Assembly: GCF_003605405.2 (NCBI RefSeq)
Contig: NZ_QYTW02000001.1
Coordinates: 380,367 to 444,366, forward strand
Direction of reading: 5' to 3'
Source of the DNA: Siminovitchia terrae
Lineage (GTDB): Bacteria; Bacillota; Bacilli; Bacillales; Bacillaceae_C
Length of the DNA: 64,000 bases
Part shown: piece by piece, positions 1-64,000 of the stretch
Layout of the letters: every line of letters starts with the position of its first letter
How positions within the stretch are numbered: position 1 is the stretch's first letter
Notes under the pieces: model-generated
Databases searched by the model: none
Told to the model about the DNA's origin: nothing
Seen by the model: the letters and a program-made list of their open reading frames with translations, nothing else
Translations under genes and position numbers: made by a program

Positions 1-482
1 CCCATATATTTGGATGAAATCTTTATAAAAGATTCAAAAGCTTTATCGTAATTTCCACTTGATAGATCCGAGGTGATTTTTTTACGGACAAGCGTTGCAC
101 GATGATCATCCAAATAGGTTTCTCCCCGATAAAAACCTGCCACATAAACATCCCGTTTTTTCATATCAAGTGTCAAAATCACTGTGTTCCCATGCGGTTT
201 GTCATAACCCGGAGCTTCATCATCATAAAAATCCTGCATAATGTCTTCAACATCTTTATTCTCTTCGTTATTGCTCGTTAATATAATAAAGTCGGTATCT
301 CGCTTAGCGCTATGTTTTTCAGCTAATGCTTCAAGCTCTTGGACCTCATTGTCACTTAGAAGTCCAGCATTATCATAGATTCTTTGCTTTGCAGGAGAGT
401 CTGCGGATGCAAAAGCAAAAGGCAGCAGAAAAAAGAAAACTAATAATATCAGAGTTTTTGTAAAAGAGCCGCCTCTCACCAT
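1..482 (-). CDS. TPM-domain (YgcG-like) secreted/membrane protein, 3' end beyond window
   Basis: Read by hand on the minus strand: ATG at 482 after a GGAGGTGG ribosome site, open to the left edge, so only about 160 N-terminal residues are present. A hydrophobic signal segment (roughly residues 8-27, ending near FAFASA) is followed by a TPM-type domain: start RIYDNAGLLS, then alternating strands (DTDFIILTSN, NTVILTLDMKKRDVYVAGF). TPM proteins are extracytoplasmic, membrane-anchored proteins of poorly defined role in envelope or photosystem maintenance. The start overlaps the end of the upstream zinc-ribbon gene by 7 nt, so translation is probably coupled and the gene is the third of a PspA operon. 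Family call is from the motif pattern; function is inferred only. Confidence 0.7.
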   Translation of the reverse strand, partial: MVRGGSFTKTLILLVFFFLLPFAFASADSPAKQRIYDNAGLLSDNEVQELEALAEKHSAKRDTDFIILTSNNEENKDVEDIMQDFYDDEAPGYDKPHGNTVILTLDMKKRDVYVAGFYRGETYLDDHRATLVRKKITSDLSSGNYDKAFESFIKISSKYM

Positions 483-1504
483 AGGCCACCTCCCATGATC
501 AGTGCAACCACTTTAAGTGTGATAAAGGAAGTCGCCGCAATCCCTCCGAACCAGGCAGCCACCTTCTGAAAGCTGATTGGCGGCTTTCCAACCACCTTTC
601 CGGTTTGGCCGTTCATCGCAAAGGTATGCTCCGTTTTATCATAATCATAGTAAACCATCCAAACAGGAAGAAGAACATAATAACTGCGGACTTTCTTCGT
701 GTTGATATGCTTATGATTATAACTGACGGAAGAATATCCTGAAATCGTTGAGCGAATATACGACTCTATAAAATTCTTTATTTTGGATTCAACACGCGGA
801 TAGAGCACTTTATCATCGTAGTTATATTTCTCCGCAATATATCCCGCTAAATAGGGCGTCTTGAAATCCTTTAATTGATCGTAAGGAAACGGCTCCAGTT
901 TATCCATGATTTTATCATCCATTTTTTCGGATGCATCAACAGGGACTTTGATATACGAGAGATCAATATCCCGATAGACATCAAAAAACTTTGTTTCAGT
1001 GTATTCATAATCTCCTCTTGTGTACTTCCTTACCTTCGTTCCGACCGCTTCTACCTTGGCCTTCGTCTTCAAATCATAAAGCCAAAATGGGACATACATT
1101 CCTGTGATTCCCTTGATTCGGTCCGCTGTCATGAATCCTTTTGGGGTGAGGCGGCCGTTTCTACACCACTTTTTAAAAGCCTGCATCGCTTCTTCCTTAC
1201 TGATGGTAAAAGGAATCACCTTAGCTGGAGCAAGTACACCAGACAATCTTTCCTGTAGAACTACACCTGCTCCGCAAAAGCCGCAAGTTGTCGCGGCGGT
1301 CTCTGCCTCTGTAATCAAAGCTGCACCGCAATTTTCACAATGATATTCCTTTGCTTCATCCTCAGATAATACAGATGTCTTCAAGTCCTCTGAAAAATCT
1401 TCAATTTGATCTTGTCTTCCACAGCTTTGACAGGTCAGCATTCCTGATTCGCTGTCAAAAGCCATGTCATCACCGCAATTCAGACATTTATAGTGAATGA
1501 CCAA
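476..1504 (-). CDS. TFIIB-type zinc-ribbon membrane protein
   Basis: 342 residues from a TTG start at 1504, chosen because GGGGGG lies 7 nt upstream; an in-frame ATG at 1528 lacks a good site. Two tandem zinc ribbons fill the first 90 residues: CLNCG...CQSCG, then CENCGA...CGFCGA. A long beta-rich middle part with many Tyr/Lys follows, and one C-terminal membrane helix (about the last 28 residues, AAWFGGIAATSFITLKVVALIMGG). It sits between pspA and a TPM protein in one minus-strand operon, an arrangement I recall from other Bacilli. The role is unknown; a membrane-stress partner of PspA is an inference from context. Confidence 0.75.
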   Translation of the reverse strand: MVIHYKCLNCGDDMAFDSESGMLTCQSCGRQDQIEDFSEDLKTSVLSEDEAKEYHCENCGAALITEAETAATTCGFCGAGVVLQERLSGVLAPAKVIPFTISKEEAMQAFKKWCRNGRLTPKGFMTADRIKGITGMYVPFWLYDLKTKAKVEAVGTKVRKYTRGDYEYTETKFFDVYRDIDLSYIKVPVDASEKMDDKIMDKLEPFPYDQLKDFKTPYLAGYIAEKYNYDDKVLYPRVESKIKNFIESYIRSTISGYSSVSYNHKHINTKKVRSYYVLLPVWMVYYDYDKTEHTFAMNGQTGKVVGKPPISFQKVAAWFGGIAATSFITLKVVALIMGGGLW

Positions 1505-1597
1505 TGAGATCCCCCCTTTGTCACACACAACAGTTTGAGAGCTGCAGCCCGGGCTACAGCTCTATCTGTAAGTCGGTTATTTGTTTAATAGCGCTGT

Positions 1598-2275
1598 CTA
1601 CTCTTTACTTTTGATTTGCTCCCTCAAAGCTGCCAATTCATCTTCTACATCCGGTCTACTATCATATTTTGCGGTCAAATCTTTTATGTCATCTTTCGGA
1701 GCTGCATTCAATTCTGCCATTGCATTCGCCTCATCAAGAGCCTTCTCCACTTTCTCTTCCATTCTATTAAAAGCCGACATGGAGCGGTTGGCTCCAGATA
1801 CCGAGGAACCGATCTTATTGAGCCTTTCCTGTGTTTTCGCTACAGCCATCTTACTTTTGATCATCGTTCTGCGGGCCTCTAGCTCTCCAATATCGGAAAC
1901 AAGCTTGTCATGCATCTCCCTCATCCGTACCGCATTGGAAGCTGCCAAACTGTATGCCTGCTGTAATTCCGCTTCTTTTTCAGCCAAAGATGCCTTCTTC
2001 TCCAAAAACTTCCGTGCATCGTCCTCATTGCCCGCTTCCAAAGCTTTGACTGCATAGCTCTGCATCTTTTCAATTTCCGCGGAACATTCATTCAATGCTC
2101 TTTTCGAACGCTGCTCTTCCGCCATCACTGAAGCGGTCTCAGCCTTGACTTTGCCCAAATCGCTGTTGAGATTCCTCATATACTGATCAATCATTTTTTC
2201 CGGGTTCTCCGCCTTGTCCAATAATGCGTTGATGTTACTCGACATTATATCTTTGAACCTTGATAAAATCCCCAT
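1598..2275 (-). CDS. PspA/IM30 family membrane-stress protein
   Basis: 225 residues from ATG 2275 (AAGGGGTGG upstream; an in-frame GTG at 2284 is less likely). The start MGILSRFKDIMSSNINALLDKAENP is the typical PspA amphipathic helix and linker; the rest is almost entirely coiled coil with regular Glu/Lys/Ala heptads (KAETASVMAEEQRSKRAL, FLEKKASLAEKEAELQQAY). PspA/IM30/Vipp1 proteins are ESCRT-III-like and assemble on damaged membranes. First gene of the operon with the zinc-ribbon and TPM proteins. The length fits the family (about 220-230). B. subtilis has LiaH and PspA of this type; which one this is cannot be told. Confidence 0.9.
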   Translation of the reverse strand: MGILSRFKDIMSSNINALLDKAENPEKMIDQYMRNLNSDLGKVKAETASVMAEEQRSKRALNECSAEIEKMQSYAVKALEAGNEDDARKFLEKKASLAEKEAELQQAYSLAASNAVRMREMHDKLVSDIGELEARRTMIKSKMAVAKTQERLNKIGSSVSGANRSMSAFNRMEEKVEKALDEANAMAELNAAPKDDIKDLTAKYDSRPDVEDELAALREQIKSKE

Positions 2276-2587
2276 TACAGCCACCCCTTAAATTATTTTC
2301 TAAACATATATACTGGGGAAACGGTGAAAAAGATTCATTTTTTGATTTTTTAGTGGAAGAATCAATTTCATAATTACTCTTTTTAAAAATTTCAATTTTC
2401 CCCTGATAAAAAAAGGGGGCTAACCTACATTAACGCGTTCCACAGCTGAACCTCGCTTGTACATGGTTTTCCAAGCCTGGAGCCGCGGTCCGGAAGACGC
2501 CTAAAGTAAAAGCGGGTAACAATGATAAAAAATAGCCTTGCTTCGTTTATGCCGAAAAACTATAGGTGTTTTGCGTCTAATAAAGAA
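2276..2587. other. intergenic stretch upstream of pspA
   Basis: About 310 bases without a credible gene. It holds the pspA upstream region (AT-rich near 2290-2400) and a GC-richer piece at about 2430-2510 that has no recognisable motif. I see no RNA gene or repeat copy here. Confidence 0.4.
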
Positions 2588-2626
2588 ATGCCATGAAAAC
2601 AGTAAATGCTTGTTTTCATGGCATTT
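2588..2626. terminator. bidirectional hairpin terminator
   Basis: ATGCCATGAAAAC and GTTTTCATGGCAT form a perfect 13-bp stem with an 11-nt loop, followed by TTTTC on the plus strand. Lies beyond the 3' end of the decayed binding-protein gene. Confidence 0.6.
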
Positions 2627-2713
2627 TCATTAAAGAAAAAGTTCACCAGCGTGTCATTTGCAAACACGGAACCATGGTTTTTAATTTTTACCATCTATTT
2701 TTTAACAGTTCAT

Positions 2714-3240
2714 TCATTGCTTTATACTTGTCCAAACTCGATCATAAAATTGCAGCGCTTCTCCAACATCCAAAATATACGACTCCGGCTTAATCTGATC
2801 TTTTGAAATGACATCCATTTCCGTTCTAAAGTCTTCAGGAAGTAAGTCCATTGCTTCTTCAACTGCGCTTGGATACGGTTGCTCTAGGGTTATTTCTTTG
2901 CTTATTTCAGAGCGTAGAATGAAATCAATAAATTTCTCCGCATTTTCTTTATGTGGCGCCCCCTTTGGAATAACAAAATTGTCTTGCCATAGGGTAGCAA
3001 ATTCTTCCTTAGGTATGACTGCCTTTATGGATGGATTATCTTTTCTCGCCATCGGAATCTTACCGTTATATACAATTCCTGCTGCTACTTCTCCGCTGGC
3101 CAGTAACCTGTCTGCATCTCAAGATGAATTTCCTGGCAAATCAATAATTCTGAATTCAGGGAAGTGCTCTTCAATTTTTGAGTTCAACATGAAAAAATCT
3201 ATTCCCCATAAATAGACGAAATTTCGTTCATTTTTTAATC
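2714..3240 (-). pseudogene. spermidine/putrescine ABC binding protein (PotD-like) remnant
   Basis: The last 112 codons read as the C-terminal lobe of a PotD-type periplasmic-binding protein (NFVIPKGAPHKENAEKFIDFIL, EEAMDLLPEDF, FYDRVW). Upstream the homology continues in the same frame (EHFPEFRIIDLPGNSS then DADRLLASGEVAAGIVYNGKIPMARKDNP) but is broken by a TGA at about position 3120, and the N-terminal half with its signal peptide is missing. There are no potABC partners nearby. So this is a truncated, stop-containing relic, possibly of a former polyamine transporter next to the gamma-glutamyl/antiporter cluster. The in-frame stop is seen directly; the family assignment is by pattern. Confidence 0.75.
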
Positions 3241-3297
3241 ATCTTAATAGAAAGTATGAAATAATTGTTGAAATATCTGAAAAGGTACTGTATTCTC

Positions 3298-3321
3298 AAC
3301 TGTATACAGTTAGTTATACAG
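3298..3321. promoter_or_regulatory. palindromic operator for the GntR regulator
   Basis: AACTGTATACAGTT is a perfect 14-bp palindrome (3298-3311), followed by a second half-site TTATACAG. It lies 26 nt before the GntR start. GntR/FCD regulators typically bind TGTATACA-type palindromes, so autoregulation is likely. Confidence 0.6.
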
Positions 3322-3336
3322 AAAAGGGGGAGTTTT

Positions 3337-4023
3337 ATGAAAAATGGGTTGGAAAGCAAAATATATACAATGTTAAAAAAAGCAATTATCAATCGTGATC
3401 TAGCACCGGGTACAAAACTATCAGAAGAAACGCTTGCAAAGACATTAAACGTTAGTCGAACTCCTATTCGCTCAGCATTGCAAAGGCTTTCATATGATAT
3501 GTATGTAAAAATAATCCCTAGAAAAGGAGCATACGTAAATCAGCCGACGCTGACAGAGGTAGAAGATGTATTTGAAATGAGAATACTATTGGAAGATTAT
3601 GCAGTGATGAAAGCGTGTCAAAACTATGGGAAATTTAAATCTACCTTTGAGAATATAGAAAAGATCATTCGCGACGAGATAAACGCCTATAAATCCCAAA
3701 AATTAGATGACGTATTAGATAAAGTATTTGACATTCATATTGAAATTGCAAAGTTATCAAAAAATGAGATATTAATTAACCAGCTTCGTGAATTAATATC
3801 ACTAACGAATATTTATTTAACCTTTTATAGTGATATGAAACTTGACAATCCCACTTCTCCGAAAGAACATTTAGACATTTTAGAAGCGATTAAGGTTAAT
3901 GATGTAGACCTTGCTCGAAAACGAATGAAACATCACATTAACGGAATCATTTCAAGGCTAAACTTTGAAAAGATCGAACAAAACTACAACGATGTGGAGA
4001 AGATACTCTCCAAATATAACTAA
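3337..4023 (+). CDS. GntR family (FadR/FCD type) transcriptional regulator
   Basis: 228 residues from ATG 3337, which has AAGGGGGAG in front; the longer open frame from 3265 has no ribosome site. N-terminal winged helix (IYTMLKKAIINRDLAPGTKLSEETLAKTLNVSRTPIRSALQRL) is textbook GntR. The C-terminal all-helical FCD ligand domain (DVFEMRILLEDYAVMKAC, HIEIAKLSKNEILINQL, EHLDILEAIKVNDVDLARKRMKHHI) carries the usual His residues for a metal or carboxylate ligand. It starts a plus-strand cluster with the transpeptidase and the antiporter and has a palindrome in its own promoter. The ligand is unknown; a gamma-glutamyl compound is a guess from neighbours. Confidence 0.88.
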   Translation: MKNGLESKIYTMLKKAIINRDLAPGTKLSEETLAKTLNVSRTPIRSALQRLSYDMYVKIIPRKGAYVNQPTLTEVEDVFEMRILLEDYAVMKACQNYGKFKSTFENIEKIIRDEINAYKSQKLDDVLDKVFDIHIEIAKLSKNEILINQLRELISLTNIYLTFYSDMKLDNPTSPKEHLDILEAIKVNDVDLARKRMKHHINGIISRLNFEKIEQNYNDVEKILSKYN

Positions 4024-4052
4024 CATCTTAGAAATAAAAGGAGGTCTACAAC

Positions 4053-5669
4053 ATGACCAAACATTTTAATCCTTTGAATTATCCATATCCTTCACAGCGT
4101 ATGGTTACATATGCCAAGCATGGGATGGTTACTACATCCCAGCCGCTAGCTGCTCAAGCTGGATTAGACATTCTTAAGAAAGGAGGAAATGCCATCGATG
4201 CTGCAATTGCTACGGCAGCTTGTTTAACAGTAGTAGAACCGACTTCAAACGGGATTGGCGGTGATGCTTTTGCCATAGTATGGGTTAATGGAAAACTTCA
4301 CGGCTTAAATTCTAGTGGACCAGCTCCGAAAATGATTTCAGCAGAAGGTGTTAAAGCGATTGGTTTTAATAAAATGCCTGAGTATGGTTGGGAACCTGTA
4401 ACTGTTCCCGGTGCTCCAGCAGCTTGGGCTGCGTTATCAGAAAGATTCGGAAAGCTTCCTTTTGAAGAAGTTTTGCAACCTGCTATTACGTACGCAGAAG
4501 AAGGGTTTCCCATCTCACCAACAACGGGTTACTTTTGGAACAAGGCCTTCAAAGAGTTTAAAGACAAACTGACTGATCCTATTTATGAACATTGGTTCTC
4601 CATGTTCGCGCCAGAAAACAGGGCTCCGCGAATTGGAGAAATGTGGAAATCAACTCCACATGCAGAGACGCTTCGCTCAATCGCACAAACAAACGCGGAA
4701 TCTTTTTACCGTGGAGAACTGGCTGCTAGAATTGACGCCTTTTCGATGGCAACCGGGGGATATATACGTAAAGACGACCTAGCTGAATTCTATCCCCAAT
4801 GGGTCGATCCCATTAGCGTCCACTATAAAGGATACGATATTTGGGAGCTACCTCCAAATGGACAAGGGTTGATTGCATTATTGGCATTGAACATTTTAAA
4901 AGGAATCGACATTAACGAGAGAGAAACTACTGAAACGTATCACAAACAAATTGAAGCATTAAAGTTGGCCTTTGCAGATGGAAAATCACTGATTAGTGAT
5001 CCTGCCGAGATGAATGTTGATTTGGAAGACATATTATCTGATTCTTATGCCAATAGACGGAGAAGCCTGATTGAATCAAAAGCATTGTTGCCGGAAGCAG
5101 AAAAACCGGTTGAAAGTGGAACCGTTTACTTGGCAACAGCGGATCAAGATGGAAATATGGTTTCATTTATTCAAAGTAATTATCATGATTTTGGATCAGC
5201 ACTTGTAGTACCAGGTACCGGCGTCGTATTGCAAAATAGAGGACATAACTTCTCTCTCGACCCAAACCATGTAAATTATTTAAAACCTGGAAAAAGAACA
5301 TATCACACAATTATTCCTGGATTTATAACGAAGGATGGTGAAGCCTTTAGTGCTTTTGGAGTAATGGGCGGCTTCATGCAACCACAAGGCCATCTGCAAG
5401 TAATATCCAATATGATTGACTGTAAAATGAATCCTCAAGCAGCTCTCGATGCTCCTCGCTGGTATTGGTCGGGAGAAAAATCGGTTAAGATAGAGCATTC
5501 TGTTCCGCCTCATATTGCAAAAGACCTGCATGAAAAAGGTCATGAAATATCAGTTGAGCTAGATCCCGAAGATTTCGGCCGGGGACAGATAATTATTAAA
5601 GACTCTGCATCATCTGTATTAATCGGCGGAACCGACCATCGAACAGACGGCACAATTGCTGCTTGGTGA
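4053..5669 (+). CDS. ywrD: gamma-glutamyltranspeptidase family protein (YwrD-like)
   Basis: 538 residues, ATG preceded by AAAGGAGG. Ntn-hydrolase of the gamma-glutamyltransferase family: N-terminal GMVTTSQPLAAQAGLDILKKGGNAIDAAIA and NGIGGDAF motifs. The predicted autoprocessing nucleophile is Thr357 in ESGTVYLATADQDGN, followed by the small-subunit signatures (GVVLQNRG, GVMGGFMQPQGHLQV). There is no signal peptide, so it is probably cytoplasmic, as for the YwrD subgroup rather than secreted Ggt. Family members hydrolyse or transfer gamma-glutamyl groups (glutathione, gamma-glutamyl amides) or act as acylases; the substrate here is unknown. It follows the GntR gene by 29 nt and precedes an Na+/H+ antiporter. 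Confidence 0.85.
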   Translation: MTKHFNPLNYPYPSQRMVTYAKHGMVTTSQPLAAQAGLDILKKGGNAIDAAIATAACLTVVEPTSNGIGGDAFAIVWVNGKLHGLNSSGPAPKMISAEGVKAIGFNKMPEYGWEPVTVPGAPAAWAALSERFGKLPFEEVLQPAITYAEEGFPISPTTGYFWNKAFKEFKDKLTDPIYEHWFSMFAPENRAPRIGEMWKSTPHAETLRSIAQTNAESFYRGELAARIDAFSMATGGYIRKDDLAEFYPQWVDPISVHYKGYDIWELPPNGQGLIALLALNILKGIDINERETTETYHKQIEALKLAFADGKSLISDPAEMNVDLEDILSDSYANRRRSLIESKALLPEAEKPVESGTVYLATADQDGNMVSFIQSNYHDFGSALVVPGTGVVLQNRGHNFSLDPNHVNYLKPGKRTYHTIIPGFITKDGEAFSAFGVMGGFMQPQGHLQVISNMIDCKMNPQAALDAPRWYWSGEKSVKIEHSVPPHIAKDLHEKGHEISVELDPEDFGRGQIIIKDSASSVLIGGTDHRTDGTIAAW

Positions 5670-5751
5670 TATAGATACATAAAGGGAAGACCTATTAAAC
5701 TAACAAAACTAGATGTGGAACCAATTCTGCCTCTGTTAAGGAGATGAACGT

Positions 5752-7158
5752 ATGCAACCCGTACTGTCAACCAAGAAAAATATTATATTAATGGTGGTTG
5801 CCATTGTTATTGTATTTGGAGGAATTGCTGGAATAAAAGCACCATCAACCATTGTTTTAATAACTGGCGGAGCTGCTATAATATTTCTTTCATTACTATG
5901 GGGAATCAAGTGGGAAGATATTGAACGGGACATTCTTAGAAGCATAGGACATATGATGATCCCCATCTTAATCTTGCTAGCGGTCGGCATGATGATCGGT
6001 GTATGGATGTTATCCGGCACCATTCCATTTCTTGTATATTACGGCCTGATACTCTTGAAACCTTCTATATTCCTTTTCGTTGCATGTCTAGTCTGTGCGA
6101 TTATGACGCTAATGAACGGAAATTCCTGGGCAACCATAGGAACAGTTGGAGTAGCATTAATGGGAGTTTCAATGGGCTTGGAAATTCCTTTATATTATAC
6201 AGCCGCTGCTGTTGTGGTCGGAGCGATTTTCGGGGATAAAGTTTCGCCTCTGTCCGATTCCACTATTTTAGCTTCTTCTATTACAGATGTTGAGCTGATG
6301 GACCACGTTAAGCATCTTTTATACACGACTGTACCGGGTCTGGTGATCTCTTTAATATTATATTTAATCATTGGTTTTCAGTTTAACAATGAAACCGTTG
6401 ACAGTGAAAACATTTCAGCTATTCTCAATTCCTTGAATGATAATTTTAATCTAAATCCATTAGTAATGCTGCCACCGTTAGCCGTGTTAATACTTATTAG
6501 CAGAAGGGCCCCTGCTCTTCCTGTCTATGGGGTCGGAATTTTCTTGGGAGCTGTAATTGGGGCATTCTTTCAAGATAGAAGTATTATGGAAGTTGCTGAA
6601 GCATTAAGCGATGGATATTCATATGATACTGGATTAGATATTGTCAATCAAATTGTTCAACAAGGCGGATTATCCAGCATGTTAAGTACCGTGGCCATTC
6701 TAATAGCGGCCGCAATATTCGGTGCACCATTACAGACCTCAGGTTTGATTGATATTATGCTGAACAAAATAAAACAATTTGCTAAGACTGGACGTTCAAT
6801 GATGGCAAGCTGCCTTACGTTACATACCGGCTTTTTTACAATTATCGGGAGCTATTATGTGACATATGCCGTGTTTGGCCCTGTGCTAAAGAACCTGTAT
6901 GATGACTACGGTTTACATCGGAAAAACTTATCAAGAACTTTCGAAGATACGGGAACTGCACTTGCCCCATTAGTACCCTGGAGTGTTACGGGAGCATTTA
7001 TCGCCAATACATTACAAGTTCCAAATGGTGAATTTATTTTATACGCACCAATGATTTACCTTGGAATTGTGTTTGCAGTGATCTATATAATGACTGGCTT
7101 TGGAATTGCCAAAAGTGACCAGCAGATACCAAGAAATACTTCAAAACAAATATCATAG
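5752..7158 (+). CDS. nhaC: NhaC family Na+/H+ (or Na+/substrate) antiporter
   Basis: 468 residues with about 11-12 hydrophobic segments. ATG with AAGGAG 6-10 nt upstream. NhaC-type signatures: MTLMNGNSWATIGTVGVALMG, GAIFGDKVSPLSDSTILASS and the C-terminal EDTGTALAPLVPWSVTGAF. NhaC members exchange Na+ for H+, some malate-H+ for Na+-lactate (MleN/YqkI). Third gene of the GntR-GGT cluster, 82 nt after the transpeptidase, so it may import or export a substrate or product of that enzyme rather than serve pH homeostasis. Substrate inference only. Confidence 0.85.
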   Translation: MQPVLSTKKNIILMVVAIVIVFGGIAGIKAPSTIVLITGGAAIIFLSLLWGIKWEDIERDILRSIGHMMIPILILLAVGMMIGVWMLSGTIPFLVYYGLILLKPSIFLFVACLVCAIMTLMNGNSWATIGTVGVALMGVSMGLEIPLYYTAAAVVVGAIFGDKVSPLSDSTILASSITDVELMDHVKHLLYTTVPGLVISLILYLIIGFQFNNETVDSENISAILNSLNDNFNLNPLVMLPPLAVLILISRRAPALPVYGVGIFLGAVIGAFFQDRSIMEVAEALSDGYSYDTGLDIVNQIVQQGGLSSMLSTVAILIAAAIFGAPLQTSGLIDIMLNKIKQFAKTGRSMMASCLTLHTGFFTIIGSYYVTYAVFGPVLKNLYDDYGLHRKNLSRTFEDTGTALAPLVPWSVTGAFIANTLQVPNGEFILYAPMIYLGIVFAVIYIMTGFGIAKSDQQIPRNTSKQIS

Positions 7159-7370
7159 TAAAGGAATGAAACATTTGATTCACTCATTAAAAAAATTTGA
7201 TTCTCCCTATTTACGGATAGATAACTTCCCTGAGAAAAACAGAGAAAAAGAAGCTATGAGAATCAAGACTGGTGCTGCCACACCGATTGATAATGATTTC
7301 TCACAACTTCTCCCAAAACAATTTACTCATACTAATTAAAATTAGTCAATCTCACAATCGATTGTAAAAG

Positions 7371-7402
7371 TATGCCGGACTCTAGTAGCCGGCATATTTT
7401 TG
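7371..7402. terminator. hairpin terminator after nhaC
   Basis: TATGCCGG and CCGGCATA form a stem around a 10-nt loop, followed by TTTTTG. Between nhaC (+) and the amidohydrolase (-). The stretch 7159-7370 has a short open frame (to 7339) without a usable ribosome site; I do not call it a gene. Confidence 0.75.
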
Positions 7403-7456
7403 TTCAATGGCCAAAGAAAATGTGTCAGGGATAGGACAACACCTTACTGCTCTTGT

Positions 7457-9055
7457 TTATTTCTGATAAACAATCTCTCCACCGATAATCGTCATCTCAA
7501 TCTCGGTATCCAACAGCTCATCCGGGTGCTCTATCTCAAATAAATCCCGCGAAAAGACCGTCATGTCTGCCAATTTCCCCTGGGTAATCGTTCCTTTTTT
7601 ATCTTCTTCATTCGTTGCATATGCTCCGCCGATTGTAAATACTTCAAGAGCTTCCTGCATGGACAATTTTTCTTTTTCATTCCAACCTTCATGGGAATCT
7701 TCAGGATGCCTCTGTGTAACGGCTGCATGAATTCCCAACAGCGGGTCAATTGGTTCGACAGGTGCATCGGAGCCTCCTGCACACAGCACCCCTGCGGACA
7801 ATAGCGATTTCCATGCGTACAAATATTTTATTCTTTCCTTACCGAGTCTCTCCTGCACCCAAGGATAGTCCCCGACTACAAATCTCGGTTGGATATCTGC
7901 CACAAGACTCGGCTTTGCCAAACGCTGGATCAAATCCTCTCGCAGCAACGAGACATGAATGATGCGGTCGCGATGCTTCACACTTGGAAATTGGTCGAGC
8001 ACCTGCAGGACATCATCCACTGCCTGATCGCCGATTGTATGAATCGCTACCGGCATCGAATGATCTCTGGATTCCTTAACCATTTGATAAAGTATCTCCT
8101 TATCCTGCATCGCCTCACCATACTCACCAGGCGCATCCTGGTATGGCTGCGAAAGCAGGGCTGTCCTTCTTCCAAGCGCACCATCCGCGAAAATTTTAAT
8201 AGCTCCGATCTGTAGCGTATCATTCCCGTAGCCCGCATACATCCCTCTTTCCTTTAAACGATCAAGGAATGGGTAGTCAATCAAAAGGTTGCAGCGCAGG
8301 CCTTTTTCCTCCTGAATGAGCAATTCATCATACATTTTGTATGTCTGATCGAACCCGCCCAAATAACGGGGATCATTCGTATGTGCACTTGTCAGTCCCC
8401 GCTGCATCGCATGCTCCATCGCCAGAGCGAGTCCATGCTTCAATTCATCGTACGTCTTCTCTGGCATTCGGTCTGTAACCAATGTGGAAGCCGACTCGAG
8501 AAGCAGTCCCGTAGGCTTCTGTGTATAAGGGTCTAGAACAACACTCCCCCCTGTCGAAACTTCCATTGACGGCTGATACTGAATCATTTCAAGCGCCTTG
8601 CTATTCACAAGGAAAGCATGGTGACAAACCCTTTTTATAAAAATCGGGCAATGCGGCGCTGCCTCATCCAACTCTTGGATCGTTGGCAATCCACCATCAT
8701 CAAAAAGATTTTCATCGAAACCAAGTCCTGACAACCATTTTTCAGGCTCAGTTGCATTTGCCCTTTCCCTGATTTTTTCCAGCATCTCTTTTTTGGATCT
8801 GACACCCACTAAATTTAAATCTAAAAATTGAAGCGCAACTCCTGAAAGATGCAGATGGCTGTCGATCAGGCCTGGGGTAACAGTCTTCCCTTGCAGGTCA
8901 ACAATTTTCGTATCACTTCTTCCCCACTGCAAAATCATATCATCGTGGGAACCCAAGTCTACTATTTTACCATTTCCAACGACTATAGACTCAACAACCG
9001 GCTGATTCCTTTCAAAAGTATAAATCTTTCCTTTTGTAAAAATAACTTTTGACAT
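7457..9055 (-). CDS. amidohydrolase family protein (YtcJ-like)
   Basis: 532 residues from ATG 9055, with GGAGG 7 nt upstream. Metal-dependent amidohydrolase of the YtcJ/exoenzyme-regulatory (AepA) subgroup: N-terminal beta cap (VIFTKGKIYTFERNQPVVESIVVGNGKIVDLG), GKTVTPGLIDSHLHLSG metal motif, VAIHTIGDQAVDDVL, and C-terminal CAGGSDAPVEPIDPLLGIHAAVTQR with the conserved Asp. The C-terminal YATNEEDKKGTITQGKLADMTVFSRD closes the cap. Such enzymes hydrolyse amide or imide bonds, substrate usually unknown. Monocistronic on the minus strand. Confidence 0.85.
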   Translation of the reverse strand: MSKVIFTKGKIYTFERNQPVVESIVVGNGKIVDLGSHDDMILQWGRSDTKIVDLQGKTVTPGLIDSHLHLSGVALQFLDLNLVGVRSKKEMLEKIRERANATEPEKWLSGLGFDENLFDDGGLPTIQELDEAAPHCPIFIKRVCHHAFLVNSKALEMIQYQPSMEVSTGGSVVLDPYTQKPTGLLLESASTLVTDRMPEKTYDELKHGLALAMEHAMQRGLTSAHTNDPRYLGGFDQTYKMYDELLIQEEKGLRCNLLIDYPFLDRLKERGMYAGYGNDTLQIGAIKIFADGALGRRTALLSQPYQDAPGEYGEAMQDKEILYQMVKESRDHSMPVAIHTIGDQAVDDVLQVLDQFPSVKHRDRIIHVSLLREDLIQRLAKPSLVADIQPRFVVGDYPWVQERLGKERIKYLYAWKSLLSAGVLCAGGSDAPVEPIDPLLGIHAAVTQRHPEDSHEGWNEKEKLSMQEALEVFTIGGAYATNEEDKKGTITQGKLADMTVFSRDLFEIEHPDELLDTEIEMTIIGGEIVYQK

Positions 9056-9154
9056 ATGTATTCCTCCAAACAATAAAGCCCGCAAATAATGAGGACATCA
9101 AGTTATCTTTATTTTACCAAAATTTACTGATAAGGAATCCCATTATTTTTAACG

Positions 9155-9192
9155 CAAAAAAATCCCATAGCACAATTGTACAATGGGACTAT
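9155..9192 (-). terminator. terminator of the mrp operon
   Basis: On the minus strand TCCCATTG pairs with a TATGGGA copy downstream of a TACAATTGTGC loop, followed by a run of seven T. It begins about 10 nt after the mrpG stop. Confidence 0.75.
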
Positions 9193-9200
9193 TTATCCGA

Positions 9201-9566
9201 TTAATGAACTTCTGTTTGATTGTCCAAAACCTTTTTCAACTCATCCTCGACCGTGTCCTCCGTCATGTTAACTTTCGACCGGTAAGCAGCACGGATAATC
9301 AGATGCCCCGATACCGGAGCAGTGATAAATACAAACACAATCCCTAACATCAGCCGCACACTGATATAATTTTCAGTCAGCCATATATAGATAAAAGCTC
9401 CAACGAGTGACAACAACACCCCCAAAGTGGTACTTTTTGTTGCTGCATGAGCTCTTGTGTAAACGTCCGGAAACCGAATTATGCCCGTTGCGCTGATTAC
9501 TGAAATAATCCCGCCAATCAAAATAAGAAGTGCTCCGATGAATTCATCGATCTCGCTTACGTTCAA
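9201..9566 (-). CDS. mrpG: Na+/H+ antiporter subunit G
   Basis: 121 residues from a TTG start at 9566 with AGAGGTG upstream, matching the usual MrpG length (about 120); a longer in-frame start at 9620 would lie deep inside mrpF. Three membrane segments; IGGIISVISATGIIRFPDVYTRAHAATKSTTLGV is the MrpG/PhaG signature. Last gene of the seven-gene operon, overlapping mrpF by 23 nt. Minor subunit of the heteromeric antiporter, needed for assembly. Confidence 0.92.
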   Translation of the reverse strand: MNVSEIDEFIGALLILIGGIISVISATGIIRFPDVYTRAHAATKSTTLGVLLSLVGAFIYIWLTENYISVRLMLGIVFVFITAPVSGHLIIRAAYRSKVNMTEDTVEDELKKVLDNQTEVH

Positions 9567-9828
9567 TAATAACACCTCTCTCGATAAATTTTGAGAGCGC
9601 AATAGTACTGATAAATGCAAGGATACCCAAAATAAGAATCACTTCAAGAAATGCTTTTGTTTCAAGCAAAACCGAAACGACAGCAATTCCAGAAATAAGA
9701 TTTACCACAATCATGTCCATTGCAACGACCCGGTCAGGAATGGAAGGACCGCGGATAATCCGAAAAAGGGCAATGGCAATCGCTATAGCAAAAAGAACAA
9801 GAGCTGTAGTCAGCATCATTTCAATCAT
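9544..9828 (-). CDS. mrpF: Na+/H+ antiporter subunit F
   Basis: 94 residues, exactly the usual MrpF size. Three membrane segments with RIIRGPSIPDRVVAMDMIVVNLISGIAV, the MrpF/PhaF signature. The start codon overlaps the mrpE stop. Known in B. subtilis to contribute to Na+ and cholate efflux as part of the complex. Confidence 0.93.
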   Translation of the reverse strand: MIEMMLTTALVLFAIAIAIALFRIIRGPSIPDRVVAMDMIVVNLISGIAVVSVLLETKAFLEVILILGILAFISTIALSKFIERGVIIERKRDR

Positions 9829-10310
9829 TATCGAGTTACCTCCATAATCGCTTTTTCGAATTTGCCTAAAGATCGTAATAACGTATCTTTGTACCGTTCT
9901 ATATCAAGCGCATGAATGTAGAACACATTACCTTCTGGTGAAACTTCCATGACAACCGAGCCCGGAGTCAAGGTCAAGAGCATAGCAAGTGTGGTTACTT
10001 CCCAATCGGTTTTCAATTCGGTTTTATATGAAAATATCCCTGGTTTCACATCCACTTTCCGACTGACAATATGCTTCATCACCAAAAACGCGGATAGAAA
10101 CAGTTCCCAGTTAAAAATACATATCAATTTTATAACATAATAAAAACGCTGCAGATAGAACTGCTGTCCAAAAAAGCGGTGCGTAAGAAACACAATCACA
10201 ATTCCCGCCAAGAAACCGATGAAGAATGTTGAAAACCTTAACTCATCCTCGTCATTTAATACCATCCAAAGAAATGCTATGAATAAATTAAGTATAAATT
10301 GAGCAGGCAT
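9828..10310 (-). CDS. mrpE: Na+/H+ antiporter subunit E
   Basis: 160 residues from ATG 10310 (GGGGAGG, 7 nt spacing), against about 158 in B. subtilis. Two N-terminal membrane segments, then a cytoplasmic domain with DWEVTTLAMLLTLTPGSVVMEVSPEGNVFYIHALD, diagnostic for MrpE/PhaE. Two alternative upstream ATGs (10346, 10316) have poorer spacing. Confidence 0.92.
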   Translation of the reverse strand: MPAQFILNLFIAFLWMVLNDEDELRFSTFFIGFLAGIVIVFLTHRFFGQQFYLQRFYYVIKLICIFNWELFLSAFLVMKHIVSRKVDVKPGIFSYKTELKTDWEVTTLAMLLTLTPGSVVMEVSPEGNVFYIHALDIERYKDTLLRSLGKFEKAIMEVTR

Positions 10311-10338
10311 TTGCATTCCTCCCCTTTCATGCATATTA

Positions 10339-11823
10339 TTACTCATCCTGAATCAAAACGCCTTCGATATAAACATTTGGATTCGAAAGAGTAAAAGCAG
10401 CATCCCGAACATACCCAACCATCAGTTCTGACCCCAAGCCGAGTCCAACTGATGCTGCAGCAAGCAATACGCTTGGAATCAACATGCCTTTTCTAAGAGG
10501 AACTTCTCCATCCTCACTGATTGTCGTTTCACCCCAAAAGCACTGTTTAAAAATGCGGAGTAGTGAATACAGCACAAAAAGACTCGATATTAATGAGATG
10601 GCAAGCAGAATATAAGAACCCGATTCAATTGCTCCCTGACTGATAAGCACTTTTCCCAAGAACCCGCTTAATGGCGGAATACCAGCAAGGGATAACATGA
10701 CAATGAAAAATAACCAGCCCAATACCGGGTAATTGCGAATAAGACCGCTCACCCTGTTCATTTTTGCATGGCCAGTAAGAGTGATCATCGTGCCCGCCAG
10801 CAAAAATAATAAAGCCTTTGAAACCATGTCATGAATGAGATAAAAGATCGAACCTTCAATAGCCGCGGGTGTTGAAATAGCAAGTCCCACAAGGATAACC
10901 CCTGCTCCAATGATGACATTATAAGAAATAATCAAACGAATATCCCTGTATGCAATTGCTCCCAGACTGCCGCCTATCAATGTCAACCCTGCCATGATTC
11001 CAATCAATGTGTGGGTGATCTGCGGCTCGTGATAAAAAATAAGTGAAAACAGACGAAACATGGAATAAATCCCGACCTTGGTTAGTAATGCACCAAACAA
11101 AGCAGCCACAGCTGTCGGAGGCGCACTGTAAGAGCCAGGAAGCCAAAAGTAAAGCAGCAATCCTGCTTTCAAAGCGAATACAAGCAAAAATAATATACTA
11201 ATGACTGTAAGAATCGGTGTTTGTCCGGATTCAGCAATACGTTGGGATAAATGCGCCATATTCAAGGTTCCTACTGTACCATACAGATAAGCAACAGCCA
11301 CTAAGAAGAACCAAGAGGAAAGTACATTTATCGCTACATAAATCACCGATTCCTTCAATTGAACCTTCGTTCCCCCAAGAGATATTAATATATATGAAGC
11401 AAGCAACATTACTTCAAAACAAACAAAAAGATTGAAAATGTCTCCAGTTAAAAATGAGCCGTTTACACCTGCAACCATAAAAAGAACAAATGGGTAAAAA
11501 AACATTTCTTCTCTGGCACGGTCGATGGAAAAGAAAGCATATAACAAGCAAATCGCGGTTACAATACTGGCCGTCAATACAAGCAGTACCGAGAAAGAAT
11601 CTGCCACGAACAAGATGCCAAAAGGCGGTTGCCACCCACCAAAATCAAGACGAAGAATTCCCTCGACCTGAATAAGATTCAAAATGTATAAGCTGATACC
11701 TGCAACGAAGGCCATGACCCCTATGCTTATCCAACGCTGCAATAGTATGTACTTTCGGAGAAAAACAAGAAAAATCCCGGTCAAAAGCGGAAGTACCATC
11801 GGAAAGACAATTATATTATTCAT
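10339..11823 (-). CDS. mrpD: Na+/H+ antiporter subunit D (NuoM/N-like)
   Basis: 494 residues with about 14 membrane segments. Proton-pump type (complex I NuoL/M/N-like) domain: FEVMLLASYILISLGG, KAGLLLYFWLPGSYSAPPTAVAALFGALLTKVGIY, FYLIHDMVSKALLFLLAG, and LAGIPPLSGFLGKVLI. Carries the intramembrane Glu and Lys residues expected for the proton path. The start overlaps the mrpC end by 8 nt. Confidence 0.95.
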   Translation of the reverse strand: MNNIIVFPMVLPLLTGIFLVFLRKYILLQRWISIGVMAFVAGISLYILNLIQVEGILRLDFGGWQPPFGILFVADSFSVLLVLTASIVTAICLLYAFFSIDRAREEMFFYPFVLFMVAGVNGSFLTGDIFNLFVCFEVMLLASYILISLGGTKVQLKESVIYVAINVLSSWFFLVAVAYLYGTVGTLNMAHLSQRIAESGQTPILTVISILFLLVFALKAGLLLYFWLPGSYSAPPTAVAALFGALLTKVGIYSMFRLFSLIFYHEPQITHTLIGIMAGLTLIGGSLGAIAYRDIRLIISYNVIIGAGVILVGLAISTPAAIEGSIFYLIHDMVSKALLFLLAGTMITLTGHAKMNRVSGLIRNYPVLGWLFFIVMLSLAGIPPLSGFLGKVLISQGAIESGSYILLAISLISSLFVLYSLLRIFKQCFWGETTISEDGEVPLRKGMLIPSVLLAAASVGLGLGSELMVGYVRDAAFTLSNPNVYIEGVLIQDE

Positions 11824-12154
11824 CCTTCGTCCCCCTTAACAAAGCCTGGCGGCCAACGCTGGTTTCCTGATACATCCGATAAGCCATGACAAGAAAAACA
11901 GCAGTAACTGCAAAACTGATGACGATGGCTGTTAAAATAAGTGCCTGAGGAATAGCATCGGTATATGTATTTGGCTTTTCTCCCAGCAGTGGGACCGTGC
12001 CTTTTTTCAACCCTCCCATGACCATCAAAAGAAGATGAACAGCATGGGATAAAATCGCTGATCCTAATATGACACGCAAAAGATCCTTGGAGAGAATTAA
12101 ATAAGTTGCCACTGTAACAAGGACGCCGGACAGAATGGTGATTAATATTTCCAT
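11816..12154 (-). CDS. mrpC: Na+/H+ antiporter subunit C (NuoK-like)
   Basis: 112 residues from ATG 12154, giving MEILITILSGVLVTVATYLILSKDLLRVILG, aligned with the known MrpC start; the GTG at 12172 would overlap mrpB. Three membrane helices, NuoK-like, with the typical LLLMVMGGLKKGTVPLLG and DAIPQALILTAIVISFAV segments. Overlaps mrpD. Confidence 0.94.
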   Translation of the reverse strand: MEILITILSGVLVTVATYLILSKDLLRVILGSAILSHAVHLLLMVMGGLKKGTVPLLGEKPNTYTDAIPQALILTAIVISFAVTAVFLVMAYRMYQETSVGRQALLRGTKDE

Positions 12155-12158
12155 AAAC

Positions 12159-12581
12159 TTAAACATCCTCACTTATACTTAGAATGATTGAAACAACTAC
12201 ACCAACAACCGTCAAGGCAACACCCGCTTCAAAAATGGTGATCGTTGCTAATTCGGTTTCGCCGAAATAAGGGAGGTCAAAAGCGGAAAAAGCCTGGGTC
12301 AAAAAGGGTTTGCCAAAAACAATGGCCCCTAAGCCGGTTGTCACCGCAATAAACACTCCTAATGCAGCAACTCGCTTGAAGTCAAAGGGAATCCCCTTCT
12401 GAACCGTTTCAATATCAAAAGCAAGGAGAAGAAGGACAAAGGCGGAGGCAAGGACAAGACCGCCGATAAAACCTCCTCCCGGACTGTTATGTCCTGAGAA
12501 AAACAAATACACGGCGACAGTCAATATAATGAACACAACGATTTTAGTGACCGTCTCTAAAATGACATCATTGATCTTCAA
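12159..12581 (-). CDS. mrpB: Na+/H+ antiporter subunit B
   Basis: 140 residues, four membrane segments, with the MrpB signature FFSGHNSPGGGFIGGLVLASAFVLLLLAFD. It overlaps the end of mrpA by 14 nt. Subunit of the Mrp antiporter complex, not known to transport alone. Confidence 0.94.
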   Translation of the reverse strand: MKINDVILETVTKIVVFIILTVAVYLFFSGHNSPGGGFIGGLVLASAFVLLLLAFDIETVQKGIPFDFKRVAALGVFIAVTTGLGAIVFGKPFLTQAFSAFDLPYFGETELATITIFEAGVALTVVGVVVSIILSISEDV

Positions 12582-14979
12582 CGTTCTCTCCTCCTTTGCC
12601 CAATTTCAACTTTGTCAATGTAAATACGCCGATTCCCGCAATGAAAAGGACAACGACTTCAAGCATCGTATCAAAAGCACGGAAGTCCCCCAAGATCGCA
12701 TTGACAATATTCTTGCCGCCGGTCAATTCATCAGCTTTTTCGAAAAATCCAGAAATGGTATTGAATAATTTACCGCTTTGAACGGAAAGTGCCGTCATGA
12801 CATAAATGACGCCTACCGAAATCGAGATGAGCAGATTGATCGACTTTATCCTTGGAGTAGTCTTATCCATCCCTTTTTTCCACTTGGGCAAGAAATAGAA
12901 ACAAAGCAAAAACAATACGGTTGTAACCGTCTCAACGACAATTTGCGTAAGGGCCAAATCCGGGGCGCGGAATATGACAAACAACGCGGCGATTCCATAG
13001 CCAAGGACTCCATTCAGCAGTATGGCCGTCACTCTTGTAGTTGCAAACGGGATAGAGATACCTGCAGCCAGCATAACCAGAACAAGAACCCATTCATATA
13101 AGTGGACAGGTGCATAATGTATCTCGTCAGTAGAAAATGCTCCCGTCATAAATAAAGCTCCCCCAATGGCTAATATGAAAAAGAGATAAATATATAAGAA
13201 ATAATCCCGGAGAGTTCCTGTCATATAGAATCTAGTAAAGCCAGTGGAACTGCTCTCCAGCCTCAGCAGGGCATTGTTATAAAGGGTATCAAGTGACCAT
13301 GAAGTTGGAAAAAGCTTAAAAATTCCTTTCCACCCTCCCATGTATCTATAAAAGAGAGACCCGAAAACAATCACACCGATGGTCATAAAAATCTCTGTAT
13401 TAAAGCCATGCCAAACCGATATATGCTGACTTAATTCAACTTTGTCAGCTAACGACGGGAAAACGCTGGCCATTGCCGGACGTAATAAATAATCCCCAAC
13501 GATATTCGGAAAGAAGAATATAACCAAAACCAAAACAGCCAAAATGCTTGGTGAAATCAGCATCCCGACAGGCGCTTCATGCACCTTGCGGTCCCCGACT
13601 TCAATCCGGCTTGTACCAAGGAAAGTTTTAAAAACGATAATCATGCTATAAACAAATGTAAAAATGCTTGCTATCCACGCGATTACTGGGATCAAGACGC
13701 CCCATGTATCAAGTACAAAAAAATCAAGCTGGGATATATTCAAAACGGCAGTAAAGAACATTTCCTTACTCAAGAATCCATTGAACGGCGGTAACCCGGC
13801 CATTGAAAAACTGCCAATCATCGCAATCGTAAATGAAACGGGCATAAAAGACATCAACCCGCCCAGCCTGCGGATATCCCTTGTTCCGATTTCGTGGTCA
13901 ATGATCCCTACCACCATGAACAACGCTCCCTTAAATGTGGAATGATTGATCAGGTGAAAAAGCCCAGCAAATGTCGCTTGTGTATATATAAATGTCTTTA
14001 CACCTGAATCCACATTCAAGGAAATTGAGCCAATTCCCAGTAGACTCATAATTAAGCCTAGTTGGCTAATCGTAGAATACGCCAGTAAAGCTTTTAAATC
14101 AGTTTGGCGAACGGCCGTAAAGGACCCCCAGAATAGCGTTATAAGCCCTATCCCTGTTACGAGTGAAAACCAAAGTTCCTCTCCACCGAAAATAGGAGTA
14201 AACCGAGCCACCAAGTAAATACCCGCTTTCACCATCGTGGCAGAATGCAAGTAAGCACTAACTGGTGTTGGCGCCTCCATCGCATCCGGCAACCAAATAT
14301 GGAAAGGAAACTGAGCTGATTTTGTGAAGGCACCTACCAACAACAGAACCAGGGCAGGGATAAACAACGGATGATGAATATCAACAGCCGCTAAAATTCC
14401 TCTTATGCTCATCGTACCTGTCATCAAATAAAGCATGATGAAGCTGGTAAGCATGGCCAATCCGCCACTTACAGTTATCAACATGGCCTTTTGTGCGCCA
14501 TATCTTGATCTCTTTCTATGGAACCAGAAAGCAATGAGCAGGAATGAAGAAATGCTTGTAAGTTCCCAAAAAACATATAAAACCATTAAGTTATCTGAAA
14601 AGACAACGCCAAGCATGCTGCCCATAAACAGCAACAAATAAATATAAAAGTGCTTTAAAGATTCATCAGAGGATAAATAGTAAATTGAGTAGAGGATAAC
14701 AAGGCTTCCAATACCAGTGATCAAAAGTCCAAAAATCATGCTAAGTCCATCAAGATATGTAGTAAAGTTAATATCAAAGGAAGGGATCCACCTCATCGAA
14801 TACGAATAGGTTTCGCCGTTTGCCACAGAAGGAATATAACGGGCAAGTGTTACAAACAAAGCTGCCGGGACCAAGAACACAGACCAGCCTATATGTATAG
14901 GAGCTTTTCTCTTATATAAAACAGGAATCAGTACGGCAGCCAGAAAAGGGATCATGATGATCAGATTCAAAGTTACCAA
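12568..14979 (-). CDS. mrpA: Na+/H+ antiporter subunit A (NuoL-like)
   Basis: 803 residues (B. subtilis about 801) from TTG 14979, 7 nt after GAGGT. N-terminal NuoL-like pump domain (FWELTSISSFLLIAFWF, KSAQFPFHIWLPDAMEAPTPVSAYLHSATMVKAG, LINHSTFKGALFMVVGIIDHEIGTRD, MAGLPPFNGFLSKEMFF) fused to a C-terminal MrpB-like extension (FRAPDLALTQIVVETVTTVLFLLCF). Together the operon encodes the complete secondary Na+/H+ antiporter used for Na+ and alkali resistance. First gene of the operon; the sequence upstream is short before a repeat copy, so the promoter must lie between 14985 and 15127 or within or beyond the repeat. Confidence 0.96.
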   Translation of the reverse strand: MVTLNLIIMIPFLAAVLIPVLYKRKAPIHIGWSVFLVPAALFVTLARYIPSVANGETYSYSMRWIPSFDINFTTYLDGLSMIFGLLITGIGSLVILYSIYYLSSDESLKHFYIYLLLFMGSMLGVVFSDNLMVLYVFWELTSISSFLLIAFWFHRKRSRYGAQKAMLITVSGGLAMLTSFIMLYLMTGTMSIRGILAAVDIHHPLFIPALVLLLVGAFTKSAQFPFHIWLPDAMEAPTPVSAYLHSATMVKAGIYLVARFTPIFGGEELWFSLVTGIGLITLFWGSFTAVRQTDLKALLAYSTISQLGLIMSLLGIGSISLNVDSGVKTFIYTQATFAGLFHLINHSTFKGALFMVVGIIDHEIGTRDIRRLGGLMSFMPVSFTIAMIGSFSMAGLPPFNGFLSKEMFFTAVLNISQLDFFVLDTWGVLIPVIAWIASIFTFVYSMIIVFKTFLGTSRIEVGDRKVHEAPVGMLISPSILAVLVLVIFFFPNIVGDYLLRPAMASVFPSLADKVELSQHISVWHGFNTEIFMTIGVIVFGSLFYRYMGGWKGIFKLFPTSWSLDTLYNNALLRLESSSTGFTRFYMTGTLRDYFLYIYLFFILAIGGALFMTGAFSTDEIHYAPVHLYEWVLVLVMLAAGISIPFATTRVTAILLNGVLGYGIAALFVIFRAPDLALTQIVVETVTTVLFLLCFYFLPKWKKGMDKTTPRIKSINLLISISVGVIYVMTALSVQSGKLFNTISGFFEKADELTGGKNIVNAILGDFRAFDTMLEVVVLFIAGIGVFTLTKLKLGKGGENVEDQ

Positions 14980-15127
14980 AACCAGACCTCACTTTCATGC
15001 GGAATTTGCATTTGCTGTCACGAATTTACCTTTTAAGATTCCATTAATTAGTGTTTTCTTCTTGTACACACAAAAAAACGAACATGCATACAATACCTCA
15101 ACTCCTTTATATGTTTTAATTTATCCA

Positions 15128-15320
15128 TCAAATGCGCCTTGGCGTATTTGCGCCCAGGTTTTATCGAGCTTAAGCTCGATAAATTCCCTCTGAAAATCAG
15201 TGGCATCCGCCGGAGGCTTTAACTTTATTCAGCCGGGGTTTGAACCCCTACTGAATGGAATACCAATATCCATTCATCTCACCACTTACAGAAGTGGGAG
15301 ACTTCTGAATGAAGTTAAAG
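15128..15320 (+). repeat. 190-bp structured intergenic repeat, copy R1
   Basis: Full-length copy. Left module: AAATGCGCC-TT-GGCGTATTT hairpin, then TTTATCGAGC...GCTCGATAAA hairpin. Right module: TTTAACTTTATTCAGC, a GGGGTTTGAACCCC hairpin enclosed by TTCAG/CTGAA, a CCACTT-ACAG-AAGTGG hairpin, and end TGAATGAAGTTAAA. Here the right module has lost TGC before TGAATG. Lies upstream of mrpA. Confidence 0.9.
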
Positions 15321-15432
15321 CGTAAAAACACCTTTCCCCTCTTGACTCTTTAGCTGGCAAGCGGGATAATGGGAATCCATAAGGTACTCTTATGAAATAT
15401 TAGAATGAGAGGTGTCCAATCTTGATCGGTTT

Positions 15433-15557
15433 TAAGAAAGGCGTAAGCGCCTTGCTCATCCCCGATAAGCACAAGACGATTCCCGAGGAGGCGGTTCTTC
15501 AGCTACCACAGGGAAGCGGCTTGATCCTTGCGGGGCTAGACGCTGGAGCTGGACAAA
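15433..15557 (+). repeat. second dispersed repeat (GCGCCTTG...GGGGCTAG type)
   Basis: Contains GGCGTAAGCGCCTTGCTCA, CCCCGATAAGCAC, and ends GGGGCTAGACGCTGGAGCTGG. I recognise this as a dispersed intergenic repeat common in Bacillus genomes; related pieces occur at 39552 and 50745. A frame opens through it (15422-15607) but has no homology I can support. Confidence 0.55.
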
Positions 15558-15926
15558 GAAAAGCTTCTTTGAATAAAATTTTCCTTAGCCAGTTATACTT
15601 TCTTTAACAAGAACATGAGATTCCTTGGAATCTTTTTCAAATTGGGGACCTGCGGTTAAATTATGTGACGATGCAATTTTGAAAAACTCATATGCAGAAA
15701 TTGTGGAATAACATAGTACAGAATAGTTTTTTCCTATTAGATTATACACTAAACATAAAACATCTGCACTTTGCAGGATTTTGGCTGCAGCAAATAAGCA
15801 AATTCTACATTTATATTTATTGCAATTGAAATAACGCAGAAAATTCATTATAATAATTCAGTTGTACTTTATAAGTTGGCCAGTTTCCGATACTGTTGCC
15901 ATATTAATGCAGAGGTGAATATCGTC

Positions 15927-16625
15927 GTGAAAAATAGAAAGGGTCGTATGGATGAGAGTATTCTCGTTTGTGTATATTACGGTCCAAATGGAGAACGGTT
16001 GATCAAGCGCGGTGCCAAAATGGCGAACATGCTGGATTGTCCTTTCTATATATTGACTGTCGATCCGCTTCCATATGACGATTTCGATGCGGACAAATCC
16101 GGGTATGTCGACCGGTGGGAAGAACTGGCCGATGAATTGGGTGCAGAAGAGTTCATCCTCATGGATAATGAAAAGCGCCCAACAGCCAAGGCCATCGCTG
16201 AAGTCGCACACAAATACAATATAACTCAAATTGTTATCGGACAGACAGCCCAAAACAGATGGGAAGAGATTACAAAGGGATCCTTTGTCAATGTCCTTTT
16301 GAGAGTGATGTCCTTCATTGATATTCATATTGTCTCCTTTGACCGTGAAGTACACACGGAAGAAGATTCCTCTTTTGAAGGCGGCGTACGATGTTTCCTC
16401 CTAAAAGAGGAAGGTGATTATGTACTGAGCTTTTCCTGTATAAGGGACATCTGCTATGAAGGCATCTTTTATAAAGAAATCGGTACTGACTTTAACAATG
16501 GGATATTTAGATATGTGCATAATGGAAAGACCTACCAGGTCCAAGTCCATGATAATAAAATTACCGAACCGTTGAAGACACCGGGTAATGTAAAATTTTA
16601 TGGTGAAAAAAAGCCCAAAGGATAA
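15927..16625 (+). CDS. universal stress protein-like domain protein (KdpD USP-like)
   Basis: 232 residues from GTG 15927 (GAGGTG, 9 nt spacing); ATG 15948 (AAAGGG upstream) is the alternative. The first 130 residues form a USP/Rossmann-like fold: ILVCVYYGPNGERLIKRGAKMANMLDCPFYILTVD, then TAKAIAEVAHKYNITQIVIGQTAQNRWEEITKGSFVNVLLR, close to the USP domain of KdpD. No KdpD sensor or kinase part is present. The C-terminal 90 residues (YVLSFSCIRDICYEGIFYKEIGTDFNNGIFRYVHNGK) are unfamiliar. Possible nucleotide- or ion-responsive cytosolic protein; its place beside mrp may be coincidence. Confidence 0.7.
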   Translation: MKNRKGRMDESILVCVYYGPNGERLIKRGAKMANMLDCPFYILTVDPLPYDDFDADKSGYVDRWEELADELGAEEFILMDNEKRPTAKAIAEVAHKYNITQIVIGQTAQNRWEEITKGSFVNVLLRVMSFIDIHIVSFDREVHTEEDSSFEGGVRCFLLKEEGDYVLSFSCIRDICYEGIFYKEIGTDFNNGIFRYVHNGKTYQVQVHDNKITEPLKTPGNVKFYGEKKPKG

Positions 16626-16632
16626 GAATAGA

Positions 16633-16671
16633 AAAGAAAGGTCTACACAAAAGTAGGCCTTTCTTTTTTTT
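16633..16671. terminator. bidirectional terminator
   Basis: AAAGAAAGG-TCTAC, loop ACAAAA, GTAGGCCTTTCTTT and a T run; A-rich on the other side, so it can serve both converging genes. Confidence 0.8.
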
Positions 16672-16674
16672 CGG

Positions 16675-17688
16675 CTACGGCTTGACCGCTCCTTCCTTAT
16701 TCGTCACCTCTAGGACATCCAGAAGGAATACAAATACTGGAATTCCAATGATCAATCCCCACACACCGAAGAAACTTTGCGAGAATATCAAAACGATGAA
16801 CGTATAGAATACTGGCAAATCGGTTTTCGCCGACATCAATTTCGGATTCAGTATATAAGCTTCCACCGCATGAATAATCATAATAGCGATCACGACATAA
16901 AGAACTTTTATAAAACCGCCGATTGTGTAAGCAATCATACAAAGTGGAATGAGGGAAATGATAACACCAGCCACTGGGATAAGACCAAGGAAGAAAATCA
17001 AGATCGCTAATACAAATAATTGTGGAAAGCCCATAATGGTCAGCGCTATGATCGTCAAAAGCGTATTGACAAGAGCTATGACAAATTGAGCTTCGATTAC
17101 TTTCCCAAATGTACGAGTGAATTTTTTTCCAAAAAATTCAATTTCATAATAGAACGGCGCCAATTTGCTATCTTTGAATTTGGCAGTGAACTCCTTCAAA
17201 CGAGGTTTCTCCAATAGGAAAAAGAGACTTAATATTAAAGCAATCATCACTTGAACGCTCGTCTTGCTGATATCTGTAAAAGATTTCACCAAAAACGATA
17301 ATCCATTTTCCAAATAAGCAGCAATCTGATTTTTAGATATGATTGTCTCAATAAAGCTTAAGATGGCATTGTCATGAGGCTGAGAGTAAAAAGCAGTAAT
17401 CTGTACGATCAACTGGCTGATTTCCGCGGTGATAATAGGGAAATATTTTACAAGCCCATATGTAAGTATGCCTACGATTGCAACGTACATAATCAGTACT
17501 AGCACCCGCCTATGGACAGGAATCCGCTTGGCTGTAAATTCGATAAGACGATTCATTAAATATGAAAAAATAAAGGTCAGCAAAATCAAATTAATCATAC
17601 TTCTCAAGCTATATAGAATCAGAACAATCAGTGCGAAGATGATAATACGTTTTACTCCCTTTTTCTGAAAAAAGGCTGCTACATCCAT
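16675..17688 (-). CDS. AI-2E family transporter (PerM/YdbI-like)
   Basis: 337 residues from ATG 17688 (AAGGGGAAATG region upstream; the longer frame to 17745 has no site). About eight membrane segments and the family signatures LILSLFFLLEKPRL, FLGLIPVAGVIISLIPL and LMSAKTDLPVFYTFIVLIFSQSFFGVWGLIIGIPVFVFLLDVL. The AI-2E/PerM family includes autoinducer exporters and Na+(K+)/H+ antiporters (Upf0118). Monocistronic; the substrate is unknown. Confidence 0.85.
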   Translation of the reverse strand: MDVAAFFQKKGVKRIIIFALIVLILYSLRSMINLILLTFIFSYLMNRLIEFTAKRIPVHRRVLVLIMYVAIVGILTYGLVKYFPIITAEISQLIVQITAFYSQPHDNAILSFIETIISKNQIAAYLENGLSFLVKSFTDISKTSVQVMIALILSLFFLLEKPRLKEFTAKFKDSKLAPFYYEIEFFGKKFTRTFGKVIEAQFVIALVNTLLTIIALTIMGFPQLFVLAILIFFLGLIPVAGVIISLIPLCMIAYTIGGFIKVLYVVIAIMIIHAVEAYILNPKLMSAKTDLPVFYTFIVLIFSQSFFGVWGLIIGIPVFVFLLDVLEVTNKEGAVKP

Positions 17689-17923
17689 CAGTTCATTTCC
17701 CCTTGCTGTAAATCTTCTATTATTAATTATCACCCACTTAAGCAAAGGATTACAAGAAAAATTAAATGGAATTTGAAATAAAATTAAAAATTCATCGAAT
17801 GATTGTCGGTTTTCGTAGGATTCTCTAGTTTGTCATTATAGTTATAAGCAGGACGACGATAAAGCGTTTTCATTCCGATGGTAGCGCAATTTAATTCAAA
17901 TAAACAGGCAGGGAGGGATGAAC

Positions 17924-18649
17924 TTGATCTCATTTGAAAATGTAAATAAACATTATGGAGATTTTCATGTTCTTAAAAATATCAATCTTGAAATTAAACA
18001 GGGGGAAGTAGTCGTTGTGATCGGTCCGTCCGGATCCGGAAAAAGTACGCTGCTCAGGTGTATCAACCATTTGGAAGAGATTACCGATGGGAGTTTGGTG
18101 GTCAACCAATTTCAGGTCCATGACAAAAAAGTCAATATTAACCTGATGCGTAGAGATATAGGGATGGTCTTCCAGCATTTCAACTTATATCCACATAAAA
18201 CAGTGCTGGAAAATGTTACTTTAGCTCCTACAAAGGTTTTGAAAGAATCCAAACAAGATGCAGAAGAAACTGCGATGAATTATTTGGAGAAAGTCGGAAT
18301 ACCAGATAAGGCCCGCTCCTTTCCATCGCAATTATCTGGAGGACAGCAGCAGCGTGTGGCAATTGCGAGAGGCCTGGCCATGAGGCCGAAGATCATGCTT
18401 TTTGATGAACCTACATCAGCATTAGATCCGGAAATGATTGGAGAAGTGCTGGATGTAATGAAAACGCTAGCAAAAGAGGGAATGACAATGGTTGTTGTCA
18501 CCCACGAAATGGACTTTGCCAAAGAAGTGGCTGATCGGGTTGTATTTATGGATCAAGGTCAAATTATTGAGGTTTCCACTCCATCGGAGTTTTTCACGAA
18601 TCCACGGGAAGAACGATCAAGGGCATTTCTCAATCGTTTATTGCATTAA
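17924..18649 (+). CDS. glnQ: glutamine ABC transporter ATP-binding protein
   Basis: 241 residues from TTG 17924, spaced 6 nt from AGGGAGGG; the ATG at 17918 abuts the Shine-Dalgarno and is unlikely. Walker [11 protein letters not shown]-loop [17 protein letters not shown], signature [17 protein letters not shown], Walker [16 protein letters not shown], switch VVTHEM. Polar amino acid transporter type. First gene of glnQHMP, in the same order as in B. subtilis. Confidence 0.93.
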
Positions 18650-18673
18650 TCAATTTTGAGAGGAGTAAGGAAA

Positions 18674-19495
18674 ATGAAAACAAGGAATGTAGTGTTGGGA
18701 TTAATCACAATTGTCATGCTGGCCATGTTGGGAGCGTGCGGAGGGAAGGACGCCGGTTCTAAAGAGGCTGTCGGAAAAGAAAGCACGATAGAAACAATCA
18801 AAGACAGGGATAAATTTGTAGTCGGCGTCAAATATGATACAAAACTATTCGGACTGCAAGACCCGTCAACCAATAAAGTTGAAGGCTTTGATATCGATAT
18901 TGCCAGGGAAATAGCAAAAAACATTCTAGGCGATGAAAACAAGGTGGAATTAGTGGAAGTCACTTCTAAAACAAGGATTCCAATGTTGAATAACGGAGAT
19001 ATCGACGCTATCATCGCGACCATGACCATTACAGAAGAAAGAAAGCAGGAAGTTGAATTTTCCGAAGTTTATTTCGAAGCAGGTCAGTCCTTGCTTGTCA
19101 AGAAAGACAGTGACATCAAAAAAGTCGATGATCTTAAAAAGGGTGATACCGTTTTGGCTGTAAAAGGCTCTACATCCGCAAAAAACATTCGGGAGAAATC
19201 ACCTGACACAACAGTACGTGAGTACGAAAACTATCAAGAAGCGTTCATGGCTTTAAAAGCGGGTCATGGCAATGCCCTGACAACGGATAACTCCATTTTG
19301 TATGGAATGGCTCAGCAAGATTCTAATTTTATCGTTTTGGAGGAAACATTTACGGACGAGCCTTACGGGATCGCCATTAAAAAAGGTGATACTGAATTCG
19401 TAGATGAAGTGAATAAGGTTTTGAACGAATTGCACGAATCTGGAAAATATGACGAAATCTATGAGAAGTGGATTGGAGAAAAACCGAAGAATTAA
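18674..19495 (+). CDS. glnH: glutamine-binding lipoprotein
   Basis: 273 residues from ATG 18674 (GAGGAGTAAGGAAA in front). Lipoprotein signal with lipobox MLGAC (Cys about residue 21). Family-3 solute-binding protein: DKFVVGVKYDTKLFGLQDPSTNKVEGFDIDIAREIA, RIPMLNNGDIDAIIATMTITEERK, YEIYEKW. Binds the amino acid outside the membrane and hands it to GlnM/GlnP. A hairpin follows the stop before glnM. Confidence 0.92.
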   Translation: MKTRNVVLGLITIVMLAMLGACGGKDAGSKEAVGKESTIETIKDRDKFVVGVKYDTKLFGLQDPSTNKVEGFDIDIAREIAKNILGDENKVELVEVTSKTRIPMLNNGDIDAIIATMTITEERKQEVEFSEVYFEAGQSLLVKKDSDIKKVDDLKKGDTVLAVKGSTSAKNIREKSPDTTVREYENYQEAFMALKAGHGNALTTDNSILYGMAQQDSNFIVLEETFTDEPYGIAIKKGDTEFVDEVNKVLNELHESGKYDEIYEKWIGEKPKN

Positions 19496-19501
19496 ACTTT
19501 T

Positions 19502-19529
19502 GGAAAAGGGGCTCCATGTCCCTTTTTCC
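19502..19529 (+). terminator. intra-operon hairpin between glnH and glnM
   Basis: GGAAAAGGG, loop GCTCCATGT, CCCTTTTTCC. There is no long T run after it, so it may be a leaky terminator or a 3' stabiliser that keeps the binding protein more abundant than the permeases. Confidence 0.5.
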
Positions 19530-19550
19530 CCTTGCTAAGGAGGTCTATGA

Positions 19551-20189
19551 ATGCTCAATTTTTCTATTCTAGCAGATTATTGGGACGTCTTTCTTGAAGG
19601 TTTCATGAACACGATTTTTGCCAGCCTAATTGCTCTTATCGGAAGTTTTTTGATTGGAGCAGTTATAGCAGTTTTTAGAATAGCCCCCATAAAGCCATTG
19701 AATTGGTTTGGGACAGCTTATGTTGAATTCATTCGAAATATCCCATTGATATTGATTGTTTTTTTATTTTTCTACGGTTTTAAATTGGGAGGGTTCACAG
19801 CCGGAACGCTCGGACTGACGATCTATACGGCTGCCTTTATTGCCGAAGCGATTCGTGCCGGGATCCTTTCTGTACCCAAAGGTCAATATGAAGCTGCCAG
19901 ATCCTCAGGGCTGACCTATATCCAGACAATGAGAATGATCATTTTGCCCCAAGCCGTAAAAGTCGTGATTCCTCCCCTTGGTAACCAGTTTATCAATCTA
20001 GTGAAGAACTCTTCCATACTGGGCGTTATTGCGGGACTAGACATCATGTATTATGCTGATTTAATTTCTTCTGAAACTTTCGTTGTATTCAGCGTTTATA
20101 TCATCGTTGCATTATTTTACCTAATTATCACCATACCTTTGAGTCTGACCGTCAGTTCGATCGAACGGCGATTGGTTAAAGGTTCGTAG
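19551..20189 (+). CDS. glnM: glutamine ABC transporter permease
   Basis: 212 residues, AAGGAGGTCT before ATG. Five membrane segments and the HisM-type EAA loop EAARSSGLTYIQTMRMIILPQAVKVVIPPLGNQFINLVKNSS. Pairs with GlnP as the channel of the amino acid importer; 11 nt before glnP. Confidence 0.92.
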   Translation: MLNFSILADYWDVFLEGFMNTIFASLIALIGSFLIGAVIAVFRIAPIKPLNWFGTAYVEFIRNIPLILIVFLFFYGFKLGGFTAGTLGLTIYTAAFIAEAIRAGILSVPKGQYEAARSSGLTYIQTMRMIILPQAVKVVIPPLGNQFINLVKNSSILGVIAGLDIMYYADLISSETFVVFSVYIIVALFYLIITIPLSLTVSSIERRLVKGS

Positions 20190-20200
20190 GAGGCTGTAAA

Positions 20201-20851
20201 ATGGACTTTATTGGTGCATATTCTCCTGGTAATCTTCAATTTTTATTATCAGGTCTGATGGTCACTTTGAAGGTTGCGGTGATCGCAAGTGTCCTGAGTT
20301 TTTTCATCGGTACATTGGTTGCGATTTTACGGTATGCAAAAATCCCAGTCATCTCCCAGGTATTGATGGTTGTGGTTGAAACGATCCGAAATCTTCCACT
20401 GTTATTGATTATTTTCTTCGCACGCTTCGCTTTGCCAGACGTGGGGATCAACTTGGATATTTTCACATCGGCTATCATCGCATTAACAGTGTTCGAATCC
20501 GCAATGTTCGCTGAGATCATTCGCAGCGGGTTAAATTCGATAGAAAAAGGACAGATTGAAGCAGCAAGATCATCGGGTTTAAATTATATACAGACCCTCC
20601 GGTATATCATTCTGCCTCAAGCCTTGAGAAGAATGGTGCCTCCGATGGTCAGCCAGTTTATCGCTTTGCTGAAGGACACCTCATTAGCCGTGGTTATTTC
20701 CCTTCCGGATCTGCTGCACAATGCTCAAATCATCAACGGTAGAAGTGTAGAATACGTGATTCCAACGTTCATCATCGTTGCTCTCATTTATTTTACAATC
20801 AATTACATTCTCTCGATTTTTGCGAAGCGTTTGGAGGCAAGACAAGCATAA
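20201..20851 (+). CDS. glnP: glutamine ABC transporter permease
   Basis: 216 residues, TAGGAGGCTGTAAA before ATG. HisM-type permease with EAA loop EAARSSGLNYIQTLRYIILPQALRRMVPPMVSQFIALLKDTSL. Last gene of glnQHMP, followed by a strong terminator. In B. subtilis glutamine signalling uses the GlnK-GlnL system, whose genes lie 3 kb further on here. Confidence 0.92.
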   Translation: MDFIGAYSPGNLQFLLSGLMVTLKVAVIASVLSFFIGTLVAILRYAKIPVISQVLMVVVETIRNLPLLLIIFFARFALPDVGINLDIFTSAIIALTVFESAMFAEIIRSGLNSIEKGQIEAARSSGLNYIQTLRYIILPQALRRMVPPMVSQFIALLKDTSLAVVISLPDLLHNAQIINGRSVEYVIPTFIIVALIYFTINYILSIFAKRLEARQA

Positions 20852-20861
20852 TAGAATTTTT

Positions 20862-20890
20862 AAGGGGCCTGATGTACAGTCCCCTTTTTT
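20862..20890. terminator. terminator after glnP
   Basis: AAGGGG and CCCCTT stem around CCTGATGTACAGT, followed by a T run. Shared by the converging vanY-like gene on the other strand. Confidence 0.8.
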
Positions 20891-20892
20891 CA

Positions 20893-21726
20893 TCATTCCC
20901 AGCTAGTAACAATGACGCCGTTCTTATTGTCACCTGATATCTCATACATGCTGCCAACTTGCACCTCAATGGAGGATTGATCGGTTAAGTCGTAGTATGA
21001 TATATCATATTCCTCCCCATCTATACGCACCAACAGGTTCTTTTTCTTTTTTAAATACTCCAGGTATTGTTCCAAAACAAAATTTTCTTGATGGATGATA
21101 GCGCTATGAGGCAAACCGACATATCGAAAGTGCCATGGCTCATATTGTATTCCTGTAATTCCGGACTTTTCCTTGGGATAGCGCAGAATAAAACCATATT
21201 TCCACGCGTTCTTTTCCAGCCACTTCCCTTCGGGCGCTTTTTCCATTTTCATTTTGGACGAACCGACATCCAAAGATAATCCTGCATTATGTTCGCTATA
21301 GCCCGCTGGCAATGCGTACTCTGCTCCCATTTTGAGATACAGCTCATTTTGTTCATCAAAAGCACGGAACCCACTGTTAATCATAAAATGATCAATACCA
21401 TCTTTCTTCGCTGCTTTCATCATTTTTGAAAACTCATTCGCCACCTGTTCGGATAATCTGATATCTGATTCCAATACTCCATATGCTTGTGTTAAAAAAG
21501 CATTTTCAGATAAATTGATGATATCAGTCATGATTCCAGATTCCTGTACGGGATAGTCCTGGTTGATCAATAATAGATACCCTGAATAAATTTGATCTTT
21601 TTCAATGGCTATGGTGGATCCATAAACTTTTTCATTCGGTTCCCTAATGTCGATTTCCGGTTCCGAATGTATGTATTTTGCTATGAATAAAGCTAAAATT
21701 AAAATGGCCAAGATCGCCCTTTTCAT
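20893..21726 (-). CDS. vanY: VanY-like D-alanyl-D-alanine carboxypeptidase
   Basis: 277 residues with an N-terminal membrane anchor. Peptidase M15B: INSGFRAFDEQNELY, zinc ligands in SEHNAGLSLDVG (S-E-H...D) and PWHFRYVG (His), which together are the VanY/DacY metal site. It removes the terminal D-Ala from peptidoglycan stem peptides. The C-terminal 60 residues are extra. Third gene after a VanR-type regulator and VanS-type kinase. This arrangement is widespread in Bacillus and does not imply vancomycin resistance: no vanH, vanA or vanX is present. Confidence 0.88.
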   Translation of the reverse strand: MKRAILAILILALFIAKYIHSEPEIDIREPNEKVYGSTIAIEKDQIYSGYLLLINQDYPVQESGIMTDIINLSENAFLTQAYGVLESDIRLSEQVANEFSKMMKAAKKDGIDHFMINSGFRAFDEQNELYLKMGAEYALPAGYSEHNAGLSLDVGSSKMKMEKAPEGKWLEKNAWKYGFILRYPKEKSGITGIQYEPWHFRYVGLPHSAIIHQENFVLEQYLEYLKKKKNLLVRIDGEEYDISYYDLTDQSSIEVQVGSMYEISGDNKNGVIVTSWE

Positions 21727-21798
21727 ATGATCGTCCCCCTACAATTCAATCATAGGAAAGAACATTTAAGAAAACGGAAAGATATTATTAAGTTTTTC

Positions 21799-22893
21799 TT
21801 AAGTTTTTAAGGGAAAGCGTACTGTGAATATTGTTTGAACTGGATCGCTCGCGGCGGTAATGGTGCCATGATGCTGTTCCACGATATTTTTGGCAATGAA
21901 TAAGCCAAGCCCTGTGCTGCCATGATCAACAGTTCTGGACTTATCCCCCGTATAAAAGACATCAAAAATATGGGCCAAGCTCTCAGAAGTGATATAATTT
22001 CCATAATTAACAACTTCCACGACTGCATCCCTTTCTTCAACATAACCCTTTATGTCAATAAATTCGCCGTCAGACCCGTAACGCACTGCGTTCGAAAGTA
22101 GATTTTCAAATACTCTGGCCAGCATTTCCCCATCCCCGACAATTTGTAATCCAGAGGCGATATCCATTCTGGCCGTCAATCGGCTCTTTTCAAATACCGG
22201 GTAAAACTCCTCGTTCAATTGTAAAAGTAATTCTCCAAGATCCAACAGTTCCTTTTCCATTTTTAATATCCCATAATTCAACCGTGAAACTTCGAACAGT
22301 TCATCAATGAGCTTTTCCAGCCGAACGGATTTCGTATGGGCTATTTTTAAATAGTGCTTGATTTGCTCTTCGTTTAGATCATTCTCCCTTAAAACCAAAT
22401 CCAAATAGCCTATTACGGATGTCAGCGGCGTACGCAGATCGTGGGCCAAATTGACAATCAACTGATCCTTGCTGCTCTCAGCAAAGTCTCCTCGCTCCAA
22501 TGATTCCTTCAGCTTTTCTCCCGCTCTGTTAATATCCTCAGCAATATCGCGAAATTCGTCATTCGTTCTGATATGTATACGAGTATTAAAGTCTCCGTGT
22601 GCAAGCTGATGAATTCCTGTGGAAATCTCCTTAAAAAAAGAATTATAAGACTTGGTCAAAAAAAAGAAAAACATGACAGCAAGCGGAATAAAAATGATGA
22701 GAAAAAAATTGATATCTCCTACATTGGCTATCAGACGGCGAATTTGTGCCAGGGGATCTTCTGCTTTCACCTCTGTTTTATAATAGACCTGAAGAATTTT
22801 ATAAAGTCCGTATGTGATCCCTCCAGCGGCACCCATGCTAATACATAGACGGAGGATCATTTGGGTTCTGAAGCTTCGAAGAATGTTACCCAT
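21799..22893 (-). CDS. VanS-like sensor histidine kinase
   Basis: 364 residues from ATG 22893, overlapping the regulator stop by 8 nt; the longer frame to 22947 would lie within the regulator. Two N-terminal membrane segments with a short external loop, HAMP-like linker (GIHQLAHGDFNTRIHI), H-box SKDQLIVNLAHDLRTPLTSVIGYLDL, N-box RVFENLLSNAVRYG, and G-boxes DVFYTGDKSRT and GSTGLGLFIAKNIVEQHHG. Likely phosphorylates the adjacent regulator in response to a cell-wall signal. Confidence 0.88.
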   Translation of the reverse strand: MGNILRSFRTQMILRLCISMGAAGGITYGLYKILQVYYKTEVKAEDPLAQIRRLIANVGDINFFLIIFIPLAVMFFFFLTKSYNSFFKEISTGIHQLAHGDFNTRIHIRTNDEFRDIAEDINRAGEKLKESLERGDFAESSKDQLIVNLAHDLRTPLTSVIGYLDLVLRENDLNEEQIKHYLKIAHTKSVRLEKLIDELFEVSRLNYGILKMEKELLDLGELLLQLNEEFYPVFEKSRLTARMDIASGLQIVGDGEMLARVFENLLSNAVRYGSDGEFIDIKGYVEERDAVVEVVNYGNYITSESLAHIFDVFYTGDKSRTVDHGSTGLGLFIAKNIVEQHHGTITAASDPVQTIFTVRFPLKT

Positions 22894-23569
22894 TGAACTT
22901 ATACCCAATTCCCCAAACAGTTTTGATGAACTGGTTTTTATTTTCATCTTCTTTCAATTTCTTTCTCAACCCCCGAATATGTACCATGACCGTATTGCTA
23001 CTGCCAAAATAGGCTTCTCCCCATACATTTCGAAAAATATTTTCCGTGCTAAACACCTTATTCGGATAGCTTGCCAAAAGATGAAGAATGTCGAATTCCT
23101 TGGGCGTTAATTCAATCGGTTCACCGTACAACTTGACTGTCCGCTCATCAGAATTCAACATCAATCCTCCGGAAATGATTTCATTTTTTCCTAAGGAATG
23201 ATCTAGCAGTTTCGAACGCCGAAGCTGGGCATTCACCCGCGCTACAAGCTCCATTGGATTGAACGGCTTCACCATGTAATCATCTGCCCCCATGACAAGA
23301 CCGGTTATTTTGTCCAAATCCGATGCCTTAGCGCTTAAAAAAATCACTGGAAGATGATGTTGCTCCCTGATTTTCTGTACAACCTCATATCCATCCATCT
23401 CGGGCATCATGATATCCAATATGGCCAAGTCGATATGCTGGGATTGTATGGCCTTTAGTGCTTCTATTCCGTTAAAAACTGTAATGGCTTGATATCCTTC
23501 CTTTTCTATATGTAAGGTTACCAAGTCCGCAATGGCCTTATCATCATCAGCCACTAAAATCTTAGTCAC
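22886..23569 (-). CDS. VanR-like OmpR-family response regulator
   Basis: 227 residues. Receiver with the acidic pocket DDD, phospho-acceptor Asp in LAILDIMMPEMDG, and K in MVKPFNP; C-terminal winged helix (LTPKEFDILHLLASYPNKVFSTENIFRNVWG, VMVHIRGLRKKL, VWGIGYKF). First gene of the regulator-kinase-carboxypeptidase operon. Repeat copy R2 sits about 20 nt upstream of its start, where the promoter is expected. Confidence 0.9.
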   Translation of the reverse strand: MTKILVADDDKAIADLVTLHIEKEGYQAITVFNGIEALKAIQSQHIDLAILDIMMPEMDGYEVVQKIREQHHLPVIFLSAKASDLDKITGLVMGADDYMVKPFNPMELVARVNAQLRRSKLLDHSLGKNEIISGGLMLNSDERTVKLYGEPIELTPKEFDILHLLASYPNKVFSTENIFRNVWGEAYFGSSNTVMVHIRGLRKKLKEDENKNQFIKTVWGIGYKFNG

Positions 23570-23592
23570 TTGCCTGTCACCACCCTAAAATA

Positions 23593-23773
23593 TCAAATGC
23601 GCCTTGGCGTATTTGCGCCCGGATTTTATCGAGCTCCGCTCGATAAAATCTGTGGCATCCGCCGAAGGCTTTGACTTTATTCAGCCGGAGTTTGAACCCC
23701 TACTGAATAGAATACCAATATGCTTCATCTCACCACTTACAGAAGTGAGAGATTTCTGCTGAATGAAGTTAAA
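23593..23773 (+). repeat. 190-bp structured intergenic repeat, copy R2
   Basis: Nearly full length; it lacks the AATTTCCTCTGA stretch between the CGAGC hairpin and AATCTGTGG. Right end GTTAAA faces the 3' end of glnL (77 nt); left end lies just upstream of the VanR-like gene. Confidence 0.9.
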
Positions 23774-23849
23774 CTATCTTTCCCCATATTAGCACATGTA
23801 TTTTTTTATATTCATTTATAAAACAGAAGTGAACTGCACGGATGGCATT

Positions 23850-24761
23850 TCACTTCTGTTTTAATTTTTCCAATGTTTCTATGTATAACACTTGCAGAAA
23901 CTTCTTTACATTCACCTTTACCCTGCTCTGGCTCCCTTCCCTTTCGAGTTCGCTCATTTTCATACGCACGTCCTGAAAATCAAATAGTAAAGGGGCATAA
24001 TGTTCGAATTTCGGGTTGGAATAGTCGATCAATCCCAGCGACGCTAGGTTTGTCAGTGCAGCAAGGACCGCCCGGCGAAGACGCTGCTCTATCGCTTTGA
24101 TCTCCCTGTTCAATTCCAGCTTATTCATAGCAGGATTATTTTTTACTGCTATCATTCCATATAAATCTTTCAGCGATGGAAAATCGGCAATGGACATTTC
24201 TTGTTCCATTAAAATTTCTACAGCTATGGCCATATCCTTACTGCCAGCTTCACCCAACAAACCGATATCCATCAAAATATATTGGACGATGTCCCTCACA
24301 GTTTGAACCTCTTTCACCGGTGCCGAAGATAGCGGGCTTAACCGTTCCAATCCGGCCAAAGACCGCTTGATTTCGTCAACAGACCGATTCAACTTTAACT
24401 GGTCTTTCACATTTTTCAGCACAGCTTCGACCTCAACATTATTGATCGGCTTATGGATAAAAAACTCCACGCCTGTTTTGTAGGCCTCCCCCACCATCTC
24501 TTTATTGTCAATTTGCGATATCATCACAAACTTACCTTGAAACTCCCGATTTGTTAGCTCGGCAATCATACCCAGTCCATCTATTTCAGGCATCAACAGG
24601 TCGATGAGCACCACATCGGGCTGAGTTGTCAGCACCGACTCGATCCCGTATTGGCCCCCGGCGTTGCTTTCGACCACCTTGCCAAGTGCGCTATCTTCGA
24701 TAATGTTTTCAAGCATTCTTCGGCAAACAGGATCGTCATCAATAATACAATAAGAGAGCAT
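23850..24761 (-). CDS. glnL: two-component response regulator GlnL (YcbB-like)
   Basis: 303 residues. Receiver domain with DDD pocket and phospho-Asp in DVVLIDLLMPEIDG, followed by a long alpha-helical output part (VRDIVQYILMDIGLLGEAGSKDM, REIKAIEQRLRRAVLAALTNLASLGLIDY, VKKFLQVLYIETLEKL) characteristic of the GlnL/YcbB family. In B. subtilis GlnL activates the glutamine-utilisation genes glsA-glnT. It follows glnK by 5 nt. Those targets are not in this window; glnQHMP is near but its control by GlnL is not shown. Confidence 0.87.
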   Translation of the reverse strand: MLSYCIIDDDPVCRRMLENIIEDSALGKVVESNAGGQYGIESVLTTQPDVVLIDLLMPEIDGLGMIAELTNREFQGKFVMISQIDNKEMVGEAYKTGVEFFIHKPINNVEVEAVLKNVKDQLKLNRSVDEIKRSLAGLERLSPLSSAPVKEVQTVRDIVQYILMDIGLLGEAGSKDMAIAVEILMEQEMSIADFPSLKDLYGMIAVKNNPAMNKLELNREIKAIEQRLRRAVLAALTNLASLGLIDYSNPKFEHYAPLLFDFQDVRMKMSELEREGSQSRVKVNVKKFLQVLYIETLEKLKQK

Positions 24762-24766
24762 GATAT

Positions 24767-26035
24767 CTATTCCCCACTTTTTAGTTTATCTGTTATATAA
24801 GACATGGAAACTTTCGTTCCTGTCGTATCCGATTCAACATCTATCGATCCATCCAAAATCTCAACGATATCCTTTACATGTGAAAGACCTATCCCCGTTG
24901 AAGCAATCCCTTTGTCACTAAATTTCGACGTATAGCCTGCCTCGAAGATATATGGAAGGTCCCTCTCCTTTATCCCTTCTCCAGTATCTTCAACAACCAA
25001 ATGCGTATATCCTTTTTCCTCCCAGACTTCAATCCTGATCCGGCCTTGTCCTTCAATAGCCTCTACTGCATTAGCAACAAGATTATTCAAGACAGTCAAC
25101 AGAGGTAAATATTGTATTGTTGAATAATTGACCGTCTGTTCTTTAAAAATTTTGATGTCTTTTCCAAGCCAATTACTGTACTGCTCATTCCCACGGACAA
25201 CAAAATTCAAAATTTCAGTCAACTGCATTTGAGTGATCGACTCTTGATCATACAGCTTCGCCAATCCTGCCATGACACGCTGTGCATCTTTTTTCACTTC
25301 GTGTATTTTTTCGGCGATACTTAATGATTGTTGGCTGTAAGCGCTTAGATTATTCTCCTTTAATTGACGGTACAGATCGTAGCTTGAGGCTGTGACCCGT
25401 TCAATCATATCCATCATTTTACTTAAATAAAAACTTTCACTGTAAAGGTTCGAGCCCACATTCAGCATTTGCTCAAGACGCTTTTCCTGCTCCTTATGAA
25501 GAGCATTCATCTGGTTTAAAATAACGGTGGCATATAAGCCGACAACGAAAAATACCCTGACAACTGCAATAATCACTAAAGAAAACCAGTCCATTGCTGA
25601 AATCGGCGTCACATCTATAATCAAACTTCGAATTGAAAGTTCTACAATATTGGAACCTACATCTATCAGCACGCCAAATGCTGCCAAATAAAATAGATTG
25701 GATTGAAACTGCCTTTCTTTAATGAGGTTCATTCCAAACGCAAAGGCGCAATAATAAAACATTGCAGGAAGATGCGTCATAAATATATCAATGATATAAG
25801 CCGGCTGCGTTAGGAAAACAGGGCCTGTTAACGTTCGAAATATCACGACAACTATTCCGGTTATTATACCTGTGCGGATAAATGGCACCTGTTTCATTAA
25901 AAGCAACAGAAGAAAAAATGTACTGCTCCCCAAACCAAAGCGGAATTCCCAAACAAATGGCGCCACCCTGAGCTCGCCGGACAGGGCTGTGGCAAAAGCA
26001 ATGAAAAGAATCTGGAAGCCGATCCGTTCCCGCAT
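24767..26035 (-). CDS. glnK: sensor histidine kinase GlnK (YcbA-like)
   Basis: 422 residues from ATG 26035 (GGAGG, 7 nt). Six to seven N-terminal membrane segments, then a helical dimerisation region and an HATPase domain (LPLLTVLNNLVANAVEAIEGQG, VEDTGEGIKERDLPYIFEAGYTSKF, STGIGLSHVKDIVEILDG). It lacks a canonical H-box of the HPK1 type, as usual for the YcbA group. Partner of GlnL, sensing glutamine. Confidence 0.87.
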   Translation of the reverse strand: MRERIGFQILFIAFATALSGELRVAPFVWEFRFGLGSSTFFLLLLLMKQVPFIRTGIITGIVVVIFRTLTGPVFLTQPAYIIDIFMTHLPAMFYYCAFAFGMNLIKERQFQSNLFYLAAFGVLIDVGSNIVELSIRSLIIDVTPISAMDWFSLVIIAVVRVFFVVGLYATVILNQMNALHKEQEKRLEQMLNVGSNLYSESFYLSKMMDMIERVTASSYDLYRQLKENNLSAYSQQSLSIAEKIHEVKKDAQRVMAGLAKLYDQESITQMQLTEILNFVVRGNEQYSNWLGKDIKIFKEQTVNYSTIQYLPLLTVLNNLVANAVEAIEGQGRIRIEVWEEKGYTHLVVEDTGEGIKERDLPYIFEAGYTSKFSDKGIASTGIGLSHVKDIVEILDGSIDVESDTTGTKVSMSYITDKLKSGE

Positions 26036-26152
26036 GTCCAATCCTCCATAATTACATCCTACAAAAATTATATACTAGGAAGATAATGGGGACTAGTGGG
26101 AAAAACCGCGTTACAAAAGCATTGTAATCGCACTCCTTTATTTTCGACTAAT

Positions 26153-26190
26153 AAAAAAACTCCCGCTGAGTATCGCAGCAAGAGTTTTTG
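26153..26190 (-). terminator. terminator of the methyltransferase gene
   Basis: On the minus strand AAAAACTC...GAGTTTTTTT with an inner TGCTGCGATACTCAGCG arm. Just after the stop at 26202. Confidence 0.7.
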
Positions 26191-26201
26191 GCAGAATGAT
26201 A

Positions 26202-26921
26202 TCACACACTGCATCTAAATATACCACAGCCCAAAATATCCTTATAAAGGATGGATAAATGATGATGTTTCTCAAAAATTTTATAAAACGAGGGATCAAT
26301 TTGCTTCGAAAGAGAATAATCATTGGAAACGTCCACTTTATGAATATCAGGGCGAAGCTCAACCTTTTCCACTTCGATTTGTTCAAAGCCGGCCTTTTCA
26401 AAATTGGTACGCCACTCTTGCTCATTAAGCAACTGTTTTACTCCATAAAAGTCCAATATTTCCTTCATTTGCTTTTCAGAAACATCTGTTTCCCGCATCA
26501 TTTCAATAGCCAATAAAACGCCATCTGGCTTCAATACCCGTTTATATTCGGGGACCGATTTTGAAACATCTGTAAATGCTGTAACAGATTCAGATAATAT
26601 AAAATCAAATGTATCATTCCCAAAAGGAAGATTTTCAGCGGTGCCATACTGAGTTTCAATTTGAAGATTCATCGAATGGAATCGTTTTTTTGCCTTCTCT
26701 AACATTATTTTATTATAATCTAAAGCTGTTACATGACATTGATACTGTTTTGAAATAAATGCTGATGTTTGTCCTGTTCCGCAGCCGACATCGAGCACTT
26801 TCGTGGATGCATCCATTTTTTCCCTTGACAAAATCCTTCTTGTAAGATTAAGCCCTCCGGGATGGGCACCTCCAACCCCGAATAAGGCCAAGCAATTCAA
26901 ATATGTGCTTTCCACATGCAT
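26202..26921 (-). CDS. class I SAM-dependent methyltransferase
   Basis: 239 residues, AAAGGCGGTA before ATG. Motif I VLDVGCGTGQTSAF, acidic loop VTALDYNKIMLEKAK, motif III region NLPFGNDTFDFILSESVTAF, then YKRVLKPDGVLLAIEMM. Methyltransf_11 fold; the substrate is unknown. A broken copy of the 5' end of a paralogue, with its promoter, lies 0.9 kb away beside repeat copy R3. Confidence 0.85.
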   Translation of the reverse strand: MHVESTYLNCLALFGVGGAHPGGLNLTRRILSREKMDASTKVLDVGCGTGQTSAFISKQYQCHVTALDYNKIMLEKAKKRFHSMNLQIETQYGTAENLPFGNDTFDFILSESVTAFTDVSKSVPEYKRVLKPDGVLLAIEMMRETDVSEKQMKEILDFYGVKQLLNEQEWRTNFEKAGFEQIEVEKVELRPDIHKVDVSNDYSLSKQIDPSFYKIFEKHHHLSILYKDILGCGIFRCSV

Positions 26922-27030
26922 TACCGCCTTTTGTTTGAAGTCTCCTATATGGTATTCAAAAAATCGGCAAATGCCCCAAAAGAAAATGGGGAAAGTTCGA
27001 ATTAGCGACTAAGGAACTTATTTCTCATGC

Positions 27031-27062
27031 AACTCCCGCTTTCGCTTGTGCAATGGGAGTTT
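27031..27062. terminator. terminator of the acetyltransferase gene
   Basis: ACTCCC...GGGAGT stem with a second inner GCTTTCGCTTGTGC arm, just beyond the stop at 27069 on the minus strand. Confidence 0.65.
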
Positions 27063-27068
27063 GTATCA

Positions 27069-27518
27069 TTAAGAGTAGCTGCCAAGCTGTTTCTCCATCA
27101 ACGTGACTTTTTCTTGAAAACCAAGTTTTTGATAAAGATGTTTTGCTTGGTTCCCTTCAAATACATTTAACTGCACCCTTTTAAATCCCTCTTCTTCAAG
27201 ATGCTTAAAGGCTTCATTGCATAGCTTTTCTGCTATACCCCGCTTACGATATTGAGGAAGAACATAAATTTCCGGAATAACCCCAACAATTTCATCTGTG
27301 TGATAGTCAACAGTTTCACCGACACCAATCCAGCCCTGAACTTCGTTATTTTCAATATAAACGAGGTAGAATCCCCCTCCATCCAAAAATGGAGACACCA
27401 TTTCACTGGCTTTTTCTTTCTTCGGTTTCACATGCCCCATTGTTGCTTCTTTTAATACTTGCAGAGAAAAATCCAATATCTTTTGGGTCTCGCGGTGGGT
27501 AGATTTTCTAACGGTCAT
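27069..27518 (-). CDS. GNAT family N-acetyltransferase
   Basis: 149 residues. GNAT fold with beta-4 GVIPEIYVLPQYRKRGIAEKLCNEAFKHL (acetyl-CoA pyrophosphate loop Q-Y-R-K-R-G-I-A) and RVQLNVFEGNQAKHLYQKLGFQE. Acetylates an unknown amine. Monocistronic; the upstream region borders repeat R3. Confidence 0.85.
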   Translation of the reverse strand: MTVRKSTHRETQKILDFSLQVLKEATMGHVKPKKEKASEMVSPFLDGGGFYLVYIENNEVQGWIGVGETVDYHTDEIVGVIPEIYVLPQYRKRGIAEKLCNEAFKHLEEEGFKRVQLNVFEGNQAKHLYQKLGFQEKVTLMEKQLGSYS

Positions 27519-27573
27519 CCACTATTTCATCTCCATTCTTTCACGGTTTCCCCTTTGGTTTAAGCAGTGAATG

Positions 27574-27767
27574 TCAAATGAGCCTTGGCGTATTTGCGCC
27601 CAGATTTTATCGAGCTCCGCACGATAAATTTCCTCTGAAAATCTGTGACATCTGCCGGAGGCTTTAACTTTATTCAGCCGGGGTTTGAACCCCTACTGAA
27701 TGGAATACCAATAGGCATTCATCCCACCATTTACAGAAGTGGGAGACTTCTGCTGAATAAAGTTAAA
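27574..27767 (+). repeat. 190-bp structured intergenic repeat, copy R3
   Basis: Full length with point changes (CAAATGAGCC, GCACGATAAA, CCCACCATTT). Its right end GTTAAAC abuts the broken end of a methyltransferase gene fragment. Confidence 0.9.
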
Positions 27768-27890
27768 CATTCGTCATCCTGGCCCAAATGCCAAACAATC
27801 AAGATAGGTGCTTTTCATTTTCAGTCCTGCTTTTTGTTGTAATACTTCATTACAGCCTATTTGAAATCTGTTATATGGTATTCAAAAGGG
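27768..27890 (-). pseudogene. 5' fragment of a methyltransferase paralogue with its upstream region
   Basis: Minus strand, ATG at 27818: reads M-K-STYLDCLA-FGPG then stop, against MHVESTYLNCLALFGVGG at the start of the intact gene at 26921. Homology continues upstream of the ATG (CTTTTTGTTG..., TATATGGTATTCAAAA) to about 27890, matching the promoter side of the intact copy. Only about 15 codons survive; the break coincides with the right end of repeat R3. Confidence 0.7.
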
Positions 27891-28010
27891 AGGTTTATGG
27901 GAAGTCACCAAATTATTTAATCCGGCTTTATTGGTGAAAATTTTTTTCGCAACTCATATTTAATAAATGCATACTGTATGTTAAATGGTGAGTTAATAAG
28001 GGTGGTTGAC

Positions 28011-28796
28011 ATGAGCGTGATCAGAACAGATAGATGGCTGGCGGACCTATACGATAACCCTGTTAGAATATGTGAAAAGATAAAAGGACTTTTTGACGGG
28101 GCTGATGCCTCTGAAATTTACGATTACTTAACTTTCCATGGAATGTATATTCCTCAAAAAAACGGAAGCATAATAGTGAGGAAGTTAAAGGAAAATAAGG
28201 TTTGGGACATTGTACAGAACGAAAAAAAGAACCTTCAAAAGAGATGGAAAGGTCCCAGTATCCCGGTTTTTATTTTTCCGTCAGATACAACTAATGAAAT
28301 CTTAAACCGAGAATTTCACGGGAAGTCGGGGCTGGCTTTTAAAGATAAATTATTCTTGTTTGTCTCGGAAGAAAATAAAGAGGCGGAAATCAGGTCATTA
28401 TTTACGCATGAATACAATCATGCTTGCCGCTTATCCAAATATCATAAAGACGAAGAAGAATACGTATTACTTGATACCATTATCTTGGAGGGCCTGGCTG
28501 AAAATGCTGTCCGCGAAAGTTTTGGAACGGAATTTATGTCCAACTGGACCTCCTATTATTCAAATGAAGAATTGGAGAAAATGTGGAGAAGACTGGTATA
28601 CCCAAATAGAAAAGTTTTGAAAGTGAGATCCAAACATCAAGATATATTGTATGGTTTACGCTCTTATCCCAAAATGGCAGGATACTGCGTAGGATATTAC
28701 CTGGTAAATCAATATATGGAATCAACCGGATTATCTAGCAAAGATTTGCTAAGTATACATTCCGAAATGTTTGCAAGCTTTGCATATAAAAAATAA
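28011..28796 (+). CDS. yjaZ: DUF2268 putative Zn-dependent protease (YjaZ-like)
   Basis: 261 residues from ATG 28011 (AAGGGTGG, 5-6 nt), equal to B. subtilis YjaZ in length. Zinc motif HEYNH at residues 133-137 with a downstream Glu in ILEGLAENAV as third ligand, the gluzincin-like pattern of DUF2268 proteins. No signal peptide. Role in Bacillus unknown. Monocistronic, followed by a hairpin. Confidence 0.85.
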   Translation: MSVIRTDRWLADLYDNPVRICEKIKGLFDGADASEIYDYLTFHGMYIPQKNGSIIVRKLKENKVWDIVQNEKKNLQKRWKGPSIPVFIFPSDTTNEILNREFHGKSGLAFKDKLFLFVSEENKEAEIRSLFTHEYNHACRLSKYHKDEEEYVLLDTIILEGLAENAVRESFGTEFMSNWTSYYSNEELEKMWRRLVYPNRKVLKVRSKHQDILYGLRSYPKMAGYCVGYYLVNQYMESTGLSSKDLLSIHSEMFASFAYKK

Positions 28797-28798
28797 AC

Positions 28799-28828
28799 AG
28801 TTCAACCAGCACAATGCTAGTTGAACCG
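28799..28828. terminator. hairpin after yjaZ
   Basis: GTTCAAC and GTTGAAC form the stem, with CAGCACAATGCTA between. No good T run; terminator or 3' stabiliser. Confidence 0.5.
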
Positions 28829-28862
28829 CCCTCATACAAGGGGTTGGGTACTAATTGAAATA

Positions 28863-29117
28863 CTACCACCACAAGAGTAAAGAAACTCCGGCGATAAAGC
28901 CCAGGGCAATACCCCAACCAAAACCCCACAAACCATATCCGAATCCGCCAAAACCGTATCCAAAACCGCCTCTTCTGGGACCTATCGGATCTAAATAAAC
29001 TTTGCTGGGCGAAACATGCCGAATGATGCCTCTGTGGAACCTCCCATCCCGGGTTCTGATTTCTACAGGTCTCCCCATATGTCTGTTACACATCGAATGA
29101 AAGTGTTGAACCGACAT
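28863..29117 (-). CDS. small Gly/aromatic-rich membrane protein, unknown
   Basis: 84 residues, AAAGGAGGGAGATATCAA before ATG, so clearly a translated gene. N-terminal half is a compact beta-rich segment (GRPVEIRTRDGRFHRGIIRHVSPSKVYLDP) reminiscent of an Sm-like barrel; then a Gly-Phe-Tyr repeat (GGFGYGFGGFGYGLWGFGWG) and one C-terminal membrane helix. I do not recognise a named family with certainty. Confidence 0.75.
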   Translation of the reverse strand: MSVQHFHSMCNRHMGRPVEIRTRDGRFHRGIIRHVSPSKVYLDPIGPRRGGFGYGFGGFGYGLWGFGWGIALGFIAGVSLLLWW

Positions 29118-29275
29118 TTGATATCTCCCTCCTTTGTCAATGAAGTCTCTAACATCTTATGTGAAAATTTCATAAACATAGAGGATACAAGCACTAAGAT
29201 AGAAGCGTAAGTATAGCCTCTTTTGGCAAAAAATGAAGGTTTTGGGGTATATTATTGCTAGACGCTCTAGATCGA

Positions 29276-29456
29276 TCAAATGCGCCTTGGCGTATTTGCG
29301 CCCAGATTTTATCGAGCTCCGCTCGATAAAATCTGTGGCATCCGTCGGAGGCTTTAACTTTATTCAGTCGGGGTTTGAACCCCTACTGAATGGAATACCA
29401 ATATGCTTTCATCTCACCACTTACAGAAGTGGGAGATTCTGCTGAATGAAGTTAAA
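29276..29456 (+). repeat. 190-bp structured intergenic repeat, copy R4
   Basis: Same short variant as R2 (CTCGATAAAATCTGTGG without the AATTTCCTCTGA spacer). Right end faces the 3' end of the Rieske gene, separated from it by that gene's terminator. Confidence 0.9.
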
Positions 29457-29480
29457 TGTTTAATCTCACTTATACCAATT

Positions 29481-29520
29481 GAAAAGCTCCCGCGTAACAT
29501 CCAAGCAGCGGGAGCTTTTC
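29481..29520. terminator. terminator of the Rieske oxygenase gene
   Basis: GAAAAGCTCCCGC and GCGGGAGCTTTTC, a perfect 13-bp stem with a 14-nt loop, 5 nt past the stop. Confidence 0.88.
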
Positions 29521-29524
29521 ATTA

Positions 29525-30499
29525 TTATGCAGTTCCTAATACAACTCCAAGTTCCTTCAAATATTGTCTATATGCAATGCTCACTCGATCTGAAACTAGG
29601 GACAGTTCGACTTGCAAATCAAGCGGAAGTTCTTCCGGTTTTTGGTTTTGAACAATCGGTTTATCTTGAGAGAAGATTTCATCCTGGAATGCGGTAATTT
29701 CTTCATCAGACAATCCTGTTTCATAATTGAACGATAAAATACCGTAGGCAATGGACGTCTCTTCATCCACAGGACGGACAGTGAGCAAAATGGTCATGAG
29801 CGTATCATTTTCACGGTCTCGTTTGGTAAATCGTACGGTGAAAGGACGAAGGATTTCATATGTGTAATACACATATTTTGCCTGGCCGGATCCGTCAGGG
29901 TCCGGTTGGAAAATAGCAATTTCATCAGAGTAAATACGACCATCTTTATGGTTTACTTTGTAGTTTTCTATTTCACGATGTGTTTCCGTTCCCAAATAAC
30001 CTTGATGGACTACGGCCAAATGCCCGACATCAAGGAAGTTTTCAATGATACGCGGCGGCTTGGCCTGCACTTCCTGAGGCCCCCAAATGACATTGCGGAA
30101 TGCTGTTCCATCCATTTCAGGATATGGAAAAATTTCCGGATGATTTCCAGCAAGATTAACCCAGATGAATCCATATTTCTCTATACAAGCATAGCGGACG
30201 GCTTTTGCTTTTTTCGGAATCGGTTTTCCCTCAGGTAACTGTGGAATTTTGACACAGTCGCCGCTCTCATCATATTCCCACGCATGGTATGGGCAAACAA
30301 GGCAATCGTTTTTGACCTCTCCCAATGACAAAGCTGCCCCCCGATGGATACAAAGATCTTTGAAAGCATGAACACCTTTGCTATTTCTGAAGATTGCCAG
30401 GCGCTCTCCCATTAACATGATCTGAATTGGCTTTTCTTTTACATCTGTTGATCGGCAGGCGACAAGCCAGTCTTCCTGCAGCACTTTATCATGTAACAT
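29525..30499 (-). CDS. Rieske [2Fe-2S] non-heme iron oxygenase, alpha subunit type
   Basis: 324 residues. Rieske cluster ligands C50-x-H52 and C69-x-x-H72 (DLCIHRGAALSLG, CLVCPYHAWEYD). C-terminal catalytic domain with the mononuclear iron motif ENFLDVGHLAVVHQG (N154, D157, H160, H165). Resembles the PobA/VanA-type O-demethylase and N-demethylase group, not the two-subunit ring dioxygenases. No reductase or ferredoxin gene is adjacent, so electrons must come from elsewhere. Divergent from a nucleobase permease across a 170-nt region with PurR-like boxes, so a purine-derived substrate is possible but unproven. Confidence 0.85.
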   Translation of the reverse strand: MLHDKVLQEDWLVACRSTDVKEKPIQIMLMGERLAIFRNSKGVHAFKDLCIHRGAALSLGEVKNDCLVCPYHAWEYDESGDCVKIPQLPEGKPIPKKAKAVRYACIEKYGFIWVNLAGNHPEIFPYPEMDGTAFRNVIWGPQEVQAKPPRIIENFLDVGHLAVVHQGYLGTETHREIENYKVNHKDGRIYSDEIAIFQPDPDGSGQAKYVYYTYEILRPFTVRFTKRDRENDTLMTILLTVRPVDEETSIAYGILSFNYETGLSDEEITAFQDEIFSQDKPIVQNQKPEELPLDLQVELSLVSDRVSIAYRQYLKELGVVLGTA

Positions 30500-30558
30500 G
30501 TTTCAAGTCCTCCTAAAATGCATATCTTAAAACCTATTTTAATAAAATATCAGAGTTA

Positions 30559-30600
30559 AACACGAACTAATTGTGTATAAATTGTGTTAATGTTCGTTTC
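30559..30600. promoter_or_regulatory. inverted pair of PurR-box-like sequences
   Basis: AAACACGAACTAAT and, inverted, AGAAACGAACATTA, with CGAAC cores at 30563-30567 and 30592-30596 (complement). The Bacillus PurBox consensus is AWWWCCGAACWWT. Placed between the Rieske gene and the permease, about 70-110 nt before the permease start, as expected for purine repression. Confidence 0.55.
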
Positions 30601-30669
30601 TACCATATACAAGCTGATCATTTTTATATATAATTAGTAATCTAAAATGGAATTTTAGGGAGCGATACA

Positions 30670-32007
30670 ATGGAAAATAAGTCGGAAAGCAGCATCATTA
30701 TCGGTGTTGACGATAAAGTAAGTTATCCCAAAGCTTTTGTTCTCGGGCTTCAGCACGTACTTGCAATGGATTTATATATAGCACCTATCATCATAGCAGG
30801 TCTTCTTTCATTAAGTGCCGAAAACACTTCTTTTTTCGTACAAATGTGCTTTTTGGCAACCGGATTGGCGACATTAATCCAAACAGGAGCCGGAATCAAG
30901 CTGCCAGTTGTTCAAGGTCCATCATATGTACCAATCGGTGCAATTGCCGCGATTGGCAGCAAACTAGGACTTGGTGCCATTGCCGGAAGCCTGATTCCCG
31001 GCGCCATTATTATGACACTTCTTGGCTATCCATTAAAAGTATTCGCTAAAGCCGTTAAAAAAATTATTCCGCCTCTTGTCGGGGGGACTGTCATTATTAT
31101 TGTGGGGATTTCCTTGATGCCTACCGGACTAAATAATATTTTCCTAGCAGAAGGAAATATCGGGGATAACGTCATTGTGGCCGCAGTTTCCGCCGGAGTA
31201 CTCATCGTTTGTATGCTGCTTGGGCGCAGATTAGCGAAGTTGGGAACTTTTTTCAGACTTGTATCCGTCATTGTGGCCATTGTTGTCGGGACCATTACTG
31301 CCAGTTTCTTTGGAAATATAGATTTTTCACCGGTAAAAGAGGCAAGCTGGTTTGCACTGCCATCATTCTTTCCATTCGGAAAGCCTATATTTGATATGAA
31401 CGCCATCATCACAATGGTCCTTGTCTATTTTATTATTTTGATGGAAACAACCGGAACCTGGTTTGTCGTCTCCTCCATTACCGGAAAAGAACTGGATGAA
31501 CCGCGGCTGAACCGAGCTTCTGTCGGAGAAGGACTCGGCTGCCTTGTCGGTTCTTTGTTCGGAAGCACGCCAATGACTGGATATTCTTCCAACGCAGGTC
31601 TTCTCGCGATCACTGGGGTGGCAAGCCGCATGGTTGTCATGGCTAGCGGGCTGATTCTCGTTTGCCTCGGATTGATACCAAAACTCTCAACTACCATCAC
31701 ATGTATTCCGGAGCCTGTCATCAATGGAATCTTTGGCATTGTTTGTGTAGCCATCGTCACGAATGGCATGAAAGTGATCCAGCCGATTAACATCGATGAT
31801 CGCAATATGATCATTATCGGCGTTCCCATATTACTGACCATCGCTGTGACTGTTTTGCCAAAAGAAGTGTTGACTGCAGTCCCTGACTGGGCCAACTATA
31901 TCCTTTCATCCGGAATCACTGTCGGAGCGCTTGCAACGGTAATTTTAAACTTATTGATCCCGGACAACAATAAGAACACTGACAAAGAGACGAAAGAAGC
32001 GGTTTAA
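30670..32007 (+). CDS. NCS2 family nucleobase (xanthine/uracil/urate-type) permease
   Basis: 445 residues, TAGGGAGCG before ATG, 12-14 membrane segments. NCS2 motifs: FVLGLQHVLAMDL, LPVVQGPSYVPIGAIAAIG, FGSTPMTGYSSNAGLLAITGVASR (the QxGx(S/T)-like loop). Closest in pattern to PbuX/PucK-type xanthine and urate permeases, H+ symporters. The TAA stop at 32005-32007 lies inside the first bases of repeat R5, so the native C-terminus may be altered. The former terminator lies beyond that repeat. Confidence 0.87.
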   Translation: MENKSESSIIIGVDDKVSYPKAFVLGLQHVLAMDLYIAPIIIAGLLSLSAENTSFFVQMCFLATGLATLIQTGAGIKLPVVQGPSYVPIGAIAAIGSKLGLGAIAGSLIPGAIIMTLLGYPLKVFAKAVKKIIPPLVGGTVIIIVGISLMPTGLNNIFLAEGNIGDNVIVAAVSAGVLIVCMLLGRRLAKLGTFFRLVSVIVAIVVGTITASFFGNIDFSPVKEASWFALPSFFPFGKPIFDMNAIITMVLVYFIILMETTGTWFVVSSITGKELDEPRLNRASVGEGLGCLVGSLFGSTPMTGYSSNAGLLAITGVASRMVVMASGLILVCLGLIPKLSTTITCIPEPVINGIFGIVCVAIVTNGMKVIQPINIDDRNMIIIGVPILLTIAVTVLPKEVLTAVPDWANYILSSGITVGALATVILNLLIPDNNKNTDKETKEAV

Positions 32008-32188
32008 CTTTATTCAGCAGAAGTCTCACACTTCTATAAGTGGTGAGATGAATGCCTATTGGAATTCCATTCAGTGGAGGTTCAAATCCCGGCTGAATAA
32101 AATTAAAGCCTCCGGCGGATGCCACAGATTTTCAGAGGAAATTTATCGAGCGGAGCTCGATAAATTCTGGGCGCCAAAGCTCATTTGA
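32003..32188 (-). repeat. 190-bp structured intergenic repeat, copy R5 (inverted)
   Basis: Reverse orientation. Its TTTAAC end overlaps the permease stop codon. The outer hairpin is damaged: GGGCGCCAAAGCTCATTTGA, missing the AAATACG arm. Confidence 0.9.
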
Positions 32189-32197
32189 TTCATGATG

Positions 32198-32234
32198 CCC
32201 CCGACATCCATAGCATTTGGATTTCGGGGTTTAT
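32198..32234 (+). terminator. permease terminator, separated from the gene by R5
   Basis: CCCCGA-CATCC...GGAT-TTCGGGG then TTTATT. Plus-strand polarity and no gene of its own, so it most likely belonged to the permease before R5 came between. Confidence 0.6.
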
Positions 32235-32302
32235 TCATATACCCCACTTTTCACATGGGGTCAAGCCGGCTTTCCCCACCATGCAAACTGAATGAACGGT
32301 GA

Positions 32303-32480
32303 TTTAACTTCATTCAGCAGAAGTCTCACACTTCTGTAAGTGGTGAGATGAATGGATATTGGTATTCCATTCAGTGGGGGTCAAACCCCGGCTGAATAAA
32401 GTTAAAGTCTCCGGAGGATGCCACAGATTTTCAGCGGAGCTCGATAAAATCTGGGCGCAAATACGCCAAGGCGCATTTGA
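32303..32480 (-). repeat. 190-bp structured intergenic repeat, copy R6 (inverted)
   Basis: Reverse orientation, direct repeat of R5 114 nt away. It lacks about 12 nt inside the CGAGC hairpin (TTTTCAGCGGAGCTCGATAAAA). The TCAAATG end faces the yfmR stop 52 nt away. Confidence 0.9.
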
Positions 32481-32531
32481 TAACGTCTTTACACATATTA
32501 TTTGGCAAACCTAATTTCATTTTTTTAGTCC

Positions 32532-34424
32532 CTATACATCGCTTTTTGTCAATTCTTCAATCATCAAAGAAAGCTCCTCCCACCGCTCCATCTTCTGCTC
32601 CAATGCGGTTTCGACTTCCTGTTGTCTAGTAAACAGCTCCTGTACTTTTTCGGAATCACTGCCTGCTTCCACTATCTTTTCACCGATCTCCTCAATCTGT
32701 TCTTCGAGTCCAGCGATTTCATCTTCGATGACTTCCCATTCCTTTTGATCTTTATAACTGAGCTTCGCAGGCTTTTTACTAGCCGGCTTCTGTTTAACCA
32801 CGGTTTGCGTTTTACTCACTTCAAGCTTTGGCTCCCCAGAAGCGGAATCTAAGAATTCGCTGTAATTTCCATAAAACTCATCAATGGTACCAGCACCTTT
32901 GAAGACAAGCAAACGATCGACAACCCGGTCAAGGAAATAGCGGTCATGCGATACAGCTATGATGACTCCCGGGAAATTTTCTAGATAATCTTCCAATACA
33001 CCAAGCGTCTGCGTATCCAAATCATTCGTCGGCTCATCCAGAAAGAGCACATTCGGCTCTGTCATTAGTACTTTTAGCAAATAAAGTCTTCGCTTCTCTC
33101 CTCCAGAAAGTTTCCGTATATACGTCCATTGGGACGGACGCGAGAAAAGGAACCGCTCCAGCATCTGTTCCGCTGTAATAACTTCCCCGTTCTTCGTATG
33201 AATGACGCTTGCTGTGTCTTTAATATAATCAATGACACGTTGATCCCCGTCCAGTTCTTCATCACCTTGAGTATAGTATCCGATTTTTACAGTTTCACCC
33301 GTTTCAATTTCTCCGGCATCCGGGCCGATCCGCTTCGCCATAATATTTAAAAGTGTCGTTTTTCCAACACCATTGGGGCCAATGATTCCAATCTTATCGC
33401 CAGGCTGGAGCAGATAATCAAAAGAATGGATCAGTGTCCTGCCATCAAGGCTTTTGTCAATTCCCTTCAGCTCAATGACCTTTTTTCCAAGCCTGCTTGT
33501 TCCAACCTGGAAAGCTGCTTCTTCTTTTTTTGTATTGAATTTGCGATCCTGCATTTGTTCTATCCGTTCGATTCGAGCCTTTTGTTTCGTAGAACGGGCC
33601 TGAGCCCCGCGTCGAAGCCATGCTAACTCTCCCCGCAATGTATTGGCGTGTTTCTGCTGACTTGTCCGCTCCTCCGCTTCACGCTCCGCTTTTTTCTCAA
33701 GAAAAAATTCATAATTTCCTTCATACGAATATAACTCTCCATTGTCCAACTCATAGATCCGGTTCGTCACACGGTTGAGGAAATAGCGGTCATGTGTGAC
33801 AAGCAGCAAGGCACCAGGATAGCTTGCCAAATACTTTTCCAGCCATTCAATTGTAATATTGTCAAGGTGGTTCGTCGGCTCATCAAGGATCAATAGATCT
33901 GCAGGCTGAATCAAAGCTTTTGCAATGGCTACCCGCTTTTTCTGACCGCCAGATAATGAACTCACTTTTTGATCAAAATGTCGGATGCCCAGCTTTGATA
34001 AGACCGTTTTCGCCTGGGCGCTGGCATCCCACGCCTCCAACTCATCCATTTTCTGCTGCATGGAAAACAGATGCTCCTGCGCCCTTTCACTTTCCGGTTC
34101 GAGTTCCAGCTTCTGGAGCGTCTGTTCATATTGGCGCATTGCTTTCATAATTTCCGCTTCTCCATAATAAATTTGCTCTATAACTGTCAGATTAGAGTCA
34201 AGCTCGGGATCTTGCGCTAGGTACTCGATCCGGTAATCCTTGGCATGATTGATTTCCCCCTGATCCGGACTCTCAATTCCGGCAACAATTTTTAAAAAGC
34301 TTGATTTGCCCGTTCCATTCACGCCGATTAGTCCAATCCGCTCCCGATCACGAATGATACAGTTAATACCTGCAAACAAAACTTTGTCTCCATATGATTT
34401 ATGTAAATTCTCAATAGTCAGCAT
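32532..34424 (-). CDS. yfmR: ABC-F ATPase YfmR/Uup type
   Basis: 630 residues from ATG 34424 (GAAAGGGGC upstream), against about 629 for B. subtilis YfmR. Two ABC cassettes without membrane parts: Walker A GVNGTGKSS and GPNGVGKTT; signatures SSLSGGQKKRVAIAKAL and RKLSGGEKRRLYLLKVL; Walker B LLILDEPTNHLD and VLFLDEPTNDLD. The ABC-F linker lies between them (ELAWLRRGAQARSTKQKARIERI), and a C-terminal coiled coil (about the last 75 residues) follows. ABC-F proteins of this group bind the ribosome and help it through difficult (polyproline) sequences. Monocistronic. Confidence 0.9.
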   Translation of the reverse strand: MLTIENLHKSYGDKVLFAGINCIIRDRERIGLIGVNGTGKSSFLKIVAGIESPDQGEINHAKDYRIEYLAQDPELDSNLTVIEQIYYGEAEIMKAMRQYEQTLQKLELEPESERAQEHLFSMQQKMDELEAWDASAQAKTVLSKLGIRHFDQKVSSLSGGQKKRVAIAKALIQPADLLILDEPTNHLDNITIEWLEKYLASYPGALLLVTHDRYFLNRVTNRIYELDNGELYSYEGNYEFFLEKKAEREAEERTSQQKHANTLRGELAWLRRGAQARSTKQKARIERIEQMQDRKFNTKKEEAAFQVGTSRLGKKVIELKGIDKSLDGRTLIHSFDYLLQPGDKIGIIGPNGVGKTTLLNIMAKRIGPDAGEIETGETVKIGYYTQGDEELDGDQRVIDYIKDTASVIHTKNGEVITAEQMLERFLFSRPSQWTYIRKLSGGEKRRLYLLKVLMTEPNVLFLDEPTNDLDTQTLGVLEDYLENFPGVIIAVSHDRYFLDRVVDRLLVFKGAGTIDEFYGNYSEFLDSASGEPKLEVSKTQTVVKQKPASKKPAKLSYKDQKEWEVIEDEIAGLEEQIEEIGEKIVEAGSDSEKVQELFTRQQEVETALEQKMERWEELSLMIEELTKSDV

Positions 34425-34476
34425 TATGCCAGCCCCTTTCAAAAGTTATTCTGCCGACACCCTGCCTGCTTCCAGC

Positions 34477-34683
34477 TTAAACGGCTTTTCGAGTGCCTAA
34501 ATATATCAACAGCAATAAAAGTATGATGACGATAAAACCGATAGGAAGCCGTCTTTCACTAATTCCACGAGTCCAGGATTTAACCATTCTTGAGGTAAAT
34601 ATAAACCGATAAAATATAAGATTTATTACATCAGCGAGGCTGTGAATGCAATCATCATGGTAAAGATCCTTCAAACGTTCCAT
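34477..34683 (-). CDS. small putative membrane protein
   Basis: 68 residues with one strong C-terminal membrane helix (PIGFIVIILLLLLIYLG) and a basic tail. No convincing ribosome site before the ATG at 34683, so the start or the gene itself is doubtful. No recognised family. Confidence 0.35.
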   Translation of the reverse strand: MERLKDLYHDDCIHSLADVINLIFYRFIFTSRMVKSWTRGISERRLPIGFIVIILLLLLIYLGTRKAV

Positions 34684-34951
34684 AGTTTATTATAATTCAA
34701 ATTCGGCGAATCTGCTTCGTGCTGATTTGGAATTATGGGAAGGAGTTGAAAGGACTGTTTATAATAACTGAGGGGAAGCACCTAAAAAAGACTTCCCAAA
34801 GCCTTGAGAAATCTTCAACTTTTACTTAAGTTACCGTACCAGCAGACGAGTTTCGCCATTAAAATGCTGATCAGCAAATCCTTCCAGTATTTGGACATGG
34901 GCATGCCATAGAAAACGCCCTCCAATTACATATCGTTAAAAAAGTAAAAAA
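34684..34951. other. intergenic stretch, possible gene relic
   Basis: About 270 bases. On the minus strand a 30-codon frame (ends near 34833) reads GGRFLWHAHVQILEGFADQHF, which looks protein-like, but it has no start and nothing upstream. I can only call it a possible relic. Confidence 0.25.
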
Positions 34952-34988
34952 GAGAGGCACCTCAACTATATTAAAATGAGGAACCTCC
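34952..34988. terminator. terminator of the ybaK-like gene
   Basis: GAGGCACCTCA and TGAGGAACCTC form the stem with an AT-rich loop, followed by ATTTT; 8 nt past the stop at 34996. Confidence 0.65.
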
Positions 34989-34995
34989 ATTTTGA

Positions 34996-35511
34996 TCAAG
35001 ACTGACTACTGATTGCGCCTGACTTTTGCTCCTTTTCTTCCTCCCAGCCTTTACATACGTCCACCCATGTGACAGCTAACGAGTACTCATACAACTCCTC
35101 ACACGAAAGCTCAATGGCTGAATTTGTACTTCCACATGCGGGAAAAACTGTTTCAAAGCGCTTCAGTGAAATATCCAAGTATACTTTTAAATCATTCGCC
35201 AACCCAAAAGGGCAAACACCGCCAATAGCATGTCCTGTCTGTTCCAATACCTCATCCGGAGGCAGCATCCGGGCTTTGAAATTAAAAAGATGCCGGAATT
35301 TTTTATTGTCGATCTTGGCATCGCCGGCAGCAACAACCAGAATCGCCTGACCTTCCTCACCTCTGAAAGAAAGAGTCTTGGCAATCCGCGCCGGAATGAC
35401 GCCGATTGTTTCAGCCGCCTGTTCCACAGTGGCGCTGGATGTTTCAAACTCCATTATACGCTCTTCATGATTCCATTTTCTGAAATGAGCTTTGACACTT
35501 TCGAGTGACAA
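34996..35511 (-). CDS. YbaK/EbsC family aminoacyl-tRNA deacylase-like protein
   Basis: 171 residues from TTG 35511 (GGAAGGTG, 6 nt); the in-frame GTG at 35520 lies inside the Shine-Dalgarno. YbaK/ProX fold: TIGVIPARIAKTLSFRGEEGQAILVVAAGDAKIDNKKFRHLF, with the conserved Lys and GxxP region (GHAIGGVCPFGLANDLKVYLD). Such proteins clear mischarged tRNA (Cys- or Ala-tRNAPro). The exact tRNA is unknown. Confidence 0.87.
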   Translation of the reverse strand: MSLESVKAHFRKWNHEERIMEFETSSATVEQAAETIGVIPARIAKTLSFRGEEGQAILVVAAGDAKIDNKKFRHLFNFKARMLPPDEVLEQTGHAIGGVCPFGLANDLKVYLDISLKRFETVFPACGSTNSAIELSCEELYEYSLAVTWVDVCKGWEEEKEQKSGAISSQS

Positions 35512-35680
35512 TTCTTTCACCTTCCTGTTTTTCCTATATTATTTATGATGTGCATCTCTTTCCTAATCCGCTTTCACCATTTTTCATATACGCTCTCTTA
35601 TTTCTTGCAAGAAGAGGTAGCCCGAATCTATATTCATAGATGCTTATAGACCTTCTTAATAGAAACAACCCCCTCTTTTA

Positions 35681-36106
35681 TTAGAGCGCTTTTTTAAACG
35701 AGTAGCAAAAGCGGTCATAATCCATCTTCTCTTCATAAAAACGATGTGCGTCCTCTCGTGATAAAGCCGACTCCAAAGCAACCGTCACACAGCCATGCTC
35801 CCTCCCCCACTCATGGACGAATGCGAGCAGGTGCTTTCCATACCCTTTCGAACGGATATCCGGCCTCGTCACAAGCTCATGCACAAATACATGGCGGAAG
35901 TAATACATATTGGTGCGAATCTGAATACCAGTGAAAGCAACGATTTCTCCTTCGTCATACATGGCATAAACTCTATATCCATCAGGTTGCATTGCACGCC
36001 AAATCTCACGGAAACGTTCTTCATCCAAAAATGGCCGCAAGTCTTTCATGAGCGGAAAAATTTTCACAACTTCTTCTTCTGTACTAAGCTCTTCTATTGT
36101 TATCAA
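35681..36106 (-). CDS. GNAT family N-acetyltransferase
   Basis: 141 residues from TTG 36106 (AGAGAGG, 9-10 nt); an in-frame ATG at 36136 has no ribosome site. FVHELVTRPDIRSKGYGKHLLAFVHEWGREHG is the acetyl-CoA binding loop, and VTVALESALSREDAHRFYEEKMDYDRFCYSFKK ends the fold. Unknown substrate. Monocistronic. Confidence 0.83.
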   Translation of the reverse strand: MITIEELSTEEEVVKIFPLMKDLRPFLDEERFREIWRAMQPDGYRVYAMYDEGEIVAFTGIQIRTNMYYFRHVFVHELVTRPDIRSKGYGKHLLAFVHEWGREHGCVTVALESALSREDAHRFYEEKMDYDRFCYSFKKAL

Positions 36107-36224
36107 TTTACCGATTCCTCTCTTTCCTTCCTTCATTTTATCAGAATAGGATCAATCGTTATAAAGTTTTAGAAAAAGAATCCGGAAATCTTTCAAATTT
36201 CACATCTATATATTGTATATGTAT

Positions 36225-36253
36225 AGATTTATAATAACAATATATGGTATAAT
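36225..36253 (+). promoter_or_regulatory. promoter with extended -10, before the Spo0E-like gene
   Basis: TGGTATAAT (TG-n-TATAAT) at 36245-36253 with a weak -35 region near 36225. It leaves a leader of about 125 nt with two hairpins (GGGAGGGACCCTTCC; CTGTGTAGCT...AGCTGCACAG). Confidence 0.5.
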
Positions 36254-36384
36254 CAACATATCCTATCGCCGTCGGGAGGGACCCTTCCTCTAGCTTTGAT
36301 CTCCATTTATTTTTGGTTTTCCTGTGTAGCTTTACCAACAACTCCTCAGCTGCACAGATACAAAAACTACTAAGGAGAATTAAT

Positions 36385-36555
36385 ATGATGGAGAAAAATA
36401 CTAACAACAAACGAAAGCAAACTTTGCTAGACGAAATCTACTCACTTAGGAAAGAAATGATGATTTACGGCACTACTAAGGGATTAACTAATAAAAAAAC
36501 GATTGAATTAAGCCAGAAGCTAGATATTATGTTAAATAAATATCCATTAACGTAA
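36385..36555 (+). CDS. Spo0E-like sporulation regulatory protein
   Basis: 56 residues from ATG 36385 (AAGGAGA, 6-7 nt); the longer frame has no site. Two helices with the Spo0E family signature: LLDEIYSLRKEMMIYGTTKGLTNKKTIELSQKLDIMLNKY, where SQKLD is the SxxxD active motif. These small aspartyl-phosphate phosphatases dephosphorylate Spo0A~P (or a related regulator) and delay sporulation. Its presence supports a spore former. Confidence 0.88.
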   Translation: MMEKNTNNKRKQTLLDEIYSLRKEMMIYGTTKGLTNKKTIELSQKLDIMLNKYPLT

Positions 36556-36654
36556 TAAAATTTATCACCCTTCCCTCCTGCAATGTCTTTTTGTCCGTCA
36601 ACATAGGAAGTAACACTTTTGTGTGATTACATCATTTCTCTATTAAAAAATGAG

Positions 36655-36750
36655 ATGCTATGCAGTGTCATCAAAGACTATCAGTCCTGCTATCCCGACC
36701 CTAATGTTCATCGAAAAGAGGATGTATCATTTCCAAATTGGATTTTCTGA
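36655..36750 (+). pseudogene. truncated small SH3-like protein gene at a repeat junction
   Basis: Plus-strand frame reads MLCSVIKDYQSCYPDP-NVHRKEDVSFPNWIF then stop. The V-I-K-x-Y-x-S-x-Y-P-D-P opening followed by a Lys-rich turn and PNWI resembles small SH3-like proteins of Bacilli, which normally continue with a further strand. Here the frame runs into the start of the truncated repeat copy R7, so the gene's 3' end is lost. Weak ribosome site. Confidence 0.45.
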
Positions 36751-36880
36751 AAATCTGTGACATCCGCCGGAGGCTTTGACTTTATTCAGCCGGGGTTTGA
36801 ACCCCTACTGAATGGAATACCAATATGCATTCATCTCACCACTTATAGAAGTGGGAGATTTCTACTGAATGAAGTTTAAC
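36742..36880 (+). repeat. 190-bp structured intergenic repeat, copy R7 (left part missing)
   Basis: Starts at TCTGAAAATCTGTGACATCC; both left-module hairpins are gone. Right module intact except GTTTAAC instead of GTTAAAC at the end. Confidence 0.88.
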
Positions 36881-37050
36881 AGGGCTGGTTGTTCTCAGTT
36901 GTGTAAGAAATAACTCGACATAACGTTTGAATTTCCGGCATCTATGCTTAAAGTTTTTGCATATAGCAAATAAAATCGGGCGATCTGTTTCAAGCTCATT
37001 TGGCAGTGTTTTAACTTCTTTTCCAGCTTGGAAATCCCCTTTCTTTACCC
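36881..37050. other. 170 bases downstream of marR, possibly decayed coding sequence
   Basis: A minus-strand frame (LETDRPILFAICKNFKHRCRKFKRYVELF) has a protein-like look, but no start and no stop before the repeat. Not enough to name a family. Confidence 0.2.
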
Positions 37051-37479
37051 CTACTCAACTATTTTGTTTAATATAGCAAGTACGTCTCTAAGCTCTTCTA
37101 ACTTCACTTTCGAATAATATTTTCTTACAAGCAACTCATCAATATGGTTAAGAAGCTGTAAATATTCTTGCCCCCGAGGACCAAGAGTAATATAAATCTC
37201 CCTGCGATTGGATGGGTTCACTTGACGATTGATCATTTTCTTTTCTTCCAATTTCGGGATAACCTGGCTGACCGCGCTTTTTGAAATGTTTAAATAAGCA
37301 GCAATGTCATTGGATGTCACCGGCTGATTTCGAATGATATAAACCATCATCATTTCCTGCTGCGGGGTTAGAGCAAAGCTTTCCAATTGCTGAGCTTCTT
37401 TTACTTCTTGAGCAACCAATATCTTGAACTGATCAAACGTCTCATAAATTTGTTCAATGACTTTTAAATACTCCTTCAT
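37051..37479 (-). CDS. MarR family transcriptional regulator
   Basis: 142 residues from ATG 37479 (GGAGTGAGTCG upstream). Winged helix core: TPQQEMMMVYIIRNQPVTSNDIAAYLNISKSAVSQVIPKLEEKKMINRQVNPSNRREIYITLGPRGQEYL. MarR repressors respond to phenolics, oxidants or metabolites. A perfect 13-bp palindrome in its upstream region suggests autoregulation. It has no obvious operon partner; a gene relic lies upstream. Confidence 0.87.
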   Translation of the reverse strand: MKEYLKVIEQIYETFDQFKILVAQEVKEAQQLESFALTPQQEMMMVYIIRNQPVTSNDIAAYLNISKSAVSQVIPKLEEKKMINRQVNPSNRREIYITLGPRGQEYLQLLNHIDELLVRKYYSKVKLEELRDVLAILNKIVE

Positions 37480-37522
37480 CGACTCACTCCATATTTTTTT
37501 CCGAACATTCCTTTTATAGTTT

Positions 37523-37535
37523 AGTTTATTAAACT
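37523..37535. promoter_or_regulatory. MarR-type palindromic operator
   Basis: AGTTTATTAAACT, perfect dyad, with a flanking partial copy TATAGTTTA; 44 nt before the marR start. Confidence 0.5.
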
Positions 37536-37545
37536 TATAAAGCAA

Positions 37546-37689
37546 TCATGCTATATTGTCAATAAGAACCTGATACTTTACTGGCACTGCTAAGAATGGT
37601 GCTTCGATATTATTTCCGTTTAATAGCTCCTTCGCAAACTTTCCTCCTTTTCCATCTTTTTTTAAGAAAGGTTCAACAAATCGGCTCAT
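37546..37689 (-). pseudogene. short frame, probable gene relic
   Basis: 47 codons from ATG 37689: MSRFVEPFLKKDGKGGKFAKE...EAPFLAVPVKYQVLIDNIA then TGA. Amphipathic and protein-like, but no ribosome site. The frame extends upstream by only about 10 codons. Could be the C-terminal end of a lost gene or a genuine small protein. Confidence 0.3.
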
Positions 37690-37745
37690 TTTATCAGTGT
37701 TTTCATCCGTATCAATGATACATTAATATTACGGAGTTGATCATA

Positions 37746-38852
37746 ATGGCTTTATCTACTAAAAATGATACAGCATTGCTTATGGAAGCAACCAAATTCA
37801 TTCACACTTGTTACAATGAGCTCAATTTGTCTAAAGAAGAGCAAATAAACCGCATTGAAGAGATACAAGAAGAAATTTCGAATACGGGTACATATACCCA
37901 TAAAGGCTTTGAATTGACACATGGGGCTAAGATGGCTTGGCGCAACAGCAATCGCTGTATTGGACGCTTACTTTGGCATACACTGGATGTTTTTGATGAG
38001 CGAAATACCGTGACTGCCGAAGCAGCCTTTGAGAAGTTGTTAAACCATATTCATTATGCAACAAATGAAGGCAAAATCCGCCCTGCCATTACTATTTTTG
38101 CACCACGAAAAGATGGAAAAGACCCGATTAGAATATGGAACCATCAACTAATCCGCTACGCCGGATATGAAAAAGAGGGTAAAGTAATCGGCGACTCAAC
38201 ATCCATTAAGCTCACAAAGATGTGTGAACAACTGGGATGGCGCAGTGATCAAACACCATATGATGTTCTTCCTCTCGTCATCCAAGAAAATGGTAAAGTG
38301 CCCAAACTGTTTGAAATCCCAAAAAATTTCGTTAAGGAAGTGGATATTACTCACCCAGATTTGGAGGGGTTCAACCATCTCGGTGTCAGATGGTATGCCG
38401 TTCCTATCATTTCTAACATGCGTTTAGAAATAGGCGGCATTGACTATCCAATGGCTCCATTTAACGGATGGTATATGGAGACTGAAATCGGAGCCAGAAA
38501 TCTGGCTGATCAGGATCGCTATAATTTATTGCCAGAAATCGCAAAGCTGATGGGTTTAGACACAAAATCCAATCTTTCGCTATGGGTCGATAAAGCATTG
38601 GTTGAATTAAATATTGCAGTGCTCCATTCTTACCATCAAGCTGGTATAACGCTCGTTGACCATCATACCGCAGCAAAACAATTTAAAAGCTTTGAAAAAA
38701 ACGAATTGGAGAATGGCAGAGCTGTCACAGGTGATTGGACTTGGCTCATTCCTCCACTATCACCTGCCACAACTCATATTTTCCATCAGTCATATAATCA
38801 TGACATCATCAGTCCGAATTACTTTTATCAGGACGATCCTGAGGAAAATTGA
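37746..38852 (+). CDS. nos: nitric oxide synthase oxygenase
   Basis: 368 residues from ATG 37746 (GGAG upstream; three in-frame codons earlier is a TTG). Bacterial NOS, oxygenase domain only. Heme-thiolate Cys71 in WRNSNRCIGRLLW; substrate and structural motifs GGIDYPMAPFNGWYMETEIGARNLAD (Glu binds L-arginine) and DHHTAAKQF; C-terminal GDWTWLIPPLSPATTHIFH with the pterin-site Trp. It oxidises L-arginine to citrulline and NO using a generic cellular reductase and tetrahydrofolate/tetrahydrobiopterin. In Bacillus NO protects from oxidative stress and antibiotics. Confidence 0.96.
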   Translation: MALSTKNDTALLMEATKFIHTCYNELNLSKEEQINRIEEIQEEISNTGTYTHKGFELTHGAKMAWRNSNRCIGRLLWHTLDVFDERNTVTAEAAFEKLLNHIHYATNEGKIRPAITIFAPRKDGKDPIRIWNHQLIRYAGYEKEGKVIGDSTSIKLTKMCEQLGWRSDQTPYDVLPLVIQENGKVPKLFEIPKNFVKEVDITHPDLEGFNHLGVRWYAVPIISNMRLEIGGIDYPMAPFNGWYMETEIGARNLADQDRYNLLPEIAKLMGLDTKSNLSLWVDKALVELNIAVLHSYHQAGITLVDHHTAAKQFKSFEKNELENGRAVTGDWTWLIPPLSPATTHIFHQSYNHDIISPNYFYQDDPEEN

Positions 38853-38896
38853 TGCGTCAATGATTTCCAAAGGACACTGTGGGGGTATGCCAATAA

Positions 38897-39412
38897 ATGC
38901 AAAAGAAGAGCGTTTTGAACAGGTATTTGTATATGACTGTCGGGATGCTTTTGTATTTAATCATTCATGAGGGATTTCATCTGCTTCAGGCTTATTACCT
39001 TGGAATATTTGAGGGCATACGGTTCATTGGCATTCTTGGCGTTGAAATACAAATAACCGAGCCCTTAACAATCGGCGGACTCACTTTGGCATCTTTTTCA
39101 GGGTTAAGCAGTCTAGCAACAATGATCATAGGATATCTACTCTATCTACATATGCCGAAGATATTAGGTTTAGAAAATAGAACAATCAAATCAATGCTAT
39201 ATTTTGTTACATTTATTTTTATGCTGGTCGATCCAGTATATATATCGCTGCTTTCTTTAGGTTTTGGCGGTGATATTAATGGCATCTCTCAAGGATTAGG
39301 CATTTCCCATATGGTGATTCGGATTTTTTACGGTGTGATTTTTGTTATCAATCTGGTCATCATCGTTAAAAAAGTCTATCCAGCATACGTGAATGATTTT
39401 AACAAACAATAG
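38897..39412 (+). CDS. integral membrane protein with HExxH motif
   Basis: 171 residues from ATG 38897; ATG 38933 (AACAGG upstream) is an alternative start. Four to five membrane segments. The first contains HEGFH (LLYLIIHEGFHLLQAYYLGIFEG), the zinc-binding HExxH pattern of site-2/M50-like membrane proteases. The typical second motif with a metal-binding Asp is not obvious (FMLVDPVYISLL is a candidate). It starts 44 nt after nos. Function unknown; protease activity is only inferred. Confidence 0.65.
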   Translation: MQKKSVLNRYLYMTVGMLLYLIIHEGFHLLQAYYLGIFEGIRFIGILGVEIQITEPLTIGGLTLASFSGLSSLATMIIGYLLYLHMPKILGLENRTIKSMLYFVTFIFMLVDPVYISLLSLGFGGDINGISQGLGISHMVIRIFYGVIFVINLVIIVKKVYPAYVNDFNKQ

Positions 39413-39456
39413 GCCCATTGCCGAAGGATACAAACTTTCTCCGGAATGGGCTTATA
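39413..39456 (+). terminator. hairpin after the HExxH gene
   Basis: GCCCATT-CCGaagg...ccttt-CCGGAATGGGC-type stem, then TTATAA. Weak T run. Confidence 0.5.
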
Positions 39457-39551
39457 AATATTCACTACTATTTACTCTCTAACTTTCTTCCTTGTGAGTA
39501 AAGAAAGTATAACTTGTTATGGAAAATTTGATTAAAAGGAAGCTTTTTCTA

Positions 39552-39600
39552 TGTCCAGATAAAGCGCCTAGCCCCTCGAGGTCACAAGGCGCTTTCGCTT
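39552..39600. repeat. short copy of the second dispersed repeat, overlapping the yrhD end
   Basis: AAAGCGCCTAGCCCCTCGAG, then GTCACAAGGCGCTTTCGCTTTTC, the ...GCGCCTAGCCCCTCG... type found in many Bacillus intergenic regions. AAAGCGCC/GGCGCTTT form a stem and A/T runs flank it. Its bases encode the last residues and stop of yrhD. Confidence 0.6.
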
Positions 39601-40082
39601 TTCTTAGAATCTCCCAATTCTTTCCCCATTCCCTTTAAAAAATTCAGCCCAAACTTTACAGCTCTATTGATATCAGGATCATTTAGTGCCTTCATCAACT
39701 GAAAGACGCCTACCTTTTGATCTTCGTTGTCCGCCTCAGCTTCACGCAGACCAGACTTTATACCGTCAGCTAGCTTGGCAGTTACTTCAGGGTCAATCGC
39801 AGAAATAGCATTAGATGTATTGATCACATGATTGATCAAATTGGTAAAAGGTTCACGGGACACCTGGGCAAGAGCAATTTTGGCGATGTCCTCCTTGGCT
39901 TTTACCATTGCCTGCAGAGCATCCAAGACACCTATATCTTCCAAATCGCCGGTAATTTCGAGAATCTTATTTAGCGCCTGTTCCTGGTCGGCAATCAATG
40001 ACTGGAGCTCCGCCAATCTTTCCTGGCGGATTTCTTCTTCAGTCAATTTCTTTTTCTTGATCGTCGTAACTGGAATCGCCAT
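39582..40082 (-). CDS. yrhD: DUF1641 protein, formate dehydrogenase partner (YrhD)
   Basis: 166 residues, mostly helical, with DUF1641 pattern (IGVLDALQAMVKAKEDIAKIALAQ, VFQLMKALNDPDINRAVKFGLNFLKGMGKEL). In Bacilli this family sits directly after the cytoplasmic formate dehydrogenase gene; here the gap is 5 nt. It may act in assembly or electron transfer; no activity is proven. The C-terminal SESAL and stop derive from a repeat sequence. Confidence 0.87.
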   Translation of the reverse strand: MAIPVTTIKKKKLTEEEIRQERLAELQSLIADQEQALNKILEITGDLEDIGVLDALQAMVKAKEDIAKIALAQVSREPFTNLINHVINTSNAISAIDPEVTAKLADGIKSGLREAEADNEDQKVGVFQLMKALNDPDINRAVKFGLNFLKGMGKELGDSKKSESAL

Positions 40083-40087
40083 TGATC

Positions 40088-43024
40088 TTACCTCACCTTC
40101 TCAACTTCATCTGTTAAATGTACATACCCTTCACGCTTCCACTTTCGATGCACTTCTACACCATTTTGCGGATGACGTTTTTTATTGCGGTGATTCGTAC
40201 TAGGCATCGGATTTTTTCCTTCTTTCTGGATCACTTCCATCCGAACCATCGTCTGTTTGTACGCTGGTGTATTTGTACGCTGGTCGGTCGCAGGTCCGGT
40301 CAAGAAATTAATGGCCGATTCTTTATCAACCGAGTTCATCGGTAAAAACAGCTCTTTGCCTTTGACGCGGCCTGTCACGAGCGCCGGTAGCCTCAATGCA
40401 CCATATGGAGAAACAAGCCGAACTAAAGAACCGCTCTGCACGCCTCTCTCCTCAGCAAGCTCAGGCGACACTTCTACAAAAATTTCCGGTACCTTTGACT
40501 GGATTCCATCTGATTTATTCGTTAAATTTCCTTCATGAAAATGTTCGAGCATTCGCCCGTTATTAATATGCAGATCATATTCTTCAGAGAACTGTACAGG
40601 CTCCACCCAATCGGATAGGGCAAAACGCGCTTTTTTATCGGGGAAATTAAAGCCATCCACATACAAAAGCGGCGTGCTCTCCCCTTCCAAGCTCCCCCAT
40701 AAAAAGCTGTCCCAGCCTTCAATGACACTGTAATCAGCCTGAGCAAATAATGGCGATAAGCTGGCCATCTCTGCAAAAATATCACTTGGGTGGCTGTAAT
40801 TCCAATCGGCTCCAAGCCGGTTGGCTATCTCTTGAACAATTCGCCAGTCCGCTTTCGCCTGTCCCAGCTCTGGCAGCGCCTGATACAATCGCTGTACCCG
40901 TCTTTCCGTATTTGTAAAAGTTCCGTCCTTTTCCAATGAAGGAACCGCTGGCAAAATCACATCAGCATACTGCGCAGTCCTTGAAAAGAAAATATCCTGA
41001 ACGACAAGAAAATCTAGTTTGGATAGCATATCACTCACATGGTTCGCATTCGAATCAACAAGCGCCATATCCTCTCCGACCACATACATCGCCTTCATTT
41101 TACCCTCATCGATGGACTGGAGCATTTGGATATTATCAAGTCCGGGATTGCCTTCGATCTCCACCCCGTATGCTTTTTCAAATTTCTTACGGGCCACATC
41201 ATCCGTCACATGCTGATAGCCTGGAAGCCATCCCGGAAGAGTTCCCATGTCGCAAGCGCCTTGGACATTGTTGTGTCCCCTGAGTGGATAAGCACCCGCT
41301 CCTGGACGGCGATAGTTTCCTGTTGCAAGCAATAAATTCGATATGGCTGCTGAAGTGTCAGAGCCCCCTGTATTTTGAGTGACTCCCATTCCCCAGAGCA
41401 CACAAGTACCGTCGGCATCACGGACCATCTCAGCCACGCGAATTAGCATTTCTTTTGACACACCCGTGATTTTCTCAGCGTAGTCCAGCGTATATTTTTC
41501 AAGAATTTCTTTGAACTCTCCAAAGTGGTGCACGTTTTCATCGATAAAAGCTTGATCATGCCAGCCTTGGTCAATGATATATTTCGTAACCGCCATCAGC
41601 CACACTTGGTCAGTTCCTTGTTTTGGACTGATAAAGATATCGGAGCGCTCAGCCATTTCATTTTTTCGCAAGTCGGCAACAATCAACTTCTGTCCATGGA
41701 GCTTATGTGCTCGTTTCACCCTTGTTGCAAGAACCGGGTGCCCCTCCGCAGGATTTGCCCCTACAATGATCACCAGCCCGGCTTTCGCGATGTCCTTAAT
41801 TGTACCTGCATCACCGCCCATACCCACTGTTCGGAACAAGCCGTCTGTTGCAGGCGATTGACAATAGCGCGAACAGTTATCAACATTGTTCGTTCCAAAC
41901 ACTTGGCGAGCCAATTTTTGAATCAAATAGTTTTCCTCGTTTGTAATCTTAGAAGAAGAAATAAATCCCACTCCATTTTTTCCGTGCTTTTCCCTTATGG
42001 TGCCGAGATTCTTTGCAACAAGGTCAAGCGCCTCTTCCCATGTCGCTTCAACAAAAGCATCATCCTTACGAATCAGTGGAGTTGTGATCCGTTCTTCACT
42101 GTTTACAAAATCCCAGCCGAATTTTCCTTTGACACAGGTAGAAATAGCATTCACTGGAGCTTCGGAGACAGGTTGGATCTTTAGAATCTTACGGTCTTTC
42201 GTCCACACTTCATATGAGCAACCGACACCGCAAAATGTACAGACTGTCTTCGTCTTTTTCGTCTTAGTGTCACGCATGGCCGCTTCAACCTCTGACACAG
42301 CCAAGATACTGCCGTAATCGGGTTCTACCTCTTTTACCAGATCAATCATCGGAGTGAGTAAATCATTCTCTAATCCGGTCATGAATCCAGCTTCTCCAAG
42401 CATTGATTTTTCCATCAGTGCATTGCATGGACATACTGTAACACAATGCCCGCATCCCACACATGACGAGTCATTAATGCTTGATCCTCCATCCCAAAGA
42501 ACCATAGGGCGCTCTCTTTCCCAGTCGATTGACAGCGTCTCATTCACCTGAAGGTTTTGACATACTTCAACACACTGGCCACAAGCAATACACTGGTTTG
42601 GATCATATCGGTAAAAAGGGTGTGAATAGTCAACTTGTTCGACCGGAACTTTTGGTTCATACGGATATTTCTGATGCTCGATTTGCATCAAATCAACAGT
42701 GTTATGGATCCTACAGTTCCCGTTATTGTTGTCACATACGGTGCAATAGAGAAGATGGTTTTGAAGAATCCGGTCCATTGCTTCCGTTTGCGCTGCTTTT
42801 GCACTTGGCGAGGATAGAGATACGTCCATCCCATGGACTGCCGGCGTCGCACAGGAACGCACAAGACGCCCATCAACCTCCACAATACACGTGTCACACG
42901 TTTGAATTGGGTCAACTTCTGGCAGATGGCAAATTTGCGGGTGGGGAATTTGATTTTCATTAATGATTTCAAGAATAGTCTTACCTTCCTGAAAATCATA
43001 ACTTGATCCGTTAATCTTAATCAT
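40088..43024 (-). CDS. yrhE: formate dehydrogenase, molybdopterin catalytic subunit (YrhE-type)
   Basis: 978 residues from ATG 43024 (GGAGG, 11 nt); the longer frame to 43099 would run through a hairpin. N-terminal [2Fe-2S] domain (HLPEVDPIQTCDTCIVEVDG), His/Cys [4Fe-4S] (HNTVDL, CTVCDNNNGNC), two ferredoxin [4Fe-4S] sets (CIACGQCVEVCQNLQVNE; CVGCGHCVTVCPCNALM), then a fourth CTFCGVGCSYEVW cluster and the molybdopterin domains. The metal ligand is Cys in DNCSRYCQSPATDG, not selenocysteine. C-terminal molydop-binding domain ARFALSDW...GRMLEHFHEGNLTNKS. Oxidises formate to CO2; NAD-linked partners are absent, so the acceptor is unknown. Confidence 0.92.
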   Translation of the reverse strand: MIKINGSSYDFQEGKTILEIINENQIPHPQICHLPEVDPIQTCDTCIVEVDGRLVRSCATPAVHGMDVSLSSPSAKAAQTEAMDRILQNHLLYCTVCDNNNGNCRIHNTVDLMQIEHQKYPYEPKVPVEQVDYSHPFYRYDPNQCIACGQCVEVCQNLQVNETLSIDWERERPMVLWDGGSSINDSSCVGCGHCVTVCPCNALMEKSMLGEAGFMTGLENDLLTPMIDLVKEVEPDYGSILAVSEVEAAMRDTKTKKTKTVCTFCGVGCSYEVWTKDRKILKIQPVSEAPVNAISTCVKGKFGWDFVNSEERITTPLIRKDDAFVEATWEEALDLVAKNLGTIREKHGKNGVGFISSSKITNEENYLIQKLARQVFGTNNVDNCSRYCQSPATDGLFRTVGMGGDAGTIKDIAKAGLVIIVGANPAEGHPVLATRVKRAHKLHGQKLIVADLRKNEMAERSDIFISPKQGTDQVWLMAVTKYIIDQGWHDQAFIDENVHHFGEFKEILEKYTLDYAEKITGVSKEMLIRVAEMVRDADGTCVLWGMGVTQNTGGSDTSAAISNLLLATGNYRRPGAGAYPLRGHNNVQGACDMGTLPGWLPGYQHVTDDVARKKFEKAYGVEIEGNPGLDNIQMLQSIDEGKMKAMYVVGEDMALVDSNANHVSDMLSKLDFLVVQDIFFSRTAQYADVILPAVPSLEKDGTFTNTERRVQRLYQALPELGQAKADWRIVQEIANRLGADWNYSHPSDIFAEMASLSPLFAQADYSVIEGWDSFLWGSLEGESTPLLYVDGFNFPDKKARFALSDWVEPVQFSEEYDLHINNGRMLEHFHEGNLTNKSDGIQSKVPEIFVEVSPELAEERGVQSGSLVRLVSPYGALRLPALVTGRVKGKELFLPMNSVDKESAINFLTGPATDQRTNTPAYKQTMVRMEVIQKEGKNPMPSTNHRNKKRHPQNGVEVHRKWKREGYVHLTDEVEKVR

Positions 43025-43058
43025 CCAATCGTACACCTCCACTTTAATAAATAAAAAA

Positions 43059-43105
43059 TCCACCATGAAAAACACCTGGCCTGCAGGCGCTTTTTTCATG
43101 GTGGA
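43059..43105 (-). promoter_or_regulatory. terminator-like hairpin in the formate dehydrogenase leader
   Basis: TCCACCATGAAAAA pairs with TTTTTCATGGTGGA (14 bp) around GCGCCTGCAGGCCAGGTG; on the minus strand it is followed by ATTTTTTATTT, then the yrhE ribosome site. That is a terminator shape upstream of its gene. A GCCCTGCAG sequence about 65 nt further upstream could pair with the loop CTGCAGGCC. Confidence 0.5.
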
Positions 43106-43247
43106 ATAGTTTTTTAACAGACCTTGCTAAACTACCAATCCAACTCTATGATAATTAATAAATAGTATGGCTGCAGGGCATGCAACAACACCATTTCTTT
43201 CTATATAGTATAGTTGTTTTTATGAGAGTAATCAATAAGAGGTGATG

Positions 43248-43595
43248 ATGGGAATGTCAAAAAAGATACACGAATTCAATAATATCATTAGAAAGCTGAG
43301 AAAAGATCTGTTTGGTAAAGGACCTGAACGGATCGAGACTACGTTCGTAGATCATATGGCCATTTCCACTCTCTATGGAAACTTAACACCTACTGAAAGG
43401 TTTATTGCTGACACCGACGACGGCAAGGAAATGATTCTAATCGCCAGAACGCGCATGATCCAAGATTTATATAAGGAATCCCCGCCGGAAGGCCTGGAAG
43501 AACTTGTCGGCGCCAAGCTTGTTCATTTATTTTCCGATTTAAAAGTGGATGAGGACATCGCTGTATCCGTGTTTGTTTTTGACCGAAAAATTTAA
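43248..43595 (+). CDS. DUF2294/MpsC family protein
   Basis: 115 residues; several in-frame ATGs (43245, 43248, 43254) follow AGAGGTG, 43248 chosen by spacing. DUF2294 (PF10057) pattern: RKDLFGKGPERIETTFVDHMAISTLYGNLTPTERFI, MIQDLYKES, VGAKLVHLFSDLKVDEDIAVSVFVFDRKI. The family is named after MpsC of the staphylococcal membrane potential-generating system; in Bacilli it is often near formate dehydrogenase. Divergent from yrhE across 220 nt, suggesting common control. Confidence 0.85.
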   Translation: MGMSKKIHEFNNIIRKLRKDLFGKGPERIETTFVDHMAISTLYGNLTPTERFIADTDDGKEMILIARTRMIQDLYKESPPEGLEELVGAKLVHLFSDLKVDEDIAVSVFVFDRKI

Positions 43596-43599
43596 CGTT

Positions 43600-44160
43600 T
43601 CAGAGATGGTTATAAGAAATGACAAAATGCAAAATCGTTAAGTCAGAAGAAGGGTTTGCGTACTTATGAAGACGATCTCCCTTAAAACGAATAGAATCGT
43701 ACGCTTCCAAGTGAAATGAATCACCATCCACTTCTACATTTAGTTGACCGGACATTACAGTAACAAATTCCATCACACCAGGCTGGTGCGCTTCCGACAC
43801 ATATTCACCATGGGGATCCAGGTATCCCCGATATAGTTCAAACCCGTGAGAACGAAACAAAGGTTCAGCGATAAACACTTCGTCTGAACTTTTTAATTTT
43901 AGCCCATCTGTTGTTCTGGCAACAGCGACATCCGATTCAATGGCCAAGAGTGAAGTGATCGGAATTTCTAAGCCGCTTGCAATTTTCCAGATAACAGACA
44001 ATGTAGGGTTGGCCTCCCCCTGCTCTATTTTGATCAACGTTAATTTGCTGACACCGACTTGTTTGGCCAAGACCTCTATACTCAATCCCTTGCTCAGCCG
44101 GAACTGCCTCAAGTTCGCTCCTATTTTCTTCCCTGCATCTCCAGGATAATCCTTACCCAT
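43600..44160 (-). CDS. XRE family regulator with C-terminal cupin domain
   Basis: 186 residues, GGAGGGG before ATG. N-terminal HTH (IGANLRQFRLSKGLSIEVLAKQVGVSKLTLIKIEQGEANPTLSVIWKIASGLEIPITSLL). C-terminal cupin (GEYVSEAHQPGVMEFVTVMSGQLNVEVDGDSFHLEAYDSIRFKGDRLHKYAN) with His/Glu metal-type positions. Such regulators usually control an adjacent transport or amino acid gene; here it is divergent from azlCD with repeat R8 between. Confidence 0.88.
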   Translation of the reverse strand: MGKDYPGDAGKKIGANLRQFRLSKGLSIEVLAKQVGVSKLTLIKIEQGEANPTLSVIWKIASGLEIPITSLLAIESDVAVARTTDGLKLKSSDEVFIAEPLFRSHGFELYRGYLDPHGEYVSEAHQPGVMEFVTVMSGQLNVEVDGDSFHLEAYDSIRFKGDRLHKYANPSSDLTILHFVISYNHL

Positions 44161-44246
44161 TTTTTCCCCTCCAACCTTCTTTTTTTATTATATATATATT
44201 ATAATATACCAAAAGTTAATTTTAATATGCAGAACAATGATTCTAA

Positions 44247-44438
44247 TCAAATGCGCCTTGGCGTATTTGCGCCCAGATTTTATCGAGCTCCGCTCGATAA
44301 ACTTCCTCTGAAAATCTGTGGCATCCGCCGGAGGCTTGCTTTATTCAGCCGGGGTTTGAACCCTCACTGAATGGAATACCAATAGGCATTCATCTCACCA
44401 CTTACAGAAGTGGGAGATTTCTGCTGAATAAAGTTAAA
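44247..44438 (+). repeat. 190-bp structured intergenic repeat, copy R8
   Basis: Full length, with GGAGGCTTGCTTTATTC in place of GGAGGCTTTAACTTTATTC. The right end GTTAAA is followed after 2 nt by the azlC ribosome site AGGAGG, so the repeat must be transcribed in the azlC leader or contain its promoter. Confidence 0.9.
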
Positions 44439-44454
44439 CAAGGAGGCCTGAAAT

Positions 44455-45147
44455 TTGAGTGAATTTAAGCATACAATCAAAACTGGTTTTATTGAGGCTC
44501 TTCCGTTAGCCATCGCCATTGCGGCGTATGGATTGTCTTATGGAGTACTCGCAAACCAAGTCAATTTTAGTATGGCAGCCACTGTGACCATGTCCGCTCT
44601 GGTTTTTTCAGGGTCAGTCCAATTGGTGACTGTTGCCATGCTGGCAGCAGGCGCAACAATGCCTAGTGTCCTCTTCACTTCCATCTTATTAAATTTACGA
44701 AACCTATTATACGGAGCAGCCCTTGCTGAAGGTCTTGCTCCTGCGAAAAAGAAGTGGAGATGGCTATTATCCTTCGGCGTCTCGGATGAACCTTTTGTCT
44801 TGGGAAGTACCAGATTTAAAAAGCATGGGCCAGACCCCCTCTACTTCGGGGTAATCTCCGCCACATTCTATTTGGCCTGGCTCCTTTCTTCCTATTTCGG
44901 AGCATTTATCGGTGACCAGATTGACCCTTTGAAGTTTGGCCTCGACTTGGCTTTCCCGGTCACTTTTACAGCCCTGCTCGTTCCTTCGTTAAAAGGGAAA
45001 CCGATCATCGCCACTGCTGTTACGGCTGCAGTCATTGTGATTTTACTGGAATATCTTTGGCCCGGCAATGATCTAAAGGTTGTCATCACAGGTATTTTAG
45101 CACCACTAGCAGGCTTATATGCAGCAAGGAGGACGCACCATGCTTAA
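44455..45147 (+). CDS. azlC: branched-chain amino acid exporter subunit AzlC
   Basis: 230 residues from TTG 44455, AAGGAGG 8 nt upstream. Membrane protein with AzlC signatures GFIEALPLAIAIAAYGLSYGVLANQ, ALVFSGSVQLVTVAMLAAGA and LLNLRNLLYGAALAEGL; ends GNDLKVVITGILAPLAGLYAA. AzlC and AzlD together export branched-chain amino acids and toxic analogues such as 4-azaleucine. Translationally coupled to azlD (8-nt overlap). Confidence 0.92.
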   Translation: MSEFKHTIKTGFIEALPLAIAIAAYGLSYGVLANQVNFSMAATVTMSALVFSGSVQLVTVAMLAAGATMPSVLFTSILLNLRNLLYGAALAEGLAPAKKKWRWLLSFGVSDEPFVLGSTRFKKHGPDPLYFGVISATFYLAWLLSSYFGAFIGDQIDPLKFGLDLAFPVTFTALLVPSLKGKPIIATAVTAAVIVILLEYLWPGNDLKVVITGILAPLAGLYAARRTHHA

Positions 45148-45454
45148 CTATTGGATACTCATTGGCTTACTAGCCGTCTCCACATTTTTATCAAGGATTA
45201 TCGGCCTGGAACTCATGGCGGGAAAAGAAATGAACCCGACTTTGCGTCTATACTTCAGTTATGTTCCGATTGCCATTATGACAGCATTGATTATCAATCA
45301 AATGTTAACAACGGCGAACGGCTATCCCTCCGTTTCACTGCCTGTCCTTTTGGGGTGCCTCGCAGCGGCCGTCACCATAAAACTATCAAAAATGTTTCTG
45401 CCCTCAGTCATTATCGGAATTGTCTCTGGATTGTTAATCCGGTATTTTATTTAA
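45140..45454 (+). CDS. azlD: branched-chain amino acid exporter subunit AzlD
   Basis: 104 residues from ATG 45140 (AAGGAGGACGCACC in front). Three to four membrane segments: WILIGLLAVSTFLSRIIGLE, LRLYFSYVPIAIMTALIINQML, LPVLLGCLAAAVTIKLSKMFLPSVIIGIVSGLL. Small partner of AzlC. The 245 bases after it contain an open frame (to 45729) without a proper start that runs into the terminator; I do not call it a gene. Confidence 0.9.
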   Translation: MLNYWILIGLLAVSTFLSRIIGLELMAGKEMNPTLRLYFSYVPIAIMTALIINQMLTTANGYPSVSLPVLLGCLAAAVTIKLSKMFLPSVIIGIVSGLLIRYFI

Positions 45455-45699
45455 AAGGAGCCCTTATCAAGTTTCGAAACGTGAACGCGAATAAAGAAGA
45501 CTTAGACGCTCTAACAAATGATGTAATTGGAGACTCTGAGGATAAAAGCAGGATAGAACTCACGGACTGTGAAATCAGTAAAGAAAGAGAAGTTTTTCAA
45601 AAACACTGTAATTTTACTACCCGCAATTCAATCAATACAACCCAAGCTTGTATTGATGATGGCGAAAAGTCAGCAATGCACAACCTAATCAAAAATTTA

Positions 45700-45729
45700 A
45701 AAAAGGGACCCATGCAGGATCCCTTTTAA
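45700..45729. terminator. bidirectional terminator
   Basis: AAAAGGGA and TCCCTTTT stem around CCCATGCAGGA; it overlaps the last codons of the atoE-like gene on the minus strand. Confidence 0.7.
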
Positions 45730-47060
45730 AAGAATAATAGACCGATAGCGATTGGGAAAAAGCTGTATAATAAAATGATGACACAAAATCCCATAATGTC
45801 GCGAACTTTAAGCCCGGCTATCGCAAGCAATGGCAACGCCCAGAACGGCTGGATCATATTTGTCCACGCATCCCCCCATGCAACGGCCATCGCCGTCTTG
45901 GCTGATTCAACACCTATTTCAATTCCGGCAGGAATCATTATCGGGCCTTGCACGGCCCATTGCCCGCCTCCAGATGGAACGAAAAAGTTCACGATACCAG
46001 CACTGATAAATGTAAATAGCGGATAAGTGAATTCAGTTGAAATGCTGACAAACCAGAGGGACATGCTTTCAGATAATCCTGAAGAAACCATCATCCCCAT
46101 AATCCCCGCGTAGAACGGAAATTGCACGATAATACCGCCAACATTTTTTACTGCATTATTGACGCTTGCTAAAAATCGCCGGGGTGTCCGATGCAGAAGA
46201 ATGCCAAGGAAAAGCATAATAAAGTTGACTATATTTATATTGAGGCCAAAATCATTATTTATGAAGTAATAAACAATAAAGGCAAGTCCCAGTAAGCTGA
46301 TTAAGAGCGAAATAATCTGGCTGTTTTCCAATCTGTCTGACGGGGTAAGGTTTTCAACTGAATCAATTTCTTTATCCTCGAACGAATCGGTCTCCCAATT
46401 CTTCGCTGGAGTCATTTCCAGATGTCCCCTTGACTTCAGCATCATCCAGTTCAATAAGGGCAGCGTAATAACCAAAATAGCAACGATAAACAGGTTAAAG
46501 CCGCTGAACAAAGTCTCTGTTATCGGAATAGTCCCCATCGTTTTTTCCAAAAAGTGATCAGGAGTAGCAATCAGTAAAGGTATCGATCCTGATAACCCCC
46601 CATGCCAAACTAAAAAACCGCTGTACGCACTTGCGACTAATAAACGGTAATCCAAGGAGTTAACCCGTTTGGCAACTTGTATTGCCAGCAAAGCACCAAC
46701 GACAAGGCCGAACCCATAATTAATCAACGAAGCAATTGCCGCAATAAACGTAACCAACATAATTGCTTGCCCAGGCGTGTTGGCAAGGGTACTGATCCTC
46801 ACTAACCCCTTTTTAACGATTGGCGTGTTTGCTAAAACATAGCCTGTCACAACGATCATTGACATCTGCATCGCAAAAGCAAGCAAATCCCAAAAACCAC
46901 TTCCCCAATATTCGACCATTTGAACGGGTGTACTGTCTGTAAAAAGGATGCCCATCAATAAGACGACAAGTGTCAAAATAATGGCGAATAAAAAAGCATC
47001 CGGTAAAAAACGCCGCACCATTCGGTCGAAAAAGTTAGTGAGTGATTTTAAAATTGTCAT
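45726..47060 (-). CDS. short-chain fatty acid transporter (AtoE family)
   Basis: 444 residues from ATG 47060, AAGGAG 3 nt upstream; ATG 47078 or 47075 are alternatives. About 12 membrane segments with AtoE signatures: RRFLPDAFLFAIILTLVV, VVTGYVLANTPIVKKGL, SLINYGFGLVVGALLA, FLVWHGGLSGSIPL, and FVPSGGGQWAVQGPIMIPA. Family members import short-chain fatty acids such as acetoacetate or butyrate. No atoDAB genes are adjacent, so the carrier acts alone here. Confidence 0.88.
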   Translation of the reverse strand: MTILKSLTNFFDRMVRRFLPDAFLFAIILTLVVLLMGILFTDSTPVQMVEYWGSGFWDLLAFAMQMSMIVVTGYVLANTPIVKKGLVRISTLANTPGQAIMLVTFIAAIASLINYGFGLVVGALLAIQVAKRVNSLDYRLLVASAYSGFLVWHGGLSGSIPLLIATPDHFLEKTMGTIPITETLFSGFNLFIVAILVITLPLLNWMMLKSRGHLEMTPAKNWETDSFEDKEIDSVENLTPSDRLENSQIISLLISLLGLAFIVYYFINNDFGLNINIVNFIMLFLGILLHRTPRRFLASVNNAVKNVGGIIVQFPFYAGIMGMMVSSGLSESMSLWFVSISTEFTYPLFTFISAGIVNFFVPSGGGQWAVQGPIMIPAGIEIGVESAKTAMAVAWGDAWTNMIQPFWALPLLAIAGLKVRDIMGFCVIILLYSFFPIAIGLLFF

Positions 47061-47307
47061 CCTCTCCTTTTTCATCACTGTTCTCTACCATATTATTCAG
47101 TACAGACGAACGTTATACGTTTATTGAATAGTAGGATGCAATGGAGGAGCGATATATGAAGAGTAAGCCAACCTAAGTTGGTTCGTAAATGCAGTTCAAA
47201 GATCAACTGTAAAATATGAAGGTTATCATGGACAATACTGATATTCCGCTAAAACAACTATTTGGATGCCCCACTCAGAGAAACTTTATATGACCTTTAT
47301 ATAAAAA
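47061..47307. other. intergenic stretch
   Basis: About 245 bases. An imperfect AACCTAAGTTGG-type short palindrome occurs near 47170; otherwise I see nothing in it. Confidence 0.4.
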
Positions 47308-47351
47308 GAAGAAGCCCAGAAAGTGTTGTATGAATCACTTTCAAGGCTTCT
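47308..47351. terminator. terminator of the htrA-like gene
   Basis: AGAAGCC...GGCTTCT with inner AAAGTG/CACTTT, 4 nt past the stop on the minus strand. Confidence 0.7.
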
Positions 47352-47354
47352 CCT

Positions 47355-48473
47355 CTATCTTTTATTGCTGGCCAGTCTCACAGTAAAGGTCTGTTCTTTT
47401 CCATCACGAAAGACTTTCAATGTTACCTGATCACCAACCGAAAGTTTTGTATATAAAAACTTTCGCAGTTCGCCTTCATCCTTAATTGATTCCCCATTGA
47501 TAGAAACAATGATATCTTGGACTTTGATCCCTGCTTTTGCGATTTCCGAGTTCTCGTCAACTGAAGCGACCATCACACCTTCTCTCACTGTTTCCGGAAT
47601 ATCCTGCAAATAAAAAGGCGGGATTTTATCTAGACCGACGACACTTACTCCCAAATATGGCCTTACAACCTGACCATCTTTAATAATTTGCTTAGCAATG
47701 GTTGTTACCTCATTAATCGGTATGGCGAATCCCAGTCCTTCCACACCACTTTCAGAAATTTTCAGGCTGTTGATCCCAACGAGTTCTCCAGAAGCATTGA
47801 TCAAAGCTCCGCCACTGTTTCCCGGGTTGATTGCGGCATCTGTCTGTATAACATCAAGATCCCAATCTCCCGCTGATGTCGTCACCTCAATCGTCCGATT
47901 GACCGCACTAACGATTCCCTGCGTCACTGTTCTTGAGAGGTCAAGCCCCAGTGGATTTCCGATGGCAATGACCTGATCACCGGCACGCAGCGCATCGGAA
48001 TCACCGATTTTAAGGGGTTCGATATCATAGTTCCCTTTCATTTTAAGTACAGCGATATCAGTTAAAGGGTCTGTTCCAATCAACTCTGCTTCGACCACTT
48101 TTCCATTATATAGAGAAATATCAATCTGCCCAGCACCTTCAATCACATGATTATTTGTTAGTATAAAAGCTTCTTTATCCGTTTTTTTATAAATAACGCC
48201 AGAGCCTGTTCCGGCCGTCACAGCTTCTGAAGGCTGAAATCCGTCACTTTGTTTTTTCTTATTGACTACACCTACAATTGCTTTAGATGACTGCTCAACG
48301 ATGTCAGAAATTGAATTTGAACTTGCCGCTACCTTTTGGACATTGATATTCTCCGCAGTTTCGGATGACGGCTTGGGTTCCGTCTGGCTGGTATCAAAAT
48401 ACTGGACCGAAGCCAAAGTGATGACCGAACCGATAACACCTGCGGTAAGCATTGATAAGAAACGTTTTATCAT
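47355..48473 (-). CDS. HtrA/DegP family membrane-anchored serine protease
   Basis: 372 residues, AAAGGGTG before ATG. N-terminal membrane anchor (residues 5-25), trypsin-like domain with catalytic H109 (LTNNHVIEG), D139 (DPLTDIAVL), S220 (INPGNSGGAL), and one C-terminal PDZ domain (about 270-365, IAKAGIKVQDIIVSINGESI). Degrades or refolds misfolded envelope proteins. Length is closer to B. subtilis YyxA (HtrC) than HtrA. It lies after a two-component operon, and its promoter shares that operon's direct repeats. Confidence 0.9.
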   Translation of the reverse strand: MIKRFLSMLTAGVIGSVITLASVQYFDTSQTEPKPSSETAENINVQKVAASSNSISDIVEQSSKAIVGVVNKKKQSDGFQPSEAVTAGTGSGVIYKKTDKEAFILTNNHVIEGAGQIDISLYNGKVVEAELIGTDPLTDIAVLKMKGNYDIEPLKIGDSDALRAGDQVIAIGNPLGLDLSRTVTQGIVSAVNRTIEVTTSAGDWDLDVIQTDAAINPGNSGGALINASGELVGINSLKISESGVEGLGFAIPINEVTTIAKQIIKDGQVVRPYLGVSVVGLDKIPPFYLQDIPETVREGVMVASVDENSEIAKAGIKVQDIIVSINGESIKDEGELRKFLYTKLSVGDQVTLKVFRDGKEQTFTVRLASNKR

Positions 48474-48527
48474 ATTTTTTTCACCCTTTCATCGTCTGCT
48501 TCTTATATAAAACTATAAGGGATCAGT

Positions 48528-48544
48528 ATGTCAGACAGATGTCA
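48528..48544 (-). promoter_or_regulatory. TGACAT direct repeat in the htrA promoter
   Basis: Two TGACAT copies 11 bp apart (minus strand TGACATCTGTCTGACAT), just upstream of a TATAGT/TATATAA -10 region. Same spacing and heptamer TGACATC as at 50722-50738. Confidence 0.6.
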
Positions 48545-48560
48545 GGTCTTTTTCACCATG

Positions 48561-48592
48561 AAAAAAACTGCCGCACCCTAACGGCAGTTAAT
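48561..48592 (-). terminator. terminator of the sensor kinase gene
   Basis: AACTGCCG-CACCCTAA-CGGCAGTT stem with TTTTTTT on the minus-strand downstream side. Confidence 0.8.
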
Positions 48593-50003
48593 CAGTTTTC
48601 GGCAGGCTGATCCGGAATGTCGTCCCATACGACGTGCTTTCGATCAGGTCTAGATCTCCACTCATTGCCTGAGCCATCATTTTGCTGTAAGGCAATCCAA
48701 GCCCCAGACCGCCGACCTTATATTTTTTCTCATGACCTCGATAAAACCTTTCAAAAATAAGAGACTGCTCCTTCTCAGGTATTCCCGTCCCTGTATCTTG
48801 AATATCAATCATAAGCTCATCCTGCGACTCGGTGATGTTTACCTCAATTTTTCCTGGAAGAGCAATCGCTTGCCTGGCATTATTCAAAAGATTTGTCATG
48901 ATTTGCTGCAGCCGGACAGCATCCACCCGTACACCAGCATCTTCTTGGAGGGGCTTAACTTCAACGGTAAGTCCTTCAACCGCCTGCCCTGCCTCCCACT
49001 GGTAGATGGAATCTTTTACAAGCTCGTTGATTGAATGCTTCTCCTTTGTCAAAGGAACAGCATTAGCCGCAAACGAATTGAAAGCTAGTAAATCTTCTAC
49101 CATCGTTCTCATTTTGGCTGTTTCTTTTAAAGATATCTTCAAAAACTCTCTGGCTTCTTCCCCGCTTACCACTTCATCATCAATAGCCTGTAAAAGGCCG
49201 GTGATAGAAGTGACCGGCGTCTTTAATTCATGAGTGACTCCTGCAAGTAATTCCGTACGAAGGGATTCAAGCTTCTGCAGCTGTTGCGACATTTCTTTAA
49301 AGGAACGGATCAATTCGTCGACTTCCTCTGCCTTTGCATCATTCGGGAGATCAACTTGATAGTTCCCTTTCCGTACCTGTTCAGCAGCTTTTGATACTTT
49401 TTTAATTGGTTTGGATAACTTCCTTGATAAAATATAAACCGCTGCCCAGCCAATAAGAGCCAGACTGACAATCATGATAGTAAGCTGCTGATATTCTTGA
49501 TTTACTTTTGACAGGTTGGCTTCCGTTTCGGTGATCACAACCCAGCCAAGCCGCACAGATTCAAACTCAATCGGCTTTTTTACAACATAAAACGGGACAT
49601 ACCCTTTTTCAGAAAGCTTGATCACTGTTTTCGAGTTATTCAGCAAGGATGAATCAAACTGTTTCAAAGAGCTCTGCTGGCGGTTATTAGCCAGAATTGT
49701 CCCTGCTGGATCAGCAATGTATATAGTAGGATCGCTCTCCATATTCAACAAGCGTCCGCGCTCCGAGAATAAACCGGGAATTTCATTCAACGGAGGGATA
49801 ACCGGTTCCTCGTTGGTCACCAAACGGTTCGCAGTTTCTTCAGCCATAAATTCCAACATATGCAGCCGGTTTTCCAAAGTCTTATGCCGGATCCATAAAG
49901 CCGAAATGACTGCCATAATCACCAACCCGATTAAAATCGTAAGTAAATACCGCGTTGTCCAATACCGCTGCAGCGATATTTTTCTCTTACGTATGCTGGA
50001 CAC
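48588..50003 (-). CDS. sensor histidine kinase
   Basis: 471 residues from GTG 50003, overlapping the regulator's end by 17 nt; an in-frame ATG at 50045 is less likely. Membrane helix 1 (YLLTILIGLVIMAVISALW), about 130-residue external sensor domain, helix 2 (LTIMIVSLALIGWAAVYIL), HAMP (KPIKKVSKAAEQVRKGNYQVDL), H-box LLAGVTHELKTPVTSITGLLQA, N-box QIMTNLLNNARQAI, G-boxes DTGTGIPEKEQSLIFERFYRG and GGLGLGLPYSKMMAQ. Partner of the regulator; by position to htrA, a secretion- or wall-stress sensor is plausible. Confidence 0.88.
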   Translation of the reverse strand: MSSIRKRKISLQRYWTTRYLLTILIGLVIMAVISALWIRHKTLENRLHMLEFMAEETANRLVTNEEPVIPPLNEIPGLFSERGRLLNMESDPTIYIADPAGTILANNRQQSSLKQFDSSLLNNSKTVIKLSEKGYVPFYVVKKPIEFESVRLGWVVITETEANLSKVNQEYQQLTIMIVSLALIGWAAVYILSRKLSKPIKKVSKAAEQVRKGNYQVDLPNDAKAEEVDELIRSFKEMSQQLQKLESLRTELLAGVTHELKTPVTSITGLLQAIDDEVVSGEEAREFLKISLKETAKMRTMVEDLLAFNSFAANAVPLTKEKHSINELVKDSIYQWEAGQAVEGLTVEVKPLQEDAGVRVDAVRLQQIMTNLLNNARQAIALPGKIEVNITESQDELMIDIQDTGTGIPEKEQSLIFERFYRGHEKKYKVGGLGLGLPYSKMMAQAMSGDLDLIESTSYGTTFRISLPKTD

Positions 50004-50667
50004 TGAGTTGATACCCCAATCCCCGGAGTGTCCGGATTTTTCCATCTTTTGAAGGCCAACCCTTCAGAGACTTTCTCAGCCTCTTGATCGACAAATCCAC
50101 TGCACGGTCGCTGCCTTCATAATCCCATCCCCAAATCTTTTCAATGAGCTGATCCCTTGTAAATGTTTGATTCGGATGCTCAGCAAGAAAAAGCAACAGC
50201 GATAAGTCGCGTGGTGTTAAGTGAACCTCTTCACCATTCAATATCACACGATGGCCTTGAAAATCAATTTCTAATCCTCCGTACCGTTTGACAGGATTGT
50301 CGATTTTCTCAGCCCTGCGCAGAACAGCTTTAACTCTTGCGACAACTTCCTCCCCCACAAATGGTTTGGAAATATAATCATCGGCACCTTTATTTAAACC
50401 ATCGAGCCTGTAATTCACTTCTCCGAGAGCCGTTAACATAATAACGGGACAATCACTTTTTCTTCTGATCTCCTGTAAAACTTCCCAGCCGTTCAAGCCC
50501 GGAAGCATGACATCAAGCAATACAAGTGCGGGCTTGACTACTTCAAACTGTTCCAACGCGTCCGTTCCACTTGCAACTGATTCAGTTTGAAAACCCGCTT
50601 TTCTTAAATAAACCTTCAACACTTGGTTGATGGGGTACTCATCTTCGACGATTAAAATTGTTGTCAT
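49987..50667 (-). CDS. OmpR-family response regulator
   Basis: 226 residues from ATG 50667 (AAGGGTGAC upstream). Receiver: VEDEYPINQVLKVYL, phospho-Asp in LVLLDVMLPGLNGW, K in ISKPFVGEE. Winged helix: HLTPRDLSLLLFLAEHPNQTFTRDQLIEKIWGWDYEGSDRAVDLSIKRLRKSL. Its own promoter and that of htrA carry the same TGACAT direct repeats with one-turn spacing, the expected site type for this family. A CssR-like role is suggested by context, but sequence resemblance to CssR is not obvious. Confidence 0.88.
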   Translation of the reverse strand: MTTILIVEDEYPINQVLKVYLRKAGFQTESVASGTDALEQFEVVKPALVLLDVMLPGLNGWEVLQEIRRKSDCPVIMLTALGEVNYRLDGLNKGADDYISKPFVGEEVVARVKAVLRRAEKIDNPVKRYGGLEIDFQGHRVILNGEEVHLTPRDLSLLLFLAEHPNQTFTRDQLIEKIWGWDYEGSDRAVDLSIKRLRKSLKGWPSKDGKIRTLRGLGYQLSVQHT

Positions 50668-50721
50668 GTTCGTCACCCTTTGAGAAAAATGCTGCTACTT
50701 CATTCACTTTATCATGGAAAG

Positions 50722-50738
50722 ATGTCAGTAAGATGTCA
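50722..50738 (-). promoter_or_regulatory. TGACAT direct repeat before the response regulator gene
   Basis: Minus strand TGACATCTTACTGACAT, 11-bp spacing, 55-70 nt before the start codon. Probable autoregulatory site. Confidence 0.6.
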
Positions 50739-50744
50739 AGTTAA

Positions 50745-51045
50745 GAAAAGCGCAAGGCGCACACCCTTAGGCGATAAGTACAAGGCGAATTTTGATGAGG
50801 CAGTTCCTCAGCCACCACAGCAAAGCTGCTAATTTCAATTATATCGTGAAAAGCTTCCTTGAGTATGGCTTCATGCAGCTTTGCGACGATGGAAACATAT
50901 GCTTCCTGAATAAGTATGCCGCAGGAGTACATTCTTCCTAAATAAACTTCGCGTGACTTAATCCTTGCACCGATGGCGGCTGGCTCAAGCGGCGACGTCC
51001 TGTCGCTTCGCCGGCACTAGTACTTCCTGTTCGTCGCAGCTAGAC
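50745..51045. repeat. decayed dispersed-repeat region
   Basis: Begins AAAAGCGCAAGGCGCACACC, then GATAAGTACAAGGCG and GAGGCAGTTCCTCAGCCACCACAG, close to the repeat at 15433. It ends with CGGCTGGCTCAAGCGGCGAC and GTCGCAGCTAGACAT. A minus-strand frame at 50741-50932 arises from it and is not credible as a gene. Confidence 0.5.
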
Positions 51046-51085
51046 ATATTAAATCTTAATTCGAACAAAAGATTTCATTTAATTA

Positions 51086-51216
51086 TCAAATGCGCCTTGG
51101 CGTATTTGCGTCCAGATTTTATTCAGCCGGGGTTTGAACCCCCACTGAATGGAATGCCAATATGCATTCATCTCACCACTTACAGAAGTGAGAGATTTCT
51201 GCTGAATGAAGTTAAA
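51086..51216 (+). repeat. 190-bp structured intergenic repeat, copy R9 (internal deletion)
   Basis: Left hairpin joins directly to the right module: CAGATTTTATTCAGCCGGGG. About 60 bp between the TTTTAT before CGAGC and the TTTAT before TCAGC are gone, as expected from recombination between these short direct repeats. Right end faces the 3' end of the MFS gene (34 nt). Confidence 0.9.
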
Positions 51217-51249
51217 AAAGCTGGCCGGACAATCAAATAAAGAGTCCGA

Positions 51250-52410
51250 TCAGCCTTTCATTTGGGCTGGCTTTTTCCAAGCAAGCGATATGGCAACCCC
51301 AACCAATAAAAAGATTGATGAAAAATAATAAGGATAGTCCAGATCGATATCAAATAGGAAGCCGCCAATAACAGGTCCCAATACGTTGCCGATACTTGTA
51401 AACATTGAGTTCATCCCGCCTACAAAGCCTTGCTCATTGCCGGCGATCTTTGATAAATAAGATGTGACAGCCGGACGAATCAGATCAAAGCCAACAAAGA
51501 TGATAAAAGTGACCAACAGAATGTGATAATACGAATTTACAGTGGTCATTAAAAATACGAGGACTACCGAGAGAATCAGGCAGTAACGGATCAGACCAAT
51601 TTCTCCCAAGTATTTTGTTAACCGGTCAAAAAATATAACCTGGGCGACCGCCCCTACGATGGCCCCACCCGTAATGACAATCGCAATATCCTTTGGAGTA
51701 AAAGCAAATTTGTGATCGACAAATAAAGAAAACAACGACTCGAATGCGGCTAAGCCAAATGATGTGATGAGAATAATCACAAAGGCAAAAAAATACATCG
51801 GTATAAAAATACGTTTGATGCCTGCTTTTTGCCCCGTCCCCACTTCTTCATGGTCCCGTTCCGGTTCCCGAAGCGTAATGATGGATAGAACTGCCGCAAA
51901 TAACGCAAATCCTGCGGCGGTGAAAAACGGGACGCGCGATCCGATTTCAGCTAAAAAGCCCCCCAGGCCAGGCCCGATGATAAACCCCGTTGAAATGGCA
52001 GCTGACATATAGCCAAGCGCTTTTGGACGTGTGTCCATTGTTGTGATATCTGCAATGAATGCTGTTACTGCCGGCATCACAAAAGCTGCGCTGATACCGC
52101 CAAGAAAACGGGAAACAAACAGAACCTCCACTGTTTTACCCAGCCCAAATAATAATTCGGAAAGGCTAAAAATCAGCAGACCGTACACAATCATTTTTTT
52201 CCGCCCGAACTTATCCACCCATCGCCCGGCAATTGGAGATACAAGAAGCTGCATAATAGCAAATGCTGCAACAAGATTTCCAACAACGGAGCCCGATAAG
52301 TTCAATTCGTTCATGATCGTCGGTAATACAGGAATGACCAAACCGATCCCTAAAAAGGCAATAAAGAGATTGCCCAGCAATATGGTTAACGTCATATTAG
52401 ACTTATTCAT
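51250..52410 (-). CDS. MFS multidrug exporter (NorA/Bmr/Blt-like)
   Basis: 386 residues from ATG 52410 (GAGAGG upstream). Twelve membrane segments. DHA1 motifs: GLVIPVLPTIMNEL, motif A GRWVDKFGRKKMIVYGL, motif B RFLGGISAAFVMPAVTAFIAD, motif C GYMSAAISTGFIIGPGLGGFLAEIG. Drug/H+ antiporter of the NorA family; the substrates are unknown. Monocistronic. Confidence 0.87.
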   Translation of the reverse strand: MNKSNMTLTILLGNLFIAFLGIGLVIPVLPTIMNELNLSGSVVGNLVAAFAIMQLLVSPIAGRWVDKFGRKKMIVYGLLIFSLSELLFGLGKTVEVLFVSRFLGGISAAFVMPAVTAFIADITTMDTRPKALGYMSAAISTGFIIGPGLGGFLAEIGSRVPFFTAAGFALFAAVLSIITLREPERDHEEVGTGQKAGIKRIFIPMYFFAFVIILITSFGLAAFESLFSLFVDHKFAFTPKDIAIVITGGAIVGAVAQVIFFDRLTKYLGEIGLIRYCLILSVVLVFLMTTVNSYYHILLVTFIIFVGFDLIRPAVTSYLSKIAGNEQGFVGGMNSMFTSIGNVLGPVIGGFLFDIDLDYPYYFSSIFLLVGVAISLAWKKPAQMKG

Positions 52411-52549
52411 CTCATCCTCTCCTTCTATGTATGGAGATATATGAAACAATATAATCTGTTAACCATATCCAAGTCAATATTTTTAAAAGCCTGCGCAAAA
52501 AATAGGAGCTTCGCACCCGCGAAGCCCTAAATTAGTTTATTGAATATCA

Positions 52550-52743
52550 TCAAATGCGCCTTGGCGTATTTGCGCCCAGATTTTATCGAGCTCCGCTCGA
52601 TAAATTTCCTCTGAAAATCTGTGGCATCCGCCGGAGGCTTTGATTTTATTCAGCCGGGGTTTGAACCCCCACTGAATGGAATACCAATTTGCATTCTTCT
52701 CACCACTTAAAGAAGTGGGAGATTTCTGCTGAATGAAGTTAAA
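52550..52743 (+). repeat. 190-bp structured intergenic repeat, copy R10
   Basis: Full length and close to consensus. The right end GTTAAAC contains, on the minus strand, the TAA stop codon of the flavin monooxygenase gene (52739-52741). Confidence 0.92.
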
Positions 52744-54121
52744 CAGGAGAACCTGCTCTGCGGTATCCCGCCCCCGAATGTTCTTCCGGCAGTCGTGCCT
52801 TTCCTTTCCCAAACAACTTTTCTCGGAAGGTCCCTTCCGTATATTCCTTCTTCAAAACTCTCCGTTTTTGCAATTCAGGAGAAACCAGTTCAACAAAGTC
52901 TTCAAAAGTTCCAGGTGCTTGTGCATAAGCAAGATTGAAACCATCAATATCTGTTTCCTCCACCCATTCTTCCAATGTATCAGCAATTTGTTCTGGGGTT
53001 CCTACAGCAACGGGCCCCATTCCACCTACTCCTACAAAATTCGCTAATTCCCGAACCGTCCATTTTTTATCAGGCCTTGATGCAGTCAACATTTTTAACC
53101 ATGATTTAATAGCGTTAGTTTCAATATATTCTATTTCGTCATCGGGATGATAGCCTGAGAAGTCAAGTCCAGTCCAACCTCCTACTAGTGCCAATGCTCC
53201 GTCGTAGCTGATATATTTTGTCAGCTCTTCATATTTGCTCCAGGCCTCTTCCTCTGTCCGGCCTACAATCGGCGTCATCAAAGCAAATATTTTTACACAT
53301 TGCGGATCTCTGCCTTCCTTTTCAGCTAGCTCCCTCAAATTTTTCACATAAGAAGCAATCGGACCTTTTGCAGGCCCTGAAACAAAAGTGCATTCCGCAT
53401 GCTTTGCTGCAAATTTCCTGCCGATAGGCGATCCGCCTGCTTGGTATAAAACGGGCGTCCTCTGTGGAGACGGTTCACATAAATGGATGCCGGGCACATC
53501 AAAGTATTTTCCGTGATGACTTATTCCGTGTACTTTTTCCGAATCAGTAAAGATCCCCCTTTCTCTGTCCCTTACGACAGCGTATTCTTCCCAGCTTCCT
53601 TCCCATAATTTATAACAGACCTCCATATATTCATCAGCAATGGCATACCGCTCACTATGCTGGAACTTATCTCCAATTTCAATATTTTTTGTTCCGCTTT
53701 CCAAATAGGAAGTGACAATATTCCAAGCAATCCGCCCCTTTGTCAAATGATCCAGTGTCGACATCCTTCGGGCGAACGTATAAGGATGCTCGAATGTCGT
53801 AGAGCAGGTAATGCCGAATCCCAAGTGTTCTGTCGCATGAGCCATTGCCGAAACTAGCATCATTGGGTCGTTAACCGGAACCTGCGTCGCTTCCCTGAGC
53901 GAGGCTGTTTTATCATTCCTATACACATCATAAATGCCGATGACATCCGCAATAAAAATTCCATCAAAACGCCCTTTTTCCAAAGTTTTTGCAAGGTCAA
54001 CCCAATAATCAAGGTCTTTATACCGCTCGGATTGGTCTTCCGGATGTCTCCATAAGCCTGGTGACTGGTGCCCGACGCAATTCATCTCGAAGGCATTCAA
54101 ATAGATTCTTTTTTTTGTCAT
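52739..54121 (-). CDS. LLM-class flavin-dependent monooxygenase (NtaA/SnaA/DszA type)
   Basis: 460 residues from ATG 54121 (AAAGGAG, about 11 nt); an in-frame ATG at 54142 has no site. Bacterial luciferase-like TIM barrel of the nitrilotriacetate/DszA/DmoA group: LNAFEMNCVGHQSPGLWRHP, GRFDGIFIADVIGIYDVY, EHLGFGITCSTTFEHPYTFARRMSTLDHLTKGRIAWNIVTSYL, PVLYQAGGSPIGRKFAAKHAE. Needs FMNH2 from a separate reductase. Several members cleave C-S bonds (dibenzothiophene sulfone, dimethylsulfide) and are induced by sulfur limitation. The C-terminal ...AGSPV and TAA run into repeat R10. Confidence 0.88.
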   Translation of the reverse strand: MTKKRIYLNAFEMNCVGHQSPGLWRHPEDQSERYKDLDYWVDLAKTLEKGRFDGIFIADVIGIYDVYRNDKTASLREATQVPVNDPMMLVSAMAHATEHLGFGITCSTTFEHPYTFARRMSTLDHLTKGRIAWNIVTSYLESGTKNIEIGDKFQHSERYAIADEYMEVCYKLWEGSWEEYAVVRDRERGIFTDSEKVHGISHHGKYFDVPGIHLCEPSPQRTPVLYQAGGSPIGRKFAAKHAECTFVSGPAKGPIASYVKNLRELAEKEGRDPQCVKIFALMTPIVGRTEEEAWSKYEELTKYISYDGALALVGGWTGLDFSGYHPDDEIEYIETNAIKSWLKMLTASRPDKKWTVRELANFVGVGGMGPVAVGTPEQIADTLEEWVEETDIDGFNLAYAQAPGTFEDFVELVSPELQKRRVLKKEYTEGTFREKLFGKGKARLPEEHSGAGYRRAGSPV

Positions 54122-54159
54122 ATCGGGTCGTCTCCTTTGCATTGCATATTAATTTTCCT

Positions 54160-54444
54160 TTATGCTTTCCCATCCACGAACTCATTTACCATTACTGTTA
54201 GATTTCCTCGACCAAACTTCATCGCCTTGGCTTTTTCGTCGTACAGGCCCCCCTTTAACGAATATTCAAGAAACCTGATCAAAGCAAAACGGCGTTCATA
54301 CACGTCTATATAGCCCTTTTCAAAAAGAAGTGCTTCGATAGTATTGTATATTCCACGATTGATCCCATACTTTAAACCGCACCACCTGTAAAATTGCAAA
54401 TCAGGTAAACTGAATGTTTCCTTGTTCAAAAATGGAACTCCCAC
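54160..54444 (-). CDS. conserved-looking protein of unknown function
   Basis: 94 residues from GTG 54444 (GAGGTGATAGA upstream). No membrane segments or signal. Contains LPDLQFYRWCGLKYGINRGIYNTIEALLFEKGYIDVYERRFALIRFLEYSL, mixed charge and aromatic. I do not recognise the family. It lies 38 nt upstream of the flavin monooxygenase gene, so both are probably cotranscribed. Confidence 0.6.
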   Translation of the reverse strand: MGVPFLNKETFSLPDLQFYRWCGLKYGINRGIYNTIEALLFEKGYIDVYERRFALIRFLEYSLKGGLYDEKAKAMKFGRGNLTVMVNEFVDGKA

Positions 54445-54500
54445 TCTATCACCTCAATTTGGAAAGAAAAAAGAATTAGTTGTTTTTATGTGATTATCTC

Positions 54501-54640
54501 GGTGTTCGCACGATAATCTTGATTTTCGCTCGATTATCTTGGTGTTCGCACCATTATCCTGATTTTCGCTCGATTACCTCGGAGTTCGCACAATAACCCC
54601 AGACTTCGCACGATTATCACGAAGTTCGCACAATCCTCCG
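54501..54640 (+). repeat. exact 20-nt tandem array, seven units
   Basis: Units such as GGTGTTCGCACGATAATCTT and GATTTTCGCTCGATTATCTT alternate without length change: core TTCGC(A/T)C(G/C/A)AT(T/A)A. Partial units flank both ends (54491-54500 and 54641-54650). Located in the gap between the sulfoxide reductase and the 94-residue protein gene. Confidence 0.9.
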
Positions 54641-54744
54641 GATTCCACACCAGCAAAATTTATAAAAAAAGACACTTCGTTCTATCCATGAAGATGAACC
54701 AAAGTGCCTCTAGTGGTCTAGTTAGCTCTTTTTAGTTTAAAATA

Positions 54745-55233
54745 TTATTTTAAATGCTCCTCGATGATTGTTACGAATTCTTCAAGGTATTTCTGGTCGA
54801 ATTCATCAAATCGGTCAGTGATTGGACTGTCTATATCAAGGACTCCGTATATATCTCCATTCGCGAAAATGGGGACTACGATTTCGGAATTGCTTGCTGC
54901 ATCGCAGGCAATATGTCCCGGAAATTGATGAACATCAGCTATACGCTGTGTTGTCCGTTCTTTGACAGCAGTACCGCACACACCTTTCCCGTAAGCGATT
55001 CTTGTACATGCCGGTAATCCCTGAAATGGCCCAAGGACAAGTTCTTCATTTTTCCACACATAAAAACCGACCCAATTCACTTCATCCAAAAATTGTTTCA
55101 ATAGTGCAGACGCATTGGATAACAACGCCGTTTCATCTGTTTCTCCGTCGAGAAGTGCCTTTAATTGCTTGAGGAGCAATTGATAGTCTTCCTGTTTATT
55201 TCCGGAGTATGCTTTAACTTGAAACATAGTCAT
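54745..55233 (-). CDS. free methionine-(R)-sulfoxide reductase (GAF, YtsP-like)
   Basis: 162 residues, AAGGAGG before ATG 55233 (ATG 55227 also possible). Single GAF domain with the three fRMsr cysteines: LPACTRI, GKGVCGTAV and HIACDAASNSEIVVPI. Reduces free Met-R-SO to methionine using thioredoxin. It follows the isochorismatase-like gene by 11 nt and is thus probably the last gene of the S-box operon, fitting a sulfur and methionine function. Confidence 0.9.
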   Translation of the reverse strand: MTMFQVKAYSGNKQEDYQLLLKQLKALLDGETDETALLSNASALLKQFLDEVNWVGFYVWKNEELVLGPFQGLPACTRIAYGKGVCGTAVKERTTQRIADVHQFPGHIACDAASNSEIVVPIFANGDIYGVLDIDSPITDRFDEFDQKYLEEFVTIIEEHLK

Positions 55234-55244
55234 TCAGCCTCCTT

Positions 55245-55947
55245 TCAGATCCGTTGTTCCAGATATTCCACAAAGTCATCAGAAGAAATGCCTGGTGCAA
55301 AAATATTGTTGATTCGCTCCATGGCAGCCGCTTCTTGTTCAGGCTTATCACATCCTGTTGCATCCTCGATGACAATCGGCAAATAGCCGTTGTCACGTGC
55401 CAAACGAACATTTCCTTCTATGCACCCCTTCTTTAAATACAATGACCTCCACTCTTTTCCTCGCTAATTCCAGTGGAAACGGTGTCCCGATTAAAGAGGT
55501 TTGCAGTGCACATTCATGAGATTGGAGATCATCCGGCTCAACTAGCTCCTGTAATTCATCCACCAATTCATTGTCCCATTGCCTCTTCTCTTCATTGACA
55601 TTCAAGCCCTCGACCCACGTTTCGTATTGAACCTTATCAAAAATATTTTGCGGGTCACTTCCACGATAAATATTGTAGCCGATCCAATTGAACGAGACAA
55701 AATTGCTTGCTTTTCTTGCAGCTTTCAATGTTTTGATTGTTGCAGGCAAACTGCCACGCTCACGGTGATTTTCATGTCCAAGAGCACCACCGCTCTCATT
55801 ATTCTGGCTAATAGAAACGAATGCTGCTTTCCTTTTTAATATTTCTGCCAAGTTCAGTTTTTTCCATTGAGGTGCGAGCTCCGGAATTGCTTGAATCCCG
55901 CCAAGTTCAGTTTGAGCAGTAACAACCAATCCAATCTCCTCCTGCAT
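55245..55947 (-). pseudogene. isochorismatase-like cysteine hydrolase, frameshifted
   Basis: Frame 1 (55947 to about 55430): MQEEIGLVVTAQTELGGIQAI... with SHECALQTSLIGTPFPLELARKRVEVIV. The fold continues in frame 2 (about 55433 to 55245): LKKGCIEGNVRLARDNGYLPIVIEDATGCDKPEQEAAAMERI. The switch is a +1 shift at GTATTTAAAG (about 55433). Together they give the normal size (about 230 residues). Family: DxQ-like Asp, Lys (KRKAAFVS) and catalytic Cys (HEC). The ATG overlaps the CoA ligase stop. Real mutation, sequencing error and programmed shift cannot be separated here. Confidence 0.75.
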
Positions 55948-57629
55948 TAAGAAGACTTCGTTCTATTAATCTCCAGCTCTTTCAATTGCCTACGTAAAAT
56001 TTTCCCGCTGATCACTGTTTTAGGCAGTTCATCCAATACTTCTATTTCTCTTGGCGCGGAATGAGCAGCTAGATTGTTTCTGACAAAGATACGGATTTCT
56101 TCAAGTAACTCCTTTGATTCTGAAAAGCCAGGTCTTAGGGTAATAAAAGCTTTTACTACTTCACCGCGAATAGGATCAGGCTTTCCGATCACTCCTGCTT
56201 CAGCAACAGCAGGGTGCTCGATTAACTTGCTTTCCACTTCAAAAGGTCCGATCCGTTCACCGGCTGAGTTGATCATATCGTCATCCCGGCTTTGAAAAAA
56301 CACATAGTCGTCTTCGTCCTGATAAGCCAAGTCGCCTGAAACATACCATCCATCATATTTAAAATAAGCATTAAATCTATCTTTACTTCCCCAAATTTCC
56401 TTCATCAACCCAGGCCAAGGTGTACGAACAGCCAGCTGTCCCACAGAGCCCCTCGGCAGTTCCTGCCCATCTTCATCCAGAATGCCGACAGTAATACCAG
56501 GGAATGGACGTCCCATTGAGCCTGGTTTAATCGTCTCAGCTGGCAAATTAACGATCAAATGTCCCCCTGTTTCGGTCATCCACCACGTATCATGAATACG
56601 GACACCTAATTGCTTCCAAGCCCAGTAAATCACTTCAGGATTTAAGGGCTCTCCAACACTTAGTACGTGGCGCAATGAGGAAAGGTCAAAGTTTTTTATC
56701 ACTTCTCCTTGTGAAAGCAGCATCCGGAACGCAGTAGGCGCGCTGTACCAAATTGTTACCTGCAATTCATGAATAAGCTGGTACCAGTTTTCTGCCTTGA
56801 ACCGACCGCCTTGGATAACGATTGTCGCCCGATTCAGCCATGGTGCAAACAGCCCATATACGCTGCCCGTCACCCACCCCGGGTGGGACGTGCACCAATA
56901 AACATCTTCATCTTTCACATCAAGTACCCACTTGCCTGAAGCATGATGATGGGTCACAACACGATGTGCGTGCAAAACACCTTTTGGCTTGCCAGTCGAT
57001 CCACTCGTGTAGTGAATGAGCATACCATCATCCAGGTCCACCCACTCGACCAAGTCACAATCGTTTTTATCATCAAAAGTGGTATTTTCAATCTCTCCGA
57101 CATCTAATATCGTGTGAAGAGAAGGTATATCTTTTTGTGGAACTCGCTTGACCATTTCATTGTCTGTGATCAGTACAGTCCCTTTACAGTCATTAATCCG
57201 GTCTTTGACCGCATCTTCCATAAAAGCTTCAAACAAAGGCCCTGCAATGGCCCCAATTTTGATAATCGCCAATATGGAGATGTAACATTCCGGAGTTTTC
57301 GGAAGGAATACAAACACTCGGTCTCCCTTTTTAACCCCATGACTTTTTAAAACTCTTGCATAATGATCTGTTTTTTCCTTTACCGCTTGAAATGTAAGTA
57401 AGCGTCTTTCATCACCATTAACGTAATGAAGGGCAACCTTATTTCCATACCCTTCATCAACATGCCGGTCAATCGTTTCATAGGCAGCATTTAGTTTTCC
57501 GGTCTTCGTAAAACTTAATTCCTTTGCTGCATCTTCCCATGAGAATGTATGTCGTAGCGCATCATAGTTTTCCAAATTGTACGCCCCCGGAACCGGCGCG
57601 ATAATCTCCCTTTCTAGAACAGCCATCAT
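55947..57629 (-). CDS. acyl-CoA/acetyl-CoA synthetase (AcsA-like)
   Basis: 560 residues (B. subtilis AcsA about 572). GGGGG before ATG 57629; ATG 57626 is also possible. ANL-family adenylating enzyme: P-loop LIHYTSGSTGKPKGVLHAH, TWWMTETGGHLI, YVSGDLAYQDEDDYVFFQSRDDDMINSAGERIGPFEVESKL, and the catalytic Lys in VISGKILRRQL. Very AcsA-like N-terminus (LNAAYETIDRHVDEGYGNKVAL). In an S-box operon a sulfur-containing acid is a more likely substrate than bulk acetate; that is inference. Confidence 0.88.
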   Translation of the reverse strand: MMAVLEREIIAPVPGAYNLENYDALRHTFSWEDAAKELSFTKTGKLNAAYETIDRHVDEGYGNKVALHYVNGDERRLLTFQAVKEKTDHYARVLKSHGVKKGDRVFVFLPKTPECYISILAIIKIGAIAGPLFEAFMEDAVKDRINDCKGTVLITDNEMVKRVPQKDIPSLHTILDVGEIENTTFDDKNDCDLVEWVDLDDGMLIHYTSGSTGKPKGVLHAHRVVTHHHASGKWVLDVKDEDVYWCTSHPGWVTGSVYGLFAPWLNRATIVIQGGRFKAENWYQLIHELQVTIWYSAPTAFRMLLSQGEVIKNFDLSSLRHVLSVGEPLNPEVIYWAWKQLGVRIHDTWWMTETGGHLIVNLPAETIKPGSMGRPFPGITVGILDEDGQELPRGSVGQLAVRTPWPGLMKEIWGSKDRFNAYFKYDGWYVSGDLAYQDEDDYVFFQSRDDDMINSAGERIGPFEVESKLIEHPAVAEAGVIGKPDPIRGEVVKAFITLRPGFSESKELLEEIRIFVRNNLAAHSAPREIEVLDELPKTVISGKILRRQLKELEINRTKSS

Positions 57630-57639
57630 CTATCCCCCA

Positions 57640-58389
57640 TTACGATGTGATTAGCTCCTTGCCCGCTTTATTCAAGTCAAGGCTTTCCAAAATCTCTGTC
57701 TTCAGTTCCGCTAAAACGTTACTTCCCCTCGACCTAGGCCGGCTTTCATCGACTGTCAGTTCCTTGGCGATTTCTCCCGGTTGTCCCCGAAGAATAACGA
57801 TCCGGTCGCATAAATACGTTGCTTCGTCAATGTCATGTGTAACCAATACGATTGTCGTTTTGTGCTCTTTCCAAATATCAAGCAGCAAATCCTGCAATTG
57901 CATTTTTGTAAAAGCATCTAATGCACTGAATGGTTCATCCAACAACAGGATTTCCGGTGATGTGACAAGAGCACGGGCGATGGCAACACGCTGTGCCATT
58001 CCACCTGACAATTGCCTTGGATACAGATTTTCGCAATCTCTCAACCCGACACTTTCCAAGTATCGTTTTCCAAGGTTGATTTTTTCTTCCTTTTTACCTT
58101 TCAATCCAAAAATGACATTTTCCAACACAGTAATCCAAGGAAACAGGCGCGGTTCCTGGAAAATGAAACCTGTTGTATCATGAACATCTTTTGAGGTTTG
58201 GCCATTGATTGCTATTTCTCCTTCATACTCATTATCCAGCCCGGAAATCGCCCGTAATAAAGTGCTCTTTCCACAGCCGCTCGTACCCAGTATTCCGATA
58301 ATCTCACCTGGCTTTGCAGATAGAGTGATATTCCGGACCGCTGTTTTTCCAGCGAATGTCCGACTGACATTTTTCAATTCCAAGCCCAT
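57640..58389 (-). CDS. SsuB/TauB-like ABC transporter ATP-binding protein
   Basis: 249 residues. Walker A GTSGCGKST, Q-loop FIFQEPRLFPWITVLENV, signature LSGGMAQRVAIARAL, Walker B ILLLDEPFSALDAFTK, switch VTHDIDEATYL. Nitrate/sulfonate/taurine importer subclass. Follows the permease gene closely (16 nt) and precedes the CoA ligase (10 nt). Confidence 0.88.
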   Translation of the reverse strand: MGLELKNVSRTFAGKTAVRNITLSAKPGEIIGILGTSGCGKSTLLRAISGLDNEYEGEIAINGQTSKDVHDTTGFIFQEPRLFPWITVLENVIFGLKGKKEEKINLGKRYLESVGLRDCENLYPRQLSGGMAQRVAIARALVTSPEILLLDEPFSALDAFTKMQLQDLLLDIWKEHKTTIVLVTHDIDEATYLCDRIVILRGQPGEIAKELTVDESRPRSRGSNVLAELKTEILESLDLNKAGKELITS

Positions 58390-58405
58390 CTTTTTCCCCT
58401 CCGAA

Positions 58406-59251
58406 TTACGACTTCACAAGCCGATCCTGCCAATGCAATGTATGTTTTTCAATAACTTTGAGAATCCAGTCAGTCAATTTGCCAATGATAGCGAATAAGA
58501 TGATACTGGCAATGATCGTCTCCGGTGATAGTGTGTTCTGGCCAAGGACAAGCAAATACCCCAAGCCCTGACTGGCACCCATCAATTCCGAAGCCACAAC
58601 GAACATCCAGCCTAAACCCAAGCCGCTGCGCAGACCTACTAGGAAAGATGGCAAAGATGCAGGCAAAATCACTCTCGTCACTAACTGGAATGTACTTAAT
58701 CCGTACATTTTTCCGACCTCGACTAATTTACGGTCAACACCTGCAATCCCGCTGACAATATTTAAGTAAACCGGGAAAAAGACTCCGACTGCGATCATCG
58801 TTACTTTGGAGGGTTCGCCGATGCCCATCCATAGAATGAATAAAGGTACCCAAGCCAATGATGGAATGGAACGGAATGCTTGGATCATCGGATCAAAAAG
58901 ATATTCCGCTTTTTTATAAAAACCGACAAATGAACCTAAAACTACCGCAACAGCCGTTCCTAATATGAATCCCAAAAATACGCGGTAGGTTGTGATGCCG
59001 ACGTGCCCCCATAAGGAACCGTCCTGCGCCATTTTTTGAATGGTCGCCAGTATCATGGACGGAGCCGGGAGTTGATACGATGGAAATACTCCCAGCCGGC
59101 TTAAAGCCTCCCACGTCACCACAAGAATGATTGGCAGTAAACTTCCAAGTATGACCGGCTGAAAATTCCTCTTCTTTATACGGACTTTTTTCTTATCTGC
59201 CGGCCTTTCAGCGACGAGTACGGATGCTAACTCCCCTTCATGCTTTGCCAT
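58406..59251 (-). CDS. SsuC/TauC-like ABC transporter permease
   Basis: 281 residues with six membrane segments after a basic N-terminus. EAA loop GKMYGLSTFQLVTRVILPASLPSFLVGLRSGLGLGWMFVVASEL, AFRSIPSLAWVPLFILWMGIGE. Sulfonate/nitrate/taurine-type permease (BPD_transp_1). 22 nt after the binding-protein gene. Confidence 0.88.
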   Translation of the reverse strand: MAKHEGELASVLVAERPADKKKVRIKKRNFQPVILGSLLPIILVVTWEALSRLGVFPSYQLPAPSMILATIQKMAQDGSLWGHVGITTYRVFLGFILGTAVAVVLGSFVGFYKKAEYLFDPMIQAFRSIPSLAWVPLFILWMGIGEPSKVTMIAVGVFFPVYLNIVSGIAGVDRKLVEVGKMYGLSTFQLVTRVILPASLPSFLVGLRSGLGLGWMFVVASELMGASQGLGYLLVLGQNTLSPETIIASIILFAIIGKLTDWILKVIEKHTLHWQDRLVKS

Positions 59252-59273
59252 TTCACTTCGCTCCTACCTGAGT

Positions 59274-60263
59274 TTATTTGCCTTCAATTTCTTTTTCTGC
59301 AAATGACGGATCAATTAATTTTGAAGTCAACTCTTCAAGATCGGCTCCTGAATCGATCACATCACTTTCTACTAAAATTTTACCTGCCTCAATTAACGCT
59401 TTACGTTGAACATCACCTGGCACAGGCTCTGTAAAATCATTGCGTTCGAGCTGAATACGTGCTACATCTTCCGGGATGCTCGCCTCTTCCGCCAACAGTT
59501 TTACTGCTTCTTCCGGGTTATCAAGCACCCATTGCCTTGCTTTCTCGTAGGCTTTGATAACACGCTGTACGTATTCAGGATGTTTTTCAGCAAAATCTTC
59601 CCGTACGTTTAAAAATCCATACGTATTAAAGTCGGGATTACGGTAAAATAATTCGGCACCTGTTTCGATTTCAAGGCGAGCCATATGAGGGTCAAGTCCA
59701 GCCCACGCATCTACTGATCCATTTGTCAGTGAAGTCGCTCCGTCTCCATGCTGCAGGTTCACAATCTCCACATCATCCACTGCTACACCTTCTTTATCTA
59801 AAGCACGAAGGAGAAAAATATAAGGGTCAGTTCCAAGAGTTGCTGCAACTTTTTTTCCTTTTAAATCTTTTACTGATTTAATGTTGGAATCCTTGCTTGT
59901 TACAAGCGCTGTCCATTCCGGCTTGTTGGCAATATACACGTTTTTGATCGGCGCTCCATTTGCCTTGGATATCAATGTAGCCGCTCCTGCAGCTGATCCG
60001 AAATCGACACTGTTGCTGTTTAAAAATTCGAGGGCTTTATTACTTCCCTGACTTAATGTCCACTCGATTGCAATACCATCATCTTTAAACTCATCTTCCA
60101 AGTAGCCAAATTTTTTCAAAACCAAACTTGTTGGCGAATAATAAGCATAATCCAATCTGATTTTTTCAGGTTTTTCTTCCGATTTGGCATTCGAAGAACA
60201 ACCCGATATTAGTAAAAGAATCCCCAAAAGGCTGATGGCCAAAATTGATGTTAATTTTCTCAT
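59274..60263 (-). CDS. SsuA-like ABC substrate-binding lipoprotein
   Basis: 329 residues; lipobox LLISGCSS. SsuA/NMT1 family: LDYAYYSPTSLVLKKFGYLEDEFKDDGIAIEWTLSQGSNKALEFLNSNSVDFGSAAGAATLISKANG, SVDAWAGLDPHMARLE. Binds sulfonates or related organosulfur in the family; the ligand here is unknown. GGAGAGGG before ATG. Second gene of the S-box operon. Confidence 0.88.
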   Translation of the reverse strand: MRKLTSILAISLLGILLLISGCSSNAKSEEKPEKIRLDYAYYSPTSLVLKKFGYLEDEFKDDGIAIEWTLSQGSNKALEFLNSNSVDFGSAAGAATLISKANGAPIKNVYIANKPEWTALVTSKDSNIKSVKDLKGKKVAATLGTDPYIFLLRALDKEGVAVDDVEIVNLQHGDGATSLTNGSVDAWAGLDPHMARLEIETGAELFYRNPDFNTYGFLNVREDFAEKHPEYVQRVIKAYEKARQWVLDNPEEAVKLLAEEASIPEDVARIQLERNDFTEPVPGDVQRKALIEAGKILVESDVIDSGADLEELTSKLIDPSFAEKEIEGK

Positions 60264-60288
60264 TGTCGTTTTCTCCCTCTCCTATGCT

Positions 60289-62094
60289 TTAAAGCTCACA
60301 CGCATATGTGGAAATGGTTCCACGTAATCTTTGTGCTTCTTTATACGTACATCTGTTATAAACGACTGGAATCCCTGCTTTACTTGCTATTTCTGCAGCC
60401 TCAGGAGATATGACACCTTCCTGCAGCCAAAAAATTTTCGGTTTTGGGTTCACTTCCACTGTTTCTTTCGCGACGCCAATCGCTGCTTCTGGAGTTCTGA
60501 ATACTTGAACTACGTCGATCGGATATGGAACGCTTTTTAAATCCGGATAAGCTTTTTCACCCAAGATTTCCGTTTCCCTCGGATTGACTGGGATCACTTT
60601 ATAGCCAAGCCTTTGCATCTTACGGGCCAATCGATAGCTTGGCCTTGCTTCTTTTCCACTTAATCCAACAATAGCCAAAGTCTTTTGGCGGGTAATCTCC
60701 TGTCCATTTTCCAATACACGCTCGGTTGCAGAGTTCAGCGCCCAGCGAATTACACCTTCATCATTGATCAGGACAGACTTCCCTTCTCCTTCACCAATAC
60801 CAGTTGCTTTGATTAAGGCTTGATCAAGATCATTCTGAATATCCCGCAGAGATTCAATTCCGACCGACAAACGGACGAGTGACTCGGTTACACCTGTTTC
60901 TTCCAGTTGTTCCTTGGTCAATTGCTGGTGTGTTGTGGAAGCCGGATGAATGATGAGAGATTTCGCATCGCCGACATTTGCTACATGTGACCATAACGAA
61001 ACGTTGTTGATCAGATCTTTCCCAGCTTCTTTTCCACCCTTGATGCCAAAAACAATAATGGAGCCAAAGCCATTATTGAATATTTCTTTTGCTAGACCGT
61101 GTGAAGGGTGGCTCTCGAGTCCCGGGTAGGATACCCATTCCACTGCCGGGTGGTTTTCAAGGTTTTCCGCAAGCCTGGCGGCATTTTCATTATGGCGTTC
61201 TACACGTATATGCAAGGTTTCCAATCCCTGTATAAGCTGGAAAGCATTTTGCGGACTTAGTGCTGCACCGAAATCGCGAAGTAATTGAACTCTGACTTTC
61301 GTGATAAATGCCAATGTTCCAAAATCAATAGCATAACGAATTCCATTGTAACTTGCATCGGGCTCGGTGAATTCAGGGAATTTTTCTGTATTCCAGTTAA
61401 AGCGGCCTCCATCAACAATGACACCTCCGATGGATGTACCGTGTCCCCCGATCCACTTTGTTGCGGAATGTACAACGATATCAGCCCCAAGCTGAAGTGG
61501 TTTACACACATGCGGAGTGGCAAATGTATTGTCGATGATTAAAGGTACCCCTGACTCATGGGCAATCTCAGATACTGCTTCAACATCCAGCACCTGAAGG
61601 CCTGGGTTTCCAATAATTTCACCGTAAACAGCTTTCGTTTTATTGGTAATGGCTGTTTTAAAGTTTTCCGGGTCGGTTGGGTCGACAAACTTAACATTGA
61701 TTCCATAGCGCGGAAGTGTCACAGCGAAAAGGTTATATGTACCTCCATAAAGGTTTGTTCCCGCTACAATCTCATCACCGGCGCTTGCCAAGCTTAGGAT
61801 CGATAACGTAATAGCTGACATTCCGGATGAAGTGGCCACCGCCGCTACCCCATCTTCAAGCAATGCCATTCTTTTTTCAAATACATCCACCGTCGGGTTC
61901 CCGATACGTGAATAGATGTTTCCCGGCTCATCCAAAGCGAATAATCTTTCAGCATGCTCCGTATCATGAAAAACAAATGAAGTCGTTTGATAAATCGGAA
62001 CTGCTCTTGATCCGGTAGTAGGATCCGGTGCCTGACCTCCATGTAATGCCAATGTTTCAAGATCATACGTTGTGTTTTTAATTTCTGTTGTCAT
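60289..62094 (-). CDS. metY: O-acetylhomoserine sulfhydrylase fused to a CoA-binding domain
   Basis: 601 residues from ATG 62094 (GGGGGG, 7 nt). Cys/Met metabolism PLP enzyme over the first 430 residues: [48 protein letters not shown] Lys213 in [10 protein letters not shown]. It joins O-acetylhomoserine with sulfide or methanethiol to give homocysteine or methionine. The last 130 residues are a CoA_binding (YccU-like) Rossmann domain: [65 protein letters not shown]. First gene of the operon, under tandem SAM-I riboswitches. Confidence 0.93.
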
Positions 62095-62118
62095 TTTAAA
62101 TCCCCCCGGTTTAGTCAA

Positions 62119-62147
62119 TAAAAAAGCCCTCTTCATAAGAAGAGAGC
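62119..62147 (-). terminator. attenuator terminator of the proximal SAM riboswitch
   Basis: GCTCTCTTC-TTAT-GAAGAGGGC then TTTTTT, 25 nt before the metY start. Formed when SAM is bound. Confidence 0.85.
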
Positions 62148-62170
62148 CGTTTATAATCGTTTCGTTTTTC

Positions 62171-62288
62171 TCTTCTTATCTTCCAGGAGTTGCCTCCTGC
62201 TGGAATTGGCACCTTATTAAGTTGATCATTTCAACTTAATGGTTGCCGGGCATCATCGGGCCAGTCCCTCCGCCTCTCTTGATAAGAA
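62171..62288 (-). ncRNA. SAM-I (S-box) riboswitch, proximal copy
   Basis: Minus strand: P1 TTCTTATC/GATAAGAA, AGAGaGGcgGAGGGAcTGGCCCgATGAtgCCCGGCAACC core in pieces, P3 hairpin, GGTGCcAATTCCaGCAG, then P1 close. All S-box landmarks are present. Binds S-adenosylmethionine and switches off metY and the downstream genes. Confidence 0.95.
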
Positions 62289-62312
62289 TCACCTTATTTA
62301 ATTGTTTCAAAT

Positions 62313-62339
62313 AAAAAACCTCTCATGAAAGATGAGAGG
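62313..62339 (-). terminator. attenuator terminator of the distal SAM riboswitch
   Basis: CCTCTCAT-CTTTC-ATGAGAGG followed by TTTTTTAT. Gives the distal riboswitch its own expression platform. Confidence 0.88.
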
Positions 62340-62354
62340 GTGTGTCTTTATCTT

Positions 62355-62466
62355 CCTCTTATCTTTCCGAGCAACATGCTCAGCTGGATTTAGCACCTTT
62401 TAAGTATCAACTTCAGGTTGCCGGGTGTCATCAGGCCAGATCCTTCCACCACTCTTGATAAGAAAG
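62355..62466 (-). ncRNA. SAM-I (S-box) riboswitch, distal copy
   Basis: Minus strand: CTTATCAAGAGtGGtgGAAGGAtcTGGCC, TGAcACCCGGCAACC, GGTGCTAAATCCaGC, and closing GATAAGAG. A second complete aptamer directly upstream of the first. Confidence 0.95.
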
Positions 62467-62498
62467 TATTTAATTAGTTTGCATTATTGCTAAGTAGA

Positions 62499-62527
62499 AG
62501 TCTAGCACGGTACTTTTTCGTTGTCAA
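62499..62527 (-). promoter_or_regulatory. sigma-A-type promoter of the S-box operon
   Basis: TTGACA, 17-nt spacer, TAGACT, placed about 30 nt before the distal aptamer. Confidence 0.75.
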
Positions 62528-62626
62528 TTGTTTTTTCAAATGTTTTCCGATTCGTTAAGTTTGTTTAAAGAGTTGCTCCTGTATTTTTATTGCCATACAA
62601 TGGGCTCCAACCAACATCTGCGAAAG

Positions 62627-62773
62627 TCAATTTTGTGCAGGAGAATCGTTTTTTTTCGGGTCGTCAGCGCCTCTCTTCACAATTTCATTTAATTCTCCTT
62701 TATCGCCTTTCGCATTTACGATTTCCAATATTTGGTTTAACCCCTCGCTGGTCTGGTCGTGATTATTTTTCAA
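62627..62773 (-). CDS. 48-residue hydrophilic small protein
   Basis: Read by hand. TTG start at 62773, 7 nt after GAGGAGG. Sequence MKNNHDQTSEGLNQILEIVN, then AKGDKGELNEIVKRGADDPKKND and a short tail. No membrane part; one probable amphipathic helix and a flexible acidic end. Not recognised. It ends about 100 nt before the S-box promoter, in the same direction. Confidence 0.6.
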   Translation of the reverse strand: MKNNHDQTSEGLNQILEIVNAKGDKGELNEIVKRGADDPKKNDSPAQN

Positions 62774-62835
62774 CGCTTTGCCTCCTCGTATTTTCATATG
62801 CTTAGCATTCCGCGTTGAACTTTAAAAATTCCCTA

Positions 62836-63027
62836 TCAAATGCGCCTTGGCGTATTTACGCCCAGATTTTATCGAGCTCCGCTCGATAAATTTCCTTTAA
62901 AAATCTGTGGCATCCGCCGGAGGCTTTAACTTTATTCAGCCGGGGTTTGAACCCCACTGAATGGAATACCAATAGGCACTCATCTCACACTTACAGAAGA
63001 GGGAGACTTCTGCTGAATGAAGTTAAA
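62836..63027 (+). repeat. 190-bp structured intergenic repeat, copy R11
   Basis: Full length with a few losses (GAACCCCACTGAATGG, CATCTCACACTTACAGAAGAGGG). On the minus strand its TTTAAC end provides the TAA stop of the gene at 63023. Confidence 0.9.
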
Positions 63028-63538
63028 TTTCATTCAATAGCTCCAGACTTTTTAAAACATGGTCCAAGAAAGGAACAACCTCTCTCATGTTATCCTCGCT
63101 AATTTTCGTATTGAATTTCACCTTTATCCGATTTAAATAACTAGAAGCTTCTTCCCCATATTTGAAGCTCAGTGTTTGCGTCAGCTCAATATCGTTTTCC
63201 CAGACGGCGTACAGTGCCTCTCTAATTTGTTCGCATTGTACAGAGACATCGTGAACACGCTTGAAAAATTGCAGTTCAAGGGAACAGCCTGGGATTGCAT
63301 CCGGAATTTCAAGAATTTCTCCAGCCAAATCTTCCAAGGAAGCGGCCAACACAACTTCCGCCATCACTTCTGGCAGTCCAATTAATGTGAATTTCATCGA
63401 TAATTCCCTCGAGAGAACGGCGTGATTCGTACGATCTGCCCTGTCAACGATCGCAATCAAGCCATCGATATTATCCAGGTCATATATGCGGTTTTCAAAT
63501 GCGACTTTTAAATTTTCAAAATGTGTTGGATCATACAT
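63023..63538 (-). CDS. protein of unknown function
   Basis: 171 residues; the start at 63538 overlaps the preceding MFS gene's stop, so translation is coupled. Soluble, mostly helical, acidic: FENRIYDLDNIDGLIAIVDRADRTNHAVLSRELSMKFTLIGLPEVMAEVVLAASLEDLAGEILEIPDA. No motif I recognise. The stop codon is inside repeat R11, so the native C-terminus may have been different. Confidence 0.6.
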   Translation of the reverse strand: MYDPTHFENLKVAFENRIYDLDNIDGLIAIVDRADRTNHAVLSRELSMKFTLIGLPEVMAEVVLAASLEDLAGEILEIPDAIPGCSLELQFFKRVHDVSVQCEQIREALYAVWENDIELTQTLSFKYGEEASSYLNRIKVKFNTKISEDNMREVVPFLDHVLKSLELLNEI

Positions 63539-64000
63539 ATAAAGTATTCCTTCCAGATAGTTTCTTCACTTTAAGCGCCAAGAAAATTGAAACAGCCAGC
63601 AGGCCAATGGTAAAACCCACTACCCCGCTCCAACCATAGCGGGACCAAAATATACCGCCCACAGATCCTCCAACACTAGAGCCCATATAATAGGCAAATA
63701 AATAGAGTGAAGATGCCTGGGCTATATCATGCGTAGCATGGCGGCTGACCAATCCGCTTGCAACGGAATGGGCGCCGAAAAAACCGAACGTCAACACGAT
63801 AATGCCGATGATTTTATAAAATAAAGGCACTGGAAGCGTCAATAAAACCCCCAATAACATGAGCAGCACACCCAAGGTGATTAACAACGGCCGACCAAAT
63901 TTGTCTCCCAACATCCCGAACCAGGTAGAACTGAAAGTTCCAACCAAATAAACGATAAACATCCACCCAATGATTGTCATGCTCAAAAGATAAGGAGGCT
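63531..64000 (-). CDS. MFS transporter, C-terminal part (5' end beyond window)
   Basis: The frame is open to the right edge; about 156 residues are visible, with five to six membrane segments. MFS repeat motif WFGMLGDKFGRPLLITLGVLLMLLGVLL and SSLYLFAYYMGSSVGGSVGGIFWSRYGW are typical of the YnfM-like MFS branch. Substrate unknown. Confidence 0.8.
   Translation of the reverse strand, partial: PPYLLSMTIIGWMFIVYLVGTFSSTWFGMLGDKFGRPLLITLGVLLMLLGVLLTLPVPLFYKIIGIIVLTFGFFGAHSVASGLVSRHATHDIAQASSLYLFAYYMGSSVGGSVGGIFWSRYGWSGVVGFTIGLLAVSIFLALKVKKLSGRNTLYV

Follow-up and report, generated by a model that had tools for sequence, protein, structure and literature searches.

The metY leader of Siminovitchia terrae carries two complete SAM-I riboswitches (S-boxes) in series, which probably act independently of each other, as transcriptional OFF switches that form a pseudo-cooperative pair; we infer SAM binding, termination and the independence of the two units. 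The locus lies in a window of 64,000 nt, i.e., the whole stretch of DNA that was analysed (assembly GCF_003605405.2, contig NZ_QYTW02000001.1, positions 380,367 to 444,366 of the forward strand), and all positions below are relative to this window. The sequence itself already shows the aptamers and terminators, the pairings that exclude each other, a good promoter ahead of unit 1 with no good match between the units, and the conservation of these elements.

Aptamers, terminators and promoter of the metY leader

Rfam returned exactly two matches at gathering level in the whole window, both to RF00162 and both on the minus strand (Table 1). Their scores are far above the gathering score of this family (44.4), and both cover the full model of 108 positions, so that chance can be excluded. 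This bears out the preliminary description of two complete S-box aptamers in series, and neither of them falls below the family threshold. The span originally assigned to the element (62171-62466) includes both aptamers and the terminator of unit 1, but misses the terminator of unit 2, the promoter and the strand. The gap from unit 1 to unit 2 is 67 nt long and contains no open reading frame. Alignment by eye indicated that J1/2 and the internal loop of P3 correspond to the Rfam consensus in both units. According to the accessible part of PMC10853860, the changes in spermidine-binding SAM-I variants sit in these same two regions. A spermidine-type altered ligand for one of the units was therefore set aside, with the variants compared by region rather than by individual letters.

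Table 1. Positions of the leader elements, the downstream genes and the copies of a dispersed repeat in the window.
Feature	Position	Strand	Basis
Promoter: TTGACA (62527-62522), 17-nt spacer, TAGACT (62504-62499), TG before the -10 hexamer	62499..62527	-	motif scan and 4 congeners
SAM-I aptamer, unit 1 (distal)	62356..62464	-	RF00162, 89.9 bits, E 4.3e-20, model 1-108
Antiterminator, unit 1: P1 3' strand 62367-62355 with 62339-62327	62327..62367	-	prediction
Intrinsic terminator, unit 1: stem 62339-62319, then TTTTTT	62313..62339	-	terminator scan and folding
SAM-I aptamer, unit 2 (proximal)	62173..62288	-	RF00162, 98.6 bits, E 1.3e-22, model 1-108
Antiterminator, unit 2: 62179-62169 with 62145-62135, 11 pairs	62135..62179	-	prediction
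Intrinsic terminator, unit 2: stem 62148-62125, then TTTTTT	62119..62148	-	terminator scan and folding
Ribosome-binding site GGGGGG, 7 bases 5' of the ATG at 62094	62102..62107	-	read from sequence
metY: O-acetylhomoserine sulfhydrylase with fused C-terminal CoA_binding_2 (PF13380), 601 aa	60289..62094	-	TIGR01326, 651 bits over 495
ssuA-family sulfonate-binding protein	59274..60263	-	TIGR01728, 252.9 bits over 163.5
SsuC-like ABC permease	58406..59251	-	PF00528; PRK11365 190.5 bits, below its cut-off 347
SsuB-like ABC ATPase	57640..58389	-	PF00005; PRK11247 228.2 bits, below its cut-off 395
Dispersed repeat, reference copy	62834-63028		
Dispersed repeat, near-full copies (approximate)	15127-15319, 23591-23773, 27574-27767, 29275-29457		
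Dispersed repeat, near-full copies (approximate)	32003-32189, 32302-32482, 44246-44438, 52549-52743		
Dispersed repeat, partial copies	36750-36879, 51084-51216		

Both the separate terminator of each aptamer and the TTGACA-17-TAGACT promoter in front had been named in the preliminary description, and both were recovered here. Terminator-like sites were more numerous on the two strands of positions 61500-64000 (9 sites) than in shuffled sequences (1.9 +/- 1.5). Promoter-like sites in the same region and on both strands showed no excess, with 4 sites against 5.1 +/- 2.6 expected from shuffles. The promoter at 62527-62499 matched 10/12 positions and tied for best in this region with one other site, but it alone has a TG ahead of its second hexamer; before unit 1, this combination was reached by 0/300 shuffles. 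Since promoter-like matches were not commoner than in the shuffles, the argument for this promoter comes from where it lies and from its conservation among the congeners. The best promoter-like match in the 67-nt spacer between the units was 7/12, which 29% of the shuffles reached.

As S-boxes are generally described, SAM holds P1 and thereby frees the terminator. The P1 3' strand of each unit is predicted to be able to pair instead with the 5' arm of its own terminator, and as modelled the expression platform fits an S-box OFF switch, twice in series. When each unit was folded whole without ligand, P1 and the terminator formed together. Hence, the ON state must depend on the co-transcriptional order of folding. 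Together with the more stable terminator of unit 2, this counts against the OFF-switch reading.

The start of metY was taken as the ATG at 62094; the mechanical open reading frame starts at 62136, within terminator 2. An AMP-binding enzyme gene follows 10 bases beyond the SsuB-like gene. The leader does precede a metY-like gene, as first described, but its control probably extends over the ssu genes: judging from spacing and strand, metY (with its CoA-binding fusion), ssuA, ssuC and ssuB are probably controlled as a unit on a single transcript, rather than metY alone.

Conservation and origin of the two units

We searched six genomes of the genus Siminovitchia for S-boxes and for the fused protein; L010, L011, L012 and L027 are apparently the same as G004, G001, G002 and G003, and were counted as one set. 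The fused metY was present in five of the six genomes (the sixth, G005, is without it), and the tandem pair stood in front of it in all five. The gap between the units measured 67-69 nt in four of these genomes and 220 nt in S. fordii, while the promoter hexamers and their spacing were identical in all five, i.e., the window and four congeners. A second metY paralogue, unfused and preceded by one S-box only, also occurs in the genus, including in the genome of the window.

Between species, unit 1 was on average 95.4% identical (92.7-98.2%) and unit 2 92.4% (89.5-100%). For the same species pairs, identity was 45-86% at the fourfold sites of metY and 40-70% in the stretch upstream of the promoter. 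Because both units are conserved above the fourfold sites of metY, both are maintained by selection. The two units of one leader were only 68.9% identical, in an identity table that also took in seven other S-boxes of the window's own genome. These comparisons indicate that the Siminovitchia units are under selection and are not homogenised. We therefore give very little weight to the alternative that one unit works and the other is a dispensable leftover. Either unit can be absent in Gracilibacillus, where a distal-type unit has survived in L016 and a proximal-type unit in both L021 and L047, and L015 has a 28.2-bit remnant alone. Within Siminovitchia, however, conservation of both units far exceeds that of the metY fourfold sites and the upstream stretch, and both keep their aptamer, antiterminator and terminator.

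At the S. fortis locus (L012:4791-5100), the fused metY and both S-boxes are kept, and the ssu site holds only a 141-nt fragment of ssuB. The gaps of S. fordii (L011:2591-2810) and of Gracilibacillus massiliensis (L029:2541-2791) contain GC-richer inserts that are absent in close relatives, and a 30-nt piece of the S. fordii insert matches another place in the genome of the window (L001) at 90%; possibly, these inserts are dispersed repeats. A dispersed repeat of about 195 nt was also seen in the window itself, where its copies are 87-93% identical to the copy at 62834 (Table 1). At least 41 copies occur in the window's genome, based on the scoring of 40 of 601 first-look candidates. Three congeners gave 15 to 41 copies, and none was found in two others. 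This repeat folds far better than shuffles (z -6.8). It had no Rfam match at gathering level, and a search for repeats around it found none.

Among 264 loci with metY relatives, the best 80 were compared with Rfam; the gathering level was applied to 78 of them and E values up to 0.1 to the other two (L088, L089). By tblastn and a hand tally, the fused protein was present in 44 of these best 80 loci and the unfused protein in 36. Two or more S-boxes stood directly before metY in 17 of the 44 fused loci versus none of the 36 unfused loci, within the same best 80 of 264; these loci are kin to each other, so that the two fractions are not independent trials. Four further pairs occurred elsewhere, three of them more than 1 kb upstream of metY and one downstream (L035, L046, L052, L067); should L046 or L052 prove to head an operon with metY in it, the counts would increase by one in each class. 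A single S-box lies downstream of metY in L088, and in L089 a truncated 41.0-bit match lies far upstream, which leaves the counts unchanged. In the window and the 17 tandem loci, a terminator-like hairpin followed all 37 aptamer units, the weakest being that of unit 2 in L013 (-5.6 kcal/mol). Matches to SsuA, SsuC and SsuB followed metY in 10 of the 17 tandem loci, and none did so in the six loci of Fredinandcohnia and B. timonensis. Natronobacillus azotifigens (L024:2407-2931) has three S-boxes before metY, of which units 1 and 2 are near-copies of each other and lie far from the rest of the aptamer tree (68.7 and 74.4 bits).

The aptamer tree comprised 71 aptamers and 114 columns, with long branches and with 22 of its 65 inner branches open. 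For Siminovitchia, the copies of unit 1 shared one branch (98/98) and those of unit 2 another (93/92), and unit 1 was placed beside unit 3 of L024 (92/82), to which it is 83% identical. In Fredinandcohnia and B. timonensis, the distal units grouped with a different S-box from the genome of the window (100/95), one that stands before an acyl-CoA-dehydrogenase-like gene there. A single ancient origin of the distal units in three lineages was rejected (p-AU 7.2e-5); this suggests that the distal unit arose repeatedly, in different lineages. Three other groupings into one clade were not rejected: the distal units of Siminovitchia and Gracilibacillus/Saliterribacillus (p-AU 0.089), units 1 and 2 of Siminovitchia, in line with unit 1 being a copy of unit 2 (p-AU 0.23), and the proximal units of Siminovitchia and Gracilibacillus/Saliterribacillus (p-AU 0.26).

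In the window, the four congeners and six Gracilibacillus/Saliterribacillus pairs, the gap between the units held a promoter-like match of at most 8/12, or none; 19-85% of the shuffles reached these matches. In all six Fredinandcohnia/B. timonensis loci (L042, L043, L044, L048, L050 and L053; gaps of 200-270 nt), i.e., in six of the 17 tandem relatives, a TTGACT-17-TATAAT site (11/12) occupies the same aligned position in the gap; for each locus, 0-1.7% of 300 single-base shuffles scored as high. The best sites before unit 1 in these six loci are weaker, with 9-10/12 positions reached by 1-33% of the shuffles. An RNA started at the inner site would encounter only unit 2, and the Fredinandcohnia/B. 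timonensis tandem may thus be bypassed at unit 1. With a promoter-like site between its units, a tandem on the map need not always be in series. L024 likewise has an 11/12 site between units 1 and 2, none between units 2 and 3, and an unconvincing 8/12 site before unit 1.

Predicted response of the pair

As a pair of independent OFF switches, the leader would operate as follows. The polymerase would start at the promoter in front and make unit 1. With SAM bound to aptamer 1, P1 would keep its 3' strand, terminator 1 would form and a short RNA would be released. Without SAM, the P1 3' strand would pair with the 5' arm of terminator 1, and transcription would proceed to unit 2, which would repeat the same SAM decision. 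Only transcripts that pass both units would reach metY and the ssu genes. Readthrough would then be the product of two probabilities, so that the leak at high SAM would be multiplied down and the maximum somewhat lowered.

We explored this arrangement with a toy model of independent switches and assumed readthrough limits. In the model, the 90-10% span narrowed from 81-fold to 40-fold at best, with an apparent Hill number of at most 1.19. Leaky units of equal affinity gave a span of 46-51-fold, and units with affinities 10-fold apart one of 55-89-fold, i.e., little or no gain, with none or even the reverse when such units also leak. The repressed level decreased from 0.1 to 0.01 (or from 0.05 to 0.0025). 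The maximum fell as well, from 0.8 to 0.64 (or from 0.7 to 0.49, and from 0.9 to 0.81). Tighter or steeper repression had been proposed for this leader at the outset. The model supports the first, because leaks multiply, but gives only a weak version of the second. Hence, the tandem is expected to provide mainly tighter repression, with little gain in steepness.

The set-points of the two units may have drifted apart, with unit 1 as a coarse gate and unit 2 as the final gate. Different half-maximal SAM concentrations would make the response broader or shifted rather than steeper. This would refine the reading as independent switches rather than exclude it, and we consider it rather unlikely. 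Predicted energies favour the antiterminator in unit 1 (-14.1 versus -10.9 kcal/mol for the terminator state) and the terminator in unit 2 (-12.2 for the antiterminator versus -15.7 kcal/mol, i.e., terminator ahead by 3.5). In the window and in all four congeners, unit 2 has the stronger terminator hairpin, and the two units of a leader, 69% alike, are not homogenised. However, these energies are predictions from which affinity for SAM does not follow, the cores of both aptamers agree with the consensus, and the pattern is inconsistent outside the genus: in L050 the hairpin of unit 1 is the stronger one, and in L013 that of unit 2 is the weakest of all (-5.6 kcal/mol).

Direct coupling between the units appears highly improbable. 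In such a scheme, after readthrough of unit 1, its free P1 5' strand would capture the P1 3' strand of unit 2, thereby shifting unit 2 towards its terminator. The P1 arms of the two units do fit over 8/8 positions, and exactly these two strands are paired in the minimum-energy fold of the entire leader, which would speak against independence of the units if that fold arose. Yet this fit is family-wide, with a mean of 7.41/8 within the 17 loci versus 7.46/8 between loci, and the spacers between units range from 67 to 270 nt among the relatives. Because the P1 arms fit equally well across different loci, the cross-pairing in the whole-leader fold was not taken as evidence of coupling, and a specific strand exchange between the units is unsupported.

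More speculatively, different set-points, repeated gain and inner promoters can be combined into a single, doubtful picture. A distal, antiterminator-favoured pre-gate with the weaker terminator and a proximal, terminator-favoured final gate would give one sulfur operon two thresholds for SAM. The distal unit would probably have been gained repeatedly, and one lineage would have been uncoupled by a promoter between the units. If such uncoupling did apply, part of the published tandem count may not represent serial logic.

Comparison with known tandem riboswitches

According to the accessible part of PMC9481103, the two aptamers of the tandem glycine riboswitch share one expression platform. 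The metY leader resembles it in having two aptamers for one ligand in one leader, but differs in having a terminator for each. Because a separate terminator follows each aptamer, and one of them lies between the aptamers, a shared platform with glycine-type cooperativity was set aside, in agreement with the preliminary description.

Pairs of SAM riboswitches before ssuA, ssuB and ssuC in Bacillota are reported in the accessible part of PMC12452182, where the genes are named hydroxymethylpyrimidine transporters and linked to thiamine. The window has a riboswitch pair before the same ABC-transporter families in the same phylum. In contrast to the reported pairs, as far as that part describes them, it stands before metY and a SsuA that scores over the sulfonate-family cut-off. 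Judging from metY and the SsuA score, sulfur supply (sulfonate) fits this locus better than thiamine.

Our searches on tandem SAM-I, S-box, metY, sulfonate genes and pseudo-cooperative riboswitches, with most subscription journals outside their coverage, found, among the papers listed, no report of this locus and, within the same scope, none of promoters between tandem riboswitch units.

Sherlock et al. 2022 (PMC9481103), in the part accessible, count 164 double arrangements and one triple arrangement of SAM-I riboswitches, for which they predict pseudo-cooperative behaviour. Their tandem rule requires that no open reading frame lies between the units and that the gap is at most 300 nt. The gaps of the six Fredinandcohnia/B. 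timonensis loci (200-270 nt) would also pass this rule, as far as it is described there. Because rules on gap and open reading frames admit cases with an inner promoter-like site, counts of serial devices from maps alone are upper bounds. The window pair belongs to the same class twice, with a 67-nt gap and a platform for each unit, and thus falls within the published rules. Short and clean, it probably works as a serial pair on an operon for sulfur assimilation. Since the same genome has an unfused metY behind a single S-box, the benefit claimed for pairing can be tested side by side. Compared with the tandems in the accessible part of PMC9481103, the locus shares two SAM-I riboswitches in one leader, a platform for each, no open reading frame between them and a gap below 300 nt, and it differs in nothing of kind: it is real, conserved and otherwise ordinary, with a tandem SAM-I design that has already been published.
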